From the NCBI RefSeq assembly GCF_024171815.1, contig NZ_JAMTCJ010000001.1, forward strand, positions 372,001-436,000: a DNA stretch of 64,000 nucleotides, in the 5' to 3' direction. Origin of the DNA: Williamsia maris. Its GTDB lineage: Bacteria; Actinomycetota; Actinomycetes; Mycobacteriales; Mycobacteriaceae. Position numbers and translations under genes: made by a program. The notes below the pieces were generated by a model. The model ran no database searches. It saw only the letters and a list, made by a program, of their open reading frames with translations, and had not been told where the DNA came from. Below are positions 1 to 64,000 of the stretch, piece after piece (the stretch's first letter is position 1; every line of letters begins with the position of its first letter).

Positions 1-658
1 ACAGGGTCGCGAAGATCGCGAGGATGTCGATGACCTTGCCGCCCCACCCGTTGGCGCGGTCACCGAGCAGCGGGGCGAACACCGCGCTCATCAGCTGACC
101 GCGTCCGCACCGGTAGGTGCTGTAGGCGATGGCGAGTCCGACGACGGCGTACATCGCCCACGGGTGCAGGCCCCAGTGGAACATCGTGGTGGCCATGGCC
201 ACTCCGACGTTCTGGCCCTCCTTGCCGGGAGGGGCGTTGACGTAGTGGGTGAGCGGTTCGTTGGCGCCGTAGAACATCAGGCCGATGCCCATGCCGGCGC
301 TGAACATCATCGCGATCCAGCTGATCGTCTTGAACTCGGGCTTCTCGCCGTCGCGACCGAGCGGGATCTTGCCGTACTTGCTGACCGCCAGGAAGATCGC
401 GAACAGGACGAACCCGGTGGCCGACAGGATGAACATCCATCCGAGGTTGTCGGTGATCCACCCGAGGATGTTCGCCGTCACGTCCTTGAGGCCGGCCTTG
501 TCGACCAGACCCCAGATCAGGAACCCGACGATCAGCGCGGCGGTGACGCCGAAGACGACGAAGTCGACACGAAGCGCGTTGGGCTCCGATGACCGTGGAT
601 CACGGGTTCCGGTGTCACCACCGTCCCCTGACAACCGTGTTTCTGTAGTCGTAACCAT
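1..658 (-). CDS. BCCT-family betaine/choline transporter, C-terminus cut by window edge
   Basis: Secondary transporter for quaternary ammonium osmolytes (glycine betaine, carnitine or choline) in the cytoplasmic membrane. The reverse-strand frame opens at the ATG at 658, preceded by an aaagg ribosome site, and stays open to base 1, giving 219 N-terminal residues of a family usually 500-600 long. It has a polar N-terminal tail of about 30 residues, hydrophobic segments from about residue 34, and the GMGIGLMFYG stretch near residue 125 that matches the glycine-rich signature of BCCT transporters. The substrate cannot be told from this part. The family call is firm; the specific substrate is open. 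Confidence 0.9.
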   Translation of the reverse strand, partial: MVTTTETRLSGDGGDTGTRDPRSSEPNALRVDFVVFGVTAALIVGFLIWGLVDKAGLKDVTANILGWITDNLGWMFILSATGFVLFAIFLAVSKYGKIPLGRDGEKPEFKTISWIAMMFSAGMGIGLMFYGANEPLTHYVNAPPGKEGQNVGVAMATTMFHWGLHPWAMYAVVGLAIAYSTYRCGRGQLMSAVFAPLLGDRANGWGGKVIDILAIFATL

Positions 659-695
659 CCCTTTACTGTCGCAGGCTTTGGTTCAGACATTCAAA

Positions 696-721
696 CGAGT
701 CGACAAATGGACATCGACTCG
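696..721. promoter_or_regulatory. Perfect 8-bp inverted repeat between gntR end and BCCT start
   Basis: CGAGTCGA (696-703) and TCGACTCG (714-721) are exact complements around a 10-nt spacer. The site lies 38-63 nt upstream of the BCCT start and 41-66 nt past the gntR stop codon. It could be an operator for the transporter or the stem of a terminator for the arcA-gntR operon; there is no clear T run. Confidence 0.4.
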
Positions 722-761
722 TAACAGTTGCCCGCCCCGCGTCGTCTTGTGTCGACGCAGC

Positions 762-1121
762 TCAGGACCCCGACAGCGCCGTCGCGAGCATGGTGGCGAT
801 CGAGGCGTCGTCGAGGCCCATCGCGCGCAGTTCGGCGACGTGCGCCACCGTCATGCGCTGCGCTTTCGCGTCCGCGGAGTCCGATCGCGCCTTCACGAAC
901 GACCCGTTGCGGCCTCTCGTCTCGATGACGTCGGCGGCCTCGAGTTCGCGGTAGGCCCGCGCCGCGGTGTTGGGCGCGATCGACAGCTCCGCGGCGAGTG
1001 CGCGGACGGTCGGGAGCTTGGTCCCCACGAGCAGATCGCCGGCGGCGACGAGCTCGATGACCCGGCGACGCACCTGCTCGAACGGCGGTTCGGCGGAGTC
1101 GGGGTCGATGGTGATGTTCAT
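762..1121 (-). CDS. GntR-family regulator, YtrA type
   Basis: Short 119-residue transcription factor with an N-terminal GntR winged helix: PPFEQVRRRVIELVAAGDLL, then LPTVRALAAELSIAPNTAARAYRELE (helix-turn-helix, about residues 33-60) and an FVK wing. Only about 45 residues follow the DNA-binding domain, as in the YtrA subfamily, so there is no large ligand domain. The ATG at 1121 is chosen over upstream alternatives because MNITIDPDS leads directly into the fold. It starts 10 nt after the arginine deiminase stop and is probably co-transcribed with it; YtrA-type genes commonly regulate their own operon. The ligand is unknown. Confidence 0.85.
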   Translation of the reverse strand: MNITIDPDSAEPPFEQVRRRVIELVAAGDLLVGTKLPTVRALAAELSIAPNTAARAYRELEAADVIETRGRNGSFVKARSDSADAKAQRMTVAHVAELRAMGLDDASIATMLATALSGS

Positions 1122-1131
1122 CTGCAGGCCG

Positions 1132-2379
1132 TCACAGCAGATCGCGCGCGACCGGGCACGACATGCAGCGCGGACCACCGCGGCCGGAGCCGAGTTCGCT
1201 GCCGGCGATGGTGAGGACCTCGATGCCCGAATCCCGCAGGCGCCGGTTGGTCTCGACGTTGCGGTCGTAGGCCACGACGACGCCGGGCGAGATCGCCAGG
1301 GTGTTGTTCCCGTCGTCCCACTGCTCGCGTTCGGCGGTGACCGCGTCGAGTCCGGTGTCGATGACCCGGAGCTTGCCGATGCCCATCGCGTCGGCGGCCG
1401 CCTCGACGAACGGCGCCGGTCCCACGACGGTCGGGGTGCCCCCGTCCATCCGGATCGTGAACGCCGACAACGAGTCCTGGATCACCGGATACATCACGAC
1501 CGCGTCGGTGTCGACCATGGTGCAGACGGTGTCGAGATGCATCGACGCGCGCCGCTGCTCGATCGGGACCGCGAGCACGGTGTGCGCGAGTCCGTCGTCG
1601 AACAGGCTGCGCGCCAGCGCCTCCGCGCCCGCGGGCGTTGTCCGCTCACCGACACCGACCGCGACGACCCCCGGCGCCATCAGCAGGATGTCGCCGCCCT
1701 CGATGGGGGCACTGTGCGACTCATATGCGCGACGGGCACCCCGGAACCGCGGGTGATGGGCGTAGATCAGGTCCGTCAGCGACGTCTCGCGCATCCGCGC
1801 GGGCAGCGCGAGGGTGGTGATCGCGAACCGTGTGCCGATCCAGAACGAACTGTCCCGGGTGAACAGAAGATTGGGCAGCGGGTCGATCGCGAACTCGACG
1901 CCGTGGTGCATCCGACGGACCAGCGATGCCCGCGCGGCGGCCGGGCTCTCGGGCATCTCGTCGAACGTCATGCCCGCCATCAGGATGGTGGCCAGGTCGG
2001 CGGGCGGGAGGGTGCGCAGATGACCTGCGAGTTCCTGCGCGAGATGGTGCCCGAGACGCCGCGCGCTGACCGCGGCGGCAATACCCTGCATGCGTGCCGC
2101 GCCACTGAGTTCGATGGTCTGGCGCAGCAGGTCGCCGAGCAGCAACACCTCCACGTCGTGATCGCGCAGCACCTGCGCGAACGTGTCGTGTTCCTCCTGC
2201 GCACGGTCCACCCAGGGCAGACCGTCGAACAGGAGCTGGTCGCTGTTGCGCGGGGTCAGTCGTCGGAGCTCGTCGCCCGGCCGATGCAGCATGACGCTGC
2301 GGAGCCGGCCCACCTCGGAGTTGGCACCGAGGGGTGGCGCCGATCCGGGATCGACGGCAGATCCGCTCTGATCACTCAT
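1132..2379 (-). CDS. arcA: Arginine deiminase
   Basis: Hydrolyses L-arginine to L-citrulline and ammonia in the cytoplasm. It is 415 residues, normal for the family. Visible features are the N-terminal [20 protein letters not shown], the [10 protein letters not shown] segment, the GGD in IEGGDILLM, and a C-terminal [15 protein letters not shown] whose CMSCP cysteine is the catalytic nucleophile in known arginine deiminases. No ornithine carbamoyltransferase or carbamate kinase gene is in the window, so the complete fermentative ADI pathway is not clustered here; the gene may serve arginine utilisation or ammonia production. An MFS gene ends 36 nt upstream and gntR starts 10 nt downstream, which suggests an MFS-arcA-gntR operon. 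Confidence 0.95.
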
Positions 2380-2415
2380 GCGGACACGGTAATGCGAGCG
2401 CGGCGTGATCGCCGC

Positions 2416-3726
2416 TCACCGACGAGGCGGCTCGATGGTCGCGTCGCCGTCGGCCGCGGGTGGGACCGAGGTGATGACGGGCTTGTCGACGGCCTCCCCG
2501 GTACGCACCGGGGCGGTCTCGCGGGCGACCGACCACAGCGCCAGGGCCACGAGCGGAACCGCGCCGGTGAGCAGGAACGCCGGACCGTAGCCGCCGGCGT
2601 GGTCGACCATCAACCCCGCGAGGATCGGTCCGCTGACCGCACCGACGTCGGAGATCATCTGGAAGGCGGCGAGCGCGGTACCGCCCTGACCGCGCTTGGC
2701 GAGCAGGTCGGCCAGGGCCGCCTGATGGGTGGGTGCGAACAGACCCGACCCGGTGCCGGCCACGAAGCTCAGGACGCCGGCCACCCACAGGGACCCGCTG
2801 TATCCGAGGACCAGCGTCGCGCCCGACATCAGGGCGAGGCCGGGCAGCATGATCGGTTTGCGGCCGTAGCGGTCGGACAGTCGGCCCGCGACGACGATGG
2901 ACGCGACGTTGCCCGCGGCGTAGATCGCCAACACCACACCCGACCATGCGCTGGACTCGTCGAGCCCGTAGACGATGTAGAGCGGCACGAGGGCCACGCG
3001 CACGCCCTGGCTCGCGAAGCCCTGGGTGAAGCTCGAGGCCAGGATCGCCCGATAGGTCCTGTCGCGCAGCGCCTCCCGGAACCCGATGGGGTCGATCACC
3101 GGACCCGAACCGGCGACGGGACGCCCGCCGACGCCCCGCAGCTGGGTGGCCACGACCGCCGACGCGATCAGCAGGGCGACGGCGTAGACCACGAACGGCA
3201 GGCGCAGGCCGTAGCTGACCAGCGCCGCACCGATCAGCGGACCGGTGATGTTGCCGAGCAGGAACCCGCCGCTGAAGAAGCCGGAGACGCGGCCGCGCAG
3301 ATCCGCGGGTGAGAGCCGGATGAGCAGCGCCAGCGCGGAGACGCTGAACATCGTCGACCCGATGCCGCCGAGACCGCGGAAGATCAACAGCTGCCAGTAG
3401 TTCTGGGCGAAGGCGCACGCCAGTGTCGAGGCCGCGACGATGAGCAGTCCGGTGAGGTAGATCCGTCGCTCACCGAGCAGCGACACCAACTTCCCGCTGA
3501 CGGGGGCGAACAGCAGGCGCATCATCGCGAAGGCCGAGACGATCACCGTCGCCGCGGCGACCGACACGTCGAAGCTGCGGGCGAAGTTCGGGAGCGCGGG
3601 GGCGATCAGGCCGTAGCCGAGGGCGATGACGAAGTTGGCCGCGAGCAGAACCCAGATCCCGCGAGGGATCTGTCTCATCGTGGACCCGGATTCGACGTCA
3701 TCGGCATGTGTCCGATAGTCGTCCAT
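2416..3726 (-). CDS. MFS transporter
   Basis: A 436-residue, 12-helix major facilitator. The loop 2-3 motif appears as GKLVSLLGERRIYLTG and the second-half equivalent as GRLSDRYGRKPIMLPG. The start at 3726 (MDDYRTHADD) has a gggag ribosome site directly upstream; MRQIPRGIWVLL at 3678 is an alternative. The final 25 residues are a charged cytoplasmic tail. It is first in a probable operon with arcA and gntR, and its start lies 47 nt from the divergent ABC importer gene. That neighbourhood allows a role in arginine, citrulline or ornithine exchange, but the protein itself resembles general drug/metabolite exporters, so the substrate is unassigned. Confidence 0.85.
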   Translation of the reverse strand: MDDYRTHADDVESGSTMRQIPRGIWVLLAANFVIALGYGLIAPALPNFARSFDVSVAAATVIVSAFAMMRLLFAPVSGKLVSLLGERRIYLTGLLIVAASTLACAFAQNYWQLLIFRGLGGIGSTMFSVSALALLIRLSPADLRGRVSGFFSGGFLLGNITGPLIGAALVSYGLRLPFVVYAVALLIASAVVATQLRGVGGRPVAGSGPVIDPIGFREALRDRTYRAILASSFTQGFASQGVRVALVPLYIVYGLDESSAWSGVVLAIYAAGNVASIVVAGRLSDRYGRKPIMLPGLALMSGATLVLGYSGSLWVAGVLSFVAGTGSGLFAPTHQAALADLLAKRGQGGTALAAFQMISDVGAVSGPILAGLMVDHAGGYGPAFLLTGAVPLVALALWSVARETAPVRTGEAVDKPVITSVPPAADGDATIEPPRR

Positions 3727-3773
3727 CTCCCGGCATTGCACCAAACCGCCGACCATTCCCTACGATCTGGCAG

Positions 3774-4652
3774 ATGACGATCTCGACCTCCCGCGGCCTG
3801 ACCGCCATCGCCGTGCTGGCCCTCGCCCTGACGGCCGCCTGCGCACCCACTTCCGACTCCGACGGCGGGTCCGCCTCCGGATCGGCATCCGCGTCGTTGT
3901 CCCAGTGCGAGCCCGCCACCCTGCCGGTCGTGACGAAGGGGACGCTGACCGTCGCCACCGACGACCCGGCCTACGAGCCGTGGTTCAGCGACAACGACCC
4001 GACCAACGGCAAGGGCTACGAGTCGGCGGTGGCCTACGCCGTGGCCGACAAGCTCGGTTTCACGAAGAACCAGGTCAAGTGGACCAAGGCGGGGTTCAAC
4101 CAGGTGATCCAGCCCGGCAAGAAGGACTTCGACTTCGACATCAACCAGTTCTCGATCTCCGCGCAGCGGGCCAAGGCCGTGGACTTCTCCAGCCCGTACT
4201 ACTCGGCGTCACAGGCGATCATCACGCTGAAGGACTCGCGCTACGCGGGCGCGACGTCGCTGGCGGATCTGAAGGGCGCGAAGCTCGGCGCGCAGATCGC
4301 CACCACCTCGCTGACCGCGATCGACCAGATCGCACCGACCACCGCGCCGCTGGTCTACGACGACACCTCCAAGGCCGGCCAGGCCCTGCAGAACAAGCAG
4401 GTCGACGCGATCGTCGCCGACCTGCCGACCGCCTACTACCTGACGTCCGCCGAGATCACCGGCGGAAAGATCGTCGGCGAGTTCCAGCCGACGAAGGGTG
4501 AGCAGGAGAAGTTCGGACTGCTGCTGTCGAAGGGCAGCAAGCTGACGCCCTGCGTCACCGCCGCGGTCGACTCGTTGGACTCCGACGGGACGCTGACCAA
4601 GCTCCAGGATCAGTGGCTGACGCAGGCGACCAGCGTTCCCGAACTGAAGTGA
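3774..4652 (+). CDS. ABC transporter substrate-binding lipoprotein (polar amino acid type)
   Basis: Extracytoplasmic binding protein of a class 3 (polar amino acid) ABC importer. The 292-residue protein has a lipoprotein signal peptide ending LALTAAC, with Cys23 as the lipidation site, then a Ser/Gly linker and an SBP_bac_3 domain (LTVATDDPAYEPWFSDN onward, about 50-285). The ATG at 3774 is preferred: TACGAT at 3761-3766 lies 7 nt before it as a -10 box, so the message is probably leaderless. The permease and ATPase follow with overlapping codons. The nearby arginine deiminase makes arginine a possible ligand, but glutamine, glutamate or cystine would look alike. Confidence 0.92.
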   Translation: MTISTSRGLTAIAVLALALTAACAPTSDSDGGSASGSASASLSQCEPATLPVVTKGTLTVATDDPAYEPWFSDNDPTNGKGYESAVAYAVADKLGFTKNQVKWTKAGFNQVIQPGKKDFDFDINQFSISAQRAKAVDFSSPYYSASQAIITLKDSRYAGATSLADLKGAKLGAQIATTSLTAIDQIAPTTAPLVYDDTSKAGQALQNKQVDAIVADLPTAYYLTSAEITGGKIVGEFQPTKGEQEKFGLLLSKGSKLTPCVTAAVDSLDSDGTLTKLQDQWLTQATSVPELK

Positions 4653-5497
4653 CATCCGGCGCGACACCGCTGAGCGAACGCCAACTCGAGCGGCAGCGAT
4701 ACCGACGTCGTCGGACGCGGACGCGAGCCGCCATCGCCGCGGTCTCGACGGTCGTCGTGCTCGGCATCGTCATCGCGGTCGTGATCTCCTCCCCGGGCTG
4801 GGACCGGGTGCACGCCACGTTCTTCGACTGGGACGACGCGAAGGGATCGTTCCCCGACGTCGCGAAATCGTTCTGGCTCAACATCCGTCTGTTCCTGGTC
4901 GTCGAGGTCTTCGTCCTCGTGCTCGGTCTCGTCGTCGCGATCATCCGGGTCATCCCCAGCCCCGCCCTCGCGCCGATCAAACTGGTGGCGGTTCTCTACA
5001 CCGACATCTTCCGCGGCACGCCAACGCTTCTCATCGTCCTGCTGGTCGGTTTCGGTGTCCCGGCGCTCGAGTTGAGCGGACTGCCGACGAGCCTGTTCTG
5101 GCTCGGCGTCATCGCACTGACGCTGAGTTACGGCGCGTATGTCGCCGAGGTCATCCGGGCCGGCATCCTGTCGGTACACCCGTCGCAGTGGGCCAGTGGT
5201 CGCGCGATCGGCCTGTCCTACGGCAAGACCCTGCGGCACGTGATCCTGCCGCAGGCGCTACGACGGGTCGCTCCCCCGCTGCTCAACGACTTCGTGTCGC
5301 TGCAGAAGGACACCGCGCTGCTCTCGACCATCGGTCTGGTGGAGTCGTTGCGCGCCGCCCAGGTGATCTCCGGTCGTGACTTCGTGTTCACCCCGTACGT
5401 CGTCGCGGCGTGCTTCTTCATCGTCGCCACGATTCCCCTCGCGCGTCTCACCGACTACCTGACGGTGCGCTCGATGCGCCGCGAGGGCGGGTTCTGA
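4649..5497 (+). CDS. ABC transporter permease (polar amino acid type)
   Basis: Membrane subunit of the importer, 282 residues from a GTG at 4649 that overlaps the preceding TGA as GTGA, typical of translational coupling; an in-frame ATG at 4613 would overlap the upstream gene by 40 nt and is less likely. After a basic cytoplasmic N-terminus (ERQRYRRRRTRTR) come about five helices. The EAA loop that contacts the ATPase is visible as ASGRAIGLSYGKTLRHVILP (about residues 181-200), and FRGTPTLLIVLL is typical of the HisM/GlnP family. Confidence 0.92.
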   Translation: MTSGATPLSERQLERQRYRRRRTRTRAAIAAVSTVVVLGIVIAVVISSPGWDRVHATFFDWDDAKGSFPDVAKSFWLNIRLFLVVEVFVLVLGLVVAIIRVIPSPALAPIKLVAVLYTDIFRGTPTLLIVLLVGFGVPALELSGLPTSLFWLGVIALTLSYGAYVAEVIRAGILSVHPSQWASGRAIGLSYGKTLRHVILPQALRRVAPPLLNDFVSLQKDTALLSTIGLVESLRAAQVISGRDFVFTPYVVAACFFIVATIPLARLTDYLTVRSMRREGGF

Positions 5498-6261
5498 TGA
5501 CCGGTACCGAGAAGGACACGACACCGACGGGTGAGCTGCTGCGTGCGGTGGCGATCCGGAAGTCGTTCGGCGGCAACGAGGTCCTGCGCGGTATCGATCT
5601 CACGGTGCGACAGGGCGAGGTCGTCTGTCTGATCGGGGCGTCGGGATCGGGCAAGTCGACGCTGCTGCGCTGCCTCGACCTGCTGGAGGTCCTCGACGAC
5701 GGCGACATCTGGCTCGACGGGCGTGAGATCACCGATCCACGCGTCGACGTCGACGAGGTGCGGCGCTCGATCGGGATCGTCTTCCAGGCCTACAACCTGT
5801 TCCCGCACCTGTCGGTCCTGCGCAACATCACACTGGGTCCGATCAAGGCACGCGGGACCTCGGGCGCCGACGCCCGCGCCCGGGCACACGCCCTGCTCGA
5901 GCGGGTCGGGCTGTCGGAGAAGTCCGGCGCCTACCCCGATTCGCTGTCGGGTGGTCAGCAGCAGCGTGTGGCGCTCGCCCGCGCGATCGCGATGGACCCG
6001 CAGGTGTTGCTGCTCGACGAGATCACGTCTGCGCTCGACCCGATGCTCGTCGGCGAGGTCCTCGACGTCATCCGGGGTCTGCGTGCCGACGGGATGACGA
6101 TCGTGATGGCCACCCACGAGATGACGTTCGCCCGCGAGGTGGCCGATCGCATCGTGTTCATGGCCGACGGTCAGATCGAGGAGTCCGGCCCGCCGGAGCA
6201 GATCTTCACTGCGCCGAACAGTCCGCGTACTGCGGAGTTCCTCGCCCGACACCTCGGCTGA
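5497..6261 (+). CDS. ABC transporter ATP-binding protein (polar amino acid type)
   Basis: Cytoplasmic ATPase of the importer, 254 residues; its ATG shares one base with the permease stop (TGATG). Walker A is GASGSGKST (about residue 46), the Q-loop is FQAYNLFPHLSV, the signature is LSGGQQQRVALARA, Walker B is VLLLDEITSALD and the switch histidine is in MATHEMTFA. Here E-I-T-S replaces the more usual E-P-T-S after Walker B, a common variant in this subfamily. This is the last gene of the three-gene operon; the stop lies 19 nt from the convergent GNAT gene. Confidence 0.94.
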   Translation: MTGTEKDTTPTGELLRAVAIRKSFGGNEVLRGIDLTVRQGEVVCLIGASGSGKSTLLRCLDLLEVLDDGDIWLDGREITDPRVDVDEVRRSIGIVFQAYNLFPHLSVLRNITLGPIKARGTSGADARARAHALLERVGLSEKSGAYPDSLSGGQQQRVALARAIAMDPQVLLLDEITSALDPMLVGEVLDVIRGLRADGMTIVMATHEMTFAREVADRIVFMADGQIEESGPPEQIFTAPNSPRTAEFLARHLG

Positions 6262-6280
6262 ACCGGAACGACCCACCGGA

Positions 6281-6847
6281 TCACCGCGTGGCCGCCACCG
6301 GCCGGTCGAGTCGCAGGATGTGGTGGGCGGGATCGTCGATCGGATTGTCGGGCGTGAGGTCTCCACTCGCGACGATGCGGAAGCCCGCCTTCTCCAGCGC
6401 CCGCCACGACCGCCGGTTGGCGGCCACGACCGGCACCAGCAGCGTCTGTGCGTCGTCGCGGCGCTCGAAGGTGTCGGCGCTGACCGCCGCGATGACCGCG
6501 GGCCCGAGGCCGCGCCCGATCAGCTCCGGGACCCCGATGAGGTAATCGATCGTGTACGCGGTCGTGGGCACCGCCCCGATGATGGGCTCGAACTCGTGCA
6601 GGTATTCGGGGTAGTCGGCGATCCGGCACCGCTGCACGAGGCCGATCGGTGCACCGTCGAGCAGCACGACCAGGTTGTCACCGGGTTCGGCGCCGTCGAT
6701 TCCCGACCCGAAATCGCGTTCGAGGGCGGCGGAGTCGAACTCCTGATGCCACCACCGCGCGACGTCCGGAGCCGCCAGCCACCGGGCGAGCGCACCGAAA
6801 TCGTCACGCCTCAGGGGCCGGAACCCGATGTCGGGGTGAGCAGTCAC
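6281..6847 (-). CDS. GNAT acetyltransferase, AAC(6')-like
   Basis: N-acetyltransferase of 188 residues in the aminoglycoside 6'-acetyltransferase / siderophore acyltransferase branch: FRPLRRDDFGALARWLAAPDV at the N-terminus, the paired aromatic ARWWHQEF, and the acetyl-CoA loop LIGRGLGPAVI with the later NRRSWRALEKAGFR. The GTG at 6847 overlaps the upstream TGA (GTGA), so it is translationally coupled to the patatin gene. Whether it modifies antibiotics, a siderophore precursor or another amine cannot be told from sequence. Confidence 0.85.
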   Translation of the reverse strand: MTAHPDIGFRPLRRDDFGALARWLAAPDVARWWHQEFDSAALERDFGSGIDGAEPGDNLVVLLDGAPIGLVQRCRIADYPEYLHEFEPIIGAVPTTAYTIDYLIGVPELIGRGLGPAVIAAVSADTFERRDDAQTLLVPVVAANRRSWRALEKAGFRIVASGDLTPDNPIDDPAHHILRLDRPVAATR

Positions 6848-7857
6848 CACCGACGGGATTGTTGCTCGTCGAGCGCGTGCTCGGTGAGCGATCGACCGAG
6901 TTCGATCATCTCCGTCGCCCGGTGGAAGTCCAGGCTGCGGATGGCGGTGCGCGGGACCTCGATGAGCACGTCCGGCGGGAACGCGGCCAGCTGGTAGCGG
7001 GCCAGTGCCTCTTGCATGATGTCGAGCGAGCGGTCCATGATCGTGAAGCGACTGAGCTTGCGCAGGGCCGAGTCGTCGGACGGCGAGGCGATCACGCGGG
7101 ACTCCTGATCGGAGGTCTCCGCGACCGCGGCCACGCCGTCGGGATCCACCTCGGAGGCGTCTTCGGCGCCCGGGTCGCCTGCGAACCGGTCGACGATGGA
7201 CTTGACGAAGTTCTGTTCCAGCAGCGGCGACGCGGTCCGCCGGATCATGTCCATCGCGCCGGGCACCGAGTGGTGCGGCTCGTGGCTCTCGGCGTCGATG
7301 CCGCCGGTGTCCGCTCCGAGGTCGACGCCGATGATGAGATCGGCGCCCGCCGCGGCCAGCGGTGCGATCGGAACCGGGTCGAGGATGCCGCCGTCGACCA
7401 GGACGCGACCGTCGAGGACGAACGGGGTGATGACACCGGGGATGGCGATCGACGCGCGGATCGCGGTGTCCACCGGACCTCGTTGGAACCACTTCGCGCG
7501 GCCGGCGGTGAGGTCGGTGGCGACCGCGGTGAACGGGATCGGGAGGTCCTCGATCTGCACCTCACCGAGGATCTCGCGCACCTTGTCGAGGATCTTGGCC
7601 GCGTGGATGACACCGGGTGCCGACAGGGAGACGTCCATCAGTCGCACCACGTCGAACTGGTTGAGCCCGGTGACCCAGGTCGTGTACTCCTCGAGTCGCC
7701 CCGCGGCGTGCAGGCCGGCGATGAGCGCACCCATCGAGGACCCGGCGATGGCGACGATCTCGTAGCCGCGTTCCTCCAGCACCTGCAGAACGCCGATGTG
7801 CGCGTACCCCCTGGCCCCGCCACTGCCGAGCGCCACCGCAACGGTTGTTGTGTTCAC
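6844..7857 (-). CDS. Patatin-like phospholipase / RssA-type esterase
   Basis: Ser-Asp dyad hydrolase of 337 residues. The oxyanion loop GSGGARG is at about residues 10-16, the nucleophile elbow is GSSMGALIAG and the catalytic aspartate is in VDGGILDPVPI. The GTG at 7857 is used because VNTTTVAVALGSGGARG begins the fold directly; longer starts add 17 unrelated residues. It probably hydrolyses membrane phospholipid or another acyl ester in the cytoplasm. A C-terminal extension (about 270-337) with SLDIMQEALARYQ is of unknown role. The downstream GNAT gene overlaps its stop by 4 nt. Confidence 0.88.
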   Translation of the reverse strand: MNTTTVAVALGSGGARGYAHIGVLQVLEERGYEIVAIAGSSMGALIAGLHAAGRLEEYTTWVTGLNQFDVVRLMDVSLSAPGVIHAAKILDKVREILGEVQIEDLPIPFTAVATDLTAGRAKWFQRGPVDTAIRASIAIPGVITPFVLDGRVLVDGGILDPVPIAPLAAAGADLIIGVDLGADTGGIDAESHEPHHSVPGAMDMIRRTASPLLEQNFVKSIVDRFAGDPGAEDASEVDPDGVAAVAETSDQESRVIASPSDDSALRKLSRFTIMDRSLDIMQEALARYQLAAFPPDVLIEVPRTAIRSLDFHRATEMIELGRSLTEHALDEQQSRRW

Positions 7858-7970
7858 GCCGACCAGCCTACGAGCCGTCACCTCCCAGCAGTTCCGTGGG
7901 CACACCACACCGACTTCCCAGGCGAGTCGGACACGCTGGCTGCACCGACCACGTGTGAAAGAGGAATTCG

Positions 7971-9419
7971 ATGGCCACCCCCGCCACCATCTCGACCGAG
8001 CCGCCGCAGCGCGACGCCCCCGACCCGACGGCGGCGTCGGCGGGCGGATCGCCCGCGCGCTCCCGCCTCATCCGAATCGGCGTGCTCGTCGTGATCGCCG
8101 CCGCGGCCCTCGGGTTGCGACTGATGTTCCTGGACAACCGGAGTCTGGACTTCACGGCGTTCCTCGACCGCTGGTACGACCACATCCGCGACAACGGCGG
8201 GTTCTCGGCGTTCAAGGAGTCCTTCGCCGACTACAACTACCCCTACCTGTATCTGATCGCGATCCTCACCTATCTGCACATTCCGGCGTTGATCGGGATC
8301 AAGGGCATCTCGATCGCGTTCGATTTCGTGTTGGCCGCCTTCGCCTACCGCATCGTCGGGATCCGCTATCCGGCGTTCTGGGTGCGCGCGCTGGCGTTCG
8401 GGATGATCCTGTTCCTGCCGACGGTTGTCGCGAACAGTTCGTACTGGGGCCAGGCCGACGGGGTCTACTCGGCGTTCGCGGTCGGCGGTGTGTACTTCCT
8501 GCTCCGGCGTCGGCCCTGGTTGGCGTGCATCTTCATCGGTCTGGCGCTCTCGTTCAAACTGCAGGCGATCTTCCTGATCCCCGTCGTGGCGTTCCTCGTG
8601 CTGCGTCGACACATCCCGTGGCGGTCGCTGCTCGCCATCCCGGCGGTGATGTTGGTCCTCGACATCCCGCCGTTGCTGGTGGGCGCTCCGATCAGCGAGG
8701 TGCTGTCGGTGTACGTGAGCCAGACCGGGTCGTACAAGCAGCTCACCCTCGGCGCACCGAATCTCTATCAGTGGATCTCGCTGGGCGGCAACGTCTCCTG
8801 GATCGCCTACGCCGGAATCGGGGTGGTCTGTGTGCTGACCGTCGCCGCGCTGCTCTACGCGCTGCGACGCAAGCCGGTGCTCGACGACACCATGATCCTG
8901 CTGGCGGTGACCACGAGCGCGCTCGTCGTCCCGTTCTTCCTGCCCGCCATGCACGAGCGCTACTTCTACATGGCCGAGGTGTTGACCGTGATCGTCGCGT
9001 TCTATCTGCCGATGCGGTACTGGATCATCCCGCTGCTCGTCCAGATCGCGTCGTTCGGAGGCTATTACGATTCGTTGACCGGTGACCAGGCCGGCGGTGG
9101 CGGGGGCCGCGGGTTCGGCGGGGCGCCGGGTCAGGGCGGTGGTCGTCCGACCGGTGGTCAGGGCGGACCCGGCATGCCCGGTGGCGGTCAGGGCGCGGTC
9201 GGTCAGCAGCCGGGCGGGCAGGGTGCCGGTCAGGGACCGGGCGGTCAGGGTGGCGGCGGGATGGGCGGATCACGTGGCGGCAGCAGTGGTTACAGCTCCG
9301 GACAGGGCGACACGTCGCTGCAGATCTACGCCGGCATCATGGGACTCGCGGTGCTGTCCCTGGTGTCGACGACGGTGCTGTGGTTCCGACGCGCGCACGA
9401 GGTCATCCGGCATCGGTAG
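7971..9419 (+). CDS. GT-C fold membrane glycosyltransferase with Gly/Gln-rich loop
   Basis: Polytopic protein of 482 residues resembling polyprenyl-phosphate-sugar dependent mannosyltransferases of the GT-C superfamily. The first extracytoplasmic loop carries acidic residues (DNRSLDFTAFLDRWYDHI), and SSYWGQADGVYSAFAVGG, LGLSFKLQAI-like LALSFKLQAIFLIPV and PAMHERYFYMAE match motifs of that group. Ten or more hydrophobic segments are visible. Between residues about 372 and 443, just before the final helix, lies a low-complexity loop of repeated GGQG, GPGG and GGGQG units, which is unusual for the family. An aaagagga ribosome site precedes the ATG. Donor and acceptor are unknown; cell-wall lipoglycan or protein mannosylation is plausible. 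Confidence 0.8.
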   Translation: MATPATISTEPPQRDAPDPTAASAGGSPARSRLIRIGVLVVIAAAALGLRLMFLDNRSLDFTAFLDRWYDHIRDNGGFSAFKESFADYNYPYLYLIAILTYLHIPALIGIKGISIAFDFVLAAFAYRIVGIRYPAFWVRALAFGMILFLPTVVANSSYWGQADGVYSAFAVGGVYFLLRRRPWLACIFIGLALSFKLQAIFLIPVVAFLVLRRHIPWRSLLAIPAVMLVLDIPPLLVGAPISEVLSVYVSQTGSYKQLTLGAPNLYQWISLGGNVSWIAYAGIGVVCVLTVAALLYALRRKPVLDDTMILLAVTTSALVVPFFLPAMHERYFYMAEVLTVIVAFYLPMRYWIIPLLVQIASFGGYYDSLTGDQAGGGGGRGFGGAPGQGGGRPTGGQGGPGMPGGGQGAVGQQPGGQGAGQGPGGQGGGGMGGSRGGSSGYSSGQGDTSLQIYAGIMGLAVLSLVSTTVLWFRRAHEVIRHR

Positions 9420-9426
9420 CGGATCC

Positions 9427-9441
9427 TCCCGCCCAGCGGGA
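9427..9441 (+). terminator. Short hairpin after the glycosyltransferase gene
   Basis: TCCCGC and GCGGGA pair perfectly around a 3-nt loop 8 nt after the stop codon. There is no T run, so it is only a candidate terminator of the kind common in GC-rich actinobacteria. Confidence 0.3.
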
Positions 9442-9546
9442 TGAACGGCCACCGCTCCGGCGGATCCCGACCCGGTGTACCCGGACCACCGATCCCCGGA
9501 TGAGCGCGTCCTGGCGGGTTCGGTGGATCGGGGCCACCATCGGGTC

Positions 9547-10254
9547 ATGACGACAACACAGATTGCCCTCGTGACCGGAGCGAACAAGGGAATCGGCAAG
9601 CAGACCGCGACCGAACTGGCGGACCTCGGGTGGACGGTGTGGCTGGGATGTCGCGACGTCGCCCGCGGGGAGGCGGCCGTCGCCGAGATCGCCGATCACG
9701 GTGACGTGCGGTTCGTGCAGATCGACGTCACCGACGACGCGTCGGTGGCCGCGGCCATGACGACGATCGGTGATCGTCTCGACGTCCTCGTCAACAACGC
9801 CGGGATCTCCGGCGGACGGACGGCCCCGACCGACACCTCCCCCGATGATTTCCTACCGGTGTTCGGCGTCAACGTGCTCGGGCCGGTTCGCGTGACCGGC
9901 CACGCTCTGCCCCTGCTGCGTCGATCCGATCAGCCGCGGATCGTCAACGTGTCCAGTGGCCTCGGCTCGCTGCGTGCGACCACCGATCGCGACCGCATCG
10001 AGTTCACCATCGACGCCCTGGTGTACCCGTCGTCGAAGGCGGCGCTGAACATGATCACCGCCCAGTACGCGAAGGCGCTGCCCGACATCCAGGTGAACGC
10101 CGTCGACCCGGGCTACACCGCGACCGACCTGAACGGCAACAGTGGTCACCAGACCGTCGCCGAGGGGGCCGCACCGGTCATCGCGGCCGCGACCATCGGC
10201 GCCGACGGCCCCACCGGGGCATTCTTCGACGGGACCGGCGTCGTCGACTGGTGA
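9547..10254 (+). CDS. Short-chain dehydrogenase/reductase
   Basis: NAD(P)-dependent oxidoreductase of 235 residues. The Rossmann glycine motif is TGANKGIGK (about residues 9-17), the structural motif is NNAGISGG, and the active site is a Ser in VNVSSGLGSLRA with Tyr and Lys in VYPSSKAAL. The arrangement resembles plant menthone/salutaridine reductase-like and carbonyl reductase SDRs (TGANKGIG and PGYTATDLNG). A GTG 72 nt upstream would add residues unrelated to the fold, so the ATG at 9547 is used. Substrate unknown; no obvious operon partner. Confidence 0.88.
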   Translation: MTTTQIALVTGANKGIGKQTATELADLGWTVWLGCRDVARGEAAVAEIADHGDVRFVQIDVTDDASVAAAMTTIGDRLDVLVNNAGISGGRTAPTDTSPDDFLPVFGVNVLGPVRVTGHALPLLRRSDQPRIVNVSSGLGSLRATTDRDRIEFTIDALVYPSSKAALNMITAQYAKALPDIQVNAVDPGYTATDLNGNSGHQTVAEGAAPVIAAATIGADGPTGAFFDGTGVVDW

Positions 10255-10302
10255 CCCACGGCGGTTGGGCGCGGCAGCGGCGGCGGCCTTATCGTGGCTC
10301 GC

Positions 10303-10923
10303 ATGAACTGGGCCTCGTACGGTGCATTCCTCGCTCTGGCGGCGTTGCTGACGCTGCTGCCCGGACCCGACACCGCGGTCGCGATCAAGAACACCCTGCA
10401 GGGCGGACGACGTCGCGGTGGCTGGTGCCTGTTCGGGATCAGCACCGCCAACGTCGTGCAGAGCACCGCGGCCGCGGCCGGCCTCGGGGTGTTGATCGTG
10501 ACGATCGAGCCGCTGTTCCTCACCGTGAAATATGTCGGTGCGGCCTACCTGCTGTTCCTCGCGTTCGGAGCACTGCGCAGCGCCCGCCGCGGAGAATACG
10601 ACGACGACACCGCGGTGCGCGTCGGCTCGTCGTCGGCCATCGCGGGATGGCGCCAGGGGTTCGTGTCGAACATCTGTAACCCCAAGGTCATCGCGTTCTA
10701 CCTGGCCGTGCTGCCACAGTTCCTCGGCAGCGACCCCAGCCTCGCCGCTATCGCCATCTACGCGGTGAGCTTCCCGATCATCGGTACCGCCTACCTCGGG
10801 TTGGTGATCTTCGGCGTCGACCGGGCACGAGAGATGTTCACCCGCAGGCGGATCCGTCGCACCATGGACGCCGTCACCGGCGCGGCCCTGGTGGCGTTCG
10901 GGCTGAGGCTCGCCACCGAGTGA
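10303..10923 (+). CDS. LysE/RhtB-family exporter
   Basis: Amino-acid or small-metabolite exporter, 206 residues with about six hydrophobic segments. The family motif is LTLLPGPDTAVAIKNTLQGGRRRG near the N-terminus, with FVSNICNPKVIAFYLAVLPQF in the middle (NPK motif). The start is set at ATG 10303: TATCGT at 10290-10295 would be a -10 box 7 nt before it, and a GTG at 10294 would lie inside that box. It stands alone; the substrate is unknown. Confidence 0.88.
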   Translation: MNWASYGAFLALAALLTLLPGPDTAVAIKNTLQGGRRRGGWCLFGISTANVVQSTAAAAGLGVLIVTIEPLFLTVKYVGAAYLLFLAFGALRSARRGEYDDDTAVRVGSSSAIAGWRQGFVSNICNPKVIAFYLAVLPQFLGSDPSLAAIAIYAVSFPIIGTAYLGLVIFGVDRAREMFTRRRIRRTMDAVTGAALVAFGLRLATE

Positions 10924-11013
10924 CCCGCTGATCCGGACGTGCCGCCGCGAGGTCGGTCATCGTTTTACCCGAATGCAATGCCGCAGAAACGCGATGGGGC
11001 GCAGAATCTGGGG

Positions 11014-11859
11014 ATGAACGAGCAGACCGTTCGGGCCGCGATCGTCCAGACGTCGTGGACCGGTGACCGGGAGACGATGATCTCCGCGCACATCGACTAC
11101 GCACGAGAGGCCGCGTTGCAGGGCGCGCAGATCATCGGCTTCCAGGAGGTGTTCAACGCGCCGTACTTCTGCCAGGTCCAGGAGGAGAAGTACTACGCGT
11201 TCGCCGAGGAGATCCCCGGCCCCACCACCGACACCTTCTGCGAGCTGGCGCGCGAGCTGTCGATGGTGATGGTCGTGCCGATCTACGAACGCGAACAGGG
11301 CGGGTTCCTCTACAACACCGCCGTGGTCATCGACGCCGACGGCACCCTGCTCGGCAAGTACCGCAAGCACCACATCCCGCAACTGCCCGGGTTCTGGGAG
11401 AAGTTCTACTTCCGCCCCGGCAACCTCGGCTGGCCGGTGTTCGACACCGCCGTCGGCAAGGTGGGCGTCTACATCTGTTACGACCGCCATTTCCCCGAGG
11501 GCTGGCGCGCACTCGGTCTCGCCGGCGCGCAGATCGTCTACAACCCCTCGGCCACCAGCCGCGGCCTGTCGAGCTACCTGTGGAAGCTCGAACAACCCGC
11601 ATCGGCTGTCGCCAACGAGTACTTCGTCGCCGCGATCAACCGCGTCGGCGTGGAGGCGGAGTACGGCGACAACGACTTCTACGGAACCAGCTATTTCGTC
11701 GACCCCGAGGGGAAGTTCGTGGGCGAGGTCGGTTCCGACACCGACCCCGAGCTCATCGTGCGCGACCTCGACCTGGGCCTCATCGAGTCGGTGCGCAACC
11801 GGTGGGCCTTCTACCGCGACCGTCGCCCGGACGCCTACGGCCCGCTCACCGCCCCCTGA
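11014..11859 (+). CDS. Beta-ureidopropionase (nitrilase superfamily)
   Basis: Carbon-nitrogen hydrolase of 281 residues that would convert N-carbamoyl-beta-alanine to beta-alanine, CO2 and ammonia, the last hydrolysis of reductive pyrimidine breakdown. The Glu-Lys-Cys triad is visible: Glu in IGFQEVFNAPYF, Lys in LLGKYRKHHIPQ and Cys in VGVYICYDRHFPE. The close match of the CYDRHFPEGWR region to beta-alanine synthases, and the dihydropyrimidinase gene 32 nt downstream, support this over generic nitrilase or N-carbamoylputrescine amidase. The ATG at 11014 is chosen since MNEQTVRAAIVQTSW opens the fold. First gene of a four-gene cluster. Confidence 0.88.
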   Translation: MNEQTVRAAIVQTSWTGDRETMISAHIDYAREAALQGAQIIGFQEVFNAPYFCQVQEEKYYAFAEEIPGPTTDTFCELARELSMVMVVPIYEREQGGFLYNTAVVIDADGTLLGKYRKHHIPQLPGFWEKFYFRPGNLGWPVFDTAVGKVGVYICYDRHFPEGWRALGLAGAQIVYNPSATSRGLSSYLWKLEQPASAVANEYFVAAINRVGVEAEYGDNDFYGTSYFVDPEGKFVGEVGSDTDPELIVRDLDLGLIESVRNRWAFYRDRRPDAYGPLTAP

Positions 11860-11891
11860 CCTCCGCTCTCCTCGATCGAAGGGACACCCCA

Positions 11892-13313
11892 GTGCCGACG
11901 ACGTTCATCCACGGCGGGACGGTGGTGTCGACCACCGGCGCGCAACCCCTCGACGTCCTGATCTCCGACGAGACCATCGTCGCGGTCATCGCGCCCGGAT
12001 CCACCGTTCTCGGTGCCGATCTCGCGGCGAGCGCCGACCACTCCATCGACGCGACCGGGCGCTACGTGATCCCCGGCGGCATCGACGCGCACACCCACAT
12101 GGAGATGCCGTTCGGCGGCACGTTCGCCTCGGACACCTTCGAGACGGGCACCCGCGCCGCGGCGTGGGGCGGCACCACGACCATCGTCGACTTCGCCGTG
12201 CAGAACCCGGGGATGCGGTTGCAGGACACCGTCGCCGCGTGGCACGAGAAGGCCGCGGGCAACTGCGCCGTCGACTACGGCTTCCATCAGATCATCGGCG
12301 GCGTCGACGACGACTCACTGAAGGCGATGTCCGAGCTCGTCAGCGAGGGCATCACGAGCTTCAAGTTGTTCATGGCCTACCCCGGTGTCTTCTACTCCAC
12401 CGACGGCCAGATCCTGCGGGCGATGCAGTCCGCGGCCGAACTCGGCGCGCTGATGATGATGCACGCGGAGAACGGGATCGCGATCGATGTGCTGGTCGAG
12501 CAGGCCCTCGCCCGCGGTGACACCGACCCGATCTTCCACGGCACGTCGCGCGCCTGGCAGATGGAGGAGGAGGCCACCCACCGGGCGATCATGTTGGCCC
12601 ACCTGACCAAGACGCCGCTCTACGTCGTGCACGTCTCGGCCAAGCAGGCCCTGGAACAGATCGCGACGGCACGGGGCAACGGGCAGAACGTCTTCGCCGA
12701 GACGTGCCCGCAGTATCTGTACCTGTCCCTCGAGGAGCAGCTCGGCGCACCGGGTTTCGAGGGCGCGAAATGGGTCTGCTCGACTCCGCTGCGTCCGCGG
12801 GCGGAGGGACACCAGGACGAACTGTGGCGCTACATCCGCACCGGCGACGTGACGACCGTGGCCACCGACCACTGCCCGTTCTGCATGAAGGACCAGAAGG
12901 ACATGGGCGTCGGGAACTTCGCCAAGATCCCCAACGGCATCGGGTCGGTGGAACACCGGATCGATCTGATGTTCCAGGGCGTCAAGGACGGCAAGATCTC
13001 GCTGGAGCGCTGGGTGGACATCTGCTGCACGACACCCGCGCGGATGTTCGGCATGTACCCGCGTAAGGGCATCATCTCCCCCGGCGCCGACGCCGACGTC
13101 GTCATCTACGACCCGAACGGACACACCAGCATCGGCGTCGAGAAGACCCACCACATGAACATGGACTACTCCGCCTACGAGGGCTTCGAGATCGACGGCC
13201 ACGTCGACACCGTCATCTCGCGCGGGCGTGTCATCATCGACGACGGCGCGTACCACGGCGCCAGGACCCACGGCTCGTTCGTCAGACGCGGCCTGTCACA
13301 GAACCTGATCTGA
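11892..13313 (+). CDS. hydA: Dihydropyrimidinase / D-hydantoinase
   Basis: Zinc-dependent cyclic amidohydrolase of 473 residues that opens 5,6-dihydrouracil or dihydrothymine (and hydantoins). Metal ligands are visible in order: HxH in DAHTHMEM, the lysine expected to be carboxylated in SFKLFMAYPG, histidines in MMHAENG and VVHVSAKQAL, and the aspartate in ATDHCPF. The GTG at 11892 follows a gaaggga ribosome site, and VPTTFIHGGTVVS is the usual start of the family. It lies between beta-ureidopropionase and an F420-type oxidoreductase, which fits pyrimidine rather than hydantoin use. Confidence 0.92.
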   Translation: MPTTFIHGGTVVSTTGAQPLDVLISDETIVAVIAPGSTVLGADLAASADHSIDATGRYVIPGGIDAHTHMEMPFGGTFASDTFETGTRAAAWGGTTTIVDFAVQNPGMRLQDTVAAWHEKAAGNCAVDYGFHQIIGGVDDDSLKAMSELVSEGITSFKLFMAYPGVFYSTDGQILRAMQSAAELGALMMMHAENGIAIDVLVEQALARGDTDPIFHGTSRAWQMEEEATHRAIMLAHLTKTPLYVVHVSAKQALEQIATARGNGQNVFAETCPQYLYLSLEEQLGAPGFEGAKWVCSTPLRPRAEGHQDELWRYIRTGDVTTVATDHCPFCMKDQKDMGVGNFAKIPNGIGSVEHRIDLMFQGVKDGKISLERWVDICCTTPARMFGMYPRKGIISPGADADVVIYDPNGHTSIGVEKTHHMNMDYSAYEGFEIDGHVDTVISRGRVIIDDGAYHGARTHGSFVRRGLSQNLI

Positions 13314-13365
13314 CGGACACGAAACGCAGCGGAACTGGACCAGACGGCAGGTAGGGACCCAAGAC

Positions 13366-14406
13366 ATGGATTTCGGTGTTGTGCTGCAGTGCAATCCGCC
13401 TGCGTCGCGTGTGGTCGAGCTCGCGGTGCGGGCGGAGAACCTCGGATTCTCGCACGTGTGGACCTTCGACTCGCACCTGCTGTGGCAGGAGCCCTACGTC
13501 ATCCACTCGGCGATCCTGGCGGCCACCCGCAAGGTGATCGTGGGTCCGATGGTGACCAATCCGGCCACCCGGGACCCGACGGTCACCGCGTCGACCTTCG
13601 CGACGCTCAACGAGATGTACGGCAACCGCACGATCTGCGGGATCGGTCGGGGCGACTCGGCGGTGCGGGCTCTGGGCGGTTCGCCGACGACGTTGGCGAC
13701 GCTTCGCCAGTCGATCGAGGTCATCCGCGAGCTGGCCAACTCCCGCGCGGTCGACCACACCGGCAGCCGGGTCCGGTTGCCGTGGAGCACCGGGTCGTCG
13801 CTGGAGGTCTGGGTCGCCGCCTACGGCCCGAAGGCGTTGGCGCTCACCGGCGAGGTCGCCGACGGGTTCATCCTGCAGCTCGGCGATCCCGACATCGCCG
13901 CCTGGATGATCGAGAAGGTGCGGGCCGCGGCCGAGGCGGCCGGACGGGATCCGTCGACGGTCACGTTCTGCGTCGCCGCCCCCGCCTACGTCACCGCAGA
14001 CGACTCCCCCGAGGCCCTCGCCCACGCGCGCGATCAGTGCCGCTGGTTCGGCGGCATGGTCGGCAACCACGTCGCCGACATCGTCACCCGCTACGGCACC
14101 GACTCCGACGTCCCCGCCGCGCTCACCGACTACATCGCCGGGCGCACCGGCTACGACTACAACCGGCACGGCCGGGTGGGCAACAGCCACGCCGACTTCG
14201 TCCCCGACGAGATCGTGGACCGCTTCTGCCTGATCGGGTCGGCGCAGACCCACGTCCGGCGGCTGGCCGAACTCCGCGACCTCGGCGTCGACCAGTTCTC
14301 GATCTACCTGCAGCACGACGCGAAGTCGTCGACGCTCGAGGCCTACGGCGAACGCGTCATGCCCGCGCTGGCCGATCAGGTGACCGCGATCGACACCGCG
14401 ACATGA
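13366..14406 (+). CDS. LLM-class F420-type oxidoreductase in pyrimidine cluster
   Basis: Bacterial luciferase-like TIM barrel protein of 346 residues (MDFGVVLQCNPPASRVVELA start; FSHVWTFDSHLLWQEPY; ATRKVIVGPMVTNPATRDP; GIGRGDSAVRALGG). The pattern is that of the LLM branch close to methylenetetrahydromethanopterin reductase, which normally uses coenzyme F420; cofactor binding is inferred. It sits 52 nt after dihydropyrimidinase and 30 nt before an aminotransferase, in a cluster with no classical dihydropyrimidine dehydrogenase. It may therefore perform a redox step of pyrimidine or beta-amino acid breakdown; direct reduction of uracil is a hypothesis only. Confidence 0.85.
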   Translation: MDFGVVLQCNPPASRVVELAVRAENLGFSHVWTFDSHLLWQEPYVIHSAILAATRKVIVGPMVTNPATRDPTVTASTFATLNEMYGNRTICGIGRGDSAVRALGGSPTTLATLRQSIEVIRELANSRAVDHTGSRVRLPWSTGSSLEVWVAAYGPKALALTGEVADGFILQLGDPDIAAWMIEKVRAAAEAAGRDPSTVTFCVAAPAYVTADDSPEALAHARDQCRWFGGMVGNHVADIVTRYGTDSDVPAALTDYIAGRTGYDYNRHGRVGNSHADFVPDEIVDRFCLIGSAQTHVRRLAELRDLGVDQFSIYLQHDAKSSTLEAYGERVMPALADQVTAIDTAT

Positions 14407-14436
14407 GCATCGCCGGCGACGGAGGACACTGGGACC

Positions 14437-15798
14437 ATGGCTGACAATCACATCGACCCCGCGGCCGGAGCGCAGGTCCGCGCCGACGACCGCGCACACG
14501 TCTTCCACTCGTGGTCGGCCCAGGCCCACATCGATCCGGTGCCGATCGCCGGTGCGCAGGGATCGTGGTTCTGGGATTACGACGGCAACCGGTACTTCGA
14601 CCTCGGCTCGCAGATGGTCAACGTCAACGCCGGACACGGACACCCGGCCATCGTCGAGGCGATCTGCGAACAGGCCAGGATCCTGCCCACCATCTCCCCG
14701 GCGTTCGGCAACGACGTGCGCGGCGAGCTGGCGCGGCTCATCGCCGAGCGGGCACCGGGTGACCTCGACAAGGTGTTCTTCACCAACGCCGGCGCCGAGG
14801 CCAACGAGCACGCGGTGCGGATGGCGCGGGTGGTCACCGGCCGCTCGACCGTGCTGTCGATGTACCGCTCGTACCACGGGGCGTCCGGGACCACGATCGG
14901 TCTGACCGGCGACCCACGACGCTGGCGCGCCGAACCGACGGGCGGCGACGTCGTCCGGTTCTTCGGTCCATACCCGTATCGCTCACCGTGGGCGACCGAC
15001 TCGGTCGAGGCCGAGGCGGCCGCGGCGCTGGCGCATCTGCGGATGGTCGTCGAGCTGCAGGGACCGAACAGCATCGCCGCGATCATCATCGAGACGGTGA
15101 TCGGCACCAACGGTGTACTGGTCCCGCCGCCGGGATACCTCGCGGGCGTCCGCGAACTGTGCGACGAGTACGGCATCATCTACATCGCCGACGAGGTCAT
15201 GGTCGGGTTCGGACGTCTCGGGGAGTGGTTCGGCGTCAACGCCTTCGGGGTCACCCCGGACCTGATCACCTTCGCCAAGGGAGTCAACTCCGGCTACGTC
15301 CCGCTCGGCGGGGTGGTCATCGGATCGCGCGTGGCGCAGCACTTCGACGACGTGCCCTACCCGGGTGGTCTGACCTACAGCGGCCACCCGTTGGCGTGCG
15401 CCGCCGGCGTCGCGTCGATCAAGGCGTTCGAGGCCGACGGTGTCATCGACCGGGTCCGCGCCACCGGCGAGGACCTGATCCGGCCGACGCTGTCGAAGAT
15501 CGCGGCGAACCACCCGTCGGTCGGCGAGATCCGCGGGATGGGGTTCTTCTGGGCCATCGAGCTCGTCCGCAACCCGGAGACCCGGGAGGGGCTGGTCCCG
15601 TTCAACGCCTCCGGCCCCGACGCGGCACCGATGGCCGAGCTGATCGCGGCGTGCAAGGCCAAGGGCGTGTGGCCGTTCACGCACTTCAACCGGATCCACG
15701 TCGCGCCACCGCTGACCACGTCCGACGACGAACTGACCGATGCTCTGGCGGTCATCGACGAGGTGCTCGACCTCGCGGATGCGCACGTGGTGTCGTAG
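14437..15798 (+). CDS. Class III aminotransferase, likely beta-alanine/3-aminoisobutyrate type
   Basis: PLP-dependent omega-aminotransferase of 453 residues. Motifs in order: MVNVNAGHGHPAIVEAI, VFFTNAGAEANEHAVRMAR (phosphate-binding), YRSYHGAS, IIYIADEVMVGFGR (Asp that pairs with the pyridine nitrogen) and the Schiff-base lysine in ITFAKGVNSGYVPLGG. Following beta-ureidopropionase and dihydropyrimidinase, it would remove the amino group of beta-alanine or 3-aminoisobutyrate to give the semialdehyde. No semialdehyde dehydrogenase gene follows here. Substrate is inferred from context; the family call is firm. Confidence 0.9.
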   Translation: MADNHIDPAAGAQVRADDRAHVFHSWSAQAHIDPVPIAGAQGSWFWDYDGNRYFDLGSQMVNVNAGHGHPAIVEAICEQARILPTISPAFGNDVRGELARLIAERAPGDLDKVFFTNAGAEANEHAVRMARVVTGRSTVLSMYRSYHGASGTTIGLTGDPRRWRAEPTGGDVVRFFGPYPYRSPWATDSVEAEAAAALAHLRMVVELQGPNSIAAIIIETVIGTNGVLVPPPGYLAGVRELCDEYGIIYIADEVMVGFGRLGEWFGVNAFGVTPDLITFAKGVNSGYVPLGGVVIGSRVAQHFDDVPYPGGLTYSGHPLACAAGVASIKAFEADGVIDRVRATGEDLIRPTLSKIAANHPSVGEIRGMGFFWAIELVRNPETREGLVPFNASGPDAAPMAELIAACKAKGVWPFTHFNRIHVAPPLTTSDDELTDALAVIDEVLDLADAHVVS

Positions 15799-15868
15799 CC
15801 GAAGCGATGAGTTCGGCCGCCGGGGCAGGTCTGTACCGTGAGCACCCACCCGCGTCCGAGGAGAAGTC

Positions 15869-16327
15869 ATGGCATCGATCACCCCGTCCCTGTGGTTCAA
15901 CGAGGATCTCGAGGAGGCGCTCGAGCTGTACACGTCGGTCTTCGGCGACGCTACGGTGCACGGGGTGAACCGGTCGTCGCCGGACGGCCCGCTGCTCTCG
16001 GCCGAGTTCGAGCTCGTCGGGCAACGGTTCATGGCACTGAACTATCCGTCGGACTTCCGGTTCACCGAGGCGGCCTCGCTGCTGATCTCCTGCACCGACC
16101 AGGCCGAGGTGGACCACTACTGGGATCAGCTCGTCGTCGGCGGCGAGGAATCGCAATGTGGCTGGCTCAAGGACCGATTCGGGCTGAGCTGGCAGATCGT
16201 CCCGAAGCGGCTGTACGAGTTGCTGTCCGACCCTGACCCCGCCCGCGCGAACGGCGCGATGCAGGCCATGTTGCAGATGCAGAAGATAATCGTCGCCGAC
16301 CTCGAGGCCGGTGCCGACAACGCCTGA
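15869..16327 (+). CDS. VOC-fold protein, PhnB-like
   Basis: Protein of 152 residues with the PhnB / 3-demethylubiquinone methyltransferase-like version of the glyoxalase-bleomycin resistance fold: ITPSLWFNEDLEEALELYTSVFGDA at the start and CGWLKDRFGLSWQIVPKRLYELL near the end are characteristic. A strong gaggagaag ribosome site precedes the ATG. The molecular function of this subgroup is unknown; many members are single-domain metal-site proteins. It stands alone and converges on soxR, with 7 nt between the two stop codons. Confidence 0.85.
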   Translation: MASITPSLWFNEDLEEALELYTSVFGDATVHGVNRSSPDGPLLSAEFELVGQRFMALNYPSDFRFTEAASLLISCTDQAEVDHYWDQLVVGGEESQCGWLKDRFGLSWQIVPKRLYELLSDPDPARANGAMQAMLQMQKIIVADLEAGADNA

Positions 16328-16334
16328 GGCCTCG

Positions 16335-16790
16335 TCAGATCTCGCGCGGCACCCGCAGGCGTGAGGCGCCGGGCCCGGTCGCGGCGGCGACGTCGTCGGG
16401 ATTGAGCAGCTTGCAACTGCTCAACGACAGGCATCCGCAGCCCACGCACGAGCCCATCAGGTCACGCATGTGCTCGAGCAGTTCGATGCGCTCGTTGATG
16501 TCGTCGATCCACTGCTTCGACGCCTTCTCCCACATCCGCGGGGTCGGGGACTCGGTGGTGCCCAGAACCGCGAGCACCTCGCCGATCTTCGTCAGCGGGA
16601 TACCCGCTGCCGCCGACGCCCGGATGAACGCCACCCGGCGCAACATCGCGCGGTGGTAGCGGCGTTGGTTGCCCGAGGTACGACGGCTGAAGATGAGTCC
16701 CTTGTCCTCATAGAACCGCACCGCCGACGGTGCGACGCCGGCTCGCTGGGCCAACTCCCCGACGGTCAGTTCGACATTCTTCGGTGCCAT
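16335..16790 (-). CDS. soxR: Redox-sensing MerR-family activator SoxR
   Basis: Transcription factor of 151 residues with an N-terminal MerR helix-turn-helix (LTVGELAQRAGVAPSAVRFYEDKGLI), a dimerisation helix and the [2Fe-2S] ligand set CVGCGCLSLSSC, exactly C-x2-C-x-C-x5-C as in SoxR. It senses redox-cycling compounds by oxidation of the cluster. The ATG at 16790 is chosen: TAGCAT on the minus strand (16803-16798) would be a -10 box 7 nt away, giving a leaderless message, and a SoxR-box-like dyad lies just upstream. No soxS is expected in actinobacteria; targets are usually a few oxidoreductase or exporter genes, none obvious here. Confidence 0.95.
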   Translation of the reverse strand: MAPKNVELTVGELAQRAGVAPSAVRFYEDKGLIFSRRTSGNQRRYHRAMLRRVAFIRASAAAGIPLTKIGEVLAVLGTTESPTPRMWEKASKQWIDDINERIELLEHMRDLMGSCVGCGCLSLSSCKLLNPDDVAAATGPGASRLRVPREI

Positions 16791-16808
16791 GCGGAGCATG
16801 CTACGCCG

Positions 16809-16828
16809 ACCTCAAGTTACATTGAAGT
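16809..16828 (-). promoter_or_regulatory. SoxR-box-like dyad in the soxR promoter
   Basis: ACCTCAAGTTACATTGAAGT: the halves ACCTCAAGTT and ACATTGAAGT match as an inverted repeat at 7 of 10 positions, and CCTCAAGTTA equals the left part of the classic SoxR box. It sits between the -10 box of soxR and its probable -35 region, the usual MerR-family position, which suggests autoregulation. Confidence 0.55.
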
Positions 16829-16833
16829 ACCGA

Positions 16834-17169
16834 TCAGCTCCGCATGGCGGTGACCAGGATGGCCGGGAAGATGTACGTCGCGATCAGTACGAGGATCCCC
16901 ACGAGTGGGATGACGACCGACACCCGATCGCAGTAGTACGCCCTGCACGCCACACCGACGGTCACGGCGATGATGATCGGTCCGCCGATCGCGACCGCGC
17001 CGCTGCCGACGAGCATCGCGCCGAGAGACGTCGGATCGCGCGCCCAGTCGGAACTCGGGATCATCAGCCGAACAAAGAGCGCGCACTGCATCATGACCAG
17101 CACCGCGGTGGCCACCCGGTCAGCGATGTTCCAACCACTCGAATTCGACGTTGCGTTCTCCACCATCAT
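16834..17169 (-). CDS. Small membrane protein, function unknown
   Basis: 111 residues with three hydrophobic segments (about 17-36, 50-72 and 82-105) and a polar N-terminus (MMVENATSNSSGW). A gagg ribosome site lies 7 nt before the ATG at 17169. It resembles the many small actinobacterial three-helix proteins without assigned function. Its stop lies just beyond the SoxR box of the next gene, so oxidised SoxR could also act near its 3' end, but there is no direct sign of linked function. Confidence 0.6.
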   Translation of the reverse strand: MMVENATSNSSGWNIADRVATAVLVMMQCALFVRLMIPSSDWARDPTSLGAMLVGSGAVAIGGPIIIAVTVGVACRAYYCDRVSVVIPLVGILVLIATYIFPAILVTAMRS

Positions 17170-17574
17170 GATGCCGCCTCTGGTTCGTCAACTCGCCGCG
17201 GTGTGCGGTGTCGAACTCTTGGATGCACAGACAACCCGCGAATGTTCCCGGTCGCTCTCAGATACGTGCTGACTGTGTGGAAAGCGCCATCGAGTGTGCT
17301 GACAGCGTCACGCGAGAAGCGCTGCAAAACAACGCACACTCGATGCGCGCTTTCCGCACCGTCAGCGGCTTGTCACCACCAGAGCCCATGTCCAGGGCGC
17401 CCGAACCTTGTAGCCTGGCCCCAGCGCTGATCGCACAGCCACCCGAGCCGAAGCAGGCACCCGCGTTGTCTGCCCGGCGTTGATGGGCAAGGTCCGTAGG
17501 ATCTGCGAGCTGGTCCATCGCCGTCGAGCTCAGTGCGACATCAAGCGCGGGTAGTCGCACGGAGTGGAAAACCA
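17170..17574. other. Non-coding stretch holding a long inverted repeat
   Basis: About 400 bases without a credible gene between two divergent small genes. ORFs on both strands here (for example 17258-17638 minus) have no recognisable domain and run across the repeat. The only clear structure is the 32-bp inverted repeat at 17268-17366. No tRNA-like or riboswitch-like fold was recognised. Confidence 0.6.
17268..17366. repeat. Long near-perfect inverted repeat (about 32-bp arms)
   Basis: Arm 17268-17299 and arm 17334-17366 are complementary over 32 positions except for two substitutions (one a G-U wobble in RNA) and one extra base. A shared core is GGAAAGCGC followed by CATCGAGTGTGC. The 34-nt loop itself holds the pair CAGCG/CGCTG. 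It could form a strong hairpin or cruciform; there are no flanking target duplications that I can see. Confidence 0.8.
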
Positions 17575-17988
17575 ATGACCGAATGTTTCGCCGAGAAGCG
17601 GGCCGCACGAACCTATGCGCTCGAAAACGGGGTCTCATACCGAACCGGACTTGCCGCCGTTCGCAGCCGGCGCGCCGCCGCCGAGGGAGCGCCGTACGCT
17701 CGACGGCTCCTCATCGAAGCGGTGGAGGGGTGCGGAATCCGACACTGGGCGCGCGTCGATGAGTGGGATGGCGGCGACCAGGCGACCATCACCGATGGCG
17801 GCGGAGAGTCCTATCGCCTGACCGTCGCCGATCTGGCGCCGGCCGTGGCGGACTACCGAGACGCCGGCGCGATAGACCACCCGCTCGATGTCGACAGCTA
17901 CCTCGCCGACGAGATCATCCAGGTCATGCTCTTCGGCTGTGTCATCTACCGGAGCGAAGTCCGAAAGCGGCCGGCGATGGTTGCGTGA
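17575..17988 (+). CDS. Hypothetical protein
   Basis: 137 residues, not recognised. The N-terminal EKRAARTYALENGVSYRTGLAAVR resembles a short helical motif seen at the start of many actinobacterial hypothetical proteins (AAR..ALQ..TGMSYTAALR), which is recalled and not tested. The rest is acidic with DEWDGGDQATITDGGGESYRLTV and ends in a Cys-containing hydrophobic patch, VMLFGCVIYRS. There is no signal peptide or membrane segment. A ggag site lies 10 nt before the ATG; an in-frame start at 17533 is possible. It is followed 100 nt later by an SOS-box-controlled HNH gene on the same strand. Confidence 0.5.
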   Translation: MTECFAEKRAARTYALENGVSYRTGLAAVRSRRAAAEGAPYARRLLIEAVEGCGIRHWARVDEWDGGDQATITDGGGESYRLTVADLAPAVADYRDAGAIDHPLDVDSYLADEIIQVMLFGCVIYRSEVRKRPAMVA

Positions 17989-18024
17989 CCGCATCGCACT
18001 CTCGCCGGACCTCCGATGACAGTA

Positions 18025-18042
18025 TTCGAACACGTGTTCGAA
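18025..18042 (+). promoter_or_regulatory. LexA (SOS) box upstream of HNH gene
   Basis: TTCGAACACGTGTTCGAA is a perfect 18-bp palindrome containing the actinobacterial SOS-box pattern TCGAAC-N4-GTTCGA. It lies 48-65 nt before the GTG of the 13E12 gene, overlapping where the -35 region should be; TAGCGT at 18051-18056 may be the -10. LexA repression with DNA-damage induction is the expected effect. Confidence 0.85.
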
Positions 18043-18089
18043 TTATGTGGTAGCGTGGTGGTGTAGCCGCGCCTGGGGAGGAGTGCTTC

Positions 18090-19676
18090 GTGACCGATAC
18101 CGATACGACCGATACCGTGTCTGTGTTGGAGGCGAATTATGCTGCGCTCGAACAGCTCCTGGACGAGATCGCGGCGGGGTCGTCGGATGCGTGTGGTGAT
18201 GCGGTGGTCGCGGAGTTGGCCGAGCGGCATGAGCGGGTGGTGCGGCGGATGGAATCGATCGGTAACCGTCGGATCCTGGATGTGTCGGATCGGGACGCGT
18301 TCCGGGTGTCGGGGTCGAAGAACCTGACCGATTACTGCTCGACCCGGTTACGGATCACCCGTCCCCGCAGACGGTTACGCGCCGTGCAGCATTTGGAGTC
18401 GATGCATTCGATGACCGGCGGGCTCCTCCCGCCCCGGGCCCCGAACACCGCCGCAGGCCTGGCCGACGGGCACCTCGGTGCCGAGCATGCCGATGCGATC
18501 CTCGACGTACTCGCGAAAGTCCCCGCCGCGGTCGACCCCGCCGAGACAGCGAAAGCCGAAACCGCCCTCGCCACCGAAGCCCGCCGGCTGACCCCACGGG
18601 AGATCACCCAGCTCGGGGTCCGGATCCTGGCCTACCTCGACCCCGACGGCACCCTGACCGACGACCGTGACCGCGCCCGCCACCGCAAACTGTCGCTCGG
18701 ATCCCAGGACGCGCAGTTGATGTCGACACTGGCGGGGACCCTCGATCCGACGACGCGGGCACTGTTCGAGGTGGTGCTCGCGGCGTGGGCGGCACCCGGG
18801 ATGAACAACCCCGACGACGAGTCCTCTCCGCGCGGAGACCACGCCGACATCGACGCCAACCAGCTACGTGAGGCCGCTGATCGGGATTCGCGGTCGGTGG
18901 CGCAACGCAACCACGACGCGTTGACGGCGATACTGCAATGCGCAGCCGACGGCGGCCTCCTCGGCGCGTCGCACCGAGGGCTGCCACCGCACATCATCAT
19001 CTCCATCACCGAACAACAGCTCCGCGAACGGGCCGGGGTCGCAAACACCGCGACCGGCACCGATCTGCCCATCAGCGACGTCCTCACCCTCGCCGCGAAA
19101 GCGCAGATGCATCTCGCGGTGTTCGACGACCACACCGGCGAACCACTGTTCCTCGGACGCGCCCACCGCCTGGCATCCCAAGCCCAACGATTCATCCTCT
19201 TCGCCCAATACGGGGGATGCGGGGCAGCCGACTGCCCCACCCCGTTCGCACACAGCGAAATCCACCACGCCGACAAAGACTGGGCCGACGGCGGCACCAC
19301 CGACGCCGACAAACTCGCCCCCGCGTGCGGACCCCACAACCGGGCCGTCGGACCCAAACCCGACCAATGGACCACCGAGAAAATCACCACCGGCCCCGAC
19401 CGCGGCCGCTACGGCTGGCGCCGCAACACCGACCCACCCGACCAACTCCACGCCAACCACCGACACCGCATCCGCGACCTCCTCGACCAACACCGCACCC
19501 ACACCGGTGACGATGCCCCGCGGGATGAAGACGCCGGCACCACGTCAACCGAAGTGCCGCCGCCAACGGTCACCATCAGCGAGATCGAGCACCGACAGGC
19601 ACTACGCCTCGTCGAGCGAATTCCTCGGCGCGCCGTCGATGTGACCTTCTCGCGGCACACGGTCATCTACGCGTGA
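18090..19676 (+). CDS. HNH endonuclease of the 13E12/DUF222 repeat family
   Basis: 528-residue protein with an N-terminal DUF222 helical region (about 10-330) and a C-terminal HNH nuclease motif: CGAADCPTPFAHSEIHH, then DWADGGTTDADKLAPACGPHNRAVG (about 375-420), giving the zinc Cys set and the catalytic H...N...H. The GTG at 18090 follows a strong ggggaggag ribosome site. The family is multicopy in mycobacteria and gordoniae; its biology is unclear, but mobile-element or damage-linked roles are discussed. The perfect SOS box just upstream places it in the LexA regulon. A Pro/Thr/Asp-rich linker follows the HNH before a basic C-terminus. Confidence 0.92.
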   Translation: MTDTDTTDTVSVLEANYAALEQLLDEIAAGSSDACGDAVVAELAERHERVVRRMESIGNRRILDVSDRDAFRVSGSKNLTDYCSTRLRITRPRRRLRAVQHLESMHSMTGGLLPPRAPNTAAGLADGHLGAEHADAILDVLAKVPAAVDPAETAKAETALATEARRLTPREITQLGVRILAYLDPDGTLTDDRDRARHRKLSLGSQDAQLMSTLAGTLDPTTRALFEVVLAAWAAPGMNNPDDESSPRGDHADIDANQLREAADRDSRSVAQRNHDALTAILQCAADGGLLGASHRGLPPHIIISITEQQLRERAGVANTATGTDLPISDVLTLAAKAQMHLAVFDDHTGEPLFLGRAHRLASQAQRFILFAQYGGCGAADCPTPFAHSEIHHADKDWADGGTTDADKLAPACGPHNRAVGPKPDQWTTEKITTGPDRGRYGWRRNTDPPDQLHANHRHRIRDLLDQHRTHTGDDAPRDEDAGTTSTEVPPPTVTISEIEHRQALRLVERIPRRAVDVTFSRHTVIYA

Positions 19677-19743
19677 TGGGATGCGGGGTCATACGCCCGG
19701 CTCACCCTGCACCCACCTGGACCAGAGTCATTAGTCTGTCGAA

Positions 19744-21105
19744 GTGACTGATCTTCATGCTCCCGCGGTGAGCGTCGCAGCGCGCCTCGACCGCTTGCCG
19801 ATCGTGCGTGCGCACTGGGTGGCGACCGGCGTCATCGGGCTCGGCCTGTTCTTCGACCTCTACGAGAACTTTCTGGCCGCGACCATCTCGTCAGTGCTCA
19901 AGACCGACCTCGACCTGAGCCGGACCGAGCTGAACCTGCTCCTCGGATCGGCGTTCGTGGGCCAGTTCCTGGGTGCCGCCGTGATGGGTCGCTACGCCGA
20001 TCGGGTGGGTCGACGCCGGGCGTTCATGATCAACCTGGCCGTGTACTCGCTGTTCTCGCTGCTCGGTGCGTTCAGCCCCAACGCGACGTTCCTGGTCATC
20101 ACGCGCTTCATCGCCGGCATCGGGATCGGCGCCGAGTTCGCACTGGCCGACTCGTACCTGTCCGACCTGCTGCCGAAGAACATGCGAGGCAAGTTCATCT
20201 CCTGGGCCTACACGGTCGCGTTCCTCGGCGTCCCCACCGTCGGTCTGCTGGCGCGGTGGCTGGTGCCGCTCCAACCATTCGGCGTCGACGGCTGGCGGTG
20301 GCTGTTCGTGTTCGGCGGCATCGGGTCGTTTGCGGTGTGGCTGGTCCGGCGGGGCCTGCCGGAGTCGCCGCGCTGGCTGGAGACGCAGGGCCGTCACGAC
20401 GAAGCCGACGAGATCTGCCGACGGTTCGAGCAGCAGGCCATCGACGCCGGCCACGTCCTGGCCGATCCTGATCCGCACCTGCAGATCACGCCGATGAAGA
20501 AGGTCTCGCCGACCGCCCTGTTCCGCGCGCCGCTGACCCGTCGCACCACCATGCTCTGGATCCTGTCGGTCCTCGAGGTCTTCGGGTACTACGGGTTCGG
20601 CACACTCGCGCCCATCATCCTGCTGGACAAGGGGTTCGACCTCGTCACGTCGCTGGGTTTCGTCGCGGCGACCTACATCGGCTATCCGCTCGGATCCGTT
20701 CTCGCCATACCGATCGTCGAACGCGTCGAACGCAAGTGGCTGGTGATCTCCTCGGCCGGACTGATGGCCGCGTTCGGACTCTGGTTCGGGTTCGCCGACG
20801 CCGCGTGGGCGATCGTCGTGTCCGGCGTGCTGTACACGATGGCATCGAACCTGTTCTCCAACGCGTATCACGTCTACCTCGCCGACTCCTACCCCACCGC
20901 GATCCGGGGAACCGCTGCGGGCGCGGCGTATTCGCTGTCGAAACTGGCCACCGGCATCCTGCCGTTCATCCTGCTGCCGTTCCTCGACGCCAACGGATCG
21001 GGCGCGGTGTTCGCGCTCGTCGCCGTCGCGATGGTCGCCCTGATGGTCAACGTCGCCGTCCTGGGCCATCGCAGCACCGGGTTGTCCGCCGACGCGACGG
21101 TGTAG
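19744..21105 (+). CDS. MFS transporter, sugar/aromatic-acid porter type
   Basis: 453-residue 12-helix transporter with the porter signatures GRYADRVGRRRAFMINL after helix 2 and LPESPRWLETQGRHDEA in the central loop; GIGIGAEFALADSYLSDLLP marks helix 4. These place it with the sugar porter / metabolite-H+ symporter group (niacin or aromatic acid carriers look alike). The GTG at 19744 is preceded by TAGTCT (19732-19737), a -10 box 6 nt away, so the message is probably leaderless. No catabolic genes are adjacent, so the substrate is unassigned. Confidence 0.88.
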   Translation: MTDLHAPAVSVAARLDRLPIVRAHWVATGVIGLGLFFDLYENFLAATISSVLKTDLDLSRTELNLLLGSAFVGQFLGAAVMGRYADRVGRRRAFMINLAVYSLFSLLGAFSPNATFLVITRFIAGIGIGAEFALADSYLSDLLPKNMRGKFISWAYTVAFLGVPTVGLLARWLVPLQPFGVDGWRWLFVFGGIGSFAVWLVRRGLPESPRWLETQGRHDEADEICRRFEQQAIDAGHVLADPDPHLQITPMKKVSPTALFRAPLTRRTTMLWILSVLEVFGYYGFGTLAPIILLDKGFDLVTSLGFVAATYIGYPLGSVLAIPIVERVERKWLVISSAGLMAAFGLWFGFADAAWAIVVSGVLYTMASNLFSNAYHVYLADSYPTAIRGTAAGAAYSLSKLATGILPFILLPFLDANGSGAVFALVAVAMVALMVNVAVLGHRSTGLSADATV

Positions 21106-21150
21106 TCCTCGGGAGCGCAGCGCAGCCGTTTGACGAGGCCCGTGACCCCG

Positions 21151-21465
21151 ATGGATGCTGGAGACATCAGCACTCAGGAGCCCGATCCCACGTTTCGTCA
21201 GGCGGCGACCTACGCAGTCACCGTCATCGTTGTCGCTGCGTTGTTCCTCGGCATCGGTGCCGCTCTCTACGACCCGGTACCGCTCGTGATCATCATCGTG
21301 TTCCCGCTCCTGGTTCTCGCCGGTGCGGTCGGTGCCCTGTGGTGGACCTTCCGCACCTGGCAGGCCAAGGGCCGTTGGCAGATCTGGCAGGGTGCGAGCT
21401 GGTTTCTGCTCGCCCTGTTCCTGATCTCGCTCGGCGGGACCGGCAGCGCTCTGCTCGACCGCTGA
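21151..21465 (+). CDS. Small membrane protein, function unknown
   Basis: 104 residues with an acidic N-terminus (MDAGDISTQEPDPTFRQ) and three hydrophobic segments (about 19-38, 43-64 and 82-98). Alternative in-frame starts are TTG 21130 and GTG 21142; the ATG is chosen without a strong ribosome site. It follows the MFS gene by 45 nt and could share its transcript. No domain recognised. Confidence 0.55.
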   Translation: MDAGDISTQEPDPTFRQAATYAVTVIVVAALFLGIGAALYDPVPLVIIIVFPLLVLAGAVGALWWTFRTWQAKGRWQIWQGASWFLLALFLISLGGTGSALLDR

Positions 21466-21571
21466 GCCTTCACCCCCGGATCTCTCGGCCCCCGCGCCAC
21501 CGACCGCCGATTCCCGTCACGGACATCGGCGCTGCGATATACCGTTCTCCCACGTACACAGGAGACTCGCG

Positions 21572-23842
21572 ATGTCGCACTGGTTCACCGAGAGATTCAT
21601 CGACACGGGCCGACTGCCCATATTCTTTCTCCTCGTCGCCTTCGTCCTGACCTTCCTCTTCATCCGCTTCAGCGTCCGGATGATCCGGGCCCAGGTGTCC
21701 TGGTGGCCGGGCAACGTCACCCCGGGCGGGATGCACATCCACCACGTGATCTTCGGCCTGGTGTTCATGCTGCTCTCGGGGTTCGGACTGGTCGTGCTCT
21801 CCGACGAACAGACCCCGGTGGCCAATTGCGTCCTCGCCGCGGTCTTCGGCATCGGGACGGCGCTCGTGCTCGACGAGTTCGCGCTCGTCCTGCACCTGCG
21901 CGACGTCTACTGGGCCGAGGAGGGACGCTCGTCGATCGACGCGGTGTTCGTGGCGGTCGCCATCGTCTCGCTGTTCCTGTTCGGCATCCGCCCCATCGGT
22001 TTCGACGGCGACGTCGGCGAGCTCCGCGAGGACCATTCGATCGCGGCAATCGTCGCGACGTCGATCTGGTTGGCCGTCGAACTCGGCCTGGCGGTGATCA
22101 CCGTACTCAAGGGCAAGCTGTGGACCGGACTCGTCGGCCTGTTCATCGTTCCGCTGCTGATCGTCGGCGCGATCCGGCTGAGCCGTCCCGCCGCTCCGTG
22201 GGCGCGCTGGCGGTACGCGCGCAACCCGGGTAAACGCAGTCGGTCGCTGGCGCGCGAGGAACGCTTCCGCGAACCCATGGTGCGGGCCAAGATCGTTGTG
22301 CAGGAGTCGATCTCCGGAAGTTTCGGGCTGCCGGAGGTGACCACCCCGGCGAGTGTCGGCACCCCACCGCCGATCCCCGCCCTCGACGACTCCACCCCGC
22401 GGCCACCGCACCGACTCGCGACGGCGATCGCGTGGCAACGCACCCGACGGCGGCTCCGGCCGGTACCGATCTGGCGCCTGCCCCTGACCCTGGTCGCGCT
22501 CGCGGTGATCGCGTCGGTGGCGCTCGACACCGCCGACGACCAGTTCACCGTCGACGGCATCGACGGCGGCGCCCTGGCCACCCTGCTCAGCGTCATCGCA
22601 GGCGCGATGATCACCCTGACCGCGCTGGTGTTCACCGCCATCACACTGGCGATGCAGTTCGGGGCCACCCAGATCTCGGTGCGGGTCATCCCGATGTTGC
22701 AGCAGGACCGCACCATGCGCGCATCGATCGGCGTATTCCTGGCCACCTTCGTCTTCGCTCTGGGCATCGCCCTGGAGATCGCGATCGGCGGCCAACCCGG
22801 CACCGACAAGGTCGAGGCGCCACTGGTGTCCACGGCGATCGCGATGATCCTGACGCTGATCAGCGCGGTGATGTTCGTGATGCTGGTCGCCAAGGTGGGC
22901 AACGTCCTCAACTCCGAGCGCCTGTTGCGGTGGATCGCCGCCGAGGGCCACCGCGCGATCCTGCGGCGCTATCCCGAAGCGCCCGCCGACACCGAGCCGC
23001 ACGAGCCGCCGGCTGACACAGCAGCGCCGCCGGAGTCGTCGGTCGATGTCGACGCGGCGGGGGTGATCGTGGTGCGGCTGCGACAGGTCCCCGCGCACGG
23101 CCGAGTCCTGCTGGCTATCGACCTCGCCCGGATCCAGCGACTGGCCACCCGCTGGGAGGTGTCGGTGGCGATCGTGCCCGCCATCGGTGACTTCGTCCCG
23201 CACGACAGCCCGGTCTTCGAGGTCCGCGGCACACCGAGCGGACTGGCCCCGCACCAACATCCGGCGCATCAGCTGCAGGGCACGTTGATCTTCGGCGACA
23301 CCCACCAACCGTCGGTGAGCCCGGTCGCTGCCCTGCAGTCGATCGTCGACGTCGCCTCCAAGGCGTTGTCGACGTCGGTGAACAACCCCGGGCTCGCGGT
23401 GCAGGCGCTCAACCACCTCGAGGATCTCCTGCTCGTGCTGGCGCCACGACTGCGCGCCGACACCGCCGCCACGGCGTTCTCGCGGATCACCGGCTACCAA
23501 CGGTCCTGGACCGACTACGTGTCGATCGCGACCGACGAGATCCGGCAGTTCTGCGGCGGATCGATCCAGGTGCAACGACGCCTGCGAGGGTTGCTGACGA
23601 CCCTGATCGACAACTGCCCCGAGTCGCAGCACCCGCCGCTGACCGAACGGCTTGCTGCGCTCGACATCCGCAGCACGACCGAGTGGGACTCACCGCTCGA
23701 CCGGCGCCTGGCGAGCGCCTCGGACTCCCAGGGCCTCGGGTCGGAGTCGGGCAACCGTCGCGGACCGGCGGTGGCTCACCCCAGCAGTGACTGCATCACA
23801 CCTGCGGCCTCGGCGAACCTGCTCGGATCCGAACTGCCGTAG
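21572..23842 (+). CDS. Two-part membrane protein: HIHH domain fused to DUF2254
   Basis: 756 residues. The first 220 form an integral membrane domain with about six helices and a conserved-looking GGMHIHHVIFGLVFMLLSG and DEFALVLHLRDVYWAEEGRSS, of a type I know as a separate actinobacterial membrane protein. A Pro-rich linker (about 235-300) leads to a DUF2254 domain: helices at about 305-325, 335-360, 385-410 and 425-450, then a soluble part with SVNNPGLAVQALNHLEDLLLVLA, typical of DUF2254. The fusion is uncommon. The 3' end overlaps the convergent MocR gene by 67 nt. Ribosome site aggag before the ATG. Function unknown. Confidence 0.75.
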   Translation: MSHWFTERFIDTGRLPIFFLLVAFVLTFLFIRFSVRMIRAQVSWWPGNVTPGGMHIHHVIFGLVFMLLSGFGLVVLSDEQTPVANCVLAAVFGIGTALVLDEFALVLHLRDVYWAEEGRSSIDAVFVAVAIVSLFLFGIRPIGFDGDVGELREDHSIAAIVATSIWLAVELGLAVITVLKGKLWTGLVGLFIVPLLIVGAIRLSRPAAPWARWRYARNPGKRSRSLAREERFREPMVRAKIVVQESISGSFGLPEVTTPASVGTPPPIPALDDSTPRPPHRLATAIAWQRTRRRLRPVPIWRLPLTLVALAVIASVALDTADDQFTVDGIDGGALATLLSVIAGAMITLTALVFTAITLAMQFGATQISVRVIPMLQQDRTMRASIGVFLATFVFALGIALEIAIGGQPGTDKVEAPLVSTAIAMILTLISAVMFVMLVAKVGNVLNSERLLRWIAAEGHRAILRRYPEAPADTEPHEPPADTAAPPESSVDVDAAGVIVVRLRQVPAHGRVLLAIDLARIQRLATRWEVSVAIVPAIGDFVPHDSPVFEVRGTPSGLAPHQHPAHQLQGTLIFGDTHQPSVSPVAALQSIVDVASKALSTSVNNPGLAVQALNHLEDLLLVLAPRLRADTAATAFSRITGYQRSWTDYVSIATDEIRQFCGGSIQVQRRLRGLLTTLIDNCPESQHPPLTERLAALDIRSTTEWDSPLDRRLASASDSQGLGSESGNRRGPAVAHPSSDCITPAASANLLGSELP

Positions 23843-25170
23843 TTGAGTCGGATGTGTGGCCCGGACACGTCGGCCGGGAACCACTCCGCGCCCGGTGAGA
23901 TCGACACCCCGCGGGTCAGCGCGCGGGCCGCGTAGGTCTCGGCGTCGGCGTCCTCGGGCAGTCGCAGCCACAGGTTCAACCCGCCGCGCGGAACGTGGGT
24001 GAGCTCGAGGTCGGGTGCATGTTCGGCGACACTGCGCACCAACAGATCCCGACGTTCGGTGAGCTCGCGGCGTAGTCGGGTGCAGTGGGTGCGCCACGAC
24101 GGCCGGGTCACCACGTCCAGCGCCGCCTGCTGCAGCAGCGGCGAGACGTAGAGGTCGTTGACGGCCAGCGCATTGGCGATCCGGTTGCGGGCCGGCCCAC
24201 GCGCCACCACCGCGGCCACCCGGAGCGTCAACGACGCGCTCTTGGTCAGCGACCGGATGTAGACGACGTGACCGTCGCCGTCGGCCGTCGCCAGCGGGAC
24301 CGGGGTCTCGTCGATGGCGAAGTCGTGTGCCCAGTCGTCCTCGACGAGAAACGCCCGCCGCGACCGGATCACGTCGAGGATCTCACGACGATCGGCCGGA
24401 TTCCATAGCGCCCCGGTGGGATTGGCGAAGTTGGGTTGGGCGTAGAACAGCCGCGCACCCGAGGACCGCAGGGCGTCGTCGAGATCCTCCGGGCGTGGCG
24501 CCCCGGTGGTCCGCGCCACCGGCACGATGACCAGTCCGGCCTGGCGGGCGGCGGTGATCGCACCCCAGTAGGTCGGCGACTCCATGACGATCGGCTCGCC
24601 CGGGCCGGCCAGCGCACGGAAGACCGTGGACAGCGCGCTCTGACCGCCGGAGGTGATCACCGCGTCGGAGTCGCGCCACGCGTCGTCGACGACACCGGTG
24701 AGCTCACGGACGAACCACGCCCGCAGCTCGCTGACCCCGGCGATCGGCGGCCGTTCGAAACTGCGGTCCTCCCGGATGGCCTTGGCCAGCGCCGAGCGCA
24801 CCTCCCGCATCGGCATCAACGACATGTGCGGGTAGCCGCCGTGCAGGGCGATGGTCTCGCGGTCGACGCCGCGCAGCGACGAGCCCACCGGCGATGCACC
24901 ACTGCGCTCCGGACCGAGACTGGTGGTCTGCCAGTCGACGTCGGCGGTACGACGGGTGCGCGGACGGTGCACGACGAAGTTGCCTGCGCCGGGGCGGGTC
25001 TCGACCAGTCCGTCGGCCACCAGGGTGGCGATCGCGCGCTGCACCGTCACCGGCCCGGCGGTGAAGCGTTCGGCCAGGATGCGCGTGGACGGCAACCGGC
25101 TCCCCGGTGACGAGTCGGCCACCAGGGAACGGAGGTGACCCGCGATCCGACTACTGCTATCGTTCGACAT
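23776..25170 (-). CDS. MocR-type GntR/aminotransferase transcriptional regulator
   Basis: 464 residues: an N-terminal GntR winged helix (SRLPSTRILAERFTAGPVTVQRAIATLVADGLVETRPGAGNFV) joined to a fold-type I aminotransferase domain that binds PLP. The cofactor region shows TSGGQSALSTVFRAL, NFANPTGALW, FLVEDDWAHDF and the Schiff-base lysine in YIRSLTKSASLTLRVA. MocR regulators often control PLP or amino-acid-derived metabolism, or the divergent gene. Here the divergent EamA exporter starts on the same CATG, which strongly suggests it is the target. The last 67 nt overlap the convergent DUF2254 gene. Confidence 0.9.
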   Translation of the reverse strand: MSNDSSSRIAGHLRSLVADSSPGSRLPSTRILAERFTAGPVTVQRAIATLVADGLVETRPGAGNFVVHRPRTRRTADVDWQTTSLGPERSGASPVGSSLRGVDRETIALHGGYPHMSLMPMREVRSALAKAIREDRSFERPPIAGVSELRAWFVRELTGVVDDAWRDSDAVITSGGQSALSTVFRALAGPGEPIVMESPTYWGAITAARQAGLVIVPVARTTGAPRPEDLDDALRSSGARLFYAQPNFANPTGALWNPADRREILDVIRSRRAFLVEDDWAHDFAIDETPVPLATADGDGHVVYIRSLTKSASLTLRVAAVVARGPARNRIANALAVNDLYVSPLLQQAALDVVTRPSWRTHCTRLRRELTERRDLLVRSVAEHAPDLELTHVPRGGLNLWLRLPEDADAETYAARALTRGVSISPGAEWFPADVSGPHIRLNYGSSDPSRFAEAAGVMQSLLG

Positions 25171-25186
25171 GAGTAGCAACGATAGC
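25156..25186. promoter_or_regulatory. Symmetric divergent promoter/operator of mocR and eamA genes
   Basis: GCTATCGTT (25156-25164) and AACGATAGC (25178-25186) form a perfect 9-bp inverted repeat with 13 nt between. Each arm contains a TATCGT -10-like box: 25158-25163 for the plus gene (5 nt before its ATG) and 25184-25179 for the minus gene (8 nt before its ATG). The two start codons overlap in CATG at 25168-25171. Confidence 0.65.
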
Positions 25187-26167
25187 GCTTTCGTCAGGTC
25201 TGGGACACCGCTTTCCCCGCGGTCCGGTGTCTGGTTCGGGTTCCTCGGCGTGCTGGCCTTCTCCTTCACCGTGCCGTTCACCCGTGTGGCGGTCGGCGCA
25301 CTCGACCCGCTCTTCGTCGGCACCGCTCGCGCGGTGGTCGCAGGCGTGCTCGCGATGATCGCTCTCGCCGTCTGCCGGGTGCGGTTCCCGAGCCGGTCCC
25401 AGGTCGGCCGTCTCGTCGTCGTGGCGATCGGCATCGTGGCCGGGTTCCCCGTGCTCACCTCGTTGGCCCTGACCACCACCACCGCCGCCCACTCCGCGGT
25501 CATCATCGGACTGTTGCCTGCCATCACCGCGGCCACCGTCGTGATGCGCACCGGGGAGCGGCCCGGACGCCGGTTCTGGATGTTCAGCATCGCCGGTGCC
25601 TGCGCGGTCGTCGGTTACTCGCTCGTCGCGCACGGTTCGCTGGGCAGCCCGACCGTCGGTGACCTCTACCTCGTCGGGGCGGTGGTGCTCGGTGCGCTCG
25701 GGTACTCCGAGGGCGGGCTGCTGGCCCGCGAACTCGGCGCCTGGCAGACGGTGAGCTGGGCGCTGGTCGTCGCGTTCCCGGTCATGGCGACCGCCACCGT
25801 CGTCGTCGCGGTCATCTCGCCGCCGCACGCGAGCCCGGCGCAGTGGTCGGCCTTCGCCTACCTGGGCGTGGTCAGCATGTTCTTCGGCTTCTTCGCCTGG
25901 TACCGGGGACTGGCGGTCGGTCCGATGACGACGGTCAGTCAGACCCAGCTGATCCAACCGGTGCTGACCCTCATCTGGTCGGCCCTGCTCATCGGCGAGG
26001 CGATCACGGCGCCGTTGATCATCGGCGGCGTGGTGATCGTCGGATGCGCATGGGGCGCGGTGCGGAGCCGGATGGCCACGGCGACGACGGGATCCGTCGC
26101 CACCCCGGTGGTCACTGGATCGGCGAGTCCGGAGGCGCGGCGCGGAACACCGGTGCCTCTTCGATAG
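25169..26167 (+). CDS. EamA/DMT-family transporter
   Basis: 332-residue ten-helix drug/metabolite transporter made of two EamA repeats (about 20-150 and 165-290). Typical pieces are FSFTVPFTRVAVGALDPLFVGTARAVVAG in the first half and FGFFAWYRGLAVGPMTTVSQTQLIQPVLTLIWSALLIGE in the second. It probably exports an amino acid or related metabolite. The ATG shares bases with the start of the divergent MocR regulator. The final 56 nt overlap the convergent I9-like gene; the last 30 residues are a polar tail. Confidence 0.88.
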   Translation: MSSNDSAFVRSGTPLSPRSGVWFGFLGVLAFSFTVPFTRVAVGALDPLFVGTARAVVAGVLAMIALAVCRVRFPSRSQVGRLVVVAIGIVAGFPVLTSLALTTTTAAHSAVIIGLLPAITAATVVMRTGERPGRRFWMFSIAGACAVVGYSLVAHGSLGSPTVGDLYLVGAVVLGALGYSEGGLLARELGAWQTVSWALVVAFPVMATATVVVAVISPPHASPAQWSAFAYLGVVSMFFGFFAWYRGLAVGPMTTVSQTQLIQPVLTLIWSALLIGEAITAPLIIGGVVIVGCAWGAVRSRMATATTGSVATPVVTGSASPEARRGTPVPLR

Positions 26168-26345
26168 CGCCGACGCCCTGGATCTGCGACAACGCGGTGC
26201 GCCGATCGGCGGGCACGGTCCCGGAGATGATCCCGATCGCGGCGTGCACCCCGGTCACCTCGACCCCGCTCGCACGGACCGCGGCCACGACCTCGTCGAT
26301 GGCCGCGAGGTGCGCGTCGTCGACGGTGATGGTGATCTCGGGCAT
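26112..26345 (-). CDS. Stand-alone I9-like (subtilisin propeptide-like) protein
   Basis: 77 residues, PEITITVDDAHLAAIDEVVAAV then VHAAIGIISGTVPADRRTALSQIQGVGAIEEAPVF and a short PPDSPIQ tail. The alternating strand-helix pattern and the SGTVPADRR..L..I.GV..IEE stretch resemble inhibitor I9 / subtilase propeptides; similar short actinobacterial proteins are sometimes labelled ketohydroxyglutarate aldolase, which the length rules out. It lies downstream of a subtilase gene on the same strand, 169 nt apart, so it may be a chaperone or inhibitor of that protease. Function is inferred. Confidence 0.65.
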   Translation of the reverse strand: MPEITITVDDAHLAAIDEVVAAVRASGVEVTGVHAAIGIISGTVPADRRTALSQIQGVGAIEEAPVFRAAPPDSPIQ

Positions 26346-26375
26346 GAGCCGCACTCTACGCCCGGTCGCGACCTC

Positions 26376-26502
26376 CGCCGAGCGTGCCGAAACAACCCCT
26401 CGACCGTGCCGAAATCACCTCCCGCCGGTGCCCGATCACAGGCCTGAGTGCACCGAGATCCCACAACGGCACGGTCGGCGCGTCGTTTCGGCACGGTCGG
26501 CG
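26376..26502. repeat. Nested inverted and direct repeats of a GACCGTGCCGAAA unit
   Basis: A unit close to CGCCGACCGTGCCGAAAC occurs forward at 26376-26396 and 26401-26418 (a weaker copy at 26423-26439) and in reverse at 26464-26480 and 26482-26502. The outer pair agrees at 19 of 21 positions, and the inner pair shares CGACCGTGCCG, so the segment could fold as a double nested hairpin between the subtilase and I9-like genes. Confidence 0.75.
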
Positions 26503-26514
26503 GCGGGGTCGCGG

Positions 26515-27810
26515 TCAGCGCGGAGCCTGCACCAGCCCTGCACCGACATCGGCGGCGGGGATGTCGAGGCGACGGGCCTCCTGGGTGAGCGTGGTCCACA
26601 GGTCTCGGCCACGCCGGCCGGTGGTCTGACACCACAGCGCGGCGATGCCCGCCACATGCGGTGTCGCCATCGAGGTCCCGCTGATCGTGTTGTACCGCGA
26701 CGGGCTCGAGGCGAAGACCGGCCACGACGAGTAGACGTCGACACCCGGTGCCGCGATGTCGACGTTGCCGCCGTCGACGGGCGTGCTGCGCGCGGAGAAC
26801 GAGGCGATCGCCGACGCGCCGTCGATCGCACCCACCGCGGCGATCGACGGGCTGTTCGCGGGGACACCGACAAAACCGGGATCCGACGGCCGGTTGGCGT
26901 TGTTGCCCGCCGCCGCGATGATGAGGGTGCCCGCGTCGAGGGCGCGGCGGCCGACGGTCTCGTACGCCTGCGACACCTCGCGGACGTCGGCGCCCAGCGA
27001 CATCGACACGATGTGCACGCCGTTGGCCAGCGCCCAGTTCAGCCCGGCGAGGATGCCCGCGTCCGGCCCGCCCCCGTCGTTCCCGAGCACCTTGCCGACG
27101 TAGATCTCCGCACCGTGGGCGATGCCGTACCGCCGCCCGGTCGGCGGCGCGAGCGGACCACACGACGTCCCGACGCAGTGCGTTCCGTGGCCGTGGCCGT
27201 CCTGCGGCTGCTCGCCCGAGACGAAACTCTGCGCCGTGATCGACCGGCCGACGAAGTCGGGATGGGTGAGGTCCATACCGGTGTCGAGGACGGCGACCTT
27301 GACACCGGCGCCGGTCGCCGCGGACGTGGACACCCCGGTCGCGATGAGTCCCCAGGTGAACTGATCGGTGTCGACGATCGGACCGGCGTCGGTGGCCGAA
27401 GCGACTGCCCCACCGAGGCGTTCGGACAGATCGGTGACCCCGTCGCGGTATCCCCGCAGATAGTCCGGCGACGCACCGGTGGACCCGGCGGTGCGGATGC
27501 GTTGCACGCGTTCGGGTTCGATCGAACGGATCGCGCCGTCGACCGAGCACATGGCGTCGAGGGCGACGATCTGGTCGGCGTCGGCGTCGACCACCGCGAC
27601 CCCGAGCTCGGCGAAGATGGTCGCCTGGGCCGAGCGGGTCTGTTCGATGTCGAGGGCCTGCCCCGCGAAGTCGGTCGTCGAGGCCACGCTCGTCATTCCG
27701 GCCACCTGACGCAGAGTGCTTGCATAGGTGGCACTTCCGTCGTTCGGGGCGAACACGACGATGCGCCGTCCGGTCCCGGTGTCGCCAGAGCGCTGGGTGT
27801 CGCCGATCAT
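26515..27810 (-). CDS. S8 family serine peptidase (subtilase) without signal peptide
   Basis: 431 residues. The catalytic triad is visible: Asp in VKVAVLDTGMD, His in GHGHGTHCVG and Ser in ISGTSMATPHVAGIAAL; the oxyanion Asn is in IIAAAGNNAN. An N-terminal domain of about 110 residues (GRRIVVFAPNDGSATYASTLR ... LGVAVVDADADQIVAL) has propeptide-like organisation. There is no signal peptide or membrane anchor, so it is either cytoplasmic or exported by an unusual route. A free-standing I9-like gene follows downstream. The substrate is unknown. It is divergent from the pacL-ctpC metal operon. Confidence 0.88.
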   Translation of the reverse strand: MIGDTQRSGDTGTGRRIVVFAPNDGSATYASTLRQVAGMTSVASTTDFAGQALDIEQTRSAQATIFAELGVAVVDADADQIVALDAMCSVDGAIRSIEPERVQRIRTAGSTGASPDYLRGYRDGVTDLSERLGGAVASATDAGPIVDTDQFTWGLIATGVSTSAATGAGVKVAVLDTGMDLTHPDFVGRSITAQSFVSGEQPQDGHGHGTHCVGTSCGPLAPPTGRRYGIAHGAEIYVGKVLGNDGGGPDAGILAGLNWALANGVHIVSMSLGADVREVSQAYETVGRRALDAGTLIIAAAGNNANRPSDPGFVGVPANSPSIAAVGAIDGASAIASFSARSTPVDGGNVDIAAPGVDVYSSWPVFASSPSRYNTISGTSMATPHVAGIAALWCQTTGRRGRDLWTTLTQEARRLDIPAADVGAGLVQAPR

Positions 27811-27877
27811 CGAATCTTCCTCCCGAGTGTCACATTCGCCGTCTGCGCATCACGCTACTTCGCGTGACTCATCAATC

Positions 27878-27887
27878 TATGCGCATA
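27878..27887. promoter_or_regulatory. TATGCGCATA palindrome upstream of pacL-ctpC
   Basis: Perfect 10-bp palindrome within the 161-nt divergent region between the subtilase and pacL genes, 45 nt before TAGGTT (27932-27937), a possible pacL -10 box. ArsR/SmtB-type metal sensors bind AT-rich sites with a similar TAT...ATA centre, so this is a weak candidate operator. A CACGC-N6-GCGTG hairpin lies at 27851-27866. Confidence 0.3.
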
Positions 27888-27971
27888 CCGTAACCTCGCG
27901 CTCCGACATGTACCGGCCGTCGCCGGTCGAGTAGGTTGGTGACGATTCGACGACGTGAGGACAGCAAGAAG

Positions 27972-28256
27972 ATGCTCGTACACGGCTTGATCGCCAAGGC
28001 GACAACGACAGTGGTGACCGGCGCGGTGGGCGCCGTCGCCTATGACCTCGCGCGCAAGGCGGTCGCCAAGGCGCCCGTCCGTGACGCCGCCGTGGTCGTC
28101 ACGTCCTGGGGACTGCGGGGCACCCGCAAGGCCGAGGAGTCCGCGGAGTCGGCGCGCCTGGCCGTGGCCGACGTGGTCGCCGAGGCCCGCGAGCGTGTCG
28201 GCGAGGAGACCACCCCTCCGGGCACCGCCGACGCCGGACACACCCACGACCATTGA
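27972..28256 (+). CDS. PacL-type DUF1490 metallochaperone-like membrane protein
   Basis: 94 residues with an N-terminal hydrophobic helix (MLVHGLIAKATTTVVTGAVGAVAYDLA), an Ala/Glu-rich helix and a C-terminal His/Asp tail ending GHTHDH. This is the layout of mycobacterial PacL1 (Rv3269), the partner that organises and assists the CtpC zinc-efflux ATPase; the tail is the expected metal-binding motif. A gtgagga ribosome site precedes ATG 27972. The stop overlaps the TTG start of the ATPase gene (TTGA), so the two are translationally coupled. Confidence 0.85.
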   Translation: MLVHGLIAKATTTVVTGAVGAVAYDLARKAVAKAPVRDAAVVVTSWGLRGTRKAEESAESARLAVADVVAEARERVGEETTPPGTADAGHTHDH

Positions 28257-30391
28257 TCGACATCACCCCCGTCTCCGACGCGGCCGGCCGCCTGCGGCTG
28301 CGCGTGGAGTGGCTGCGCGGATCGTCGATCCGCGCGGTCGCCGTCGAGGAGGCCGTCATCAGCGTGCCGGGCGTGCGTGTCGTGCACGCCTATCCACGCA
28401 CCGGTTCGGTCGTGGTCTGGTACCGCACCGGGTCCCTGGACCGCGACGCGGTGATCTCCGCGATCGACGCGTCGTCGACCGTCTCGGCTGACCTGCTGCC
28501 CGTTCGCCCGCCGTACTCGGCGGAGATCTCCAACACCGACATCGTCCGCATGGGCGTCGGCGCCCTCGCGCTCGGTCTGCTCGGAATCCGCCGGTACGGG
28601 TTGCGACGTGCGCCGATGCTAGGCCCGACCAGTCGACTCTTCGCCACCGGCGTCACCATCTTCACCGGCTACCCGTTCCTGCGCGGCGCGTTCCGCTCCC
28701 TGCTCGGCGGCAAGTCGGCGGGTACGGACGCGCTGGTCTCGGCCGCGACGGTCGCCAGCCTGCTGCTGCGCGAGAACGTCGTCGCGCTGACCGTCCTGTG
28801 GCTGCTCAACATCGGCGAGTTCCTCCAGGACCTCACGCTGCGTCGCACCCGGCGGGCGATCTCCGACCTGTTGCGCGGCAACCAGGACACCGCGTGGGTC
28901 CGCCTGGGCGACGGCACCGAGATCCAGGTCGGCATCGAGACCCTCGCCGTCGGCAACGAGGTCATCGTCCACGACCGTGTCGCGGTGCCCATCGACGGAA
29001 CCGTCGTCGAGGGCGAGGCGCTCGTCGACCAGTCCGCCATCACCGGCGAGAGCCTGCCGGTGACCGCAGGGGTCGGCGCCACCATCTACGCCGGGTCGGT
29101 CGTGATGAACGGCCGGTTGGTCCTGCGCGCGGACGCGGTCGGCGACAACACCACCATCGGACGCATCATCACCCGGGTCGAGGAGGCGCAGCACGACCGC
29201 GCCCCGATCCAGACCGTCGGCGAGAACTTCTCCCGACGGTTCGTGCCCGCATCGTTCGCGGTCTCCGCCATCACCCTGTTGCTGACCCGCGACGTCCGGC
29301 GCGCGATGACGATGCTGCTCATCGCCTGCCCGTGCGCGGTGGGTCTGGCGACCCCGACCGCGATCAGCGCGGCGATCGGCAACGGCGCGCGACGCGGCAT
29401 CCTGATCAAGGGCGGCTCGCACCTCGAGCGCGCCGGCCGTTTCGACGCCGTCGTCTTCGACAAGACCGGAACCCTGACCCAGGGCCGTCCCATCGTCACC
29501 AACGTCGTGTCGTTCCACGACGACTGGCAGCCCGAGCAGGTCCTGGCCTACGCGGCCAGCTCCGAGATCCACTCCCGACATCCGTTGGCCGAGGCCGTCA
29601 TCCGGTCCACCGAGGAACGCCACATCGCCATCCCCCCGCACGAGGAGTGCGAGGTGCTCGTCGGGCTGGGTATGCGCACCCGGGCCGACGGACGCACGCT
29701 GCTGCTCGGCAGCCCGTCCCTGCTCACCGGCGAGGACGTCGCGGTCAGCGCGGACGCCGAGGCGTGGGTCGACAAGCTGCGCTCGCGTGCGGAGACACCA
29801 TTGCTGCTGGCGGTCGACGGCGAGCTGGTCGGACTGATCAGCCTGCGCGACGAGGTGCGGGCCGAGGCAGCCGAGGTGATCGCAGAACTGCGGTCGGTGG
29901 GCATCACCCGCATCGTCATGCTGACCGGAGACCATCCCACCACCGCCGCCGCGGTCGCCGCCGAACTCGGCATCGACGAGTGGCGCGCGGAGGCGCTCCC
30001 CGAGGACAAGTTGGCGGCGGTTCGCGACCTGCAGGATGCCGGACACGTCGTGGCCGTGGTGGGTGACGGCATCAACGACGCTCCCGCGCTCGCGGCCGCC
30101 GACATCGGCATCGCGATGGGCCTGGGTGGTACCGACGTGGCCGTGGAGGCCGCCGACATCGCGCTGGCCGGTGACGACCTACGACGACTCGTCGACGTCC
30201 GCGAGCTCGGGGCCCGCACGGTCGATCTCATCGGACAGAACTACGGGATGTCGATCGCGGTGAACGCCATCGGGCTCGCTGTCGGTGCGGGCGGCGCACT
30301 CTCGCCGGTGCTGGCCGCGGTGCTGCACAACGCCTCGTCGGTCGCGGTGGTCGCCAACAGCTCTCGCCTGATCCGGCACCGACTCGACTGA
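28253..30391 (+). CDS. ctpC: P1B-type metal-exporting ATPase, CtpC-like
   Basis: 712 residues. No N-terminal CxxC domain; the first 80 residues (ITPVSDAAGRLRLRVEWLRG, VVHAYPRTGSVVVWY) match the CtpC N-terminus as I know it. The ion site is IACPCAVGLATPTAIS, phosphorylation is at DKTGTLTQGR, the HP motif is in SSEIHSRHPLAEAV, and the hinge is MLTGDHP and VGDGINDAPALAAADIGIAMG. CtpC exports zinc (reported also for manganese) and protects against metal poisoning. The TTG at 28253 overlaps the PacL stop. Pairing with PacL favours CtpC over the copper pump CtpV. Confidence 0.92.
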   Translation: MIDITPVSDAAGRLRLRVEWLRGSSIRAVAVEEAVISVPGVRVVHAYPRTGSVVVWYRTGSLDRDAVISAIDASSTVSADLLPVRPPYSAEISNTDIVRMGVGALALGLLGIRRYGLRRAPMLGPTSRLFATGVTIFTGYPFLRGAFRSLLGGKSAGTDALVSAATVASLLLRENVVALTVLWLLNIGEFLQDLTLRRTRRAISDLLRGNQDTAWVRLGDGTEIQVGIETLAVGNEVIVHDRVAVPIDGTVVEGEALVDQSAITGESLPVTAGVGATIYAGSVVMNGRLVLRADAVGDNTTIGRIITRVEEAQHDRAPIQTVGENFSRRFVPASFAVSAITLLLTRDVRRAMTMLLIACPCAVGLATPTAISAAIGNGARRGILIKGGSHLERAGRFDAVVFDKTGTLTQGRPIVTNVVSFHDDWQPEQVLAYAASSEIHSRHPLAEAVIRSTEERHIAIPPHEECEVLVGLGMRTRADGRTLLLGSPSLLTGEDVAVSADAEAWVDKLRSRAETPLLLAVDGELVGLISLRDEVRAEAAEVIAELRSVGITRIVMLTGDHPTTAAAVAAELGIDEWRAEALPEDKLAAVRDLQDAGHVVAVVGDGINDAPALAAADIGIAMGLGGTDVAVEAADIALAGDDLRRLVDVRELGARTVDLIGQNYGMSIAVNAIGLAVGAGGALSPVLAAVLHNASSVAVVANSSRLIRHRLD

Positions 30392-30400
30392 GCTGGGCGC

Positions 30401-30859
30401 TCACCCCTGGTCGGGCAACCGATCCAGGAACGGCTGCTGCGCGGCGAGGATCTTCTCCCGTGCGACGTCGAGGGGAAACCACTCGACACGGTCGACCTCG
30501 GGGAACGACTTCATGACCCCGGAGCGCGGTGGCCAGACCATCTCGAAGGTGTTGCTCACCGTGTCGGAGACGTCGAGGTCGGCCTCGATCGCGAACGCGG
30601 TGACGACCTTGCCGCCCTTCTGGGTGATCTCGCCCAGGTCGATCACGGTGCCGTCGGGAACCGGCATCCCGAGTTCCTCGGTGAACTCGCGCCGGGCCGC
30701 GTCGAGCGCAAGCTCGTCGGACTCGTACTCCCCCTTGGGGATCGACCAGGCGCCGGCGTCCTTCTTGGCCCAGAACGGTCCGCCCGGATGCGCGAGCACG
30801 ACGTCCACGGATCCGGACACGCGACGGTAGATCAGCAGTCCGGCGCTACGTCTGGGCAC
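30401..30859 (-). CDS. NUDIX hydrolase
   Basis: 152-residue pyrophosphohydrolase with a complete Nudix box, GEYESDELALDAARREFTEELG (G-x5-E-x7-REFTEELG), at about residues 43-64, preceded by AWSIPKGEY. RSAGLLIYRR at the start and VDVVLAHPGGPFW are typical of the diadenosine polyphosphate / 8-oxo-dGTP branch used in stress housekeeping. It converges with ctpC (9 nt between stops). The exact nucleotide substrate cannot be fixed from sequence. Confidence 0.88.
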   Translation of the reverse strand: MPRRSAGLLIYRRVSGSVDVVLAHPGGPFWAKKDAGAWSIPKGEYESDELALDAARREFTEELGMPVPDGTVIDLGEITQKGGKVVTAFAIEADLDVSDTVSNTFEMVWPPRSGVMKSFPEVDRVEWFPLDVAREKILAAQQPFLDRLPDQG

Positions 30860-30904
30860 GTGACAACACAGGTGGGCGCGTCGGACGGATGAGGGTCAGG
30901 CGGA

Positions 30905-31105
30905 TCAGAACTGTGCGGGGATGAGCGACGGGGCTGACGGCATCTCCCTGACCGGGGCCTCGGGATGCGGCGCGCGGACGTCGATGCCATCCCCGCAACC
31001 GAGGTCGGCGTCGCGTCGCTCGACGGCAGCACCGATCAACAACGCAGCAGCGATCGACACCAGGCACCACCCTGCGCAAATGGTGAGCACGATCACAGTG
31101 AACAT
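30905..31105 (-). CDS. Small single-helix membrane protein
   Basis: 66 residues: one N-terminal hydrophobic helix (MFTVIVLTICAGWCLVSIAAALLIGAAVE) followed by a polar, Pro-rich cytoplasmic tail. The ATG at 31105 is used since upstream in-frame residues look unrelated. No domain is recognised, and it could be spurious, but the hydrophobic helix and codon pattern favour a real gene. Confidence 0.45.
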   Translation of the reverse strand: MFTVIVLTICAGWCLVSIAAALLIGAAVERRDADLGCGDGIDVRAPHPEAPVREMPSAPSLIPAQF

Positions 31106-31219
31106 TGCTCCATCGTGTCTGTTCGCGCTCGGATACACAACTCCGGGGTCGGCGTTTCGCGAATCGGAAACGCGGTTAACCAGGGCTAATGATCGCAAAT
31201 GGGACGAATCGGGCGTTTC

Positions 31220-32164
31220 TCACCCCGCCGATGGGCCGGGGAGGCCGGCGACCACGCCCGCGATGGAATCGGCATCTGGGTACGACGCCAGTGTGCCGAT
31301 CCCCTGCACGGAGATCGACGCCGCGGCGGTGGCCCAGCGGACCGCGGCCGCGAGCTCGTCCCCCGTCGCCAGGCGGGCGGCCAGGGCGCCGACGAACTGA
31401 TCGCCTGCGCCGGTGGAGTCGAGCACCTCGACCCGGGGCGAGGGTTGACGGCCGTGACCGTCGGCGTCCACCCAGATCGACCCGGCCGCGCCGAGCGTCG
31501 CGACGACACTGATCGCTCCCCTGGTCCGGAGTTCCCTGGCGGCGGCGAGCGCGGAATCCGGATCGTCGACCGAGAGGCCGGTGAGGTCGGCCAGTTCGTT
31601 CTCGTTGACGACCACCGGGTCGCAGCGACCGAGCACCGACTCCGGCACCGGACGCGCGGGAGCGGCGTTGAGGACGAACCGCCCGGTGGAACGCTCCGAC
31701 GCGGCGGCGATCACGGCGTCGGGGATCTCGAGCTGGCAGACCACCACCGGCGCGGCCTCGATCGCCGAGCGCTCGTCGTCGGAGAACGCGCCCCACACGC
31801 TGTTCGCACCGGCCGCGACGACGATCGTGTTCTGCCCGTCGGCGACCGCGATGTAGGCCGCGCCGCTCGGCTCGTCGGTGACCACGGCGACGAGGTCGGT
31901 GGCGACACCTCTGCGGTCGAGCTCGGCGACGAGTGTGCGCCCGTCCGCGTCGTCGCCCACCCGTCCGATGAACGACACCGCGCCACAGGAGATCTGGGCC
32001 GCGACGGCCTGATTGGCCCCCTTGCCACCGACATTGCGCCGCACGGACCGCGCGATGAGGGTCTGACCCGCCCGTGGCAGATGGTCGAGTTCGGTGACGA
32101 CGTCGAGGTTCACCGATCCGACGACGACCACGAGTGGCGCCCCGGTCGGAGTCGTGGAAGTCAT
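31220..32164 (-). CDS. rbsK: Ribokinase / PfkB-family sugar kinase
   Basis: 314 residues. VGSVNLDVVTELDHLPRAGQT and RRNVGGKGANQAVAAQ are the N-terminal PfkB signature; the C-terminal signature STGAGDQFVGALAARLATG holds the catalytic Asp. NEXE in VVNENELADLTG (the Mg2+/phosphate site) is present. It phosphorylates D-ribose to ribose 5-phosphate, or possibly a nucleoside or other sugar, in the cytoplasm. The ATG at 32164 is chosen. No rbsABCD transporter accompanies it; the DUF3556 gene is upstream on the same strand, 48 nt away. Confidence 0.88.
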   Translation of the reverse strand: MTSTTPTGAPLVVVVGSVNLDVVTELDHLPRAGQTLIARSVRRNVGGKGANQAVAAQISCGAVSFIGRVGDDADGRTLVAELDRRGVATDLVAVVTDEPSGAAYIAVADGQNTIVVAAGANSVWGAFSDDERSAIEAAPVVVCQLEIPDAVIAAASERSTGRFVLNAAPARPVPESVLGRCDPVVVNENELADLTGLSVDDPDSALAAARELRTRGAISVVATLGAAGSIWVDADGHGRQPSPRVEVLDSTGAGDQFVGALAARLATGDELAAAVRWATAAASISVQGIGTLASYPDADSIAGVVAGLPGPSAG

Positions 32165-32212
32165 CGTGTCAGTGTCGCGCAGCACCGGATCGCGCCTGCT
32201 CGCGACCGGGCC

Positions 32213-33946
32213 TCACCGTGTCGGGGAGGTCCCCGACTGCACCTGCACCGGGAGGTCGTCGGCCCACGGTTGGGCGTCGACCATGTCCGCGACGCGGATC
32301 GACCCGCGCTCGAACTCGCCGGTCGCGGGGTCGACCAGTCGGTACTGCTGCGTGCGCCGGTGAATCGGCTGGGCGTCGAGCAGGATGACCCGGACCTCGC
32401 CGGGATCGAAGGCGCAGCGTTCCTGCAGCGCCGCGATCAGGGTCTCGTTGTGCAGGTGGCCGTCGCCGAAGTTCCACCCGATGGCGGTGCTGCAGATCCG
32501 CTCGCCGTCGACGATGACGTACTCCGACTCGTCGGCGTCGGCGAGCGCGCGGTGCACGAGGGTGAACAGGGCGCGGCCGTGGGTGTTCATGGCGCGGAAC
32601 GCATATCCGAGGTGTTGCTGGATGACCGCCTGCTCGGGACCGAACATCTTCTCCAGCTGGGCCTGCGGCATGATCGCGATCGTCTTGACCCCACCGGTGA
32701 GTTTCGCCGACGCCGACGGCTTCATGCACCACATTGTGGTGTCCCAGTTGCCCGCGTAGTAGCGCATGCCCGGCAGGAACGAGACCTTGTCCGGGAACAG
32801 GTTGCCGAGGACGACCACGGCCACCACGACCGCGAACAGACCGAACACCGGGATCGGTTGGGAGACATCGCCGAGGCCGGTCTCGGCGTGGCCGACGAAC
32901 AGGATCCCGATCCCGATGATCATGAAGACGTTCCACTCCAGCGGTGCGCCCATCGGGATCGACGACAGGATGCCGAGGTGGAACGCGATCATCACGCCGG
33001 CGGCCGCGGTGGTGACGATCCCGCCGCCGGAGAAGAACAGGACCAGCGGTACCGCCATCTCGACCGCCGTGGCGGCGTGGGCGATCGACGCCGACAGACG
33101 CGACGGCCGCAGGTCGTCGGGATAGCTGCGGAAGAAACGCTTCTTGATCGCCGTCGGACGGATCGTGGGGCTGTTCGAGAGCATCGTCGACATCACGAAC
33201 GGCAGGTGCGGGTTGACCTTCGAGGTGGCGGCGGCGACCCAGATGACCAGGAAGATCAGCTTGGCCGCGACGATCATGTCGACCGCGCCGAACAGGAACG
33301 TCACCGACAACGTCGCGTAGACCTCGCCGCGACAGGCCAGGAAGATCACCTTGTCGCGGAGACCGAGCACGAAAAGAACGCCGAGCATGACGGCGACGGG
33401 CGTGACCGGCAGGACGCCGACCGTCGTGTCGAGGGCGGTGACCGGGCCGGTCCCGTCGGAGAACAGCGCCCATACCGCGGCTCCGAGCAGCGCGGCGTAG
33501 AGGAGCACGTCGAACGGGGTGCGTGCTGTGCCCGCGGTCAGCGGGATCCGCGGCCACGGCGGCAGCCGGATGGTGCCCGGCCGCAGCCAGTACAGCGGCG
33601 ACCCCATCGGCGGGAAGTACCGGTTGTTGAGCGGACCGAAGCCGCAGCCGAGTCCGAGGACCTCGAACAGCAGCGAGAACACGACGATCTTCTGGAAGAC
33701 GATCGGCTCCGACCACCACGAGCCGATGGCGGTGAACCCGTCGACGCCGGTGGACGCGAGCGCGACACCGATCCCACCGAGCACGTACAGGACGATCTTG
33801 GTGACGTAGAAGACGTACAGGGCGTCCGGCACGCCGAATCCGCGACGCGCCAGATGCGCCGCGGCGGGGCGGATGCGCTCACTCCTGCTGCCCGCCGACC
33901 ACTGCGACATGTCCCAGACGGGCAGGTCGGGGCGAAGGAATCCCAT
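32213..33946 (-). CDS. DUF3556 polytopic membrane protein
   Basis: 577 residues with about nine hydrophobic segments between residues 40 and 400 and a soluble C-terminal third (from about KTIAIMPQAQLEKMFGPEQ). MGFLRPDLPVWDMSQW, LNNRYFPPMGSPLYWLRPGTIRLPPWP and MRYYAGNWDTTMWCMKPSA are characteristic of DUF3556, a family of mycolate-containing actinobacteria without assigned function. TAGGTT (minus strand, 33960-33955) lies 8 nt before the ATG, and a TetR-type operator candidate lies just beyond. Followed by ribokinase. Confidence 0.85.
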   Translation of the reverse strand: MGFLRPDLPVWDMSQWSAGSRSERIRPAAAHLARRGFGVPDALYVFYVTKIVLYVLGGIGVALASTGVDGFTAIGSWWSEPIVFQKIVVFSLLFEVLGLGCGFGPLNNRYFPPMGSPLYWLRPGTIRLPPWPRIPLTAGTARTPFDVLLYAALLGAAVWALFSDGTGPVTALDTTVGVLPVTPVAVMLGVLFVLGLRDKVIFLACRGEVYATLSVTFLFGAVDMIVAAKLIFLVIWVAAATSKVNPHLPFVMSTMLSNSPTIRPTAIKKRFFRSYPDDLRPSRLSASIAHAATAVEMAVPLVLFFSGGGIVTTAAAGVMIAFHLGILSSIPMGAPLEWNVFMIIGIGILFVGHAETGLGDVSQPIPVFGLFAVVVAVVVLGNLFPDKVSFLPGMRYYAGNWDTTMWCMKPSASAKLTGGVKTIAIMPQAQLEKMFGPEQAVIQQHLGYAFRAMNTHGRALFTLVHRALADADESEYVIVDGERICSTAIGWNFGDGHLHNETLIAALQERCAFDPGEVRVILLDAQPIHRRTQQYRLVDPATGEFERGSIRVADMVDAQPWADDLPVQVQSGTSPTR

Positions 33947-33965
33947 GGGAGAACAACCTAGCCCA

Positions 33966-33979
33966 AACGAGCGCTTGGT
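33966..33979. promoter_or_regulatory. TetR-type operator candidate in DUF3556 promoter
   Basis: AACGAGCGCTTGGT agrees with the KstR2 consensus AnCAAGnnCTTGnT at all specified positions except one. It lies immediately upstream of the TAGGTT -10 box of the DUF3556 gene, where a repressor would block the promoter. The consensus is from memory and other TetR regulators have similar sites. Confidence 0.4.
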
Positions 33980-34024
33980 CGGGAGGGTTTCGGTACCGGC
34001 GGCCCCGGAATACCGACCGTGCGG

Positions 34025-34588
34025 TCAGAAGGTGACGGTCGGCGGCGCCTGCTGTCCCTCGGGCGCCTTGTAGAACTCCCGGGTCGAGACCTTTGCGAAG
34101 CCGGAGAAGAACATCCACGGGATGGTCTGCACCAGGGTGTTCAGGGTGGTGACGGCGTCGTTGTAGTACTGGCGGGCGAACGAGATCTGGTTCTCGGTGT
34201 CGGTCAGCTGCCGCTGCAGGTCGAGGAACTGCGTGTCGGCCTTCAGGTCGGGGTAGGCCTCCGCGACTGCCATGACGTTGACGAGCGCGTTGCTCAGTTC
34301 CGCGTCTGCCGCAGCCTTCTCCGGGACCGCGTCGCCCTCGGCGGCCTTGGCCACGCGCGACCGGGCCGCGGTGACGGCCTCGAACACGCCGGACTCGTGA
34401 GCGGCGTACCCCTTCACGGTGTTCACCAGGTTGGGGATCAGGTCGGCCCGTCGGGTCAGCTGGACGTCGATGCCGCCGAGTGCTTCCTGCGCGCCGATGT
34501 CGGCCTTGCGCAGCTTGTTGAACCCGACGACGCCGAAGCCCACCAGGGCGACGATGACCACCACGATCACGATCAGTGCGATCAGCAT
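34025..34588 (-). CDS. LemA family protein
   Basis: 187 residues: an N-terminal membrane helix (MLIALIVIVVVIVALVGFGVVGFN) followed by a long alpha-helical bundle with the family segments GGIDVQLTRRADLIPNLVNTVKGYAAHE and DTENQISFARQYYNDAVTTLN. LemA proteins are anchored with the helical domain outside the cytoplasm; the function is poorly known. It follows the DUF2207 gene by 40 nt, the usual LemA-DUF2207 pairing, so the two probably work together at the envelope. Confidence 0.92.
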   Translation of the reverse strand: MLIALIVIVVVIVALVGFGVVGFNKLRKADIGAQEALGGIDVQLTRRADLIPNLVNTVKGYAAHESGVFEAVTAARSRVAKAAEGDAVPEKAAADAELSNALVNVMAVAEAYPDLKADTQFLDLQRQLTDTENQISFARQYYNDAVTTLNTLVQTIPWMFFSGFAKVSTREFYKAPEGQQAPPTVTF

Positions 34589-34628
34589 GCGGTATTCCCT
34601 TTCACGACACATTCATTGGTTTGCGATG

Positions 34629-36383
34629 TCACCACGAGCCGCCTCCGCCGCCGCCCCCGCCACCACCGCCGGAGAAGCCGCCCCCGCCACCGGACGACGA
34701 CGACGTCGTCTGCGTGGCCTGATACGCCGAGATCGCGGACGAGACCGAGGAATTGAAGTCGGCGGAGAAGTTGCTCATCGACGCCAGTCCGTAGCCGGCA
34801 GCGTAGCCGTGGCCAACCCCGAAGTACGACGGGGTCGGCGGCTCCTCGCCCACCTCGATCCGGTACTTCGCGGCCCACACCTCGGCGACCCCGAACGCGA
34901 CCGCCCACGGGATGTACTGCGTGTACAGCTCTCTGCGGCCGCTGAAGTCGAATCGCGCCTCACTCGAGGCGGTTCCCAGAACCCGTCGGAACCCGCCGAT
35001 GTGCGACCACGCCTCGCGACCCTTCTTGGTGCGGAACGTCTTGGCCTCGGGCGCCGCCAACGGCAACGCGAACACCGCGAAGATCGCCAGCGGCAGCCCG
35101 ATCAGCGACATGTGGAACGGGCTGAAGAAGAACAGGTAGCCGGCCCCGAGTGCGGCGCCGATGACGAGGAACGCGCCGATCGAGCCGATTCCTTTGACCT
35201 GCATCAGTCCCGTCGCCTGCGACCACGACGTGACCGACGAGTCGAATCGGGCCCGCGCGGCCTTGAGTGCCTTGCCGCCGTCGACGTCGCCCGGCTGCGC
35301 CGAGAAGCTCTGCCCGGGTGCGACCCCGAGCGTGGTCGCGGTCTGCGCGGTGACCGCGTCGAGGCGGGAGGCGTCGCCGTCCTTGCCGGTGATGGTCCAC
35401 ACGCCGTCGACGTTGGCGATGTCGGCGACGCCCTTCTCGCCGAGTTCGAGCATCGTCGCGGCGTACATGTCGTCGCTGATCTTCTCGGTCAGCACGTAGG
35501 CCCCCTGCGCCGGACCCATGCCCTCGGGCGGGCCGTACATCAATGGGTAGGCGGGCGGCGGTTCCCGGACGCTGCGCGCCAGCAGCCAACTCACCACGCC
35601 CGCGACCACGGCGAGGAGCGCGAAGACCATCGCCAGGGGAACCGACCGGCCGAACACGGGGTCGAAGGGAAGTGACCACGGGAGCGACTTCTGGCCGGGC
35701 GCCGCGGTGCTCAGCGCGGTCTGCACCGTGACCGGGGTGTTGGGTTCGAGCGATCCGGTGGTGACGGTCAGGGTGTTGCCCGACGCGCTCGCCTGACAGC
35801 CGGCGTCCGACCCGGCCCCGACCGCGCACCGGGTGTCCTGTGGCGGCGTCGGGGCGGTCGCACGCAGAGTGGCCTTGGTGATCGGCATCCGCCATCCGCC
35901 GGGGATGAGGTTCCAGTAGAACTGCGATCCGCGCGCCCCGTTGATCGGATCCGACAGCACGCCGTCGACGTCGTAGGTGATGACGTAGCGATGGTTCCCG
36001 CTAATCGAGACGTCCGCCTTGCCGATCTTGGCGACCACGTAGCGGCCACCACGCTCGGTACTCAGGTCGACGCCGTCCGACGATCCGTCCCGGGTCACCC
36101 GGATGTTCTTCGGCACATACCGGATGTGGGAGTCCGCGGGGTCGGCGATGTCGAAGAACCGGAAGATCCCGTGCTTGGAGAGGGGAAAGTCGACGTCGAG
36201 GGTCTCGGTGGCACTCAAGGTGCCGTCCGCGTCGACCTCGAAGTCGGCGGTGTAGTTCGTGATGACCGCGGTCTCGGCGGCGGCATCGGACTCGCTGTCG
36301 TCGAAGCTGCCGAACAGCGCAGGCAGGAGCATCGCCCCGATGACGATCAGGACCGCGAACACGCTGACGACCGCACGCCTCAT
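34629..36383 (-). CDS. DUF2207 membrane protein with Gly-rich tail
   Basis: 584 residues: signal-anchor helix at the N-terminus (about 5-26), an extracytoplasmic beta-rich DUF2207 domain (TNYTADFEVDADGTLSATETLDVDF, about 40-230), a helix at about 250, a cytoplasmic segment, a helix pair at about 400-445, and a C-terminal tail rich in Ser and Gly (GGGGGFSGGGGGG). The protein is typical in length and layout. The ATG at 36383 has TAGGCT 7 nt upstream, implying a leaderless transcript. It heads a two-gene operon with lemA. Role unknown; envelope-associated. Confidence 0.9.
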   Translation of the reverse strand: MRRAVVSVFAVLIVIGAMLLPALFGSFDDSESDAAAETAVITNYTADFEVDADGTLSATETLDVDFPLSKHGIFRFFDIADPADSHIRYVPKNIRVTRDGSSDGVDLSTERGGRYVVAKIGKADVSISGNHRYVITYDVDGVLSDPINGARGSQFYWNLIPGGWRMPITKATLRATAPTPPQDTRCAVGAGSDAGCQASASGNTLTVTTGSLEPNTPVTVQTALSTAAPGQKSLPWSLPFDPVFGRSVPLAMVFALLAVVAGVVSWLLARSVREPPPAYPLMYGPPEGMGPAQGAYVLTEKISDDMYAATMLELGEKGVADIANVDGVWTITGKDGDASRLDAVTAQTATTLGVAPGQSFSAQPGDVDGGKALKAARARFDSSVTSWSQATGLMQVKGIGSIGAFLVIGAALGAGYLFFFSPFHMSLIGLPLAIFAVFALPLAAPEAKTFRTKKGREAWSHIGGFRRVLGTASSEARFDFSGRRELYTQYIPWAVAFGVAEVWAAKYRIEVGEEPPTPSYFGVGHGYAAGYGLASMSNFSADFNSSVSSAISAYQATQTTSSSSGGGGGFSGGGGGGGGGGGSW

Positions 36384-36510
36384 GGCGCGGAGCCTACTGT
36401 GCGGATGCCCGAATCGGCGACCAACTGTGACCGACCGGGGCGCCGGGGACGACGACCTGCCCGAATATGGGATCAGGGCGAGGCTTTGCTACCGTTGTCG
36501 AGCAGTACCA

Positions 36511-36586
36511 GGGGCTATAGCGCAGTTGGTAGCGCGTCTCGTTCGCATCGAGAAGGTCAGGGGTTCGATTCCCCTTAGCTCCACCA
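36511..36586 (+). tRNA. tRNA-Ala (anticodon CGC)
   Basis: 76 nt cloverleaf with CCA encoded. Acceptor GGGGCTA pairs with TAGCTCC and contains the G3-U70 pair that identifies alanine tRNAs. D arm GCGC/GCGC, anticodon stem TCTCG/CGAGA with loop TTCGCAT (anticodon CGC at positions 34-36), T arm AGGGG-TTCGATT-CCCCT. Reads GCG codons. Confidence 0.97.
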
Positions 36587-36619
36587 TCGGGACCCGTCTG
36601 ACACGACGCCGCGTCTCAC

Positions 36620-36689
36620 CTTCCCGCGACATCTCTCGACTGCCGCGACAGGGATTGCCGTCGCGGAAGTCGAGTCGTGTCGCGGGAAG
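36620..36689. terminator. 30-bp imperfect inverted repeat after tRNA-Ala
   Basis: Arms 36620-36649 and 36660-36689 (starting CTTCCCGCGACA and ending TGTCGCGGGAAG) pair with about five mismatches around a 10-nt loop. It stands between the tRNA 3' end and the convergent yjbR stop at 36694, so a bidirectional terminator is likely, although the T run is missing. Confidence 0.55.
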
Positions 36690-36693
36690 CCTG

Positions 36694-37026
36694 TCAGCGG
36701 GCGTCGAGATCGCGGATCATGGTCTTCGTCGCACGGCGTCGCCACGCATCGGTGATCATCTCCGCGACGACGTCAGCGTCCGCGGCGGCCAGCGACACCG
36801 CGACCGCAGACAGCTTCGCACCCCAGTACACCTCGGTGCACCAGTCGAATTCGGCGACGGCCTCACGGATCTGCTCGTCGGACACCATGACTCGCAGGGT
36901 CTCGCCGTCGGGCATCGTGGCCAGGATGTTCTTGCGGAAGCGCAGCGCGGCCATGCCGTGATGGTCCGCGACCACCACCTCGGGCAACGTCAGAGCACGC
37001 GTGCTGACCTCGTCCCAGGTGGTCAC
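36694..37026 (-). CDS. MmcQ/YjbR family protein
   Basis: 110 residues with the compact CyaY-like fold of the family: TTWDEVSTRALTLPEVV at the start, then LRFRKNILATMPDGETLRVMVSDEQIREAV and a basic C-terminal helix (ITDAWRRRATKTMIRDLDAR). Family members bind DNA or are of unknown function. It ends close to a large hairpin and follows the glpR gene by 8 nt, so it may be the last gene of the galU-glp-rimJ-glpR transcript. Confidence 0.88.
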   Translation of the reverse strand: MTTWDEVSTRALTLPEVVVADHHGMAALRFRKNILATMPDGETLRVMVSDEQIREAVAEFDWCTEVYWGAKLSAVAVSLAAADADVVAEMITDAWRRRATKTMIRDLDAR

Positions 37027-37034
37027 GAGACGAT

Positions 37035-38027
37035 CTACTCGCCTGCCGCCCTGCGGAACTCGGGCTCTTCGCGCATCACGCGACGCCGCTGGAACGGCGG
37101 CAGGTGGTCGAACACGGGGTGCTCGTCGTCGATCTCGAGCACGACCGCGCCCGGTCGGATGAGGTGCTCGGGGATCTCGTCGGCCAGCGGGCCCTCGTCC
37201 TCGATGCGGCGACGCTGCTGGGTCATACGGGCGGCACGCGCGGCGCGGACACTGCGCTGCCGTCGGATCCGCTCCTCGATGCGGACGGTGCGCCGCAGGT
37301 ACGCCATGTAGGCGACGAGGAGGAACACCCCGACACCGGTGGCGGCCCAGCCGATCCCGCCCAGCAGCACACCGACACCGACCGATGCGATCGCGAGGAT
37401 CGCGAACACGAGCAGGAGTCGCTGGCGACCGCGGTACCGGGTCTCGCTGCGACGTGTGTCGGCGGTGGGGTCGTATCCCCCGCGACCGCGTCGGGTCGGG
37501 CCCTCGGCGGTCAGCGGCTCGGAGACCACCTCGTAGTCGGAATCCTCGTCCTCGTCGAATTCTTCGTCGAACTCATCGTCCGCATCGAGTTCGTCGTCGG
37601 CGTCGAGATCGGCATCATCGGACTCGAGGAGTTCGGCGTCGTCTGCGTCGTCGTCGATCTCGGCGGATCCGGTTTCGTCGGTGTCGCGATCGTGATCGCC
37701 CGCGCCGGCGACGATCTCGTCGGACTCGTCGATGTCCTCCGGCTCGTCGGCGACCAGCACGTCCGAGTGGTCGTCGAGTTCGTTGATCAGCTCACCGGGC
37801 TTGCGGTACTCGCGTACCGGTGCGACCCAGTCGGCGTCGTGCGGATGACGTCCGCGCGCGACCTTGCTGCTCGCCTTCGACATCGCGCGACCGCCGCGGT
37901 TGATGACGCGGGTCGCGAGCGTGGCCTCGGTGCGCTTGCGCACCTCGGGACGACCCTTGATCACCATCGGCACCAGCACGAACAGCCAGATCGCCACCAG
38001 ACACACCCACAACACAGAATTCGGCAT
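37035..38027 (-). CDS. glpR: GlpR/SepX-type divisome membrane protein
   Basis: 330 residues: N-terminal helix (SVLWVCLVAIWLFVLVPMVIKGRPEVRKRTEATLATRV is the family hallmark; about 4-22 in the membrane), a long acidic Asp/Glu-rich linker (about 85-170), two helices (about 203-250) and a basic then C-terminal soluble tail. In corynebacteria GlpR is the membrane receptor of the gephyrin-like protein Glp and acts in septum and polar growth; in streptomycetes SepX is a divisome protein. The glp homologue lies two genes upstream. A ggagaggag ribosome site precedes the ATG. Confidence 0.85.
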   Translation of the reverse strand: MPNSVLWVCLVAIWLFVLVPMVIKGRPEVRKRTEATLATRVINRGGRAMSKASSKVARGRHPHDADWVAPVREYRKPGELINELDDHSDVLVADEPEDIDESDEIVAGAGDHDRDTDETGSAEIDDDADDAELLESDDADLDADDELDADDEFDEEFDEDEDSDYEVVSEPLTAEGPTRRGRGGYDPTADTRRSETRYRGRQRLLLVFAILAIASVGVGVLLGGIGWAATGVGVFLLVAYMAYLRRTVRIEERIRRQRSVRAARAARMTQQRRRIEDEGPLADEIPEHLIRPGAVVLEIDDEHPVFDHLPPFQRRRVMREEPEFRRAAGE

Positions 38028-38185
38028 GACCGCGGCTCTCCTCTCCGTCTCCGACCGACCCTGGTGATCACCCGAGCCTCATGAGTCACAAATGACTTCC
38101 CTCAGGCTAGGGGTGGGGGCGCCCCGGCCAGCGCAGACGCGCCGAGACGACGACGAAAGTTCTGATGACCGTCGACGGGGACCGA

Positions 38186-38848
38186 TCAGCCGAGATACGA
38201 CGCCCGGCCGCTGCGCACGAGGGCCTCGGCGGCGCTGCCGGCGACCTCCTCGGCGGTGAGGGCGAACAGGATGTGGTCGCGCCACCCGCGGTCGACGTCC
38301 ATGTAGCGCTCGAGCAGGCCTTCCTTGCGGAACCCGACCTTGGTCAGCACCGCCTTGGACGCCTCGTTGCCGGGTTGGACGGTCGCCTCGAGTCGGTGGA
38401 GTCCGACCGCGCCGAAGCAGTGGTCGACGCCGAGCGCGACCGCGGCGGTCGCGACCCCCTGATTGGTCACCGCGCTGTCCAGCCAGTAGCCGATCCACGC
38501 GTTGCGCAGCGCACCGCGCTGGATGTTGCCGATCGTCAGCTGCCCGACGAACTCGCCGTCGACCTCGATGACCAGCGGCAGCATCGACCCGTTCTTGGCC
38601 TCACGCTTGAGCACCGAGTGCAGCGTGGGCCACGAGGTCATGTGATGACGGTCCACCCAGTTGCCCTGACCGGTCGGTTCCCACGGCATCAGGGTGTTCT
38701 GGTTGGCGATGCGCAACGAGCTCCACGCGCGGGCGTCGCGCAGGCGGACGCCGCGCAGCGTCACCGTTCCCGCTCTCGTCTGCAGCGGCCCCAACACCGT
38801 CGGCCAGCCGGGATGCCCGGCGCCGCTGCTCGCCCATCGTCCAAACAC
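38186..38848 (-). CDS. rimJ: RimJ-type GNAT acetyltransferase
   Basis: 220-residue ribosomal-protein-alanine-acetyltransferase-like enzyme: LRGVRLRDARAWSSLRIANQNTLMPWEPT, then the acetyl-CoA site NQGVATAAVALGVDHCF and the LEATVQPGNEASKAVLTKVGFRKEGLLERYM stretch of RimJ/RimL. GTG 38848 is preferred: TAGTCT on the minus strand (38860-38855) lies 6 nt upstream as a -10 box. Its position between glp and glpR is conserved in mycobacteria and corynebacteria; whether it acetylates ribosomal protein S5 here is not known. Confidence 0.85.
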   Translation of the reverse strand: MFGRWASSGAGHPGWPTVLGPLQTRAGTVTLRGVRLRDARAWSSLRIANQNTLMPWEPTGQGNWVDRHHMTSWPTLHSVLKREAKNGSMLPLVIEVDGEFVGQLTIGNIQRGALRNAWIGYWLDSAVTNQGVATAAVALGVDHCFGAVGLHRLEATVQPGNEASKAVLTKVGFRKEGLLERYMDVDRGWRDHILFALTAEEVAGSAAEALVRSGRASYLG

Positions 38849-38885
38849 GATCGAAGACTATTACCCGTGTCCGACCGCGGTGGCG

Positions 38886-40154
38886 CTAACCACGCTGAGC
38901 CAGGAACGCGACGTCGACCTCTTCGCCGATGCGGAGCTCCTCCACCTCGGGCTCGACCATCACCAGGCAGTTCGCCTCGGCCAGTCCCGCGAGCAGATGC
39001 GACGATCCGCTCTCGGACGTGCCGATGACCTGCACGAGATATTCACCGGTCTGTTCGTCGCGCATCAGCTGGCCACGCAGGTAGCCCTTGCGACCGCGCA
39101 CCGACGCGATCGGTCCGACGGTGCGTGCCCGGATGACACGGCGCATCGGCTTGCGCTTGCCCAGCGCGATGCGGATGAGGGGTCGGACCATCACCTCGAA
39201 CGCGACGAGCGCGCTCACCGGGTTCGACGGCAGCAGGAAGGTCGGGACCTCGTCGCGCCCGAGCTGGCCGAATCCCTGGACCGAGGCGGGATGCATGGCG
39301 ATGCGTTCGACGTCGATCTCGCCCAGCGGCGCCAAGGCGTCGCGGATGTTCTCCGAGGCGGTGCCGCCGAGTGGCGCGCAGATCACCACGATCTCCGACC
39401 GGATGAGCTGCCCTTCCACCACGTCCCGCAGTTGTGAGGCCTCACGGTCGGCGATGCCCACGCGGTTGACGTCGGCACCGGCGTCTCGCGCGGCGGCGGC
39501 CAACGAGTAGCTGTTGACGTCGAAAACCTGTCCCGCACCGGGGGTTCGGTCGATGTCGACCAGTTCCCCACCCACCGAGATGACCGACAGTCGGGGTCGT
39601 GGGTGGACGAGAACCCGGGTACGGCCCACCGCGGCAAGCAATCCCACCTGGGCGGCACCGATGATGGTCCCGGCGCGGACGGCGACATCGCCGGGCTGGA
39701 CGTCGTCGCCCACGCGGCGGACGTAGTCGCCGGTCTCCACGGCGTGACCGATCTTGACCTTTGACACCCCGCCGTCGGTCCACCGCAGCGGCAGTACCGC
39801 GTCGGCGAGAGTCGGCAGCGGCGCACCGGTTTCGACCCGCACGGCCTGTCGGGGCTGGAGTCGGGTCGGGGTGCGCGATCCCGCTTCCACCTCGCCGACC
39901 ACCGGCAACACCACCACGACGTGTTCGCCGGGGGCCTCGGAGTCGTCGGACGCGACGATGCCCGCCTCGGCGACGTCGACGCTGCGGACCGCGTAGCCGT
40001 CGATGGCGGCCTGGTCGAACCCGGGCAGCGGGTTCTCGGTCGTCACCTCCTCGGCACAGAGCAGACCCTGCGCCTCGGAGATGGCCACCCGCACCGGGCG
40101 TGGCGCGACCGCGGCCGCGGTCACCCGCGTCAATTGGTCCTCGACCGACCGCAT
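38886..40154 (-). CDS. glp: Gephyrin-like molybdotransferase Glp (MoeA homologue)
   Basis: 422 residues with the complete MoeA layout: TTENPLPGFDQAAIDGYAVRSVD near the start, a domain II insertion, the MoCF-binding region SVGGELVDIDRTPGAGQVFDVNSYSLAA (about 200-230), VVICAPLGGTASENIRDAL and FLLPSNPVSALVAFEVMVRP, and a C-terminal domain. MoeA inserts molybdenum into molybdopterin; in corynebacteria this copy, named Glp, acts in cell division with FtsZ and the receptor GlpR. The conserved neighbours galU, rimJ and glpR support the Glp assignment. A gggaggcgag ribosome site precedes the ATG. Confidence 0.88.
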   Translation of the reverse strand: MRSVEDQLTRVTAAAVAPRPVRVAISEAQGLLCAEEVTTENPLPGFDQAAIDGYAVRSVDVAEAGIVASDDSEAPGEHVVVVLPVVGEVEAGSRTPTRLQPRQAVRVETGAPLPTLADAVLPLRWTDGGVSKVKIGHAVETGDYVRRVGDDVQPGDVAVRAGTIIGAAQVGLLAAVGRTRVLVHPRPRLSVISVGGELVDIDRTPGAGQVFDVNSYSLAAAARDAGADVNRVGIADREASQLRDVVEGQLIRSEIVVICAPLGGTASENIRDALAPLGEIDVERIAMHPASVQGFGQLGRDEVPTFLLPSNPVSALVAFEVMVRPLIRIALGKRKPMRRVIRARTVGPIASVRGRKGYLRGQLMRDEQTGEYLVQVIGTSESGSSHLLAGLAEANCLVMVEPEVEELRIGEEVDVAFLAQRG

Positions 40155-40253
40155 CTCGCCTCCCGCCCAACAATTCGCACGTCAGTTCGCGCAGAATCCG
40201 ACGTTAGCCGGTCGGCGGGCCGAACCGGTGACGCAACGCGGTGCGCGCGGCGA

Positions 40254-41219
40254 TCAGGCCTGCTTGAGCCGCTCTTCGAGGAACTCGCGGAGATCAGGGC
40301 CGTAGTCGTCGCGGTCCAGGGCGAAGTCGACGCACGCCTTGAGGTAGCCGCCCGGGTTGCCGAGGTCGTGTCGGGTGCCGCGGTGGACCACCACGTGCAC
40401 CGGGTGGCCCTCCTCGATGAGCAGGGCGATGGCGTCGGTGAGCTGCAGCTCGCCGCCGGCACCGGGCTTGATCCGACGCAGGGCGTCGAAGATGGCGCGG
40501 TCGAGGATGTAGCGACCGGCCGCGGCGTAGTTCGACGGGGCGTCGGCGGCGTCGGGCTTCTCGACCATCCCCTTGAGCCGCATGACGTTCGGGTTGTGCG
40601 CGTCCGGGAGCGGCTCGACGTCGAACACGCCGTACGCGGAGATCTTCTCGGTGGGCACCTCGATGGCGCAGAGCACGGTGCCGCCGCGACGCTGCCGGGT
40701 GCGGGCCATCACCTCGAGGACTCCGCCGGGCAACACGAGGTCGTCGGGCAGCAGGACCGCGATCGCGTCCTCGTCGTCGTCGAGCTGGGACTCCACGCAG
40801 CCGACCGCGTGGCCGAGTCCGAGGGGCTTCTCCTGGATGACCGACGAGACGTGCATCAGCGACGGCGCGTTGCGCACCTTCGCGAGCATCGCGTTCTTGC
40901 CCCGCTTCTCCAGCGTGTTCTCGAGCACCAGATCCTCGACGAAGTGGGCGACGACGCCGTCCTTGCCGGGCGAGGTGATGATCAGCAGTCGTTCGGCGCC
41001 CGCCGATTTCGCCTCCTCGGCGACCAGTTCGATGCCGGGGGTGTCGACGACCGGCAGCAACTCCTTGGGCACGGTCTTCGTCGCGGGAAGAAAGCGCGTG
41101 CCCAGTCCGGCTGCGGGGACGATCGCCGTCTTCGGGATCGGTGGTGTGTTGGGTACGAATTCGTACTCGGCTCCCGGCGACCCGTCGCCCTGATTTCCGA
41201 CCGTCTGCGTTTCCGTCAT
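40254..41219 (-). CDS. galU: UTP-glucose-1-phosphate uridylyltransferase
   Basis: 321 residues. The nucleotidyltransferase motif TAIVPAAGLGTRFLPATKTVPKELLPVVDTP is at about residues 32-62; VIQEKPLGLGHAV, LLPDDLV, GMVEKPDAADAPSNYAAAGRYIL and GTRHDLGNPGGYLKA complete the GalU pattern. It makes UDP-glucose for cell-wall arabinogalactan precursors, trehalose and glycogen in the cytoplasm. The ATG at 41219 (MTETQTVG) is chosen. It is the first gene of the minus-strand galU-glp-rimJ-glpR-yjbR run and diverges from the cyclo-ligase gene. Confidence 0.95.
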   Translation of the reverse strand: MTETQTVGNQGDGSPGAEYEFVPNTPPIPKTAIVPAAGLGTRFLPATKTVPKELLPVVDTPGIELVAEEAKSAGAERLLIITSPGKDGVVAHFVEDLVLENTLEKRGKNAMLAKVRNAPSLMHVSSVIQEKPLGLGHAVGCVESQLDDDEDAIAVLLPDDLVLPGGVLEVMARTRQRRGGTVLCAIEVPTEKISAYGVFDVEPLPDAHNPNVMRLKGMVEKPDAADAPSNYAAAGRYILDRAIFDALRRIKPGAGGELQLTDAIALLIEEGHPVHVVVHRGTRHDLGNPGGYLKACVDFALDRDDYGPDLREFLEERLKQA

Positions 41220-41371
41220 GTTCCTCACCCTAGGACTCGACCCTGGACACCGACTGTGCGTTGCAGTGGATCGACGCCGGCTTGTGGCAACGTCGACCGC
41301 ACACGCAATCTATCGGGTGGGCGCCGATCGCGAAGGGTGGAGACCATGGAGCCGACACAGTGGCCGATCCG

Positions 41372-41977
41372 ATGAACGAGTCATCGGAGGATTCCGTCGC
41401 CGGGGAGAAGGCCGCGTTGCGCCACCGACTGATCGCCGCCCGCGCCGCCATGGACGCGACCGAGCGCGCGACGGCCGCCGAGGACCTCGCGGGCTGGATG
41501 TCGGTCGACGTCCCCTTTCGGCTCGAGGCCGATGTGACCGTGTGCTGCTACGCGAGCGTCGGGACCGAGCCGGGGACGGCGCAGATGCTCGACGCGCTGG
41601 TCGACCGCGGCGTGACCGTACTGCTCCCCATCACCCCCGACGGTCCTCCCACGGCCTTGGAGTGGGCGCGCTACACCGGGCGCCACGGGTTGCGCACCGG
41701 ACGGTTCAGCCTGTCCGAGCCGACCGGCCGGCGGTTGTCGAACGCGGCCCTCGACACCGCCGATGTCGCACTGATCCCGGCGCTGGCGGTCGACCGTCGC
41801 GGTGTGCGTCTGGGCCGCGGGGCCGGGTACTACGACCGGTCCCTGGTCGCGACCGGCGCGGAACTGGTCGCCGTGGTGTACGACGACGAGGTGCTCGACG
41901 ACATCCCCGCCGACGAGTACGACATCGCCGTGAGCTGGGCACTGACCCCCGGCGACGGGTTCACCCGACTGGGGTGA
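41372..41977 (+). CDS. 5-formyltetrahydrofolate cyclo-ligase
   Basis: 201 residues. ALRHRLIAARAAMDATER at the N-terminus, VCCYASVGTEPGTAQMLDAL and the C-terminal signature LGRGAGYYDRSL with ALAVDRRGVR upstream identify the family, which converts 5-formyl-THF to 5,10-methenyl-THF using ATP. The ATG at 41372 is the preferred start, though no strong ribosome site is visible; a GTG 12 nt upstream is in frame. The order galU / cyclo-ligase / FmdB-like protein matches the mycobacterial chromosome (Rv0993-Rv0991c). Confidence 0.9.
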   Translation: MNESSEDSVAGEKAALRHRLIAARAAMDATERATAAEDLAGWMSVDVPFRLEADVTVCCYASVGTEPGTAQMLDALVDRGVTVLLPITPDGPPTALEWARYTGRHGLRTGRFSLSEPTGRRLSNAALDTADVALIPALAVDRRGVRLGRGAGYYDRSLVATGAELVAVVYDDEVLDDIPADEYDIAVSWALTPGDGFTRLG

Positions 41978-41997
41978 CCACCTCACGGATCCTCCCA

Positions 41998-42024
41998 TTG
42001 GCACTCGCGTGTCGTGAGTGCCAG
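41998..42024 (+). promoter_or_regulatory. CIRCE element (HrcA operator) before ruc
   Basis: TTGGCACTC and GAGTGCCAG flank a 9-nt spacer, matching the CIRCE consensus TTAGCACTC-N9-GAGTGCTAA with the G/C variants usual in actinobacteria. TAGACT (42034-42039) is the likely -10 box, so the element covers the -35 region. Heat-shock control by the HrcA repressor is expected. Confidence 0.85.
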
Positions 42025-42124
42025 AAACGGCGGTAGACTCGACGACGGTCCGTGATGCGGACCCCTGATCTCACCGCGCGACGACGTGACGACGCGCGGC
42101 CACTCACTCCCTCGGAGGTGCCCG

Positions 42125-42502
42125 GTGCCGACTTACTCGTACGCCTGCACGCAGTGCGACAACCGGTTCGACATCGTCCAGTCGTTCACCGACGATTCGC
42201 TCACCGAGTGCCCGAAATGCGGCGGCAAGCTGCGCAAACTGTTCAACTCGGTGGGCATCGTGTTCAAGGGCAGCGGCTTCTACCGCACCGACAGCCGCGC
42301 GGGGTCGACCGCGTCGGAGAGCGCGAGCAGCGACTCGTCCTCGTCGTCGGACTCCAAGTCGTCGTCCTCGTCCGACTCGGGTTCGTCGAGCAAGGACTCG
42401 TCCTCGTCCGACAAGTCCTCGAAGTCGTCGGACAAGTCGTCCGGGTCCTCGGGCTCCGGGTCCTCGGGATCGGGGTCCTCGACCCCCGCCGCCGCGTCCT
42501 GA
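42125..42502 (+). CDS. ruc: Ruc-like redox-regulated chaperone (FmdB zinc ribbon with disordered tail)
   Basis: 125 residues: an FmdB-type zinc ribbon (PTYSYACTQCDNRFD ... LTECPKCGGKLRKLFNSVGIVFKGSGFYRTD; four cysteines as two CxxC pairs) followed by a tail of about 70 residues built almost only of Ser, Asp, Lys and Gly. This is the layout of Rv0991c, named Ruc, a chaperone switched on by oxidation of the zinc cysteines and induced by heat through HrcA. The CIRCE element upstream and the shared neighbours agree. GTG 42125 follows a ggagg site by 6 nt. Confidence 0.85.
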   Translation: MPTYSYACTQCDNRFDIVQSFTDDSLTECPKCGGKLRKLFNSVGIVFKGSGFYRTDSRAGSTASESASSDSSSSSDSKSSSSSDSGSSSKDSSSSDKSSKSSDKSSGSSGSGSSGSGSSTPAAAS

Positions 42503-42621
42503 CCTCCTCGCCCGGGTCACCGCCCCGGCTCGTGTCGTTCCGCGATCCACAGTTCCGATCTGTCCACAGGGCGATCGGCTGATTTCTCGCGTTCCTCGGC
42601 GTCCGTTCCTACCGTGGCCAC

Positions 42622-43356
42622 ATGCCTGCCGACCGGTTCCGTCTCCAGCCGACGATCGTCGATCGGCTACGCGCCACCGCGCGCCCGGGATGGACGCGCG
42701 CCCTGGCGGTCCGCCGCACCCTCGCGGTCGCGTTGCTGGTGGCGTCGATCGTCGCGGCCGTCGTGGCGCATCGCGGAGAGCAGCAGGTCACGGTGATGAT
42801 CGCCGCGCATGACCTGTCCCCCGGCACCGAGTTGTCGGCGACCGATCTGGCCGAACTGCGCATCGGCCCGGGCCTGCTCCCGCAGGGCGCGCTGCGGATG
42901 ACCCGTGACGGCGTGGGGCGGACGGTCACCGGGCCCGTGCATCGGGGCGAGGTGCTCACCGACTGGCGTCTGCTCTCCCCTCGCCTTCCCACCCAGCTCA
43001 TGGACGACCCGGACGCCCGACTCGTGCCGGTCCGGCTCGCCGACGACGCGGTGGTGCGTCTGTTGCGCTCCGGTGATGTCGTGGACGTGCTCACCGAGGC
43101 CCCGGATCCGGAGCGGTCGGCCTCCGGTGTGGATGGTGTTGCCGACGAACGGGATTCGCGAGCCGCGGCGACCTCGCCGACCGCGTCGGGACGAGTTCTG
43201 GTGCGCGGGGCGGTCGTCGCGGTGGTCGCGGCTCCGGAGTCCCGTGCCGCACGGGGATCGGCGGCGCCGGTCATCATGCTGGCCATGGGTGAACGCGAGG
43301 CGCACACCGTCGCCGGCGCCACCCTGGCCGCTCCGCTGACGGTTGTCTTTCACTGA
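42622..43356 (+). CDS. SAF-domain membrane protein (CpaB/RcpC-like)
   Basis: 244 residues with a basic N-terminus, one membrane helix (LAVALLVASIVAAVVAHRG, about 34-52), then an SAF domain (VTVMIAAHDLSPGTELSATDLAELRIGPGLLPQGAL) and a second beta-rich region (LVPVRLADDAVVRLLRSGDVVDVLTEA). The pattern is of CpaB/RcpC proteins of Flp pili, but no tad genes are near, and actinobacteria often carry such an isolated SAF protein at this place beside mscL. TACCGT (42610-42615) lies 6 nt before ATG, so the mRNA is likely leaderless. Function unknown. Confidence 0.82.
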   Translation: MPADRFRLQPTIVDRLRATARPGWTRALAVRRTLAVALLVASIVAAVVAHRGEQQVTVMIAAHDLSPGTELSATDLAELRIGPGLLPQGALRMTRDGVGRTVTGPVHRGEVLTDWRLLSPRLPTQLMDDPDARLVPVRLADDAVVRLLRSGDVVDVLTEAPDPERSASGVDGVADERDSRAAATSPTASGRVLVRGAVVAVVAAPESRAARGSAAPVIMLAMGEREAHTVAGATLAAPLTVVFH

Positions 43357-43532
43357 TCCGACAATGCATTTGGTTGACCCCGGCGGCATCGGTGCGGTTC
43401 AGGCCCGGTCGGCCAGGAATCGGGGCGCGCCGAGCGTGCCGAGAGTCCCTGCATGCCACACCGGGTCTGGTTACGATCGCTTCACCGGACGTGGCGGAAC
43501 ATCGCCGCGCCTCGATCGAACAGGACAGGCAC

Positions 43533-44360
43533 ATGCTCAAAGGATTCAAGGAATTCCTGCTCCGCGGCAATGTGATCGACCTCGCTGTCGCTGTCGTCGT
43601 CGGCGCTGCGTTCAGCGCCATCGTCACCGCGTTCACGGGCAGCATCATCCAGCCGCTGATCAACTCGCTCGGCGGCACGGACGCGGCCCAAGGGCTGGGT
43701 TTCACCATCCGTGACGGCAATCCCAGTACCTTCGTGGACTTCGGGACGCTGATCACCGCGGCGTTGAACTTCCTCATCATCGCCTCGGTCGTCTACTTCG
43801 TCATCGTGATGCCGTTCGAGAAGCTCAAGGCGTTGCGCGCCAAGGCCGGTGACGATGCCGCGGCGCTCACCGAGGCCGAGCTGCTCACCGAGATCCGCGA
43901 TCTGTTGGCGGGCAAGGACCCGAAGGAGGCCAAGCAGAAGGCCGCCGACGAGTCGATGACCACGGCGTTCCCCGGCAGCCCCGCCGCAGGATCGTCGCAG
44001 GGTGAGAGCCCGCTGGATCGCAGCCCGAACATCTCCGGACAGTTCAGCGGCCAGGGTCCCGCCCCGCAGGCACAGCGGCCCCCGAACCCTGGTCCCCAGA
44101 GCCAGGGCCCGCAGAACGCCGGTCCGCAGAATCAGCCTCCCCAGCAGCCGTATCCGGGACAGAACCAGCCCGGCGGTCCGCCGCCGCAGTACGGCCAGCC
44201 CGAGTACGGCCAGCCCGGCCCGGGCGGATACCCCGGCCCGGACAACCGCGGTCAGTACGGACAGCAGTACGGACAGCCGGGTGGGCCCGGCGAATACCGC
44301 CAGGGTGACTACCCGCCTCCGGGATACCGTCCCGACGGACCGGGACGCCACGAGCAGTAG
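43533..44360 (+). CDS. mscL: Large-conductance mechanosensitive channel with extended C-terminal tail
   Basis: 275 residues. The first 135 or so are a normal MscL: MLKGFKEFLLRGNVIDLAVAVVVGAAFSAIVTAFTGSIIQPLI (helix 1 and gate), a periplasmic loop, and ALNFLIIASVVYFVIVMPFEKLKALRAK (helix 2), then the cytoplasmic bundle. It continues with about 120 residues of Pro, Gln, Gly and Tyr (repeats like YGQPEYGQPGPGGYPG), whereas ordinary MscL ends near 140-150. It protects against hypo-osmotic shock. The tail is probably disordered and cytoplasmic. The minus-strand gene beyond the tandem repeats converges on it. Confidence 0.93.
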   Translation: MLKGFKEFLLRGNVIDLAVAVVVGAAFSAIVTAFTGSIIQPLINSLGGTDAAQGLGFTIRDGNPSTFVDFGTLITAALNFLIIASVVYFVIVMPFEKLKALRAKAGDDAAALTEAELLTEIRDLLAGKDPKEAKQKAADESMTTAFPGSPAAGSSQGESPLDRSPNISGQFSGQGPAPQAQRPPNPGPQSQGPQNAGPQNQPPQQPYPGQNQPGGPPPQYGQPEYGQPGPGGYPGPDNRGQYGQQYGQPGGPGEYRQGDYPPPGYRPDGPGRHEQ

Positions 44361-44381
44361 CGCGACCCACCACCGCCCAGC

Positions 44382-44507
44382 CGCCAGTTGGGCACGTAAC
44401 ACCGCCAGTTGGGCACCTAGACCCGCCAGTTGGGCACGTAGACCCGCCAGTTGGGCACGTAAACCCGCCAGTTGGGCACGTAGACCCGCCAGTTGGGCAT
44501 CGGGTCA
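44382..44507. repeat. 21-bp tandem repeat, six copies
   Basis: Six contiguous 21-bp units begin at 44382, 44403, 44424, 44445, 44466 and 44487. The shared core is CGCCAGTTGGGCAC followed by a variable end (GTAACAC, CTAGACC, GTAGACC, GTAAACC); the last copy diverges and runs into the MFS stop codon. It fills the gap between the convergent mscL and MFS genes. Confidence 0.95.
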
Positions 44508-45746
44508 GCGGGCGGGCTGGGGTTCGCGGTGCACCGCGGCGTCCGGGACAGACGACGCAGTCCGTCGCCGATCCAGTCCCAGCCTGGTCAGGGTCACCGC
44601 GAGCAATGCCAGTGCGGGAGTGCCGATGGCGATCGCGATGGGGGCGATCGTCCGCAGGTGCAGTGCCTCGATGATCGAGCTGTAGAGCGCACCGCTTGCC
44701 ATCTGCACGAAGAAGAACAGGCCCGCGCCGACTCCCTGCGCCGGGAGGTTCAGCGAGATCAGTCCGCTCTGCGCGTGCGGGATCGCCGCACCGACGCCGA
44801 CGTAGGTCACGGCCAGCGGGATGACGAGCGCGAAGACCGAGTCGACCCCGGCGACGGCGAGTGCGATGACCACGGTCGCGCCGACCCCACCGACCGACGT
44901 CCCGAGCAGATACGCGCGGGCGTGCGAGCTCATCCGGCGGATCAGGACGCTGCCGCTGATGTAGCCGATCGCCGGGATCATCAGCAGCAGTCCGTACTCG
45001 ATCCGCGACACCCGGTGGATCCCCTGCAGCAGGTAGGCCGACTGCTCGATGAACAGGAAGTAGCTCATCCAGGCCAGCGAGATCACCGCCGCGTGCCAGT
45101 AGAAACCGCTGCGTCGCAACGCCGCTCCGATACCGGCCGCAACCGAGGAGAACCGGACCGGGACCGGCGTGGTCGGGCGGGCCGACGGAACCAGGCGGGA
45201 GAACGCGAACGCCAGGACCAGGCCCACCGCGGCCAGCACCCCGAACAGCGAACGCCACGTGGTGATCTCGATGAGCGACGCCCCCACGAACGGCGACAGC
45301 GCCGGCGTGGCCGCGATGACGATCGACAGCGAGGTGAGGATCTGCATCCGTTCGGACTCGGGGTAGCGCCGTTGGATCACCAGTCGGCAGAGCACGGTCG
45401 CCGACGTACCGCCGATCGCCTGGACCACCCGGGCGGCCGCGAGCACTCCGACGTTCGGCGCTGTGGCGGCGAGCACCCCGCCGATCGCGAACAACACCAG
45501 TCCCCACACCTGCAGGGTGCGGGCGTCGAAACGATCGGCCAGCACCCCGGCGGCGAACATCGAGATCGCGTAGCCGGCCATGTATCCCGACAACGTCAGC
45601 TGAATCGCCGAGACCGACGTGCCGAGGTCGGCGGCCATGTCCGGGATCGACGGGTTGAGCAGACTCAGTCCCAGCTGCGGCACCATGACCGCGACGAGCA
45701 GCATCACGGTCGCATGCCGGCGGGGCAGCGAGATCAGTTCAGACAT
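44505..45746 (-). CDS. MFS transporter, Bcr/CflA-type
   Basis: 413-residue 12-helix exporter of the DHA1 drug-efflux group (Bcr/CflA-like): PQLGLSLLNPSIPDMAADLGTSVSAIQLTLSGYMAGYAISMF in helix 1-2, AGVLADRFDARTLQVWGL as motif A and RVVQAIGGTSATVLCRLVIQRRYP as the 4/5 motif. The start overlaps the stop of the FAD-protein gene by 8 nt, indicating a two-gene operon; it may export the product of that enzyme. Its stop codon lies within the last tandem repeat unit. Confidence 0.87.
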   Translation of the reverse strand: MSELISLPRRHATVMLLVAVMVPQLGLSLLNPSIPDMAADLGTSVSAIQLTLSGYMAGYAISMFAAGVLADRFDARTLQVWGLVLFAIGGVLAATAPNVGVLAAARVVQAIGGTSATVLCRLVIQRRYPESERMQILTSLSIVIAATPALSPFVGASLIEITTWRSLFGVLAAVGLVLAFAFSRLVPSARPTTPVPVRFSSVAAGIGAALRRSGFYWHAAVISLAWMSYFLFIEQSAYLLQGIHRVSRIEYGLLLMIPAIGYISGSVLIRRMSSHARAYLLGTSVGGVGATVVIALAVAGVDSVFALVIPLAVTYVGVGAAIPHAQSGLISLNLPAQGVGAGLFFFVQMASGALYSSIIEALHLRTIAPIAIAIGTPALALLAVTLTRLGLDRRRTASSVPDAAVHREPQPAR

Positions 45747-47232
45747 AGGTGGCCTCCGACCGGTTCGATGTCACCGATTCGTCGGCGATGTGGCGTGCCA
45801 CCGACCGCGCGCGGCGACGGATCTTGCCCATGCTGCTGATGTAGTAGAGGTCGCCCGAGGCGATCTCGCCGATCACGTACATTCCGGGTACGGCGCCACC
45901 CGCGGCGTCGAGCAACGCGTTGGTGCCGACGTCCACGCGCAGTCCCCCGTAGGGATTGCGCTGTGCCAGTCCGCGATACAGCAGCGACGACACCAGGCTC
46001 GCGGCCGCCGGCGACGGCGCTCCGGCCGGGGTCCGCGTCGCGTTGACCGCGTGTTCGACCGAGCTTCGGGTGCCGTCGGCGAAGCGCATGCCGAAACCGG
46101 TTCGTCCCGGATCCACCTCGCGTACACCGGAGGCGATGCTGAGCTGCCCGTCGCTGAGCATCAGCCCGAGCCGCCGCGCGCTCTTGGCGGGCAACGGGTT
46201 CGACAGCGCCTGGAACGCGGCGTGCGTCGTGGTCAGGAACGTCGCCCGCGCCGAACGGGTCATGGCCGCCCAGATCTCGTTGACGTAGTGCTGGGCGATG
46301 CCGATGACCAGGCGTTGCACCGCGACGTCGACCGAGCCGGTGGCGACGGCCATCTCGGCCAGACGGTCGCCGGCCGGCTGCGAGATCGCACGGAACGCGG
46401 CCCGGACCTCCGACCGCCGGATCCCCTCGCCCAGGGCGAGGTAGTCGACGATGTGCAGCACGTCCTCCCACTCGAGACCGCCGCGTTTACGGGTGACCCG
46501 CAGGATGAGCGCGGAGATGTCGGGGTCGAAGTCCAGTGGCGAGACGATCGCCCGGGCGTCGGGCAGGATCCCGTGCCGCGACACCATCGTCAGGTGCCCG
46601 CGCCACCCACGCTGACGCACCGCGAGCGCGACGTCGACGGCACTCAGACCGGTGCCGATCACGGCGGCCGCCCGTGTGGCCGCCACGTCGTCGATCCAGC
46701 CACTCGTGGGGTACGGATCCGGGGTGTACGACGCCACCCCGTGCAGGTGGTAGGGGTCGGCGGGCGGGCTCGACCCGAGCGCCAGCACCACCACGTCGTG
46801 GGTGGCCTCCACGGGCAGGCCGTTCCCGGAGTCCACGGTCAGGCGCCACCGCCGCTCATGCGGGGCGACGTCGATGACGCGGCCGGAGACAAAGGTGAGT
46901 CGATCACCGAAGTGCGACGCCGCGGTGTCGGCGGAGTCGGTGAGATAGCGGCCGTAGAGGCTGCGGGGCACGAAGCTGTGTTCGTCCTCGTCGAGCCATT
47001 CCGGCGCGTGGGCCCGGACCCAGTCGTGGAACTCGTCGGGCCACGAGTCCGACACCGACATGGCGAACACCTGGCGGTTGAGGATCGCCGAATCGGCGTT
47101 CTCGCAGTACGCACGGCCCGGTCCGAGGGGCCGATCGGCGTACACGCAGACCTCGTGGGACTCCCCATAGGGCAGTTGCCGCAGCAGACTGACCGCCGCG
47201 GCGCCGCCACCCACGATTCCTATCGATGTCAT
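45739..47232 (-). CDS. FAD/NAD(P)-binding oxidoreductase
   Basis: 497 residues. The FAD-binding site is TSIGIVGGGAAAVSLLRQL at the N-terminus, and a second nucleotide-binding motif is AAVIGTGLSAVDVALAVRQRGWRG (about 195-218); the segment VVVLALGSSPP links them. This is the PF13454-like FAD/NAD(P) protein group seen in actinobacteria and proteobacteria, some near siderophore or antibiotic genes. It overlaps the MFS gene by 8 nt. The reaction is unknown; N-hydroxylation or another monooxygenation of an amino-containing substrate is possible. Confidence 0.82.
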   Translation of the reverse strand: MTSIGIVGGGAAAVSLLRQLPYGESHEVCVYADRPLGPGRAYCENADSAILNRQVFAMSVSDSWPDEFHDWVRAHAPEWLDEDEHSFVPRSLYGRYLTDSADTAASHFGDRLTFVSGRVIDVAPHERRWRLTVDSGNGLPVEATHDVVVLALGSSPPADPYHLHGVASYTPDPYPTSGWIDDVAATRAAAVIGTGLSAVDVALAVRQRGWRGHLTMVSRHGILPDARAIVSPLDFDPDISALILRVTRKRGGLEWEDVLHIVDYLALGEGIRRSEVRAAFRAISQPAGDRLAEMAVATGSVDVAVQRLVIGIAQHYVNEIWAAMTRSARATFLTTTHAAFQALSNPLPAKSARRLGLMLSDGQLSIASGVREVDPGRTGFGMRFADGTRSSVEHAVNATRTPAGAPSPAAASLVSSLLYRGLAQRNPYGGLRVDVGTNALLDAAGGAVPGMYVIGEIASGDLYYISSMGKIRRRARSVARHIADESVTSNRSEATYV

Positions 47233-47246
47233 GCAGCGCTCCACTT

Positions 47247-47279
47247 CCCTGGACAGTTAGTTAGCCAGGGTAGTTAAAC
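47247..47279. promoter_or_regulatory. Repeat-rich promoter region of the FAD-protein/MFS operon
   Basis: CCCTGG (47247-47252) and CCAGGG (47265-47270) flank GTTAGTTAG, and a further GTAGTTAA follows. The half-sites TTAGTTA and TAGTTAA recall a regulator target, but the match to the IdeR box is poor. It lies 15-47 nt upstream of the operon's start. Confidence 0.3.
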
Positions 47280-47410
47280 ACCGCGCGTCCGAATCGCACC
47301 AGATGGTCGGAAAGAGACGTTCGTTACGTTCACCGCCAAATGCATTAGCCTGCATGCATTTACGATCACCGTGACCGCACCGGGGAGTTTGCCGCACCGA
47401 CACCCACCGG

Positions 47411-47437
47411 AAACCCCCACCCCGCTCGGGGTGGGGG
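47411..47437 (-). terminator. Intrinsic terminator downstream of actP
   Basis: Read on the minus strand, CCCCCACCCC and GGGGTGGGGG form a perfect 10-bp stem with a GAGC loop, followed directly by TTT (47413-47411). It lies 11-37 nt beyond the actP stop and is the clearest rho-independent-type terminator in the window. Confidence 0.8.
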
Positions 47438-47447
47438 CTCGGGGGAA

Positions 47448-49055
47448 TCAGTGCGAGACGGCCTTCTCGACGCCGACACCGGTGAGCGAACGGACCTCCA
47501 TCTCGGCCTGCTTGGCGGCGCTCTCCTGCTTGCGCCGTCCGATCCAGGTGCCGATCACCGCGAGCAGGAAGCCGGCGGGGATGGAGACGATGCCGGGGTT
47601 GGACATCGGGAAGATGTCGAAGTTCGCGTCCGGGAACATCGAGGTCGGCTTGCCCGACACCGCAGGCGAGATCACGATCAGTCCGATGCAGACGATCAGA
47701 CCGCCGTAGATGCTGAACAGCGCGCCGGTGGTGTTGAACTTGCGCCAGAACAGCGAGAACAGCAGCGTCGGCAGGTTGGCCGAAGCGGCGACCGCGAAGG
47801 CCAGCGCCACGAGGAACGCGATGTTCTGGCCCATCGCGAGGATGCCCAGCACGATCGAGACGACACCGATCACGACCACGGTGATCCGTGAGACGCGCAC
47901 CTGCTGCTCCTCGGATGCGTTGCCGCGCTTGATGACACTGGCGTACACGTCGTGGGCGAACGACGCCGACGCCGTGATGGCGAGGCCCGCGACGACGGCC
48001 AGGATGGTCGCGAAGGCGACCGCCGAGATCACCGCGAGGAAGATCGTGCCGCCGAGCTCGAACGCGAGCAGCGGCGCCGCGGCGTTCTCCTTGCCGGGTG
48101 CGGCGAGGATCTTCTCCGGGCCGACCATGCGGGCCGCGCCGTAGCCGAGCACCAGCGTGAACAGGTAGAACGCGCCGATCAGTCCGATGGCCCAGGTGAC
48201 CGATCGACGGGCCTCCTTGGCGGTGGGCACGGTGTAGAAGCGCATCAGCACATGCGGCAGGCCGGCGGTGCCGAGGACGAGAGCGATGCCCAGCGAGATG
48301 AAGTCCAGCCGCGACATCGCGCTGATGCCGTACTTGGCGCCCGGCGCGAGGATGTCCTTGCTGGAGTTGGCCTGTGCGTCGGCGAGCAGCGTCGAGAAGT
48401 TGCCCTTCACGGCCAGCAGCACGAGGACGAACATGATGCCTGCGCCGAGGATCAGCAGCACGGCCTTCACCATCTGGACGTAGGTGGTGCCCTTCATCCC
48501 GCCGACGAGGACGTAGACGATCATCAGGACACCGACGACGGCGACCACGACGCCCTGGCCGAACTTGCCGTCGATGTTGAGCAGCAGCGCGACGAGTCCA
48601 CCGGCACCGGCCATCTGGGCCAACAGGTAGAACAGCGACACCGTCAGCGTGGAGAGCGCCGCGGCCATGCGGACCGGGCGTTCCTTGAGCCGGAAGCTGA
48701 GCACGTCGGCCATCGTGAACCGGCCGGTGTTGCGCAGCAGTTCGGCGACGAGGAGCAGCGCGACCAACCACGCGACGAGGAAGCCGACGCTGTAGAGGAA
48801 GCCGTCGTAGCCGTAGACCGCGATGGCACCCGCGATGCCGAGGAAGGACGCGGCCGACAGGTAGTCGCCTGCGATCGCGAATCCGTTCTGCGGCCCGGAG
48901 AACTGGCCGCCGCCGGTGTAGAAGTCGGACGCCTTCTTGGTGGTGCGGCTGGCGCGGATGACGATCGTCATGGTGATGACGACGAACGCCACGAAGATGG
49001 CGATGTTGAGGATCGGGCTACCGACCGCCGTCGAGTCTGCGGCGAGAGTGGTCAT
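47448..49055 (-). CDS. actP: Cation/acetate symporter (SSS family)
   Basis: 535 residues and about 13 helices of the solute:sodium symporter family. DFYTGGGQFSGPQNGFAIAGDYLSAASFLG at the start is typical of ActP, with TADVLSFRL-like FTMADVLSFRLKERPVR, GLPHVLMRFYTVPTAKEARRS and VLGILAMGQNIAFLVALAFAVAASANLPTL. It imports acetate (and perhaps other short carboxylates) with a cation. It overlaps the upstream DUF485 gene by 4 nt (ATGA), the standard yjcH-actP pairing, and a strong terminator follows. Confidence 0.93.
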   Translation of the reverse strand: MTTLAADSTAVGSPILNIAIFVAFVVITMTIVIRASRTTKKASDFYTGGGQFSGPQNGFAIAGDYLSAASFLGIAGAIAVYGYDGFLYSVGFLVAWLVALLLVAELLRNTGRFTMADVLSFRLKERPVRMAAALSTLTVSLFYLLAQMAGAGGLVALLLNIDGKFGQGVVVAVVGVLMIVYVLVGGMKGTTYVQMVKAVLLILGAGIMFVLVLLAVKGNFSTLLADAQANSSKDILAPGAKYGISAMSRLDFISLGIALVLGTAGLPHVLMRFYTVPTAKEARRSVTWAIGLIGAFYLFTLVLGYGAARMVGPEKILAAPGKENAAAPLLAFELGGTIFLAVISAVAFATILAVVAGLAITASASFAHDVYASVIKRGNASEEQQVRVSRITVVVIGVVSIVLGILAMGQNIAFLVALAFAVAASANLPTLLFSLFWRKFNTTGALFSIYGGLIVCIGLIVISPAVSGKPTSMFPDANFDIFPMSNPGIVSIPAGFLLAVIGTWIGRRKQESAAKQAEMEVRSLTGVGVEKAVSH

Positions 49056-49408
49056 GAGAGCGGGCCTTCCAGCTCGTCGCGGATGGCGGCGGCGCGCGGG
49101 TCGAGATCACGGTTGGCGAAGCGCACGTAGATCGCCGTGATCACGAACGTCGACACGAACTGACCGAGTCCGAGGATGATGCCGAGGTTGACGTTGCCGA
49201 AGACCTTGGTGGCCATGAAGTCCGTCGCGTAGGTCGCGAGCAGGACGTACAGGGCGTACCAGGCGAGGAAGAACCCGGTGAGCGGGAAGACGAAGCGACG
49301 CAGCCGACTGCGGAGTTCCTGGAACTCCGGCGACGCCTGCATGTCGATGAAGGCCTGCTCGTCCGGAGCCCTCCGCGCGGGAGACCGTTCCGGGCTCGAT
49401 GTGGTCAT
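49052..49408 (-). CDS. DUF485 membrane protein (YjcH-like) paired with ActP
   Basis: 118 residues; after a polar N-terminus, SPEFQELRSRLRRFVFPLTGFFLAWYALYVLLATYATDFM and GLGQFVSTFVITAIYVRFANRDLDPRAAAIRDE show the two-helix DUF485 pattern. Family members are co-encoded with ActP and may stabilise or regulate it. The ATG at 49408 (MTTSSPERS) is chosen; its stop overlaps the ActP start. The 162-nt region upstream contains no clear operator that I could name. Confidence 0.9.
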   Translation of the reverse strand: MTTSSPERSPARRAPDEQAFIDMQASPEFQELRSRLRRFVFPLTGFFLAWYALYVLLATYATDFMATKVFGNVNLGIILGLGQFVSTFVITAIYVRFANRDLDPRAAAIRDELEGPLS

Positions 49409-49570
49409 GACAACTCCTGATGTGAGCGGGATTGCGAGTTGCCTGCAGACAGTAATGAGAGCCAGGTCACAAAAGGGTGTGGTGGCGCCGGTCACACGCC
49501 GAGCTGCGTGACTGTGCGACGAACGGTCGCTGTGGTGCGACGAGCGGCACGGCAGAACGAGGCGTTCGGT

Positions 49571-51325
49571 CTAGAGGTTGGCCTCGCGGTCGCGTCCGAC
49601 ACCGAGTCGTTCGGGCGCGTGGAGTCGGGTGAGCACCCGCGCGACGTCGGCCGGGATCCGATCCGAGGTCCACAGCGACACACCCACCATGACCGCGAAG
49701 GCCAACGGCACGCTGATCGCGGCGGGGTACCCGACCAGCACCGACGGCCATCCGCCCCAGAGGTCGTCGGAGAAGCCCCCGACCGCGGTGGTCAGGGCCG
49801 CTCCCCCGGCCACGACACCACCGACGATCAGTCCCGCGGCCGCACCGACCGCGGTCAGTCCGCGCCACCAGATGCCCAGCACCAGCAGCGGGCACAGCGT
49901 GGACGCGGCGACCGCGAAGACCAGACCGACGGTGCGCGACAGGTCGATCGAGGTGACGGCGACGGCCAACAGCACCGGGATCACCCCGGCGAGCAGCGAT
50001 GCGAGGCGGAAGTCGCGTACCCGTCCCCGCAGGACGTCGGTGCTCAGGACCCCGGCCACGCTGACGAGCAATCCCGACGACGTCGCCAGGAACGCCGCGA
50101 TGGCCCCGGCCGCGACGAGCGCGGCGAGAAGTTGTCCGCCGATGCCGGAGACCACCGAGCTCGGCAGCAGCAGCACCGCGGCGTCGGAGCCACCGGTGAT
50201 CAGCAGCTGCGGCACCCACAGCCGGGCGAAGGCGCCGAGCAGCGTCGGGAACAGGTAGAACACCGACAGCAGTCCGACCACGGCGAGCGACGTCCGGCGC
50301 GCGGCCCGTCCGTCGGGGTTGGTGTAGAAGCGGACCAGCACGTGCGGTAATCCCATGGTGCCCAGAAAGATCCCGATGATCAGCGAATAGACCTGGTACA
50401 TCGGGTGGTCGCCGCCGAACCCCCAGCCCGGTGTCGCCCACTGCTGGTGGGTGGCGGGCGCTCCGGCCACCACCGGCACCGACGACCCCGCCGCGAGCAC
50501 CACCGACGTCCCCGACGTCAGCTCGTGGTCACCGGCGGTGAGTCGGATCGGACCCGAGACCGCCTGCCCGTCGATGGTCCCTCTCGCGGTGACCTCCAGC
50601 GGCGCGGCGACCTGGACGACGACGTCGGTGGTGACGTCGACGGTGGTCTGTTCGGTGACCGTCGGCGGCGCGCTCGACCCGAGATCGTGGTCGCCGCCGT
50701 AGAAGTGCAGCGCCAGGACGACGGCGGGTACGGCGATCGCGGTCAGCTTGAGCCAGTATTGGAACGCCTGCACGAACGTGATCGACCGCATGCCTCCGCC
50801 GATCACGTTGGCGATCACGATGAGCCCGACCACCACCGCTCCGACCCACGGCGGGATCCCCAGCAGGATGTTGAGCGTGAGACCGGCGCCCTGCAGCTGT
50901 GGGACCAGGTAGAGGATGCAGATGAGGACCACCACCGCGGTGGCGAGCTTGCGCAGTCGGGTCGATCCGAGGCGGAACTCGGCGAAGTCGGGGACGGTGT
51001 ACGCCCCGGAGCGACGCAGTGGGGCCGCGACGAACAGCAGCAGGCCGACGTAGCCGGCGGTGAAGCCGATCGGGTACCAGAGCGCGTCGGCGCCATACTT
51101 CGCGATCAGACCGGCGACGCCGAGAAACGACGCGGCCGAGAGGTATTCGCCGGAGATGGCCGCGGCGTTCCAGTTCGACCCGACGCTGCGCGAGGCGACG
51201 AGGAAGTCCGAGGTGGTGCGGGCGAGGCGTACGCCGTAGGCGCCGATCGCCACCGTCGCGACGGCCGCGGCGACCAGCGCGATGACCGTCGGCACCGGCA
51301 CCGAGGATCCGGTCAACCCGTTCAT
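49571..51325 (-). CDS. SSS-family carboxylate symporter with extracytoplasmic insert
   Basis: 584 residues, related to ActP and corynebacterial MctC monocarboxylate carriers: TTSDFLVASRSVGSNWNAAAISGEYLSAASFLGVAGL, VIGGGMRSITFVQAFQYWLKLTA and GTMGLPHVLVRFYTNPDGRAARR. Between helices, about residues 210-310, lies a Thr/Val-rich, probably beta-structured insertion (TVTEQTTVDVTTDVVVQVAAPLEV) outside the membrane, longer than in ActP. It is the last gene of an operon that also contains a sensor kinase, a LytTR regulator and a small membrane protein, so the carrier is likely regulated by or linked to that system. Confidence 0.88.
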   Translation of the reverse strand: MNGLTGSSVPVPTVIALVAAAVATVAIGAYGVRLARTTSDFLVASRSVGSNWNAAAISGEYLSAASFLGVAGLIAKYGADALWYPIGFTAGYVGLLLFVAAPLRRSGAYTVPDFAEFRLGSTRLRKLATAVVVLICILYLVPQLQGAGLTLNILLGIPPWVGAVVVGLIVIANVIGGGMRSITFVQAFQYWLKLTAIAVPAVVLALHFYGGDHDLGSSAPPTVTEQTTVDVTTDVVVQVAAPLEVTARGTIDGQAVSGPIRLTAGDHELTSGTSVVLAAGSSVPVVAGAPATHQQWATPGWGFGGDHPMYQVYSLIIGIFLGTMGLPHVLVRFYTNPDGRAARRTSLAVVGLLSVFYLFPTLLGAFARLWVPQLLITGGSDAAVLLLPSSVVSGIGGQLLAALVAAGAIAAFLATSSGLLVSVAGVLSTDVLRGRVRDFRLASLLAGVIPVLLAVAVTSIDLSRTVGLVFAVAASTLCPLLVLGIWWRGLTAVGAAAGLIVGGVVAGGAALTTAVGGFSDDLWGGWPSVLVGYPAAISVPLAFAVMVGVSLWTSDRIPADVARVLTRLHAPERLGVGRDREANL

Positions 51326-51356
51326 CATCGTCTGCTCATCGCGTGTTCGTGGGCCA

Positions 51357-51731
51357 TCAGTCGTCGACGAGGTCGCCGAACTCCTGCTCGTTGCGGTCGG
51401 CGGAGCGGTTGTAGATCCAGCACACCGCGAGCAGCAGCGGGTACACCGCGAACCCGAGGACGATCCAGGACAGGCGGATACCCAGGACGGTCACCGCGCC
51501 GACGTCGGGGAACAGGGCCAGCAGGACCGGGATCGCGCACAGGACACCGAGGGTGATGCCGGCCAGCCTGAGCGCGAGTCCGAGCTGGGCGCGCATCAGT
51601 CCGCGGATCAACGCGTCGCCGACCTCGGTCTGCTCCTGCACCTCCACGCGGGTGCGGACCGTGCGCGCACCGCGTCGGGTGGCGAGGACGACCCGTTCGC
51701 GCCGGGGCGGGCCGTCCGACGGCGTGCTCAT
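51357..51731 (-). CDS. Small membrane protein between LytTR regulator and symporter
   Basis: 124 residues: a basic N-terminal half (PPRRERVVLATRRGARTVRTRVEVQEQTEVGDALIRGLMRAQLGLALRLAG) and two hydrophobic helices (about 53-75 and 84-106), ending in an acidic tail EFGDLVDD. The ATG overlaps the regulator stop (ATGA) and the symporter starts 31 nt later. By place and layout it corresponds to the DUF485-like partner of SSS carriers, though the sequence is not clearly DUF485. Confidence 0.75.
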   Translation of the reverse strand: MSTPSDGPPRRERVVLATRRGARTVRTRVEVQEQTEVGDALIRGLMRAQLGLALRLAGITLGVLCAIPVLLALFPDVGAVTVLGIRLSWIVLGFAVYPLLLAVCWIYNRSADRNEQEFGDLVDD

Positions 51732-52612
51732 CGCGAGCCCCGGGTCGGGCGGGGGCTGGGCACGAGACGGTCCTTGAGTTCCCGGGTGTGTCGACGGCTG
51801 ACCGGCAGCTCGACCGGTGCGCCGTCGCGCTGGGTCCGCAGCACCACGACCGTTCCCGAGCCGGCGGTCCGGATCCCGGTCACCAGCGGCAACGACACCA
51901 GGTAGGACCGATGGACACGCACGAAACCCGCCTGCGCCCAGCGGGTCTCGAGGGTCGAGATCGGGATACGGACCAGGTGCGAGTCGGTGGCGGTGTGCAG
52001 CCGGGCGTAGTCGCCGTCGGCCTCCACCCACTCCACCGAGGATCGGTGCACCAGTGTCGTCGCCCCACCCATCTCCACGCCGATGACCTCGTCGGCCGCG
52101 TCGTCGGCCGGTGGGGTCGACGCCGCGTCGGCCATGTCCCGACTCCCCCGCATGTCGACGACGCGGCGCACCGACTCGGCGAGTCGTTGCGCGCGAACGG
52201 GTTTGAGCAGGTAGTCGACGGCGCCGAGGTCGAAGGCACGCACCGCGCGGTCGTCGTGGGCGGTCACGAACACCACCGCGGGCGGGTTCGCGAACGCGGT
52301 CAACACGCCGGCGAGCTCGAGCCCGTCGAGTCCGGGCATGTTGATGTCGAGGAACACGGCGTCGATGGCGGATGGTCGCGCGTCGTTGATCAGGCGCAGA
52401 GCGGTGGTGGCGTCGGCGGCGGTGAGCACCTCGCCGACCTGGTCCTGGGCCCGCAGGAGGTAGGTGAGTTCGTCGAGGGCCGGCCACTCGTCGTCGACCG
52501 CGAGCACCGTCAGGGCGGCGCTCGGTGCGGCGGCGGTCGCGGGGGTGTCGGTCCCAGAAGTGTCGATCACAGTGGATCCATCGTGCCACCGGTCGGTGCG
52601 GTCGGTGCTCAC
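51728..52612 (-). CDS. LytTR-type response regulator
   Basis: 294 residues: a receiver domain (LTVLAVDDEWPALDELTYLL, phosphoacceptor Asp in VFLDINMPGLDGLEL, switch Thr in VFVTAHDDRAV, Lys in DYLLKPVRAQRL; about 35-155), a linker, and a LytTR DNA-binding domain (WVEADGDYARLHTATDSHLVRIPISTLETRW and FVRVHRSYLVSLPLV; about 180-285). It is coupled by 4-nt overlaps to the sensor kinase before it and the membrane protein after it. It probably activates its own operon, including the symporter. Confidence 0.92.
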   Translation of the reverse strand: MSTDRTDRWHDGSTVIDTSGTDTPATAAAPSAALTVLAVDDEWPALDELTYLLRAQDQVGEVLTAADATTALRLINDARPSAIDAVFLDINMPGLDGLELAGVLTAFANPPAVVFVTAHDDRAVRAFDLGAVDYLLKPVRAQRLAESVRRVVDMRGSRDMADAASTPPADDAADEVIGVEMGGATTLVHRSSVEWVEADGDYARLHTATDSHLVRIPISTLETRWAQAGFVRVHRSYLVSLPLVTGIRTAGSGTVVVLRTQRDGAPVELPVSRRHTRELKDRLVPSPRPTRGSR

Positions 52613-53811
52613 ACGGCGATACCGGGACGGAATTTCGGTACCCGCATGCTGACCTTCGTTCCCGCCCCCGGTGCGGTCTCGACGACCAGTCCGTAGTCGT
52701 TGCCGAAGGCGGCGCGGAGACGGTCGTCGACGTTGGCCAGACCGACGTGGGCGTTCTCCGACGCGCTCGGTCCCGAGGCACCGGAGGTGATGGCGTCGAG
52801 ATCGCCCGAGCGCAACAGTTCGGGATCCATGCCGATGCCGTCGTCCTCGACACTGATGACGCAGTCGGTGCCCTCGTCGGCGGCGATGATCGTCACCGTG
52901 CCGCCGTTAGGTTTGCTGGAGATGCCATGGCGCACCGCGTTTTCCACCAGCGGTTGCAACGCGAGGAACGGGAGTACGACGTTGAGGACCTCCGGGGCGA
53001 CCTGCAGACGCACCTCCAGCGCGCTGCCGAACCGGGCGCGTTCGAGCGTCAGGTAGCGGTCGATGTTGCGGAGTTCGTCGGCCAGCACGGTGTACTCACC
53101 TGCCGACCGGAACGAGTAACGGGTGAAGTCGGCGAACTCGAGGATCAGCTCGCGGGCCTGGTCGGGGTCGGTGCGGACAAAGGACGCGACGGTGCCGAGC
53201 GCGTTGTAGATGAAGTGCGGGCTGATCTGGGCCCGCAGTGCGCGGACCTCGGCGCGGTCGAGGCGGGCGCGGGACGCGTCGAGTTCGGCGAGCTCGATCT
53301 GGTTGCCTGCGTACCGGGCGACCTCGGTGATGGCCGAGAGCATGCCGGGGCCGGGTTGGACGCGGGTGACCACGCCCATGACGCCGACGGCCCGCGACTC
53401 GTCGAGCAGCGGCTGGACGATGAGGGCGCGCACCCCGGGCTCGTCGAGGTCGGCGCCGGTGATCAGGATGCGACGTCCCTCGTCCACGGCGCGGGCAGCG
53501 GCGTCGGCGAAGACCGGCGCCAGGCATTCGTAGGGACCGGTCCACGCGAGGACGGAGCCGTCCGCGTCGGCGAGCCCGAGTGCGTCAGCCGAGGTCAGGC
53601 CCCGCAGGTGCGGGGCGGCTTCGGCGGCCGAGGCCGCGTCGAGTCCCCGGCGCAGCGGGCGGGCGGCTAGTGATGCGGTGTGCAGCGTGGCGTGCACCGC
53701 GCGTTCGGCCGGGGTCGTCAGGGTGGGGCGGGTGCGCACACGGAGTGCGACGACAGCGACGGCGACGGCCACCACCGCGATCACGGCGATGACGATCGTG
53801 GCGCCGGACAT
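52609..53811 (-). CDS. LytS-type sensor histidine kinase
   Basis: 400 residues: one N-terminal membrane helix (about 3-24), a GAF-like sensory region (about 70-180, LRGLTSADALGLADADGSVLAW), then the LytS/His_kinase domain with the phospho-His in LRAQISPHFIYNALGTVASFV and a HATPase with VLPFLALQPLVENAVRHGI, EDDGIGMD and VGLANVDDRLRAAFG. It lacks the multi-helix 5TM-LYT sensor, so the signal may be read inside the cell. The stop overlaps the regulator start (ATGA). E. coli relatives BtsS and YpdA sense pyruvate-type signals and control carriers. Confidence 0.9.
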   Translation of the reverse strand: MSGATIVIAVIAVVAVAVAVVALRVRTRPTLTTPAERAVHATLHTASLAARPLRRGLDAASAAEAAPHLRGLTSADALGLADADGSVLAWTGPYECLAPVFADAAARAVDEGRRILITGADLDEPGVRALIVQPLLDESRAVGVMGVVTRVQPGPGMLSAITEVARYAGNQIELAELDASRARLDRAEVRALRAQISPHFIYNALGTVASFVRTDPDQARELILEFADFTRYSFRSAGEYTVLADELRNIDRYLTLERARFGSALEVRLQVAPEVLNVVLPFLALQPLVENAVRHGISSKPNGGTVTIIAADEGTDCVISVEDDGIGMDPELLRSGDLDAITSGASGPSASENAHVGLANVDDRLRAAFGNDYGLVVETAPGAGTKVSMRVPKFRPGIAV

Positions 53812-53850
53812 CAGCTGCTCGTCACGGCGCTGTGCTCATCACAACTCGGG

Positions 53851-54147
53851 TCAGCGATCCGCGACCGCATAGGTGACGCCGGCGACCGCCGCGGTCACCG
53901 ACAGCACCGACGGCCAGGCCCCGATCTTCTTGGCCAGTGGATGCGATCCGCCGAATGCGCCGAGGTAGCCGACCAGCAGCGCACCCGCAACGACCGGGCC
54001 CTGCGATCGAGACCATTCCCGGGTGGACCAGGCCCCGGCCGCACCGAGCACGACCCCGCCCAGCGGGCGGATGCCGCTGTAGCGAGCGGTGGCGAATCCG
54101 CCGATGAGACCGGCGGCGACAACGGGTGCGGTGGGTGTGGTGGTCAC
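53851..54147 (-). CDS. Small membrane protein upstream of the LytS operon
   Basis: 98 residues, glycine- and alanine-rich with three hydrophobic stretches (about 6-20, 27-40 and 51-95) and few charged residues. PVVAAGLIGGFATARYSGIRPLGGVVLGAAGAW looks like a conserved mycolata small membrane protein of unknown function. It ends 39 nt before the kinase start on the same strand and may head the transcript. Confidence 0.65.
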   Translation of the reverse strand: MTTTPTAPVVAAGLIGGFATARYSGIRPLGGVVLGAAGAWSTREWSRSQGPVVAGALLVGYLGAFGGSHPLAKKIGAWPSVLSVTAAVAGVTYAVADR

Positions 54148-54377
54148 CGGGCGACTGTACCGTTGGTGTGACCGGCCGGTCCTTCACACGGGCCGACCGT
54201 GCGGCGCTCCTCGCCGCAGATCGATCTCCGCGCTGTTCACCGCGTACCTCAACCGCGGCAGTCATCAGCCCGAATCTCTCCACGTCCGACCGTGGTTCGC
54301 AGTACCAACTCACCCTGTATTCCCCGCTCGGCGTCTGCCGCTCGGGTCATCACTCGTCTACCAAAGGAGTTGATCGC

Positions 54378-55316
54378 ATGCACACCCACCCATCATCGAA
54401 CGACAACGAACGCGAGGTCATCGAGAACCGGCTCGACGTCAACCGGCGCGCTCTCATCGACACCGCACGCGGTCTGTCCGATGAAGATGCACGTCGACGA
54501 ATGGTGTCCTCTCTGACCACGCCGATCTCTCTCATCAAACATGCTGCTGCGGCAGAACGGATCTGGTTTCAACGGTTCTGGGGCCGACGGGCCGAAGACG
54601 ACTGCGATGGCTACTCCCGCCGCGATGAGGGAACCTTCACCGTCGACGACTCCGCCACGCTCCACGACGTCATCTCCGAGTACGAGCGGGCGATCGAGGT
54701 GTCGCGGGACATCGCCGCCGGGTTCGATCTGGATGCCGTACAGGTCGAACCACACGAGGGGCCCGTCAGCATGCGGTGGACCCTGCTGATGATGATCGCC
54801 GAGACAGCCAGGCACGCTGGGCACGGTGACATCCTGCGCGAGCAGATCACCGCTCCTCGTCCGCAGTCCGAAGTGCCATTCCTCGCAACGGGTCCCGACG
54901 AGGTCGAGCAGGAAATCATCGCCGCCTTCGAGAAAATGCGAACCACCATCCTCACCCGCAACCGGCACGAGCTGGTCGAACTGCACGACCCCGAATTCCT
55001 GGGCACGGAGCTCCCCGGGAACGTGATAACCGCCGACGAGCACATTGCCACGACCATGAATTCACGCGATCTCGAGATGGAGTTCTTCGACATACGAGTC
55101 AAGGCTTTTGGCGACATCGCGTTGTCCTGGGCACGGCAGACTCTCGCCGGTCATCTCGAACCCGATGACCCGGGAACGTCCCCGGAGGTGGCAGCTCGTG
55201 TCGAGAGCGAAGGGGTCCACTGGTCGATGCTTGTCGTGTGGCGCCACACGCGAGGCCGGTGGCGGATGCTGTCGTACCAGGTCACGCCCATCGCGGACGA
55301 CCGATGGGAAGCGTGA
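54378..55316 (+). CDS. DinB-like (DUF664) domain fused to SnoaL/NTF2-like domain
   Basis: 312 residues. The first 175 form a DinB-like four-helix bundle (NRRALIDTARGLSDEDARRRMVSSLTTPISLIKHAAAAERIWFQRF ... LMMIAETARHAGHGDILRE) with histidines (IKHAAAAE, TARHAGHGD) placed as metal ligands, typical of mycothiol-dependent or DUF664 proteins. Residues about 185-312 look like a SnoaL/DUF4440 NTF2-type domain ending WRMLSYQVTPI. An aaaggag ribosome site precedes the ATG. A flavodoxin gene follows 141 nt later. Function unknown. Confidence 0.75.
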   Translation: MHTHPSSNDNEREVIENRLDVNRRALIDTARGLSDEDARRRMVSSLTTPISLIKHAAAAERIWFQRFWGRRAEDDCDGYSRRDEGTFTVDDSATLHDVISEYERAIEVSRDIAAGFDLDAVQVEPHEGPVSMRWTLLMMIAETARHAGHGDILREQITAPRPQSEVPFLATGPDEVEQEIIAAFEKMRTTILTRNRHELVELHDPEFLGTELPGNVITADEHIATTMNSRDLEMEFFDIRVKAFGDIALSWARQTLAGHLEPDDPGTSPEVAARVESEGVHWSMLVVWRHTRGRWRMLSYQVTPIADDRWEA

Positions 55317-55457
55317 ATGGGCCCGCCGCCGACAGTCAGCGTCGAGCAGCACACCGGACACGGAGCCTTTGACCGATGGCCGACCACAGACCGTGTCACA
55401 TATGGACGCGCAGCGGTGTCTTGAGGACGTGGTCATCATTCAACGAAAGGGACCGTC

Positions 55458-55916
55458 ATGAAAACGCTCGTAGTCTGCGCATCGCGGTCATCGCATCAGA
55501 ACACCCGCCGCATCGCCGACGCCCTGGGCGGCGCGCTCGATGCCGACGTCGTCACGCCTGATGAGGTGACGCCGGCCATGCTCGCCGAGGCCGACCGCAT
55601 CGGCGTCGGTTCGGGTATCTACTGGATGAGCTTCGACCCACGCCTGATGGAGTGGGTTCGCGGCCTTACCGACATGTCCGGCCGCGACGCATTCATCTTC
55701 TCCACGAGCGGCCTACCGGAGACAGCCCTTCGTCGGTACACCAATACATTCGAACAACTTCTGCGACAACGAGGGTTTCGCTACCTCGGCGCCTTCGGCT
55801 GTCGCGGCCTGGACACCTGGGGACCGTTCGGGCTGATCGGCGGGGTGAGCCGAGGCCGACCCGACGCAGACGACCTCGCTGCCGCCCAGAGCTTTGCGGC
55901 GGGTCTGCGCCGTTGA
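55458..55916 (+). CDS. Flavodoxin-family protein
   Basis: 152-residue FMN-binding fold: KTLVVCASRSSHQNTRRIADALGGAL (phosphate loop), GVGSGIYWMSFDPRLMEWVR and FIFSTSGLPETALRRYTN. The last part, GRPDADDLAAAQSFAAGLRR, is usual in short flavodoxin-like proteins. An aaaggga ribosome site precedes the ATG. It likely carries electrons or acts as a reductase; partner unknown. Its stop lies 2 nt from the end of the convergent DUF3291-like gene. Confidence 0.85.
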   Translation: MKTLVVCASRSSHQNTRRIADALGGALDADVVTPDEVTPAMLAEADRIGVGSGIYWMSFDPRLMEWVRGLTDMSGRDAFIFSTSGLPETALRRYTNTFEQLLRQRGFRYLGAFGCRGLDTWGPFGLIGGVSRGRPDADDLAAAQSFAAGLRR

Positions 55917-55918
55917 GC

Positions 55919-56326
55919 TCAGCGGCTGCCCCTCCCCCGGGCGACCTCCAGACGCCGGTGGGCGTCGGTCCAGGTGGGTCGTTCGAACGACGGGATCGTC
56001 CAGAAGGTGAACGACGCATCGGCGGTGTGGTCGCGGAAGCCCGTCATCACCGACCTGTGCGGTTCGATGGTGATCATGGCGTCGATCGCGGCGCGATCAC
56101 GCCAGGCGCTCAGCGTGTAGAACTCCCGGCGCAGCGGGTGGGCCACCAGCGCAACACCTATCGCACCATCCGCTCGTCGGACCTGACCGCGCACTCGAAG
56201 TGCCGCCACGAAGAACGGGAGAACCTGACGGAAGGTCCTGAGCTCGAATCGAGATGCCATCACGACGATTTCGTCATCGGTCGGGCTTGTCGCGGTGGGC
56301 CCTGCGGACCACGGCAGAGTCGGCAT
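55919..56326 (-). CDS. DUF3291-like / monooxygenase-fold protein
   Basis: 135 residues. ASRFELRTFRQVLPFFVAALRVRGQVRRADGAIGVALVAHPLRREFYTLSAWRDRAAIDAM resembles the dimeric ferredoxin-like fold of DUF3291 and related spheroidene or antibiotic monooxygenase-like proteins; the functional residues are unknown. ATG 56326 is used because gagaggaag lies directly upstream; ATG 56260 (MASRFELRT) is an alternative. Twin palindromes of TetR style lie 36-65 nt upstream, so the gene is probably repressed by an unlinked TetR-type regulator. Confidence 0.65.
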   Translation of the reverse strand: MPTLPWSAGPTATSPTDDEIVVMASRFELRTFRQVLPFFVAALRVRGQVRRADGAIGVALVAHPLRREFYTLSAWRDRAAIDAMITIEPHRSVMTGFRDHTADASFTFWTIPSFERPTWTDAHRRLEVARGRGSR

Positions 56327-56361
56327 TGCTCTTCCTCTCTGTGTTGGCAGCGCCCGGTTGG

Positions 56362-56391
56362 TAGAACGCCGTTCTATAGAACAGTGTTCTA
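56362..56391. promoter_or_regulatory. Two abutting 15-bp palindromic operators
   Basis: TAGAACGCCGTTCTA (56362-56376) and TAGAACAGTGTTCTA (56377-56391): each is TAGAAC-N3-GTTCTA, and they touch without a gap. This is a typical TetR-family operator arrangement in the promoter of the DUF3291-like gene, but no tetR gene is near. Confidence 0.75.
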
Positions 56392-56539
56392 CATGCATCG
56401 GGGTTCCGCAAGGCCCTCACGGCGCACGACCCTGACGCGTTGTCCACAACCCCGCGTGGCGCCTGTCCACCGATGATGCCCATGTGACGAACTTCGTTGC
56501 GCCTGTGCACAACTGATAGAAACTGTCGGACCCCCTCAC

Positions 56540-56545
56540 TACAAT
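56540..56545 (+). promoter_or_regulatory. -10 box of the second HNH gene
   Basis: TACAAT lies 7 nt before the ATG at 56553, so transcription should start on or next to the start codon (leaderless). Confidence 0.55.
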
Positions 56546-56552
56546 CGGTCAC

Positions 56553-58280
56553 ATGTTCGAGGGGTGGAATCAGGTCGGGGACGCAGCCATGGGGTTGCTG
56601 CCCGACCGTGTCGGTGCGCCGGTCAACGACGTTCTCGGCGAGATGCGCTACGCCGCTGCCGGCCTCGGCTACCTCGAGTGGGTCACCTTTCGCGACGCTG
56701 CCGAACTGCACACCCAGCTCGTCGAGCCCGAGATGGTCACCGACGTCCGCATGCTCGACGCACTGACACGGTGCGCGACCCGGATCGCCACCCAGCTCAG
56801 CATCTCGCAGATATCCGGCGAGGGGTTGCTGCACCGCGCGATCGCTTTGCGCGACCGACTCCCCCAGGTCCTCGAGTGCCTGAAACTGGGACTGGTCGCT
56901 CCCCGCCACATCCGCACGATCGTCTCGCGCACCGAACTGGTCGACGGCGAGGAGTACGCCCCCGAGGTCGACGCCGCGATCGCAGAGTCGTTGCGCCGCA
57001 GAGGTTCCTGGTCAGACCACCGGATGCGCGACATGGTCGACCGAATCGTCTACCGCCACGACCCTGACGCCGTGCGCGAACGTCGTCGGCGCGCCCTCGA
57101 CGACCGTGGCTGCTGGATCGAGCGCGGCGAGGACGGCATGGCCGAGATCGGTGCATCGATGTCGGCCGAGAACGCCCTCCTCGCCTACAAGAACGTGTGC
57201 GACCTGGCCGACAAGGTATGCGCCGATGACGGCCGCACGAAAGCGCAGCGACGCAGCGATGCCTCGTTCACGCTGCAGAGCGGTGCCGCCTGGGAATGCC
57301 TGTGCCCCAACGCCGACTGCAGCGTCGCGACCGCAGCCGGGCCTGATCCAGAACCCGAGCCGGACGACACCGAGGGGTTCGACCAGGCCGCGGGCGAGGA
57401 GCCGACGTCTGACGGTCCGCGAGTCGATGCCCCCTACGTGCCGAGGCCTACTCCGGCATCAACCCCGACACAGGCCGACCGTCGACACTGCAACGCGCCA
57501 ACAGCGCCCAACCGTAAGCAGCGTCGAGCCGCGGGGACCCACGCGCAACTGCATGCGTACACCGATCCCGCGACCGCGAACGGCACCGCCGACCACCCCG
57601 GTTTCCTCGATGGGTACGGCGTCATCTCCGCCGACCACGTCCGCGATCTGCTCACCGATCCCGGTGTCCGGATGCACGTTCTGGGCAATCGGTACGACGC
57701 AGACGGGACGGTTCGGCCCCAGCCGTGCACGCAACCCGCAAATCCCTACCGTCCGTCGACCGCGCTGCGCACCTACGTCCGTGCGCGGGATCAGTACTGC
57801 ATGTGGCCAGGCTGCAACCGAGCCGCATGCGACACCGACCTCGACCACACCGACGAATACGACCACCGCAACCCCGAACGCGGCGGACAGACCTCGCCCA
57901 CCGGCCTGGTCGCGCTCTGTAGGTTCCATCACCTGATCAAGACGTTCACCACGTGGCTCACCGAACAGTTCATCGGTGCCGACGGCAGGATGCGGTTCAC
58001 GGTCACCACACCGGAAGGTCTTACGCACGACGGACCGGCCCACACCGGCGAGGACGTCATCCCCGGGCTCACCGACATCGAGTTCGAGCACCCACCGGAC
58101 GCACCGCCACCGCGCGGCCCCGACGCCGAAGCCACCGGCGAGCCCACCAGACGCCGCACACGCCTGGAGGACAAGCTCGCCCGCAGACGCACCGAACGCG
58201 AGCGCAACCGGGCGCGCCGCGAGGACGACGCGACCGAGCGACGACGAGCCGCCGACGATGACCCGCCGCCGCCGTTCTAG
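56553..58280 (+). CDS. HNH endonuclease of the 13E12/DUF222 repeat family (second copy)
   Basis: 575 residues. DUF222 region at about 20-250 (RDRLPQVLECLKLGLVAPRHIRTIVSRTELVDG), an acidic Pro/Thr-rich linker at about 265-330 that contains a CLCPNADC pair, and the HNH motif YCMWPGCNRAACDTDLDHTDEYDHRNPERGGQTSPTGLVALCRFHHLIKT at about 414-464. The C-terminus is rich in Arg, Glu and Asp. It is diverged from the first copy (18090-19676) and, unlike that one, has no SOS box that I can see. Leaderless ATG. Confidence 0.9.
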   Translation: MFEGWNQVGDAAMGLLPDRVGAPVNDVLGEMRYAAAGLGYLEWVTFRDAAELHTQLVEPEMVTDVRMLDALTRCATRIATQLSISQISGEGLLHRAIALRDRLPQVLECLKLGLVAPRHIRTIVSRTELVDGEEYAPEVDAAIAESLRRRGSWSDHRMRDMVDRIVYRHDPDAVRERRRRALDDRGCWIERGEDGMAEIGASMSAENALLAYKNVCDLADKVCADDGRTKAQRRSDASFTLQSGAAWECLCPNADCSVATAAGPDPEPEPDDTEGFDQAAGEEPTSDGPRVDAPYVPRPTPASTPTQADRRHCNAPTAPNRKQRRAAGTHAQLHAYTDPATANGTADHPGFLDGYGVISADHVRDLLTDPGVRMHVLGNRYDADGTVRPQPCTQPANPYRPSTALRTYVRARDQYCMWPGCNRAACDTDLDHTDEYDHRNPERGGQTSPTGLVALCRFHHLIKTFTTWLTEQFIGADGRMRFTVTTPEGLTHDGPAHTGEDVIPGLTDIEFEHPPDAPPPRGPDAEATGEPTRRRTRLEDKLARRRTERERNRARREDDATERRRAADDDPPPPF

Positions 58281-58300
58281 TCGGCCACTAGGCTGGCCGG

Positions 58301-58900
58301 ATGCTGCTGTGGATCAACGGACCGTTCGGTGTCGGCAAGACGCAGACCGCCTTCGAGATCCACCGCCGTGCGCCGGGCAGCATCATCTGCGACCCCGAGC
58401 AGGTCGGATTCGGTCTGCACCGCATGATGCCGCGATCACTGCGCGGCGACTTCCAGGAACTGCGCGCCTGGCGACAGGGCGTCTACGAGGTCCTCGACCT
58501 CACCCTGGCCGAGCACGACGGCCCGGTCATCGCGCCGATGACACTGGTCAACTCCTACTACTTCGACCAGATCATCGGCCGACTCCGCGACCGCGGCCGC
58601 GAGGTCTGCCACGTCACGCTGATGGCCGAGCCGGACACCGTCCGCGGGCGCATCGGTCGCCGCGGTCTCGGACTGAAGGCGGATCCGTTCGCGGTGTCGA
58701 AGGTCGACTCATCCCTTGATGAACTCCGGCGCGACGAGTTCGCCACCCACATCGACACCGAAGACCTCAGCATCCCGCTGACCGCCGACCGGATCGGCGA
58801 GATCGCGGGGCTCACCCTCGAACCGAACACCGACGGGCCCGTCCGCAACGCGATCAACCAGGGACTGACCACCGCGCGTCACATCCGACTCGGCCTGTAG
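58301..58900 (+). CDS. TmrB-like P-loop ATPase/kinase
   Basis: 199 residues with Walker A GPFGVGKTQTAFEI near the N-terminus (LLWINGPFGVGKT). The pattern, a short AAA/kinase-like protein with VIAPMTLVNSYYFDQIIGRLRDRG and HVTLMAEPDTVRGRI, fits TmrB (tunicamycin resistance) and related ATP-binding proteins. TAGGCT (58289-58294) lies 6 nt before ATG, so the message is probably leaderless. Substrate unknown; it follows the HNH gene by 20 nt but has its own promoter. Confidence 0.8.
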   Translation: MLLWINGPFGVGKTQTAFEIHRRAPGSIICDPEQVGFGLHRMMPRSLRGDFQELRAWRQGVYEVLDLTLAEHDGPVIAPMTLVNSYYFDQIIGRLRDRGREVCHVTLMAEPDTVRGRIGRRGLGLKADPFAVSKVDSSLDELRRDEFATHIDTEDLSIPLTADRIGEIAGLTLEPNTDGPVRNAINQGLTTARHIRLGL

Positions 58901-59231
58901 CGCACAGACCTGTCGGCGGGGAATCCACAAGCAAGAAAACGGGATTTGCTGACTGCACCTCGTCGGACCGCATCACGAACCGGCGGCTGTCAGTCGAACA
59001 TACGAACTCCGAGCCCGCCGACCCATCGGCACGTCGGTGCATCCGACCGGAGGCGCCACTTTTGCGCCTCCAAAACCATTGGCGCACTGTGCGATAGGGA
59101 ACCGTTGATCCGTTCGGCGGACACGTTTCTCGACAGCCGAACCGTTCGCTAGCTCACCTAACCGCTGTACTCCCAACGCAATCCGAGTGTTTAAGTGGCC
59201 TTCAGCAATTCACTCTGGAGGGGTTTTCACG
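58901..59231. other. 331-nt promoter region of the secretion-like operon
   Basis: No gene is seen. It contains a short hairpin (GGAGGCGC at 59049-59056 and GCGCCTCC at 59064-59071) with AAAA after it, and repeated AACCGTT sequences near 59100-59150. A ggagggg ribosome site at 59216-59222 serves the next gene. Probably the operon's regulatory region. Confidence 0.5.
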
Positions 59232-60866
59232 ATGTCGATGAGCACTGGTCCTATCGCGGCCGGTTGGCCGGATGAGTCGGCAGAGGCCGGCGCGGTCCGC
59301 CGCCGCCGCACGATCATCCTGGGAGTGATCGCGGCAGTGCTCGCGATCATCGTGGCGGTGGCGACCGTAATCGTCGTCGCCACACATGACTCCGGCCGTT
59401 CTGCTGATCTGTCACTGGTGGCCGAAACCTCGACGGGCGACGACCCGTTCAGCCCGTCGGTGAGTCTGACCAACAAGCCGTTGCGCAACGACGTCCGACT
59501 GGCCGGCACCACGGGCACCTATACCGGTCGCGGCGTGCGCGCGGTCGCCGGGAACACCACCGGCCTCTACGGCGGCACGGAGAACTCGACGTGCGATGTG
59601 GCCAAGCTGGCCAATTTCCTGTCCGAGAACCCCGACAAGGGACGCGCCTGGGCCGGGGTGTTCGGGATCAGCCGCTCGGAGATCCCCTACTACCTCGACA
59701 GTCTCACGCCGGTGGTCCTCACCTCCGACACGTGGGTGACCAACCACAGTTACGCCGGCGGCGAGGCCACCCCGTTCCAGGCCATCCTGCAGACCGGAAC
59801 CGCGGTCCTCGTCGACGACGCAGGCGTGCCCCGCGTGCGTTGCTCTTGCGGCAACCCGCTCGCCCCGTCGGCGAGCGCACCGCTGTCGCGCTACAACGTG
59901 ACCGGCAACCGATGGAAGGGGTACCAGCCCACCAACGTCGTCTACGTCAGCTACAACACGACCAACAACACCACCAACGTCGCGGCTCCTGCGGGCGTGG
60001 CCCCGACACCGGCCGCGCTGAGCCTGGTCAACACCGATACCGCCGGGACGTTGATGCGCACTGTCGGTGGGCTTCTCGACCTGGCCGGCCTCCCACCACT
60101 GGCCGCTCCGCTGCCCACCGCCGCGTCACTGAACGTGCCGTTCCGCTCCGACGACGCCGCGGTGCAGTCCGCGAACGGCGTCGGCTCCCGGGCCGTCGCC
60201 CTCGCCGAGTCGGCATCGCTCGAGGCCCCCGCTCCGGCGCCGGCGCAGGCTCGCTCGGAGGGAAGCGCCTCGAGTGAGGTCGCGCCGCCTGTCGCCGACC
60301 CGAACCTGGCCGCCCCTGTGCCCACCACGGCCGCGTCCTCCGGGGTTCCGGCACCGTCGAGCCCCGCCGCACCCGCACCGATCGCGCCGTCCGCCGGACC
60401 GCCTGTGCCGGAGACGATCCCGCCGACTCCGGCGGCCGCGCCCCCGTCACCGACCGGATTCACCGGTTCCGGCGCCTCGGTGGTCGCGTTGACCTTCGCC
60501 GCCGCCGACGGTGTCCCGGTCAGCTGCACCGTTCCCGAGCCGGTGGCCGAGACGACCGCGGTGGAGACCACCTCGCCGACCGAGGTACCGACCACCACCA
60601 CGGAGACCTCGACCGAAGCACCCGTCGAGACGACGACCGCCGAGCCGACCGTCACCGAGGCGCCGACCGCGATCGTGGTCCCGTCGTCCATCGTCGAGGT
60701 GACGCTGAGCTGCAACTCGCCGGTGGTCTACACAGCGGACATCAGCGACCTGACGTCCGCGGCGGTAACCACCGCCACGGGCACCGACGGGATCTGGACC
60801 GCACCCCTGGAAGCCGACGGCGTTCGCGCAGCCACTCCGATAATGACCGCGACCTATGGCCGGTGA
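59232..60866 (+). CDS. DUF6777 secretion-locus protein with Pro/Ala/Thr-rich tail
   Basis: 544 residues. N-terminal cytoplasmic part, one helix (TIILGVIAAVLAIIVAVATVIVV, about 27-49), then a folded extracytoplasmic domain (NTTGLYGGTENSTCDVAKLANFLSENPDKGRAWAGVFGI, NHSYAGGEATPFQAILQTGTAVLVDDAGVPRVRCSCGNPL) that I know as DUF6777. Cysteines in CDVAK and RCSCGNPL could form disulfides. From about residue 340 the sequence is Pro, Ala, Thr-rich and probably crosses the cell wall. It overlaps the RDD gene by 11 nt and is first in an operon leading to the FtsK-type ATPase. Confidence 0.8.
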   Translation: MSMSTGPIAAGWPDESAEAGAVRRRRTIILGVIAAVLAIIVAVATVIVVATHDSGRSADLSLVAETSTGDDPFSPSVSLTNKPLRNDVRLAGTTGTYTGRGVRAVAGNTTGLYGGTENSTCDVAKLANFLSENPDKGRAWAGVFGISRSEIPYYLDSLTPVVLTSDTWVTNHSYAGGEATPFQAILQTGTAVLVDDAGVPRVRCSCGNPLAPSASAPLSRYNVTGNRWKGYQPTNVVYVSYNTTNNTTNVAAPAGVAPTPAALSLVNTDTAGTLMRTVGGLLDLAGLPPLAAPLPTAASLNVPFRSDDAAVQSANGVGSRAVALAESASLEAPAPAPAQARSEGSASSEVAPPVADPNLAAPVPTTAASSGVPAPSSPAAPAPIAPSAGPPVPETIPPTPAAAPPSPTGFTGSGASVVALTFAAADGVPVSCTVPEPVAETTAVETTSPTEVPTTTTETSTEAPVETTTAEPTVTEAPTAIVVPSSIVEVTLSCNSPVVYTADISDLTSAAVTTATGTDGIWTAPLEADGVRAATPIMTATYGR

Positions 60867-61575
60867 CGCGGTGGTGGTCGACACCGACGAGACAACGCTC
60901 TGCTCCAACTGCTCCAGCGAACTGACCCCCGGGGCCGCGTTCTGCACCCGCTGCGGGTCGGGGGTCGCCGACCGTGCGGTGGCCCCGCCCTCGGACGCAC
61001 CCGAAGCCGTCGTGACCGTCGCGGAACCGGCGGCTCCGTCGGTCGACGTGGACACGAGATGGGCCGGTCTTCGCCCGGTGGGCGTCGGCATCCGAGTGCT
61101 GAGCTTCCTGCTCGACCTGTCGGCGCTGCTGGTCGTGGGCTCGGCGACTGCAGCCCTGTCGATCGTCGTCGGGGTTCCTGCGATCGCGACCGTGATCGCC
61201 CCCCTCGCGGTGGTCGCGGTCTGGATCTGGAATCTGTCGTGGTTGATCGTGTCCGGCAACAGTTTCGGCAAGGCTGCGGTCGGTGTCCGTGCTGTCGGAG
61301 CCACCACGCTGGACACGCCGGCCGCCCTCCCCGCGGTGCTGCGCAGCGTGCTGTTCGGCGCCACGGCAGGGATCGTCTCGGTCACCGTGCTGGTCGATCG
61401 CACGCCGTGGAAACGCGGCTGGCACGACATCGCCTCGGGGATCATCCTGGTCGACGCCCTGAACGGCCGGAACCCGTTGGGCCCCCGCCCGGTGGCGTCC
61501 GTGCTGCGTCGGCCGGAGCGAGGACTGCAAACGGTGGCCGCTCCGATCCCGTTCTCGCCGACCACGCCGAACTGA
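60856..61575 (+). CDS. Zinc-ribbon RDD-family membrane protein
   Basis: 239 residues: a zinc ribbon (CSNCSSELTPGAAFCTRCG, two CxxC pairs, about 16-34), a linker, then an RDD domain with three hydrophobic stretches (about 80-105, 107-130 and 155-180): VGIRVLSFLLDLSALLVV and DRTPWKRGWHDIASGIILVD carry the R-D-D pattern. Zinc-ribbon RDD proteins are common in type VII secretion-like loci of actinobacteria. Its start lies within the end of the DUF6777 gene; the FtsK-like gene starts 10 nt after its stop. Confidence 0.85.
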   Translation: MAGDAVVVDTDETTLCSNCSSELTPGAAFCTRCGSGVADRAVAPPSDAPEAVVTVAEPAAPSVDVDTRWAGLRPVGVGIRVLSFLLDLSALLVVGSATAALSIVVGVPAIATVIAPLAVVAVWIWNLSWLIVSGNSFGKAAVGVRAVGATTLDTPAALPAVLRSVLFGATAGIVSVTVLVDRTPWKRGWHDIASGIILVDALNGRNPLGPRPVASVLRRPERGLQTVAAPIPFSPTTPN

Positions 61576-61585
61576 CCGCGCACCC

Positions 61586-64000
61586 ATGAAGCTCAAACTG
61601 GCGGTCACCGAACCCGATGGGCCACCGCGGGCGGTGCTGATGACGGCAGATGCCAGCGTCACCGTCGGCGAAGTCGCTGTCGCGCTTCGTGATCGTGCGG
61701 TGGGAGCCGAGGACGGGTCGGCGGTGACCCTGGCCATCGACAGCCCGGCGTCGGAACCCGATCGCCAGGCTCGACCCCTCGACCCTGCCGAGACCGTGAT
61801 CGAGTCCGGGGTTCGCTCCGGCACCGCGGTACGTGTCACACCTGTCGATTCCGCACCGTCGGGGGGAAACAGTCACAAGCGTGGCCGTTCGGTGGCCATG
61901 GTCCGGGTGCTCGGCGGACCCGACGCCGGCCGCGAGTTCCATCTACCCGAGGGGACCAGCACGATCGGTCGGTCCGAGACCGACCACGTGACCCTGGCGG
62001 ATCCGACCGTGGGCGCCGCCCAGGCCGCCGTCGTGGTCGCCGACACGATCACGGTCGTCGATCACGGTGCATCGGGTGGCGTGCGCATCGGCACCACCTC
62101 CGTCCGGCGGGCGCTGGTCAACGCATCCGACGTCATCTCGCTGGGACAGACCGCGCTGGCGATCGTCCACACACAGCGTGCGGGCAGCACCGCCCGGGAC
62201 AGTCCCGGCTTCGAGTTCAACCGCTCGCCACGGGTGATCGCGCGTTTCGAAGGCGACGTGGTCGAAGCCCCGGAGCCACCCGGTGCGCCCGAACCCACTC
62301 GGCTGCCCATCATCTCGATGCTCTCGCCGCTGGTGATGGGGGTCGTGCTCTTCGCGATCACCAGGAACATCCTGACCATCGCGTTCATCGCCCTGAGTCC
62401 GCTGTTGATGGTCGGCATGTACGCGGACGCGACGATGCAGTCGAAGAAGAAGGCGCGCATCGCGGCCGAGCGCTTCCACGCCGCACTGCGGGCGACCGCC
62501 GCCGAACTCGACACACTCGCCAATGTCGAGCGGGCCGTCCGACTCTCCGAGACCCCGTCGGCGACCGACGCCATCGATGCGATCCACCGACTCAGTGGGT
62601 TGCTCTGGACCCATCGCCCCGAACACTCGGGCTTCCTCACGCTCCGTCTCGGAGTCGGTGACGTCGCCTCCCGCACAACGGTGACGATGCCGACATCCGC
62701 CGACGCGAGCGCTGCCCACCGCGCTCGGTTGGTGGCCCTGCGGGATCAGTTCGCCATGGTGGCCGACGTCCCGGTGGTCGCCGACCTGCGCTCGGCAGGG
62801 TCGCTCGGTGTGTGCGGCCCCGGGCAGTTGGCGCACGGCGTGGCACGGGGACTCGTCGTCCAGTTGGCGGGACTCCACTCGCCCGCCGACGTCGCGCTGA
62901 CCGCCATCGTCTCGACCGCCAGCCGTCCGTCCTGGGAATGGTTGAGGTGGCTACCCCACGTGGGCTCGGTGTACAGCCCACTCGTCGGCGACCATCTCGC
63001 GGACGACTCCGCAGGCGGATCTGTCCTGCTCGCTGCACTCGACGGGCTGGTACGCGAGCGCCGTGCCACCGAGACCGAGGCCGAACCACGCCTCGCGACC
63101 ACCGGGATCAGCGACGGTCGACCCACGTTGGTCAAGTCGATCCCACGGTTGCCCGCGGTGGTGGTCATCGTCGAAGACGATGCGCCGGTTGACCGTTCCC
63201 GCATCACACGACTCGCCGAGATGGGCGCCGACGTCGGCGTGTACGTCATCTGGGTCGCCTCGTCGTTGGCCAACCTACCGGCGGTGTGCCGATCGTTCGT
63301 CCTGGTCGAGACCGAGTCGACCGGGTCGACCGCCGGTGAGGTGCGGTTGGGGCAACACACCTATCCGATCGCATGCGAGGCCGTCGCCGTTCCGGTGGCC
63401 GATCAAGTCGCGCGTCTGCTCTCCCCGATCGTCGACGTCGGCGTCTCGGTGGCGGACGAGACCGACCTGCCTACGTCGCTGCCGTTCCTCTCCCTCACCG
63501 GCGACGGGGTCGCGGTGCGGTCCGACAGCGTACTGGCCCGATGGCAGGCAACCGATTCCATCATCGACCGCGCCGCCGGCCGGACGGTGCGACGCCGGGT
63601 GGACGGAACTCTGCGCGCCCCGGTCGGCTCGACCGGCCCGGACACCTTCTGGCTCGATCTGCGCGAACACGGGCCGCACGCGCTCGTCGGTGGGACGACC
63701 GGCGCCGGCAAGAGCGAGTTCCTGCAGACCTGGATCCTGGGCATGGCCACCGAACACAGCCCGGATCGGGTGAACTTCCTGTTCGTCGACTACAAGGGTG
63801 GAACCGCGTTCGCCGACTGTGTCCGGTTGCCGCACAGCGTCGGTCTCGTCACCGACCTCTCCCCGCACCTCGTGACACGCGCCCTCACCTCGCTGCGCGC
63901 GGAGGTCCGTCGGCGTGAGGAGTTGTTGAACGCCAAGCACGCCAAGGATCTCGTGTCACTGGAGCGCAGCGGCGATCTCGACACCCCACCGAGCCTCGTG
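61586..64000 (+). CDS. FHA-FtsK/SpoIIIE translocase of a type VII-like system (C-terminus beyond window)
   Basis: Open from the ATG at 61586 to the right edge (805 residues). It begins with a ubiquitin-like stretch (MKLKLAVTEPDGPPRAV, about 1-85), an FHA domain at about 98-195 (MVRVLGGPDAGREFHLPEG, TIGRSETDHVTLADPTVGAAQA), two membrane helices (about 240-285) and the first FtsK/SpoIIIE domain with Walker A GGTTGAGKSE near 703 and Walker B FLFVDYKGG near 732. This matches EssC-type translocases rather than mycobacterial EccC (no FHA). Further ATPase domains are expected outside the window. Confidence 0.88.
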   Translation, partial: MKLKLAVTEPDGPPRAVLMTADASVTVGEVAVALRDRAVGAEDGSAVTLAIDSPASEPDRQARPLDPAETVIESGVRSGTAVRVTPVDSAPSGGNSHKRGRSVAMVRVLGGPDAGREFHLPEGTSTIGRSETDHVTLADPTVGAAQAAVVVADTITVVDHGASGGVRIGTTSVRRALVNASDVISLGQTALAIVHTQRAGSTARDSPGFEFNRSPRVIARFEGDVVEAPEPPGAPEPTRLPIISMLSPLVMGVVLFAITRNILTIAFIALSPLLMVGMYADATMQSKKKARIAAERFHAALRATAAELDTLANVERAVRLSETPSATDAIDAIHRLSGLLWTHRPEHSGFLTLRLGVGDVASRTTVTMPTSADASAAHRARLVALRDQFAMVADVPVVADLRSAGSLGVCGPGQLAHGVARGLVVQLAGLHSPADVALTAIVSTASRPSWEWLRWLPHVGSVYSPLVGDHLADDSAGGSVLLAALDGLVRERRATETEAEPRLATTGISDGRPTLVKSIPRLPAVVVIVEDDAPVDRSRITRLAEMGADVGVYVIWVASSLANLPAVCRSFVLVETESTGSTAGEVRLGQHTYPIACEAVAVPVADQVARLLSPIVDVGVSVADETDLPTSLPFLSLTGDGVAVRSDSVLARWQATDSIIDRAAGRTVRRRVDGTLRAPVGSTGPDTFWLDLREHGPHALVGGTTGAGKSEFLQTWILGMATEHSPDRVNFLFVDYKGGTAFADCVRLPHSVGLVTDLSPHLVTRALTSLRAEVRRREELLNAKHAKDLVSLERSGDLDTPPSLV

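Follow-up and report, generated by a model that had tools for sequence, protein, structure and literature searches.

The window, that is, the whole stretch of 64,000 nucleotides of the Williamsia maris genome that was analysed, contains a tight cluster of four open frames on the + strand (positions 11014-15798), separated by intergenic gaps of 32, 52 and 30 bases. The first frame (11014..11859, 281 aa) encodes a beta-ureidopropionase-like carbon-nitrogen hydrolase (Pfam PF00795, CN_hydrolase, 241.8 bits) and is followed by a dihydropyrimidinase / D-hydantoinase with a GTG start (11892..13313, 473 aa; Pfam Amidohydro_1; NCBIfam TIGR02033, 551.1 bits against a cut-off of 393.25). The third frame (13366..14406, 346 aa) encodes an LLM (luciferase-like) oxidoreductase matching both PF00296 (Bac_luciferase, 231.4 bits) and TIGR03842 (578.2 bits, cut-off 295.45), and the last a class-III aminotransferase of the PRK06062 subfamily (14437..15798, 453 aa; Pfam Aminotran_3; NF004718, 689.4 bits, cut-off 472). 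A consensus scan returned no promoter-like site and one terminator-like site, and does not inform on the operon limits.

The hydrolase attained no NCBIfam cut-off in the profile search. Among solved structures, it is about as close to 2vhh (187.1 bits; Drosophila CG3027, a beta-ureidopropionase) as to the N-carbamoylputrescine amidohydrolase 5h8i (186.3 bits), with the human-type beta-ureidopropionase 6ftq at 175 bits. The top solved match of the dihydropyrimidinase is the D-hydantoinase 4kqn (470 bits), and the solved protein nearest to the aminotransferase is the taurine:2-oxoglutarate aminotransferase 6jix (359 bits). Judged from these similarities, the hydrolase and the aminotransferase can be placed only at the subfamily level. 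We propose that they are an N-carbamoyl-beta-alanine / N-carbamoyl-3-aminoisobutyrate hydrolase and a beta-alanine / 3-aminoisobutyrate transaminase, the exact substrates being inferred. Because enzymes of the D-hydantoinase and carbon-nitrogen hydrolase types act on hydantoins and further ureides as well, the gene cluster by itself leaves the substrate undetermined.

The first-pass annotation had described a tight pyrimidine catabolism cluster with an LLM-type oxidoreductase inside it and no dihydropyrimidine dehydrogenase. The cluster itself and the dihydropyrimidinase stand, with coordinates and a score over the cut-off, while its beta-ureidopropionase and beta-amino acid aminotransferase are supported only to the subfamily; the LLM enzyme is indeed present, over the TIGR03842 cut-off, as the third of the four frames. 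No dihydropyrimidine dehydrogenase is encoded within the cluster, and the genome search for PreT-PreA or DPYD homologues that the annotation had suggested was negative by profile: the sole PF01180 match in the Williamsia genome is the quinone-dependent PyrD, and the best match to the PreA profile NF006183 reaches 36.9 bits against a cut-off of 335. As PyrD is the only PF01180 match, another enzyme of the dihydroorotate dehydrogenase type performing the reduction elsewhere was rejected; an unrelated, unknown reductase cannot be excluded. The genes, their families, their linkage and the lack of a PreA match in the Williamsia genome are thus established, as far as sequence data can establish them. 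The genome also carries CofD and Fgd, as well as a methylmalonate-semialdehyde dehydrogenase (MMSDH) gene outside the window cluster.

The LLM protein is a full member of TIGR03842, with an alignment covering model positions 1-329 of 329. This family (F420_CPS_4043, an NCBIfam hypoth_equivalog) has no assigned function, and at least 587 relatives were confirmed in a scan of species-representative genomes. We found no published assay of its activity in a limited literature search that did not fully cover the work on bacterial uracil reduction. The top PDB fold match of the AlphaFold model (mean pLDDT 86.8) is the methylene-H4MPT reductase Mer with F420 (E 5.5e-23), and these F420-dependent reductases are the nearest solved proteins in both sequence (~27% identity) and fold. 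The FMN monooxygenase SfnG is the fold match of rank 13 (E 6e-17), almost level with F420-dependent sugar dehydrogenases, so that Mer alone is clearly separate.

The protein is not itself Mer: it scores 126.3 bits with TIGR03555 (cut-off 348.7) and 138.7 with NF002619 (cut-off 276), and Glu6 is missing. In PMC11094777, Glu6 is given as the catalytic glutamate of Mer, and Asp96 is located at the pterin's pyrimidine ring. Asp97 of TIGR03842 aligns with Asp96 and is shared by all 14 of the diverse members compared, which were hand-picked to span the family; the Glu6 position is occupied by Val, Thr or Cys in all 14. Asp35, Tyr153, Asn234, His235 and His268 are likewise unchanged throughout these 14 sequences. 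Mer position 178 is Gln178 in PMC11094777 and Asn when counted on the PDB sequence, and was left out as an argument.

Among the matches listed, a dihydropyrimidinase gene adjoins TIGR03842 in 101/105 loci and the hydrolase gene in 98/105. In 54/105 of these loci, TIGR03842 has a neighbouring aminotransferase with an identity of 45% or more; some of the others carry a more distant aminotransferase and some are cut. Neighbour counts based on single-linkage clusters, with one annotated member per cluster, gave an MMSDH-type gene cluster beside TIGR03842 in 41 of the 105 loci, and an NMT1/THI5-type binding protein, whose ligand is unknown, in many actinobacterial loci (65 of 105; again among the matches listed). 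Because the 80 named loci represent the nearest relatives among the matches listed, 101/105 overstates independence. Three TIGR03842 members of 47-51% identity (L173, L185 and L186) lie on one strand with the hydrolase, aminotransferase, dihydropyrimidinase and MMSDH genes. Of the two alignments made, A1 excludes locus L034 for its broken frame, and A2 combines the window protein with 47 of the 80 named loci.

A fairer test than locus counts is provided by co-occurrence in 296 genomes sampled across the phylum Actinomycetota and 118 across the class, the two samples being partly shared. No genome rows were dropped from the contingency tables, and the partial dihydropyrimidinase of G074 was scored as a miss. 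The phylum sample contains TIGR03842 in 62 genomes, dihydropyrimidinase in 87 and both in 59 (Fisher p 1.4e-36); dihydropyrimidinase is present in 59/62 genomes with TIGR03842 vs 28/234 without. Both genes lie within 15 kb on one contig in 48 of the 59. The class sample gave 23/25 vs 4/93. The association between TIGR03842 and dihydropyrimidinase is far beyond chance. Genome G029 has TIGR03842 with no dihydropyrimidinase over the cut-off genome-wide. PreA exceeded its cut-off in none of the 118 class genomes and in 2/296 phylum genomes, both TIGR03842-negative, leaving 0/62 among the TIGR03842-positive ones. In one of the two (G308), preT-preA homologues lie at a distance of 1.3 kb from the dihydropyrimidinase gene. 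Dihydropyrimidinase occurs without TIGR03842 in 28 of its 87 genomes, 27 of which also lack PreA over the cut-off, and this amidohydrolase family must therefore also have other uses or other reductases. For F420 biosynthesis, CofD was over the cut-off, among the matches listed, in 56/62 TIGR03842 genomes vs about 100/234 others (p about 2e-12). CofD had no match in four of the 62 (G227, G265, G276 and G355, all fragmented assemblies) and a weaker, partial-looking one in G296. The F420 (CofD) association was not significant in the class sample (24/25 vs 76/93, p 0.12).

A further line of evidence comes from the Alphaproteobacteria. On two Leisingera plasmids, TIGR03842 ends a complete F420 biosynthesis operon (cofG-H-D-C-E-npdG-TIGR03842) that is divergent from a unit encoding pntAB (transhydrogenase), an aminotransferase, a Zn hydrolase, hydA (dihydropyrimidinase) and an NCS1 nucleobase symporter. 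No PreA annotation was found in the Leisingera regions read (49 kb and 33 kb, plasmid records only), and no purine-ring genes lie between the two divergent units. Roseinatronobacter, which belongs to the same order, carries preA and a gene for an NAD(P)-dependent oxidoreductase together with a hydrolase and hydA whose annotations are identical to those in Leisingera. In Rhodobacterales, TIGR03842 thus stands where a relative has preA. In Paracoccus alcaliphilus, the F420 biosynthesis operon also ends with TIGR03842, and the 49 kb read contain no dihydropyrimidinase. The suggestion of the first-pass annotation that the LLM enzyme stands in for the missing dehydrogenase is supported, not proven, by the phylum-wide dihydropyrimidinase linkage and this alphaproteobacterial F420 operon; the substrate and the cofactor are inferred.

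We consider it likely that the cluster directs reductive uracil/thymine breakdown, with the unrelated TIM-barrel protein TIGR03842 replacing the iron-sulfur dihydropyrimidine dehydrogenase (PreTA/DPYD), substrate and cofactor being inferred. TIGR03842 would pass a hydride from F420H2 to the C6 atom of uracil or thymine while C5 is protonated, to give dihydrouracil or dihydrothymine; this substrate and the direction of the reaction are inferences. The enzyme probably uses F420 rather than iron-sulfur chemistry, an inference for which the evidence is only indirect, and the F420H2 would probably be supplied by Fgd in Williamsia and by NpdG in Leisingera. Dihydropyrimidinase would then open the ring, the hydrolase would free CO2 and NH3 to leave beta-alanine or 3-aminoisobutyrate, and the aminotransferase would yield (methyl)malonate semialdehyde, the exact substrates of these last two steps being likewise inferred. 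MMSDH, whose gene lies inside many homologous clusters, may complete the route to acetyl- or propionyl-CoA. Many actinobacteria appear to start uracil/thymine breakdown with TIGR03842, an assessment that rests on gene neighbourhoods and on no laboratory data.

TIGR03842 might instead use F420H2 to reduce some other pyrimidine or unsaturated cyclic ureide, for example a substituted uracil, an unsaturated hydantoin or a compound derived from purines such as yanthine, with dihydropyrimidinase opening the reduced ring. We regard this as unlikely, although PMC12507026 proposes a putative F420-dependent PF00296 enzyme of Chloroflexota as the yanthine reductase in place of YgfK/UacX, and the binding protein of unknown ligand in many actinobacterial loci (65/105 among the matches listed) would fit it. 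The MMSDH and aminotransferase genes of the clusters point to beta-alanine/3-aminoisobutyrate products, and Leisingera carries a gene for the NCS1 nucleobase symporter, while its two divergent units have no purine-ring genes between them. A role downstream of or beside the pathway, for example in the reduction of malonate/methylmalonate semialdehyde or in F420-linked alcohol oxidation, seems improbable. LLM relatives of known activity do include F420-dependent alcohol and glucose-6-phosphate dehydrogenases, and dihydropyrimidinase would need no uracil reductase if its dihydrouracil were supplied in another way, for instance by tRNA turnover. However, MMSDH already handles the semialdehyde in many clusters, the dihydropyrimidinase neighbour is found in 101/105 loci vs 54/105 for the aminotransferase of at least 45% identity (among the matches listed), and it is the place of preA that TIGR03842 takes in Leisingera.

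In favour of a RutA-type flavin monooxygenase that opens or oxidises a pyrimidine, RutA is an LLM-fold oxygenase acting on uracil, and the fold comparison also brought up FMN monooxygenases. This reading is very improbable, and was rejected on the profile search and gene context: the RutA profile TIGR03612 gave 26 matches in the Williamsia genome, the best at 126.5 bits against a cut-off of 498.3, and the window LLM gene is not one of them. Its nearest folds and sequences are those of F420-dependent Mer, TIGR03842 ends F420 biosynthesis operons in Leisingera and Paracoccus, and an oxygenase would deprive dihydropyrimidinase of its substrate. Least credible to us is an operon for the use of hydantoin or another amide, with the LLM gene as a bystander, even though the top solved matches of the amidohydrolase bear the name D-hydantoinase and the hydrolase is equally close to N-carbamoylputrescine amidase. 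This was rejected on synteny: a bystander would not stay next to dihydropyrimidinase in 101/105 loci (among the matches listed), nor reappear in a second phylum alongside a hydrolase with a Zn-dependent annotation.

Under the preferred reading of TIGR03842 as the uracil/thymine reductase, it is fairly likely that the family is a new and widespread class of dihydropyrimidine dehydrogenase, F420H2-dependent, with a luciferase-like fold and non-homologous to DPYD/PreTA, and that Rhodobacterales of the Leisingera type may keep their F420 genes mainly for it. If true, this would supply the first step of pyrimidine breakdown that is missing from much of the Actinomycetota (PreA over the cut-off in 2/296 sampled genomes), provide a common orphan family with a function, show F420 in a new physiological role in bacteria, and represent a non-homologous replacement of DPYD, a medically known enzyme that also clears 5-fluorouracil. 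Should Leisingera use F420 chiefly for TIGR03842, this would help explain a whole F420 operon in a proteobacterium.

The pathway is best described as a variant of known reductive pyrimidine catabolism whose new part is the proposed first enzyme, supported but not proven. It resembles the PreTA / PydA (DPYD) pathway in its dihydropyrimidinase, ureidopropionase-type hydrolase and aminotransferase genes and in the expected products, and differs in starting with an unrelated PF00296 protein and in having PyrD as the only PF01180 match. With RutA, the window protein shares the LLM fold and, under the proposed reading, a pyrimidine substrate, but RutA is an oxygenase and the window protein does not match TIGR03612; with Mer, it shares the fold and Asp96 (as Asp97), and differs by Val/Thr/Cys at Glu6 and by Mer scores below the cut-offs. 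According to PMC7332683, the ferredoxin-dependent PydA of Clostridium likewise reduces uracil with a variant electron donor but is still a PydA homologue, with a dihydroorotate dehydrogenase domain, FMN and ferredoxin domains. The Chloroflexota enzyme of PMC12507026 likewise belongs to PF00296 and is a proposed substitute for a PydA-like/YgfK reductase before a PydB-like ring opener, whereas it comes from another phylum and acts in a uric acid pathway, its activity being putative too.

Four plus-strand genes with intergenic gaps of 32, 52 and 30 bases lie at positions 11014-15798 of the window and encode, in order, a carbon-nitrogen hydrolase, a dihydropyrimidinase, an LLM (luciferase-like) oxidoreductase and a class-III aminotransferase. 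This four-gene unit is the pyrimidine-type cluster with an internal LLM gene that the first-pass annotation had described, and that observation was right. The LLM protein belongs, as a full-length member, to NCBIfam TIGR03842 (578 bits against a cut-off of 295). This family has no assigned function, and no paper was found to name it in the literature searched, which covered no preprints and only a minority of subscription papers. Upstream of the cluster lie genes for an SDR and a LysE-type exporter, and downstream those for a PF06983 protein and a MerR regulator; none of these is among the recurring neighbours annotated at TIGR03842 loci.

The missing dihydropyrimidine dehydrogenase, also pointed out at that stage, is absent by profile from the entire Williamsia maris genome (4.93 Mb in 5 contigs, tabulated as 100% complete). 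The single PF01180 match is the quinone-dependent dihydroorotate dehydrogenase PyrD (572 bits), and the PreA model NF006183, with which E. coli PreA scores 688 bits, reaches at best 36.9 bits, at the PyrD locus. RutA is likewise absent over its cut-off from this genome (best 126.5 against 498.3). The genome encodes the F420 biosynthesis protein CofD (386 bits), the F420-dependent glucose-6-phosphate dehydrogenase Fgd (665 bits) and two methylmalonate-semialdehyde dehydrogenases (MMSDH) over cut-off, so that, as far as gene predictions go, the supply of F420 and of F420H2 and the last pathway step look available.

The arrangement is widely conserved. Of the 24 loci (3.5-19.5 kb) taken from the remaining TIGR03842 genomes in the class sample, 22 had both hydrolase and dihydropyrimidinase; L041, on a short contig, had only the dihydropyrimidinase and L033 neither. 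A scan of species-representative genomes gave at least 587 TIGR03842 relatives, 80 of which were kept, making 105 loci with the class-sample loci and the window. Across these 105 loci (80 of them from the relatives listed), a dihydropyrimidinase (at least 50% identity) was found in 101, the hydrolase in 98 and the aminotransferase (at least 45% identity) in 54, and no PreA or PreT match exceeded 150 bits. In three of the four loci lacking the dihydropyrimidinase (L071, L100, L130), the LLM gene lies less than 2 kb from the contig start, on the expected partner side; L033 (genome G029) is a true exception. MMSDH genes recur in 41 of the 105 loci, on the same strand every time; ABC permeases occur in 71, NMT1/THI5-type binding proteins in 65 and, on the opposite strand, MocR/GntR-type regulators in 48. 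None of these four occurs in the window cluster. Three loci with proteins 47-51% identical to that of the window (L173, L185, L186) carry hydrolase, aminotransferase, dihydropyrimidinase and MMSDH on a single strand and hold every expected pathway step except PreA, the aminotransferase of L173 being 1.7 kb upstream of the remaining genes. At 45-46% identity (L174, L175), about 6 kb separate the LLM gene from dihydropyrimidinase, aminotransferase and binding protein, which are on the opposite strand.

Some variants were also seen. Five class relatives with large genomes (L048, L049, L050, L054, L055) have, upstream of the hydrolase-dihydropyrimidinase-TIGR03842 unit, an extra copy of the hydrolase gene together with an aminotransferase of lower similarity (about 31-33% identity). 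In G094 (L034, 9489-10495) the TIGR03842 gene is split across two frames by a frameshift or assembly error, the cluster being otherwise intact.

Co-occurrence was also counted over whole-genome samples. In the class sample (n=118), TIGR03842 was detected in 25 genomes, dihydropyrimidinase in 27 and both in 23 (p 2.8e-18), with PreA over cut-off in 0 of 118. In the partly overlapping phylum sample (n=296) the counts were 62, 87 and 59 (p 1.4e-36). The two genes are no more than 15 kb apart on one contig in 48 of these 59 genomes; nine of the other 11 have them on separate contigs and two at distances of 51 kb and 3.4 Mb. Of the three genomes with TIGR03842 alone, G255 and G332 have short contigs (7.4 and 6.0 kb) on which the hydrolase adjoins the LLM gene, and G315 showed neither hydrolase nor dihydropyrimidinase in the 14 kb examined. 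PreA exceeded its cut-off in two phylum-sample genomes, G308 and G293, both TIGR03842-negative; in G308 (L172), preT and preA homologues lie 1.3 kb from the dihydropyrimidinase. G308 is the only one of the 28 genomes with dihydropyrimidinase and no TIGR03842 to have PreA. The remaining 27 have neither TIGR03842 nor PreA, and the amidohydrolase family must therefore have further uses or partners. In two of the loci examined (L170, 7254-9230, G016; L171, 8108-11241, G196), a dihydropyrimidinase gene has downstream of it, in the same orientation, another LLM gene, whose divergent product is 29% and 34% identical, respectively, to the window protein over partial length and falls under the TIGR03842 cut-off; it may represent a second LLM lineage drawn into a pathway of this kind.

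For the cofactor, CofD was over cut-off in 100 of 118 class-sample genomes, including 24 of the 25 with TIGR03842, and the link is not significant there (p 0.12) because CofD is nearly universal. In the phylum sample CofD is over cut-off in 156 of 296 genomes, and in at least 56 of the 62 TIGR03842 genomes among the matches listed (p about 2e-12). G170 has a match outside those listed (E 2e-79), G296 a weaker one (E 4.6e-52), and four of the 62 have none.

The nearest solved sequences to the LLM protein are the F420-dependent methylenetetrahydromethanopterin reductases, Mer (E 5e-45, profile), and its structure model (mean pLDDT 86.8) best matches Mer with F420 (E 5.5e-23). F420-dependent alcohol and glucose-6-phosphate dehydrogenases come next (E about 3e-17), with the FMN monooxygenase SfnG almost level (rank 13, E 6e-17), so that the modelled fold alone points to Mer and does not prove F420 use. 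Identity with Mer itself was rejected, since the Mer cut-offs were missed and Glu6, described as catalytic in PMC11094777, is replaced by Val, Thr or Cys in 14 of 14 diverse TIGR03842 members. Loss of the acid that protonates the pterin, with retention of the residue at its pyrimidine ring (Mer Asp96, Asp97 here), is what we infer would be expected if a free pyrimidine had replaced the pterin. His235, His268, Asp35 and Tyr153, among the residues invariant in the 14 members, are candidate proton donors. F420H2 has slightly more reducing power than NADPH, so uracil reduction should be favourable. At a further Mer position, called position C, PMC11094777 gives Gln178, and counting on the PDB sequence gives Asn at 178.

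TIGR03842 relatives also occur in 12 plasmid records, from Streptomyces (1), Paracoccus (1) and Leisingera (10), the last of these genera belonging to a second phylum. Within 6 kb the Streptomyces record (L151) likewise carries hydrolase, aminotransferase and dihydropyrimidinase genes. In two of the Leisingera records (L. caerulea NZ_CP081074 and L. aquaemixtae NZ_CP081034), TIGR03842 is the last gene of a cofG-cofH-cofD-cofC-cofE-npdG operon, directly divergent from pntA-pntB transhydrogenase, aminotransferase, Zn-dependent hydrolase, hydA dihydropyrimidinase and NCS1 nucleobase:cation symporter genes. Seven of the ten Leisingera records hold TIGR03842 and dihydropyrimidinase by accession, the other three only by matching genus counts (ten and ten). 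The Leisingera hydrolase is annotated as Zn-dependent, whereas that of the Actinomycetota is a carbon-nitrogen hydrolase, a different kind; the coupling of TIGR03842 with dihydropyrimidinase is therefore probably not merely one inherited operon. On Paracoccus alcaliphilus plasmid p402633 (L149, 3587-10002) the cofG-H-D-C-E-npdG-TIGR03842 operon is complete, with ABC transporter and formate dehydrogenase genes after it, and no dihydropyrimidinase was found in the 49 kb examined. A small DUF1330 protein is encoded after the NCS1 symporter in Leisingera (L190, 17544-19386; L189, 29738-31580), and a DUF1330 gene adjoins the cof operon in Paracoccus as well (L149, 3083-3373).

We found no paper joining F420, dihydropyrimidinase and luciferase-like proteins; prior publication is not excluded, since the bulk of subscription papers and every preprint lay outside the search. 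The portions seen of an F420 review (PMC8498797) list other LLHTs without a known role and do not mention uracil or hydantoin, and PMC8305020, in which F420 and pyrimidine degradation both occur, is from the part consulted not relevant. The nearest precedent, as far as the excerpt goes, is a proposed F420 yanthine reductase of Chloroflexota (PMC12507026), untested there too.

The proposal that the LLM protein reduces uracil or thymine with F420H2 is thus well supported by gene context as the first step of pyrimidine breakdown; its substrate and cofactor are inferred and still to be shown. Searching plasmid records with E. coli PreA found 62, with no Leisingera among the 60 listed. In Roseinatronobacter, of the same order as Leisingera, genes for an NAD(P)-dependent oxidoreductase, PreA, a TetR protein, a Zn-dependent hydrolase and HydA stand in a row, and TIGR03842 in Leisingera is also flanked by a TetR gene of identical description; these resemblances are by annotation and not by sequence comparison. 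On this reading the logic of the pathway is the known one, with a first enzyme that is non-homologous and probably F420-linked.
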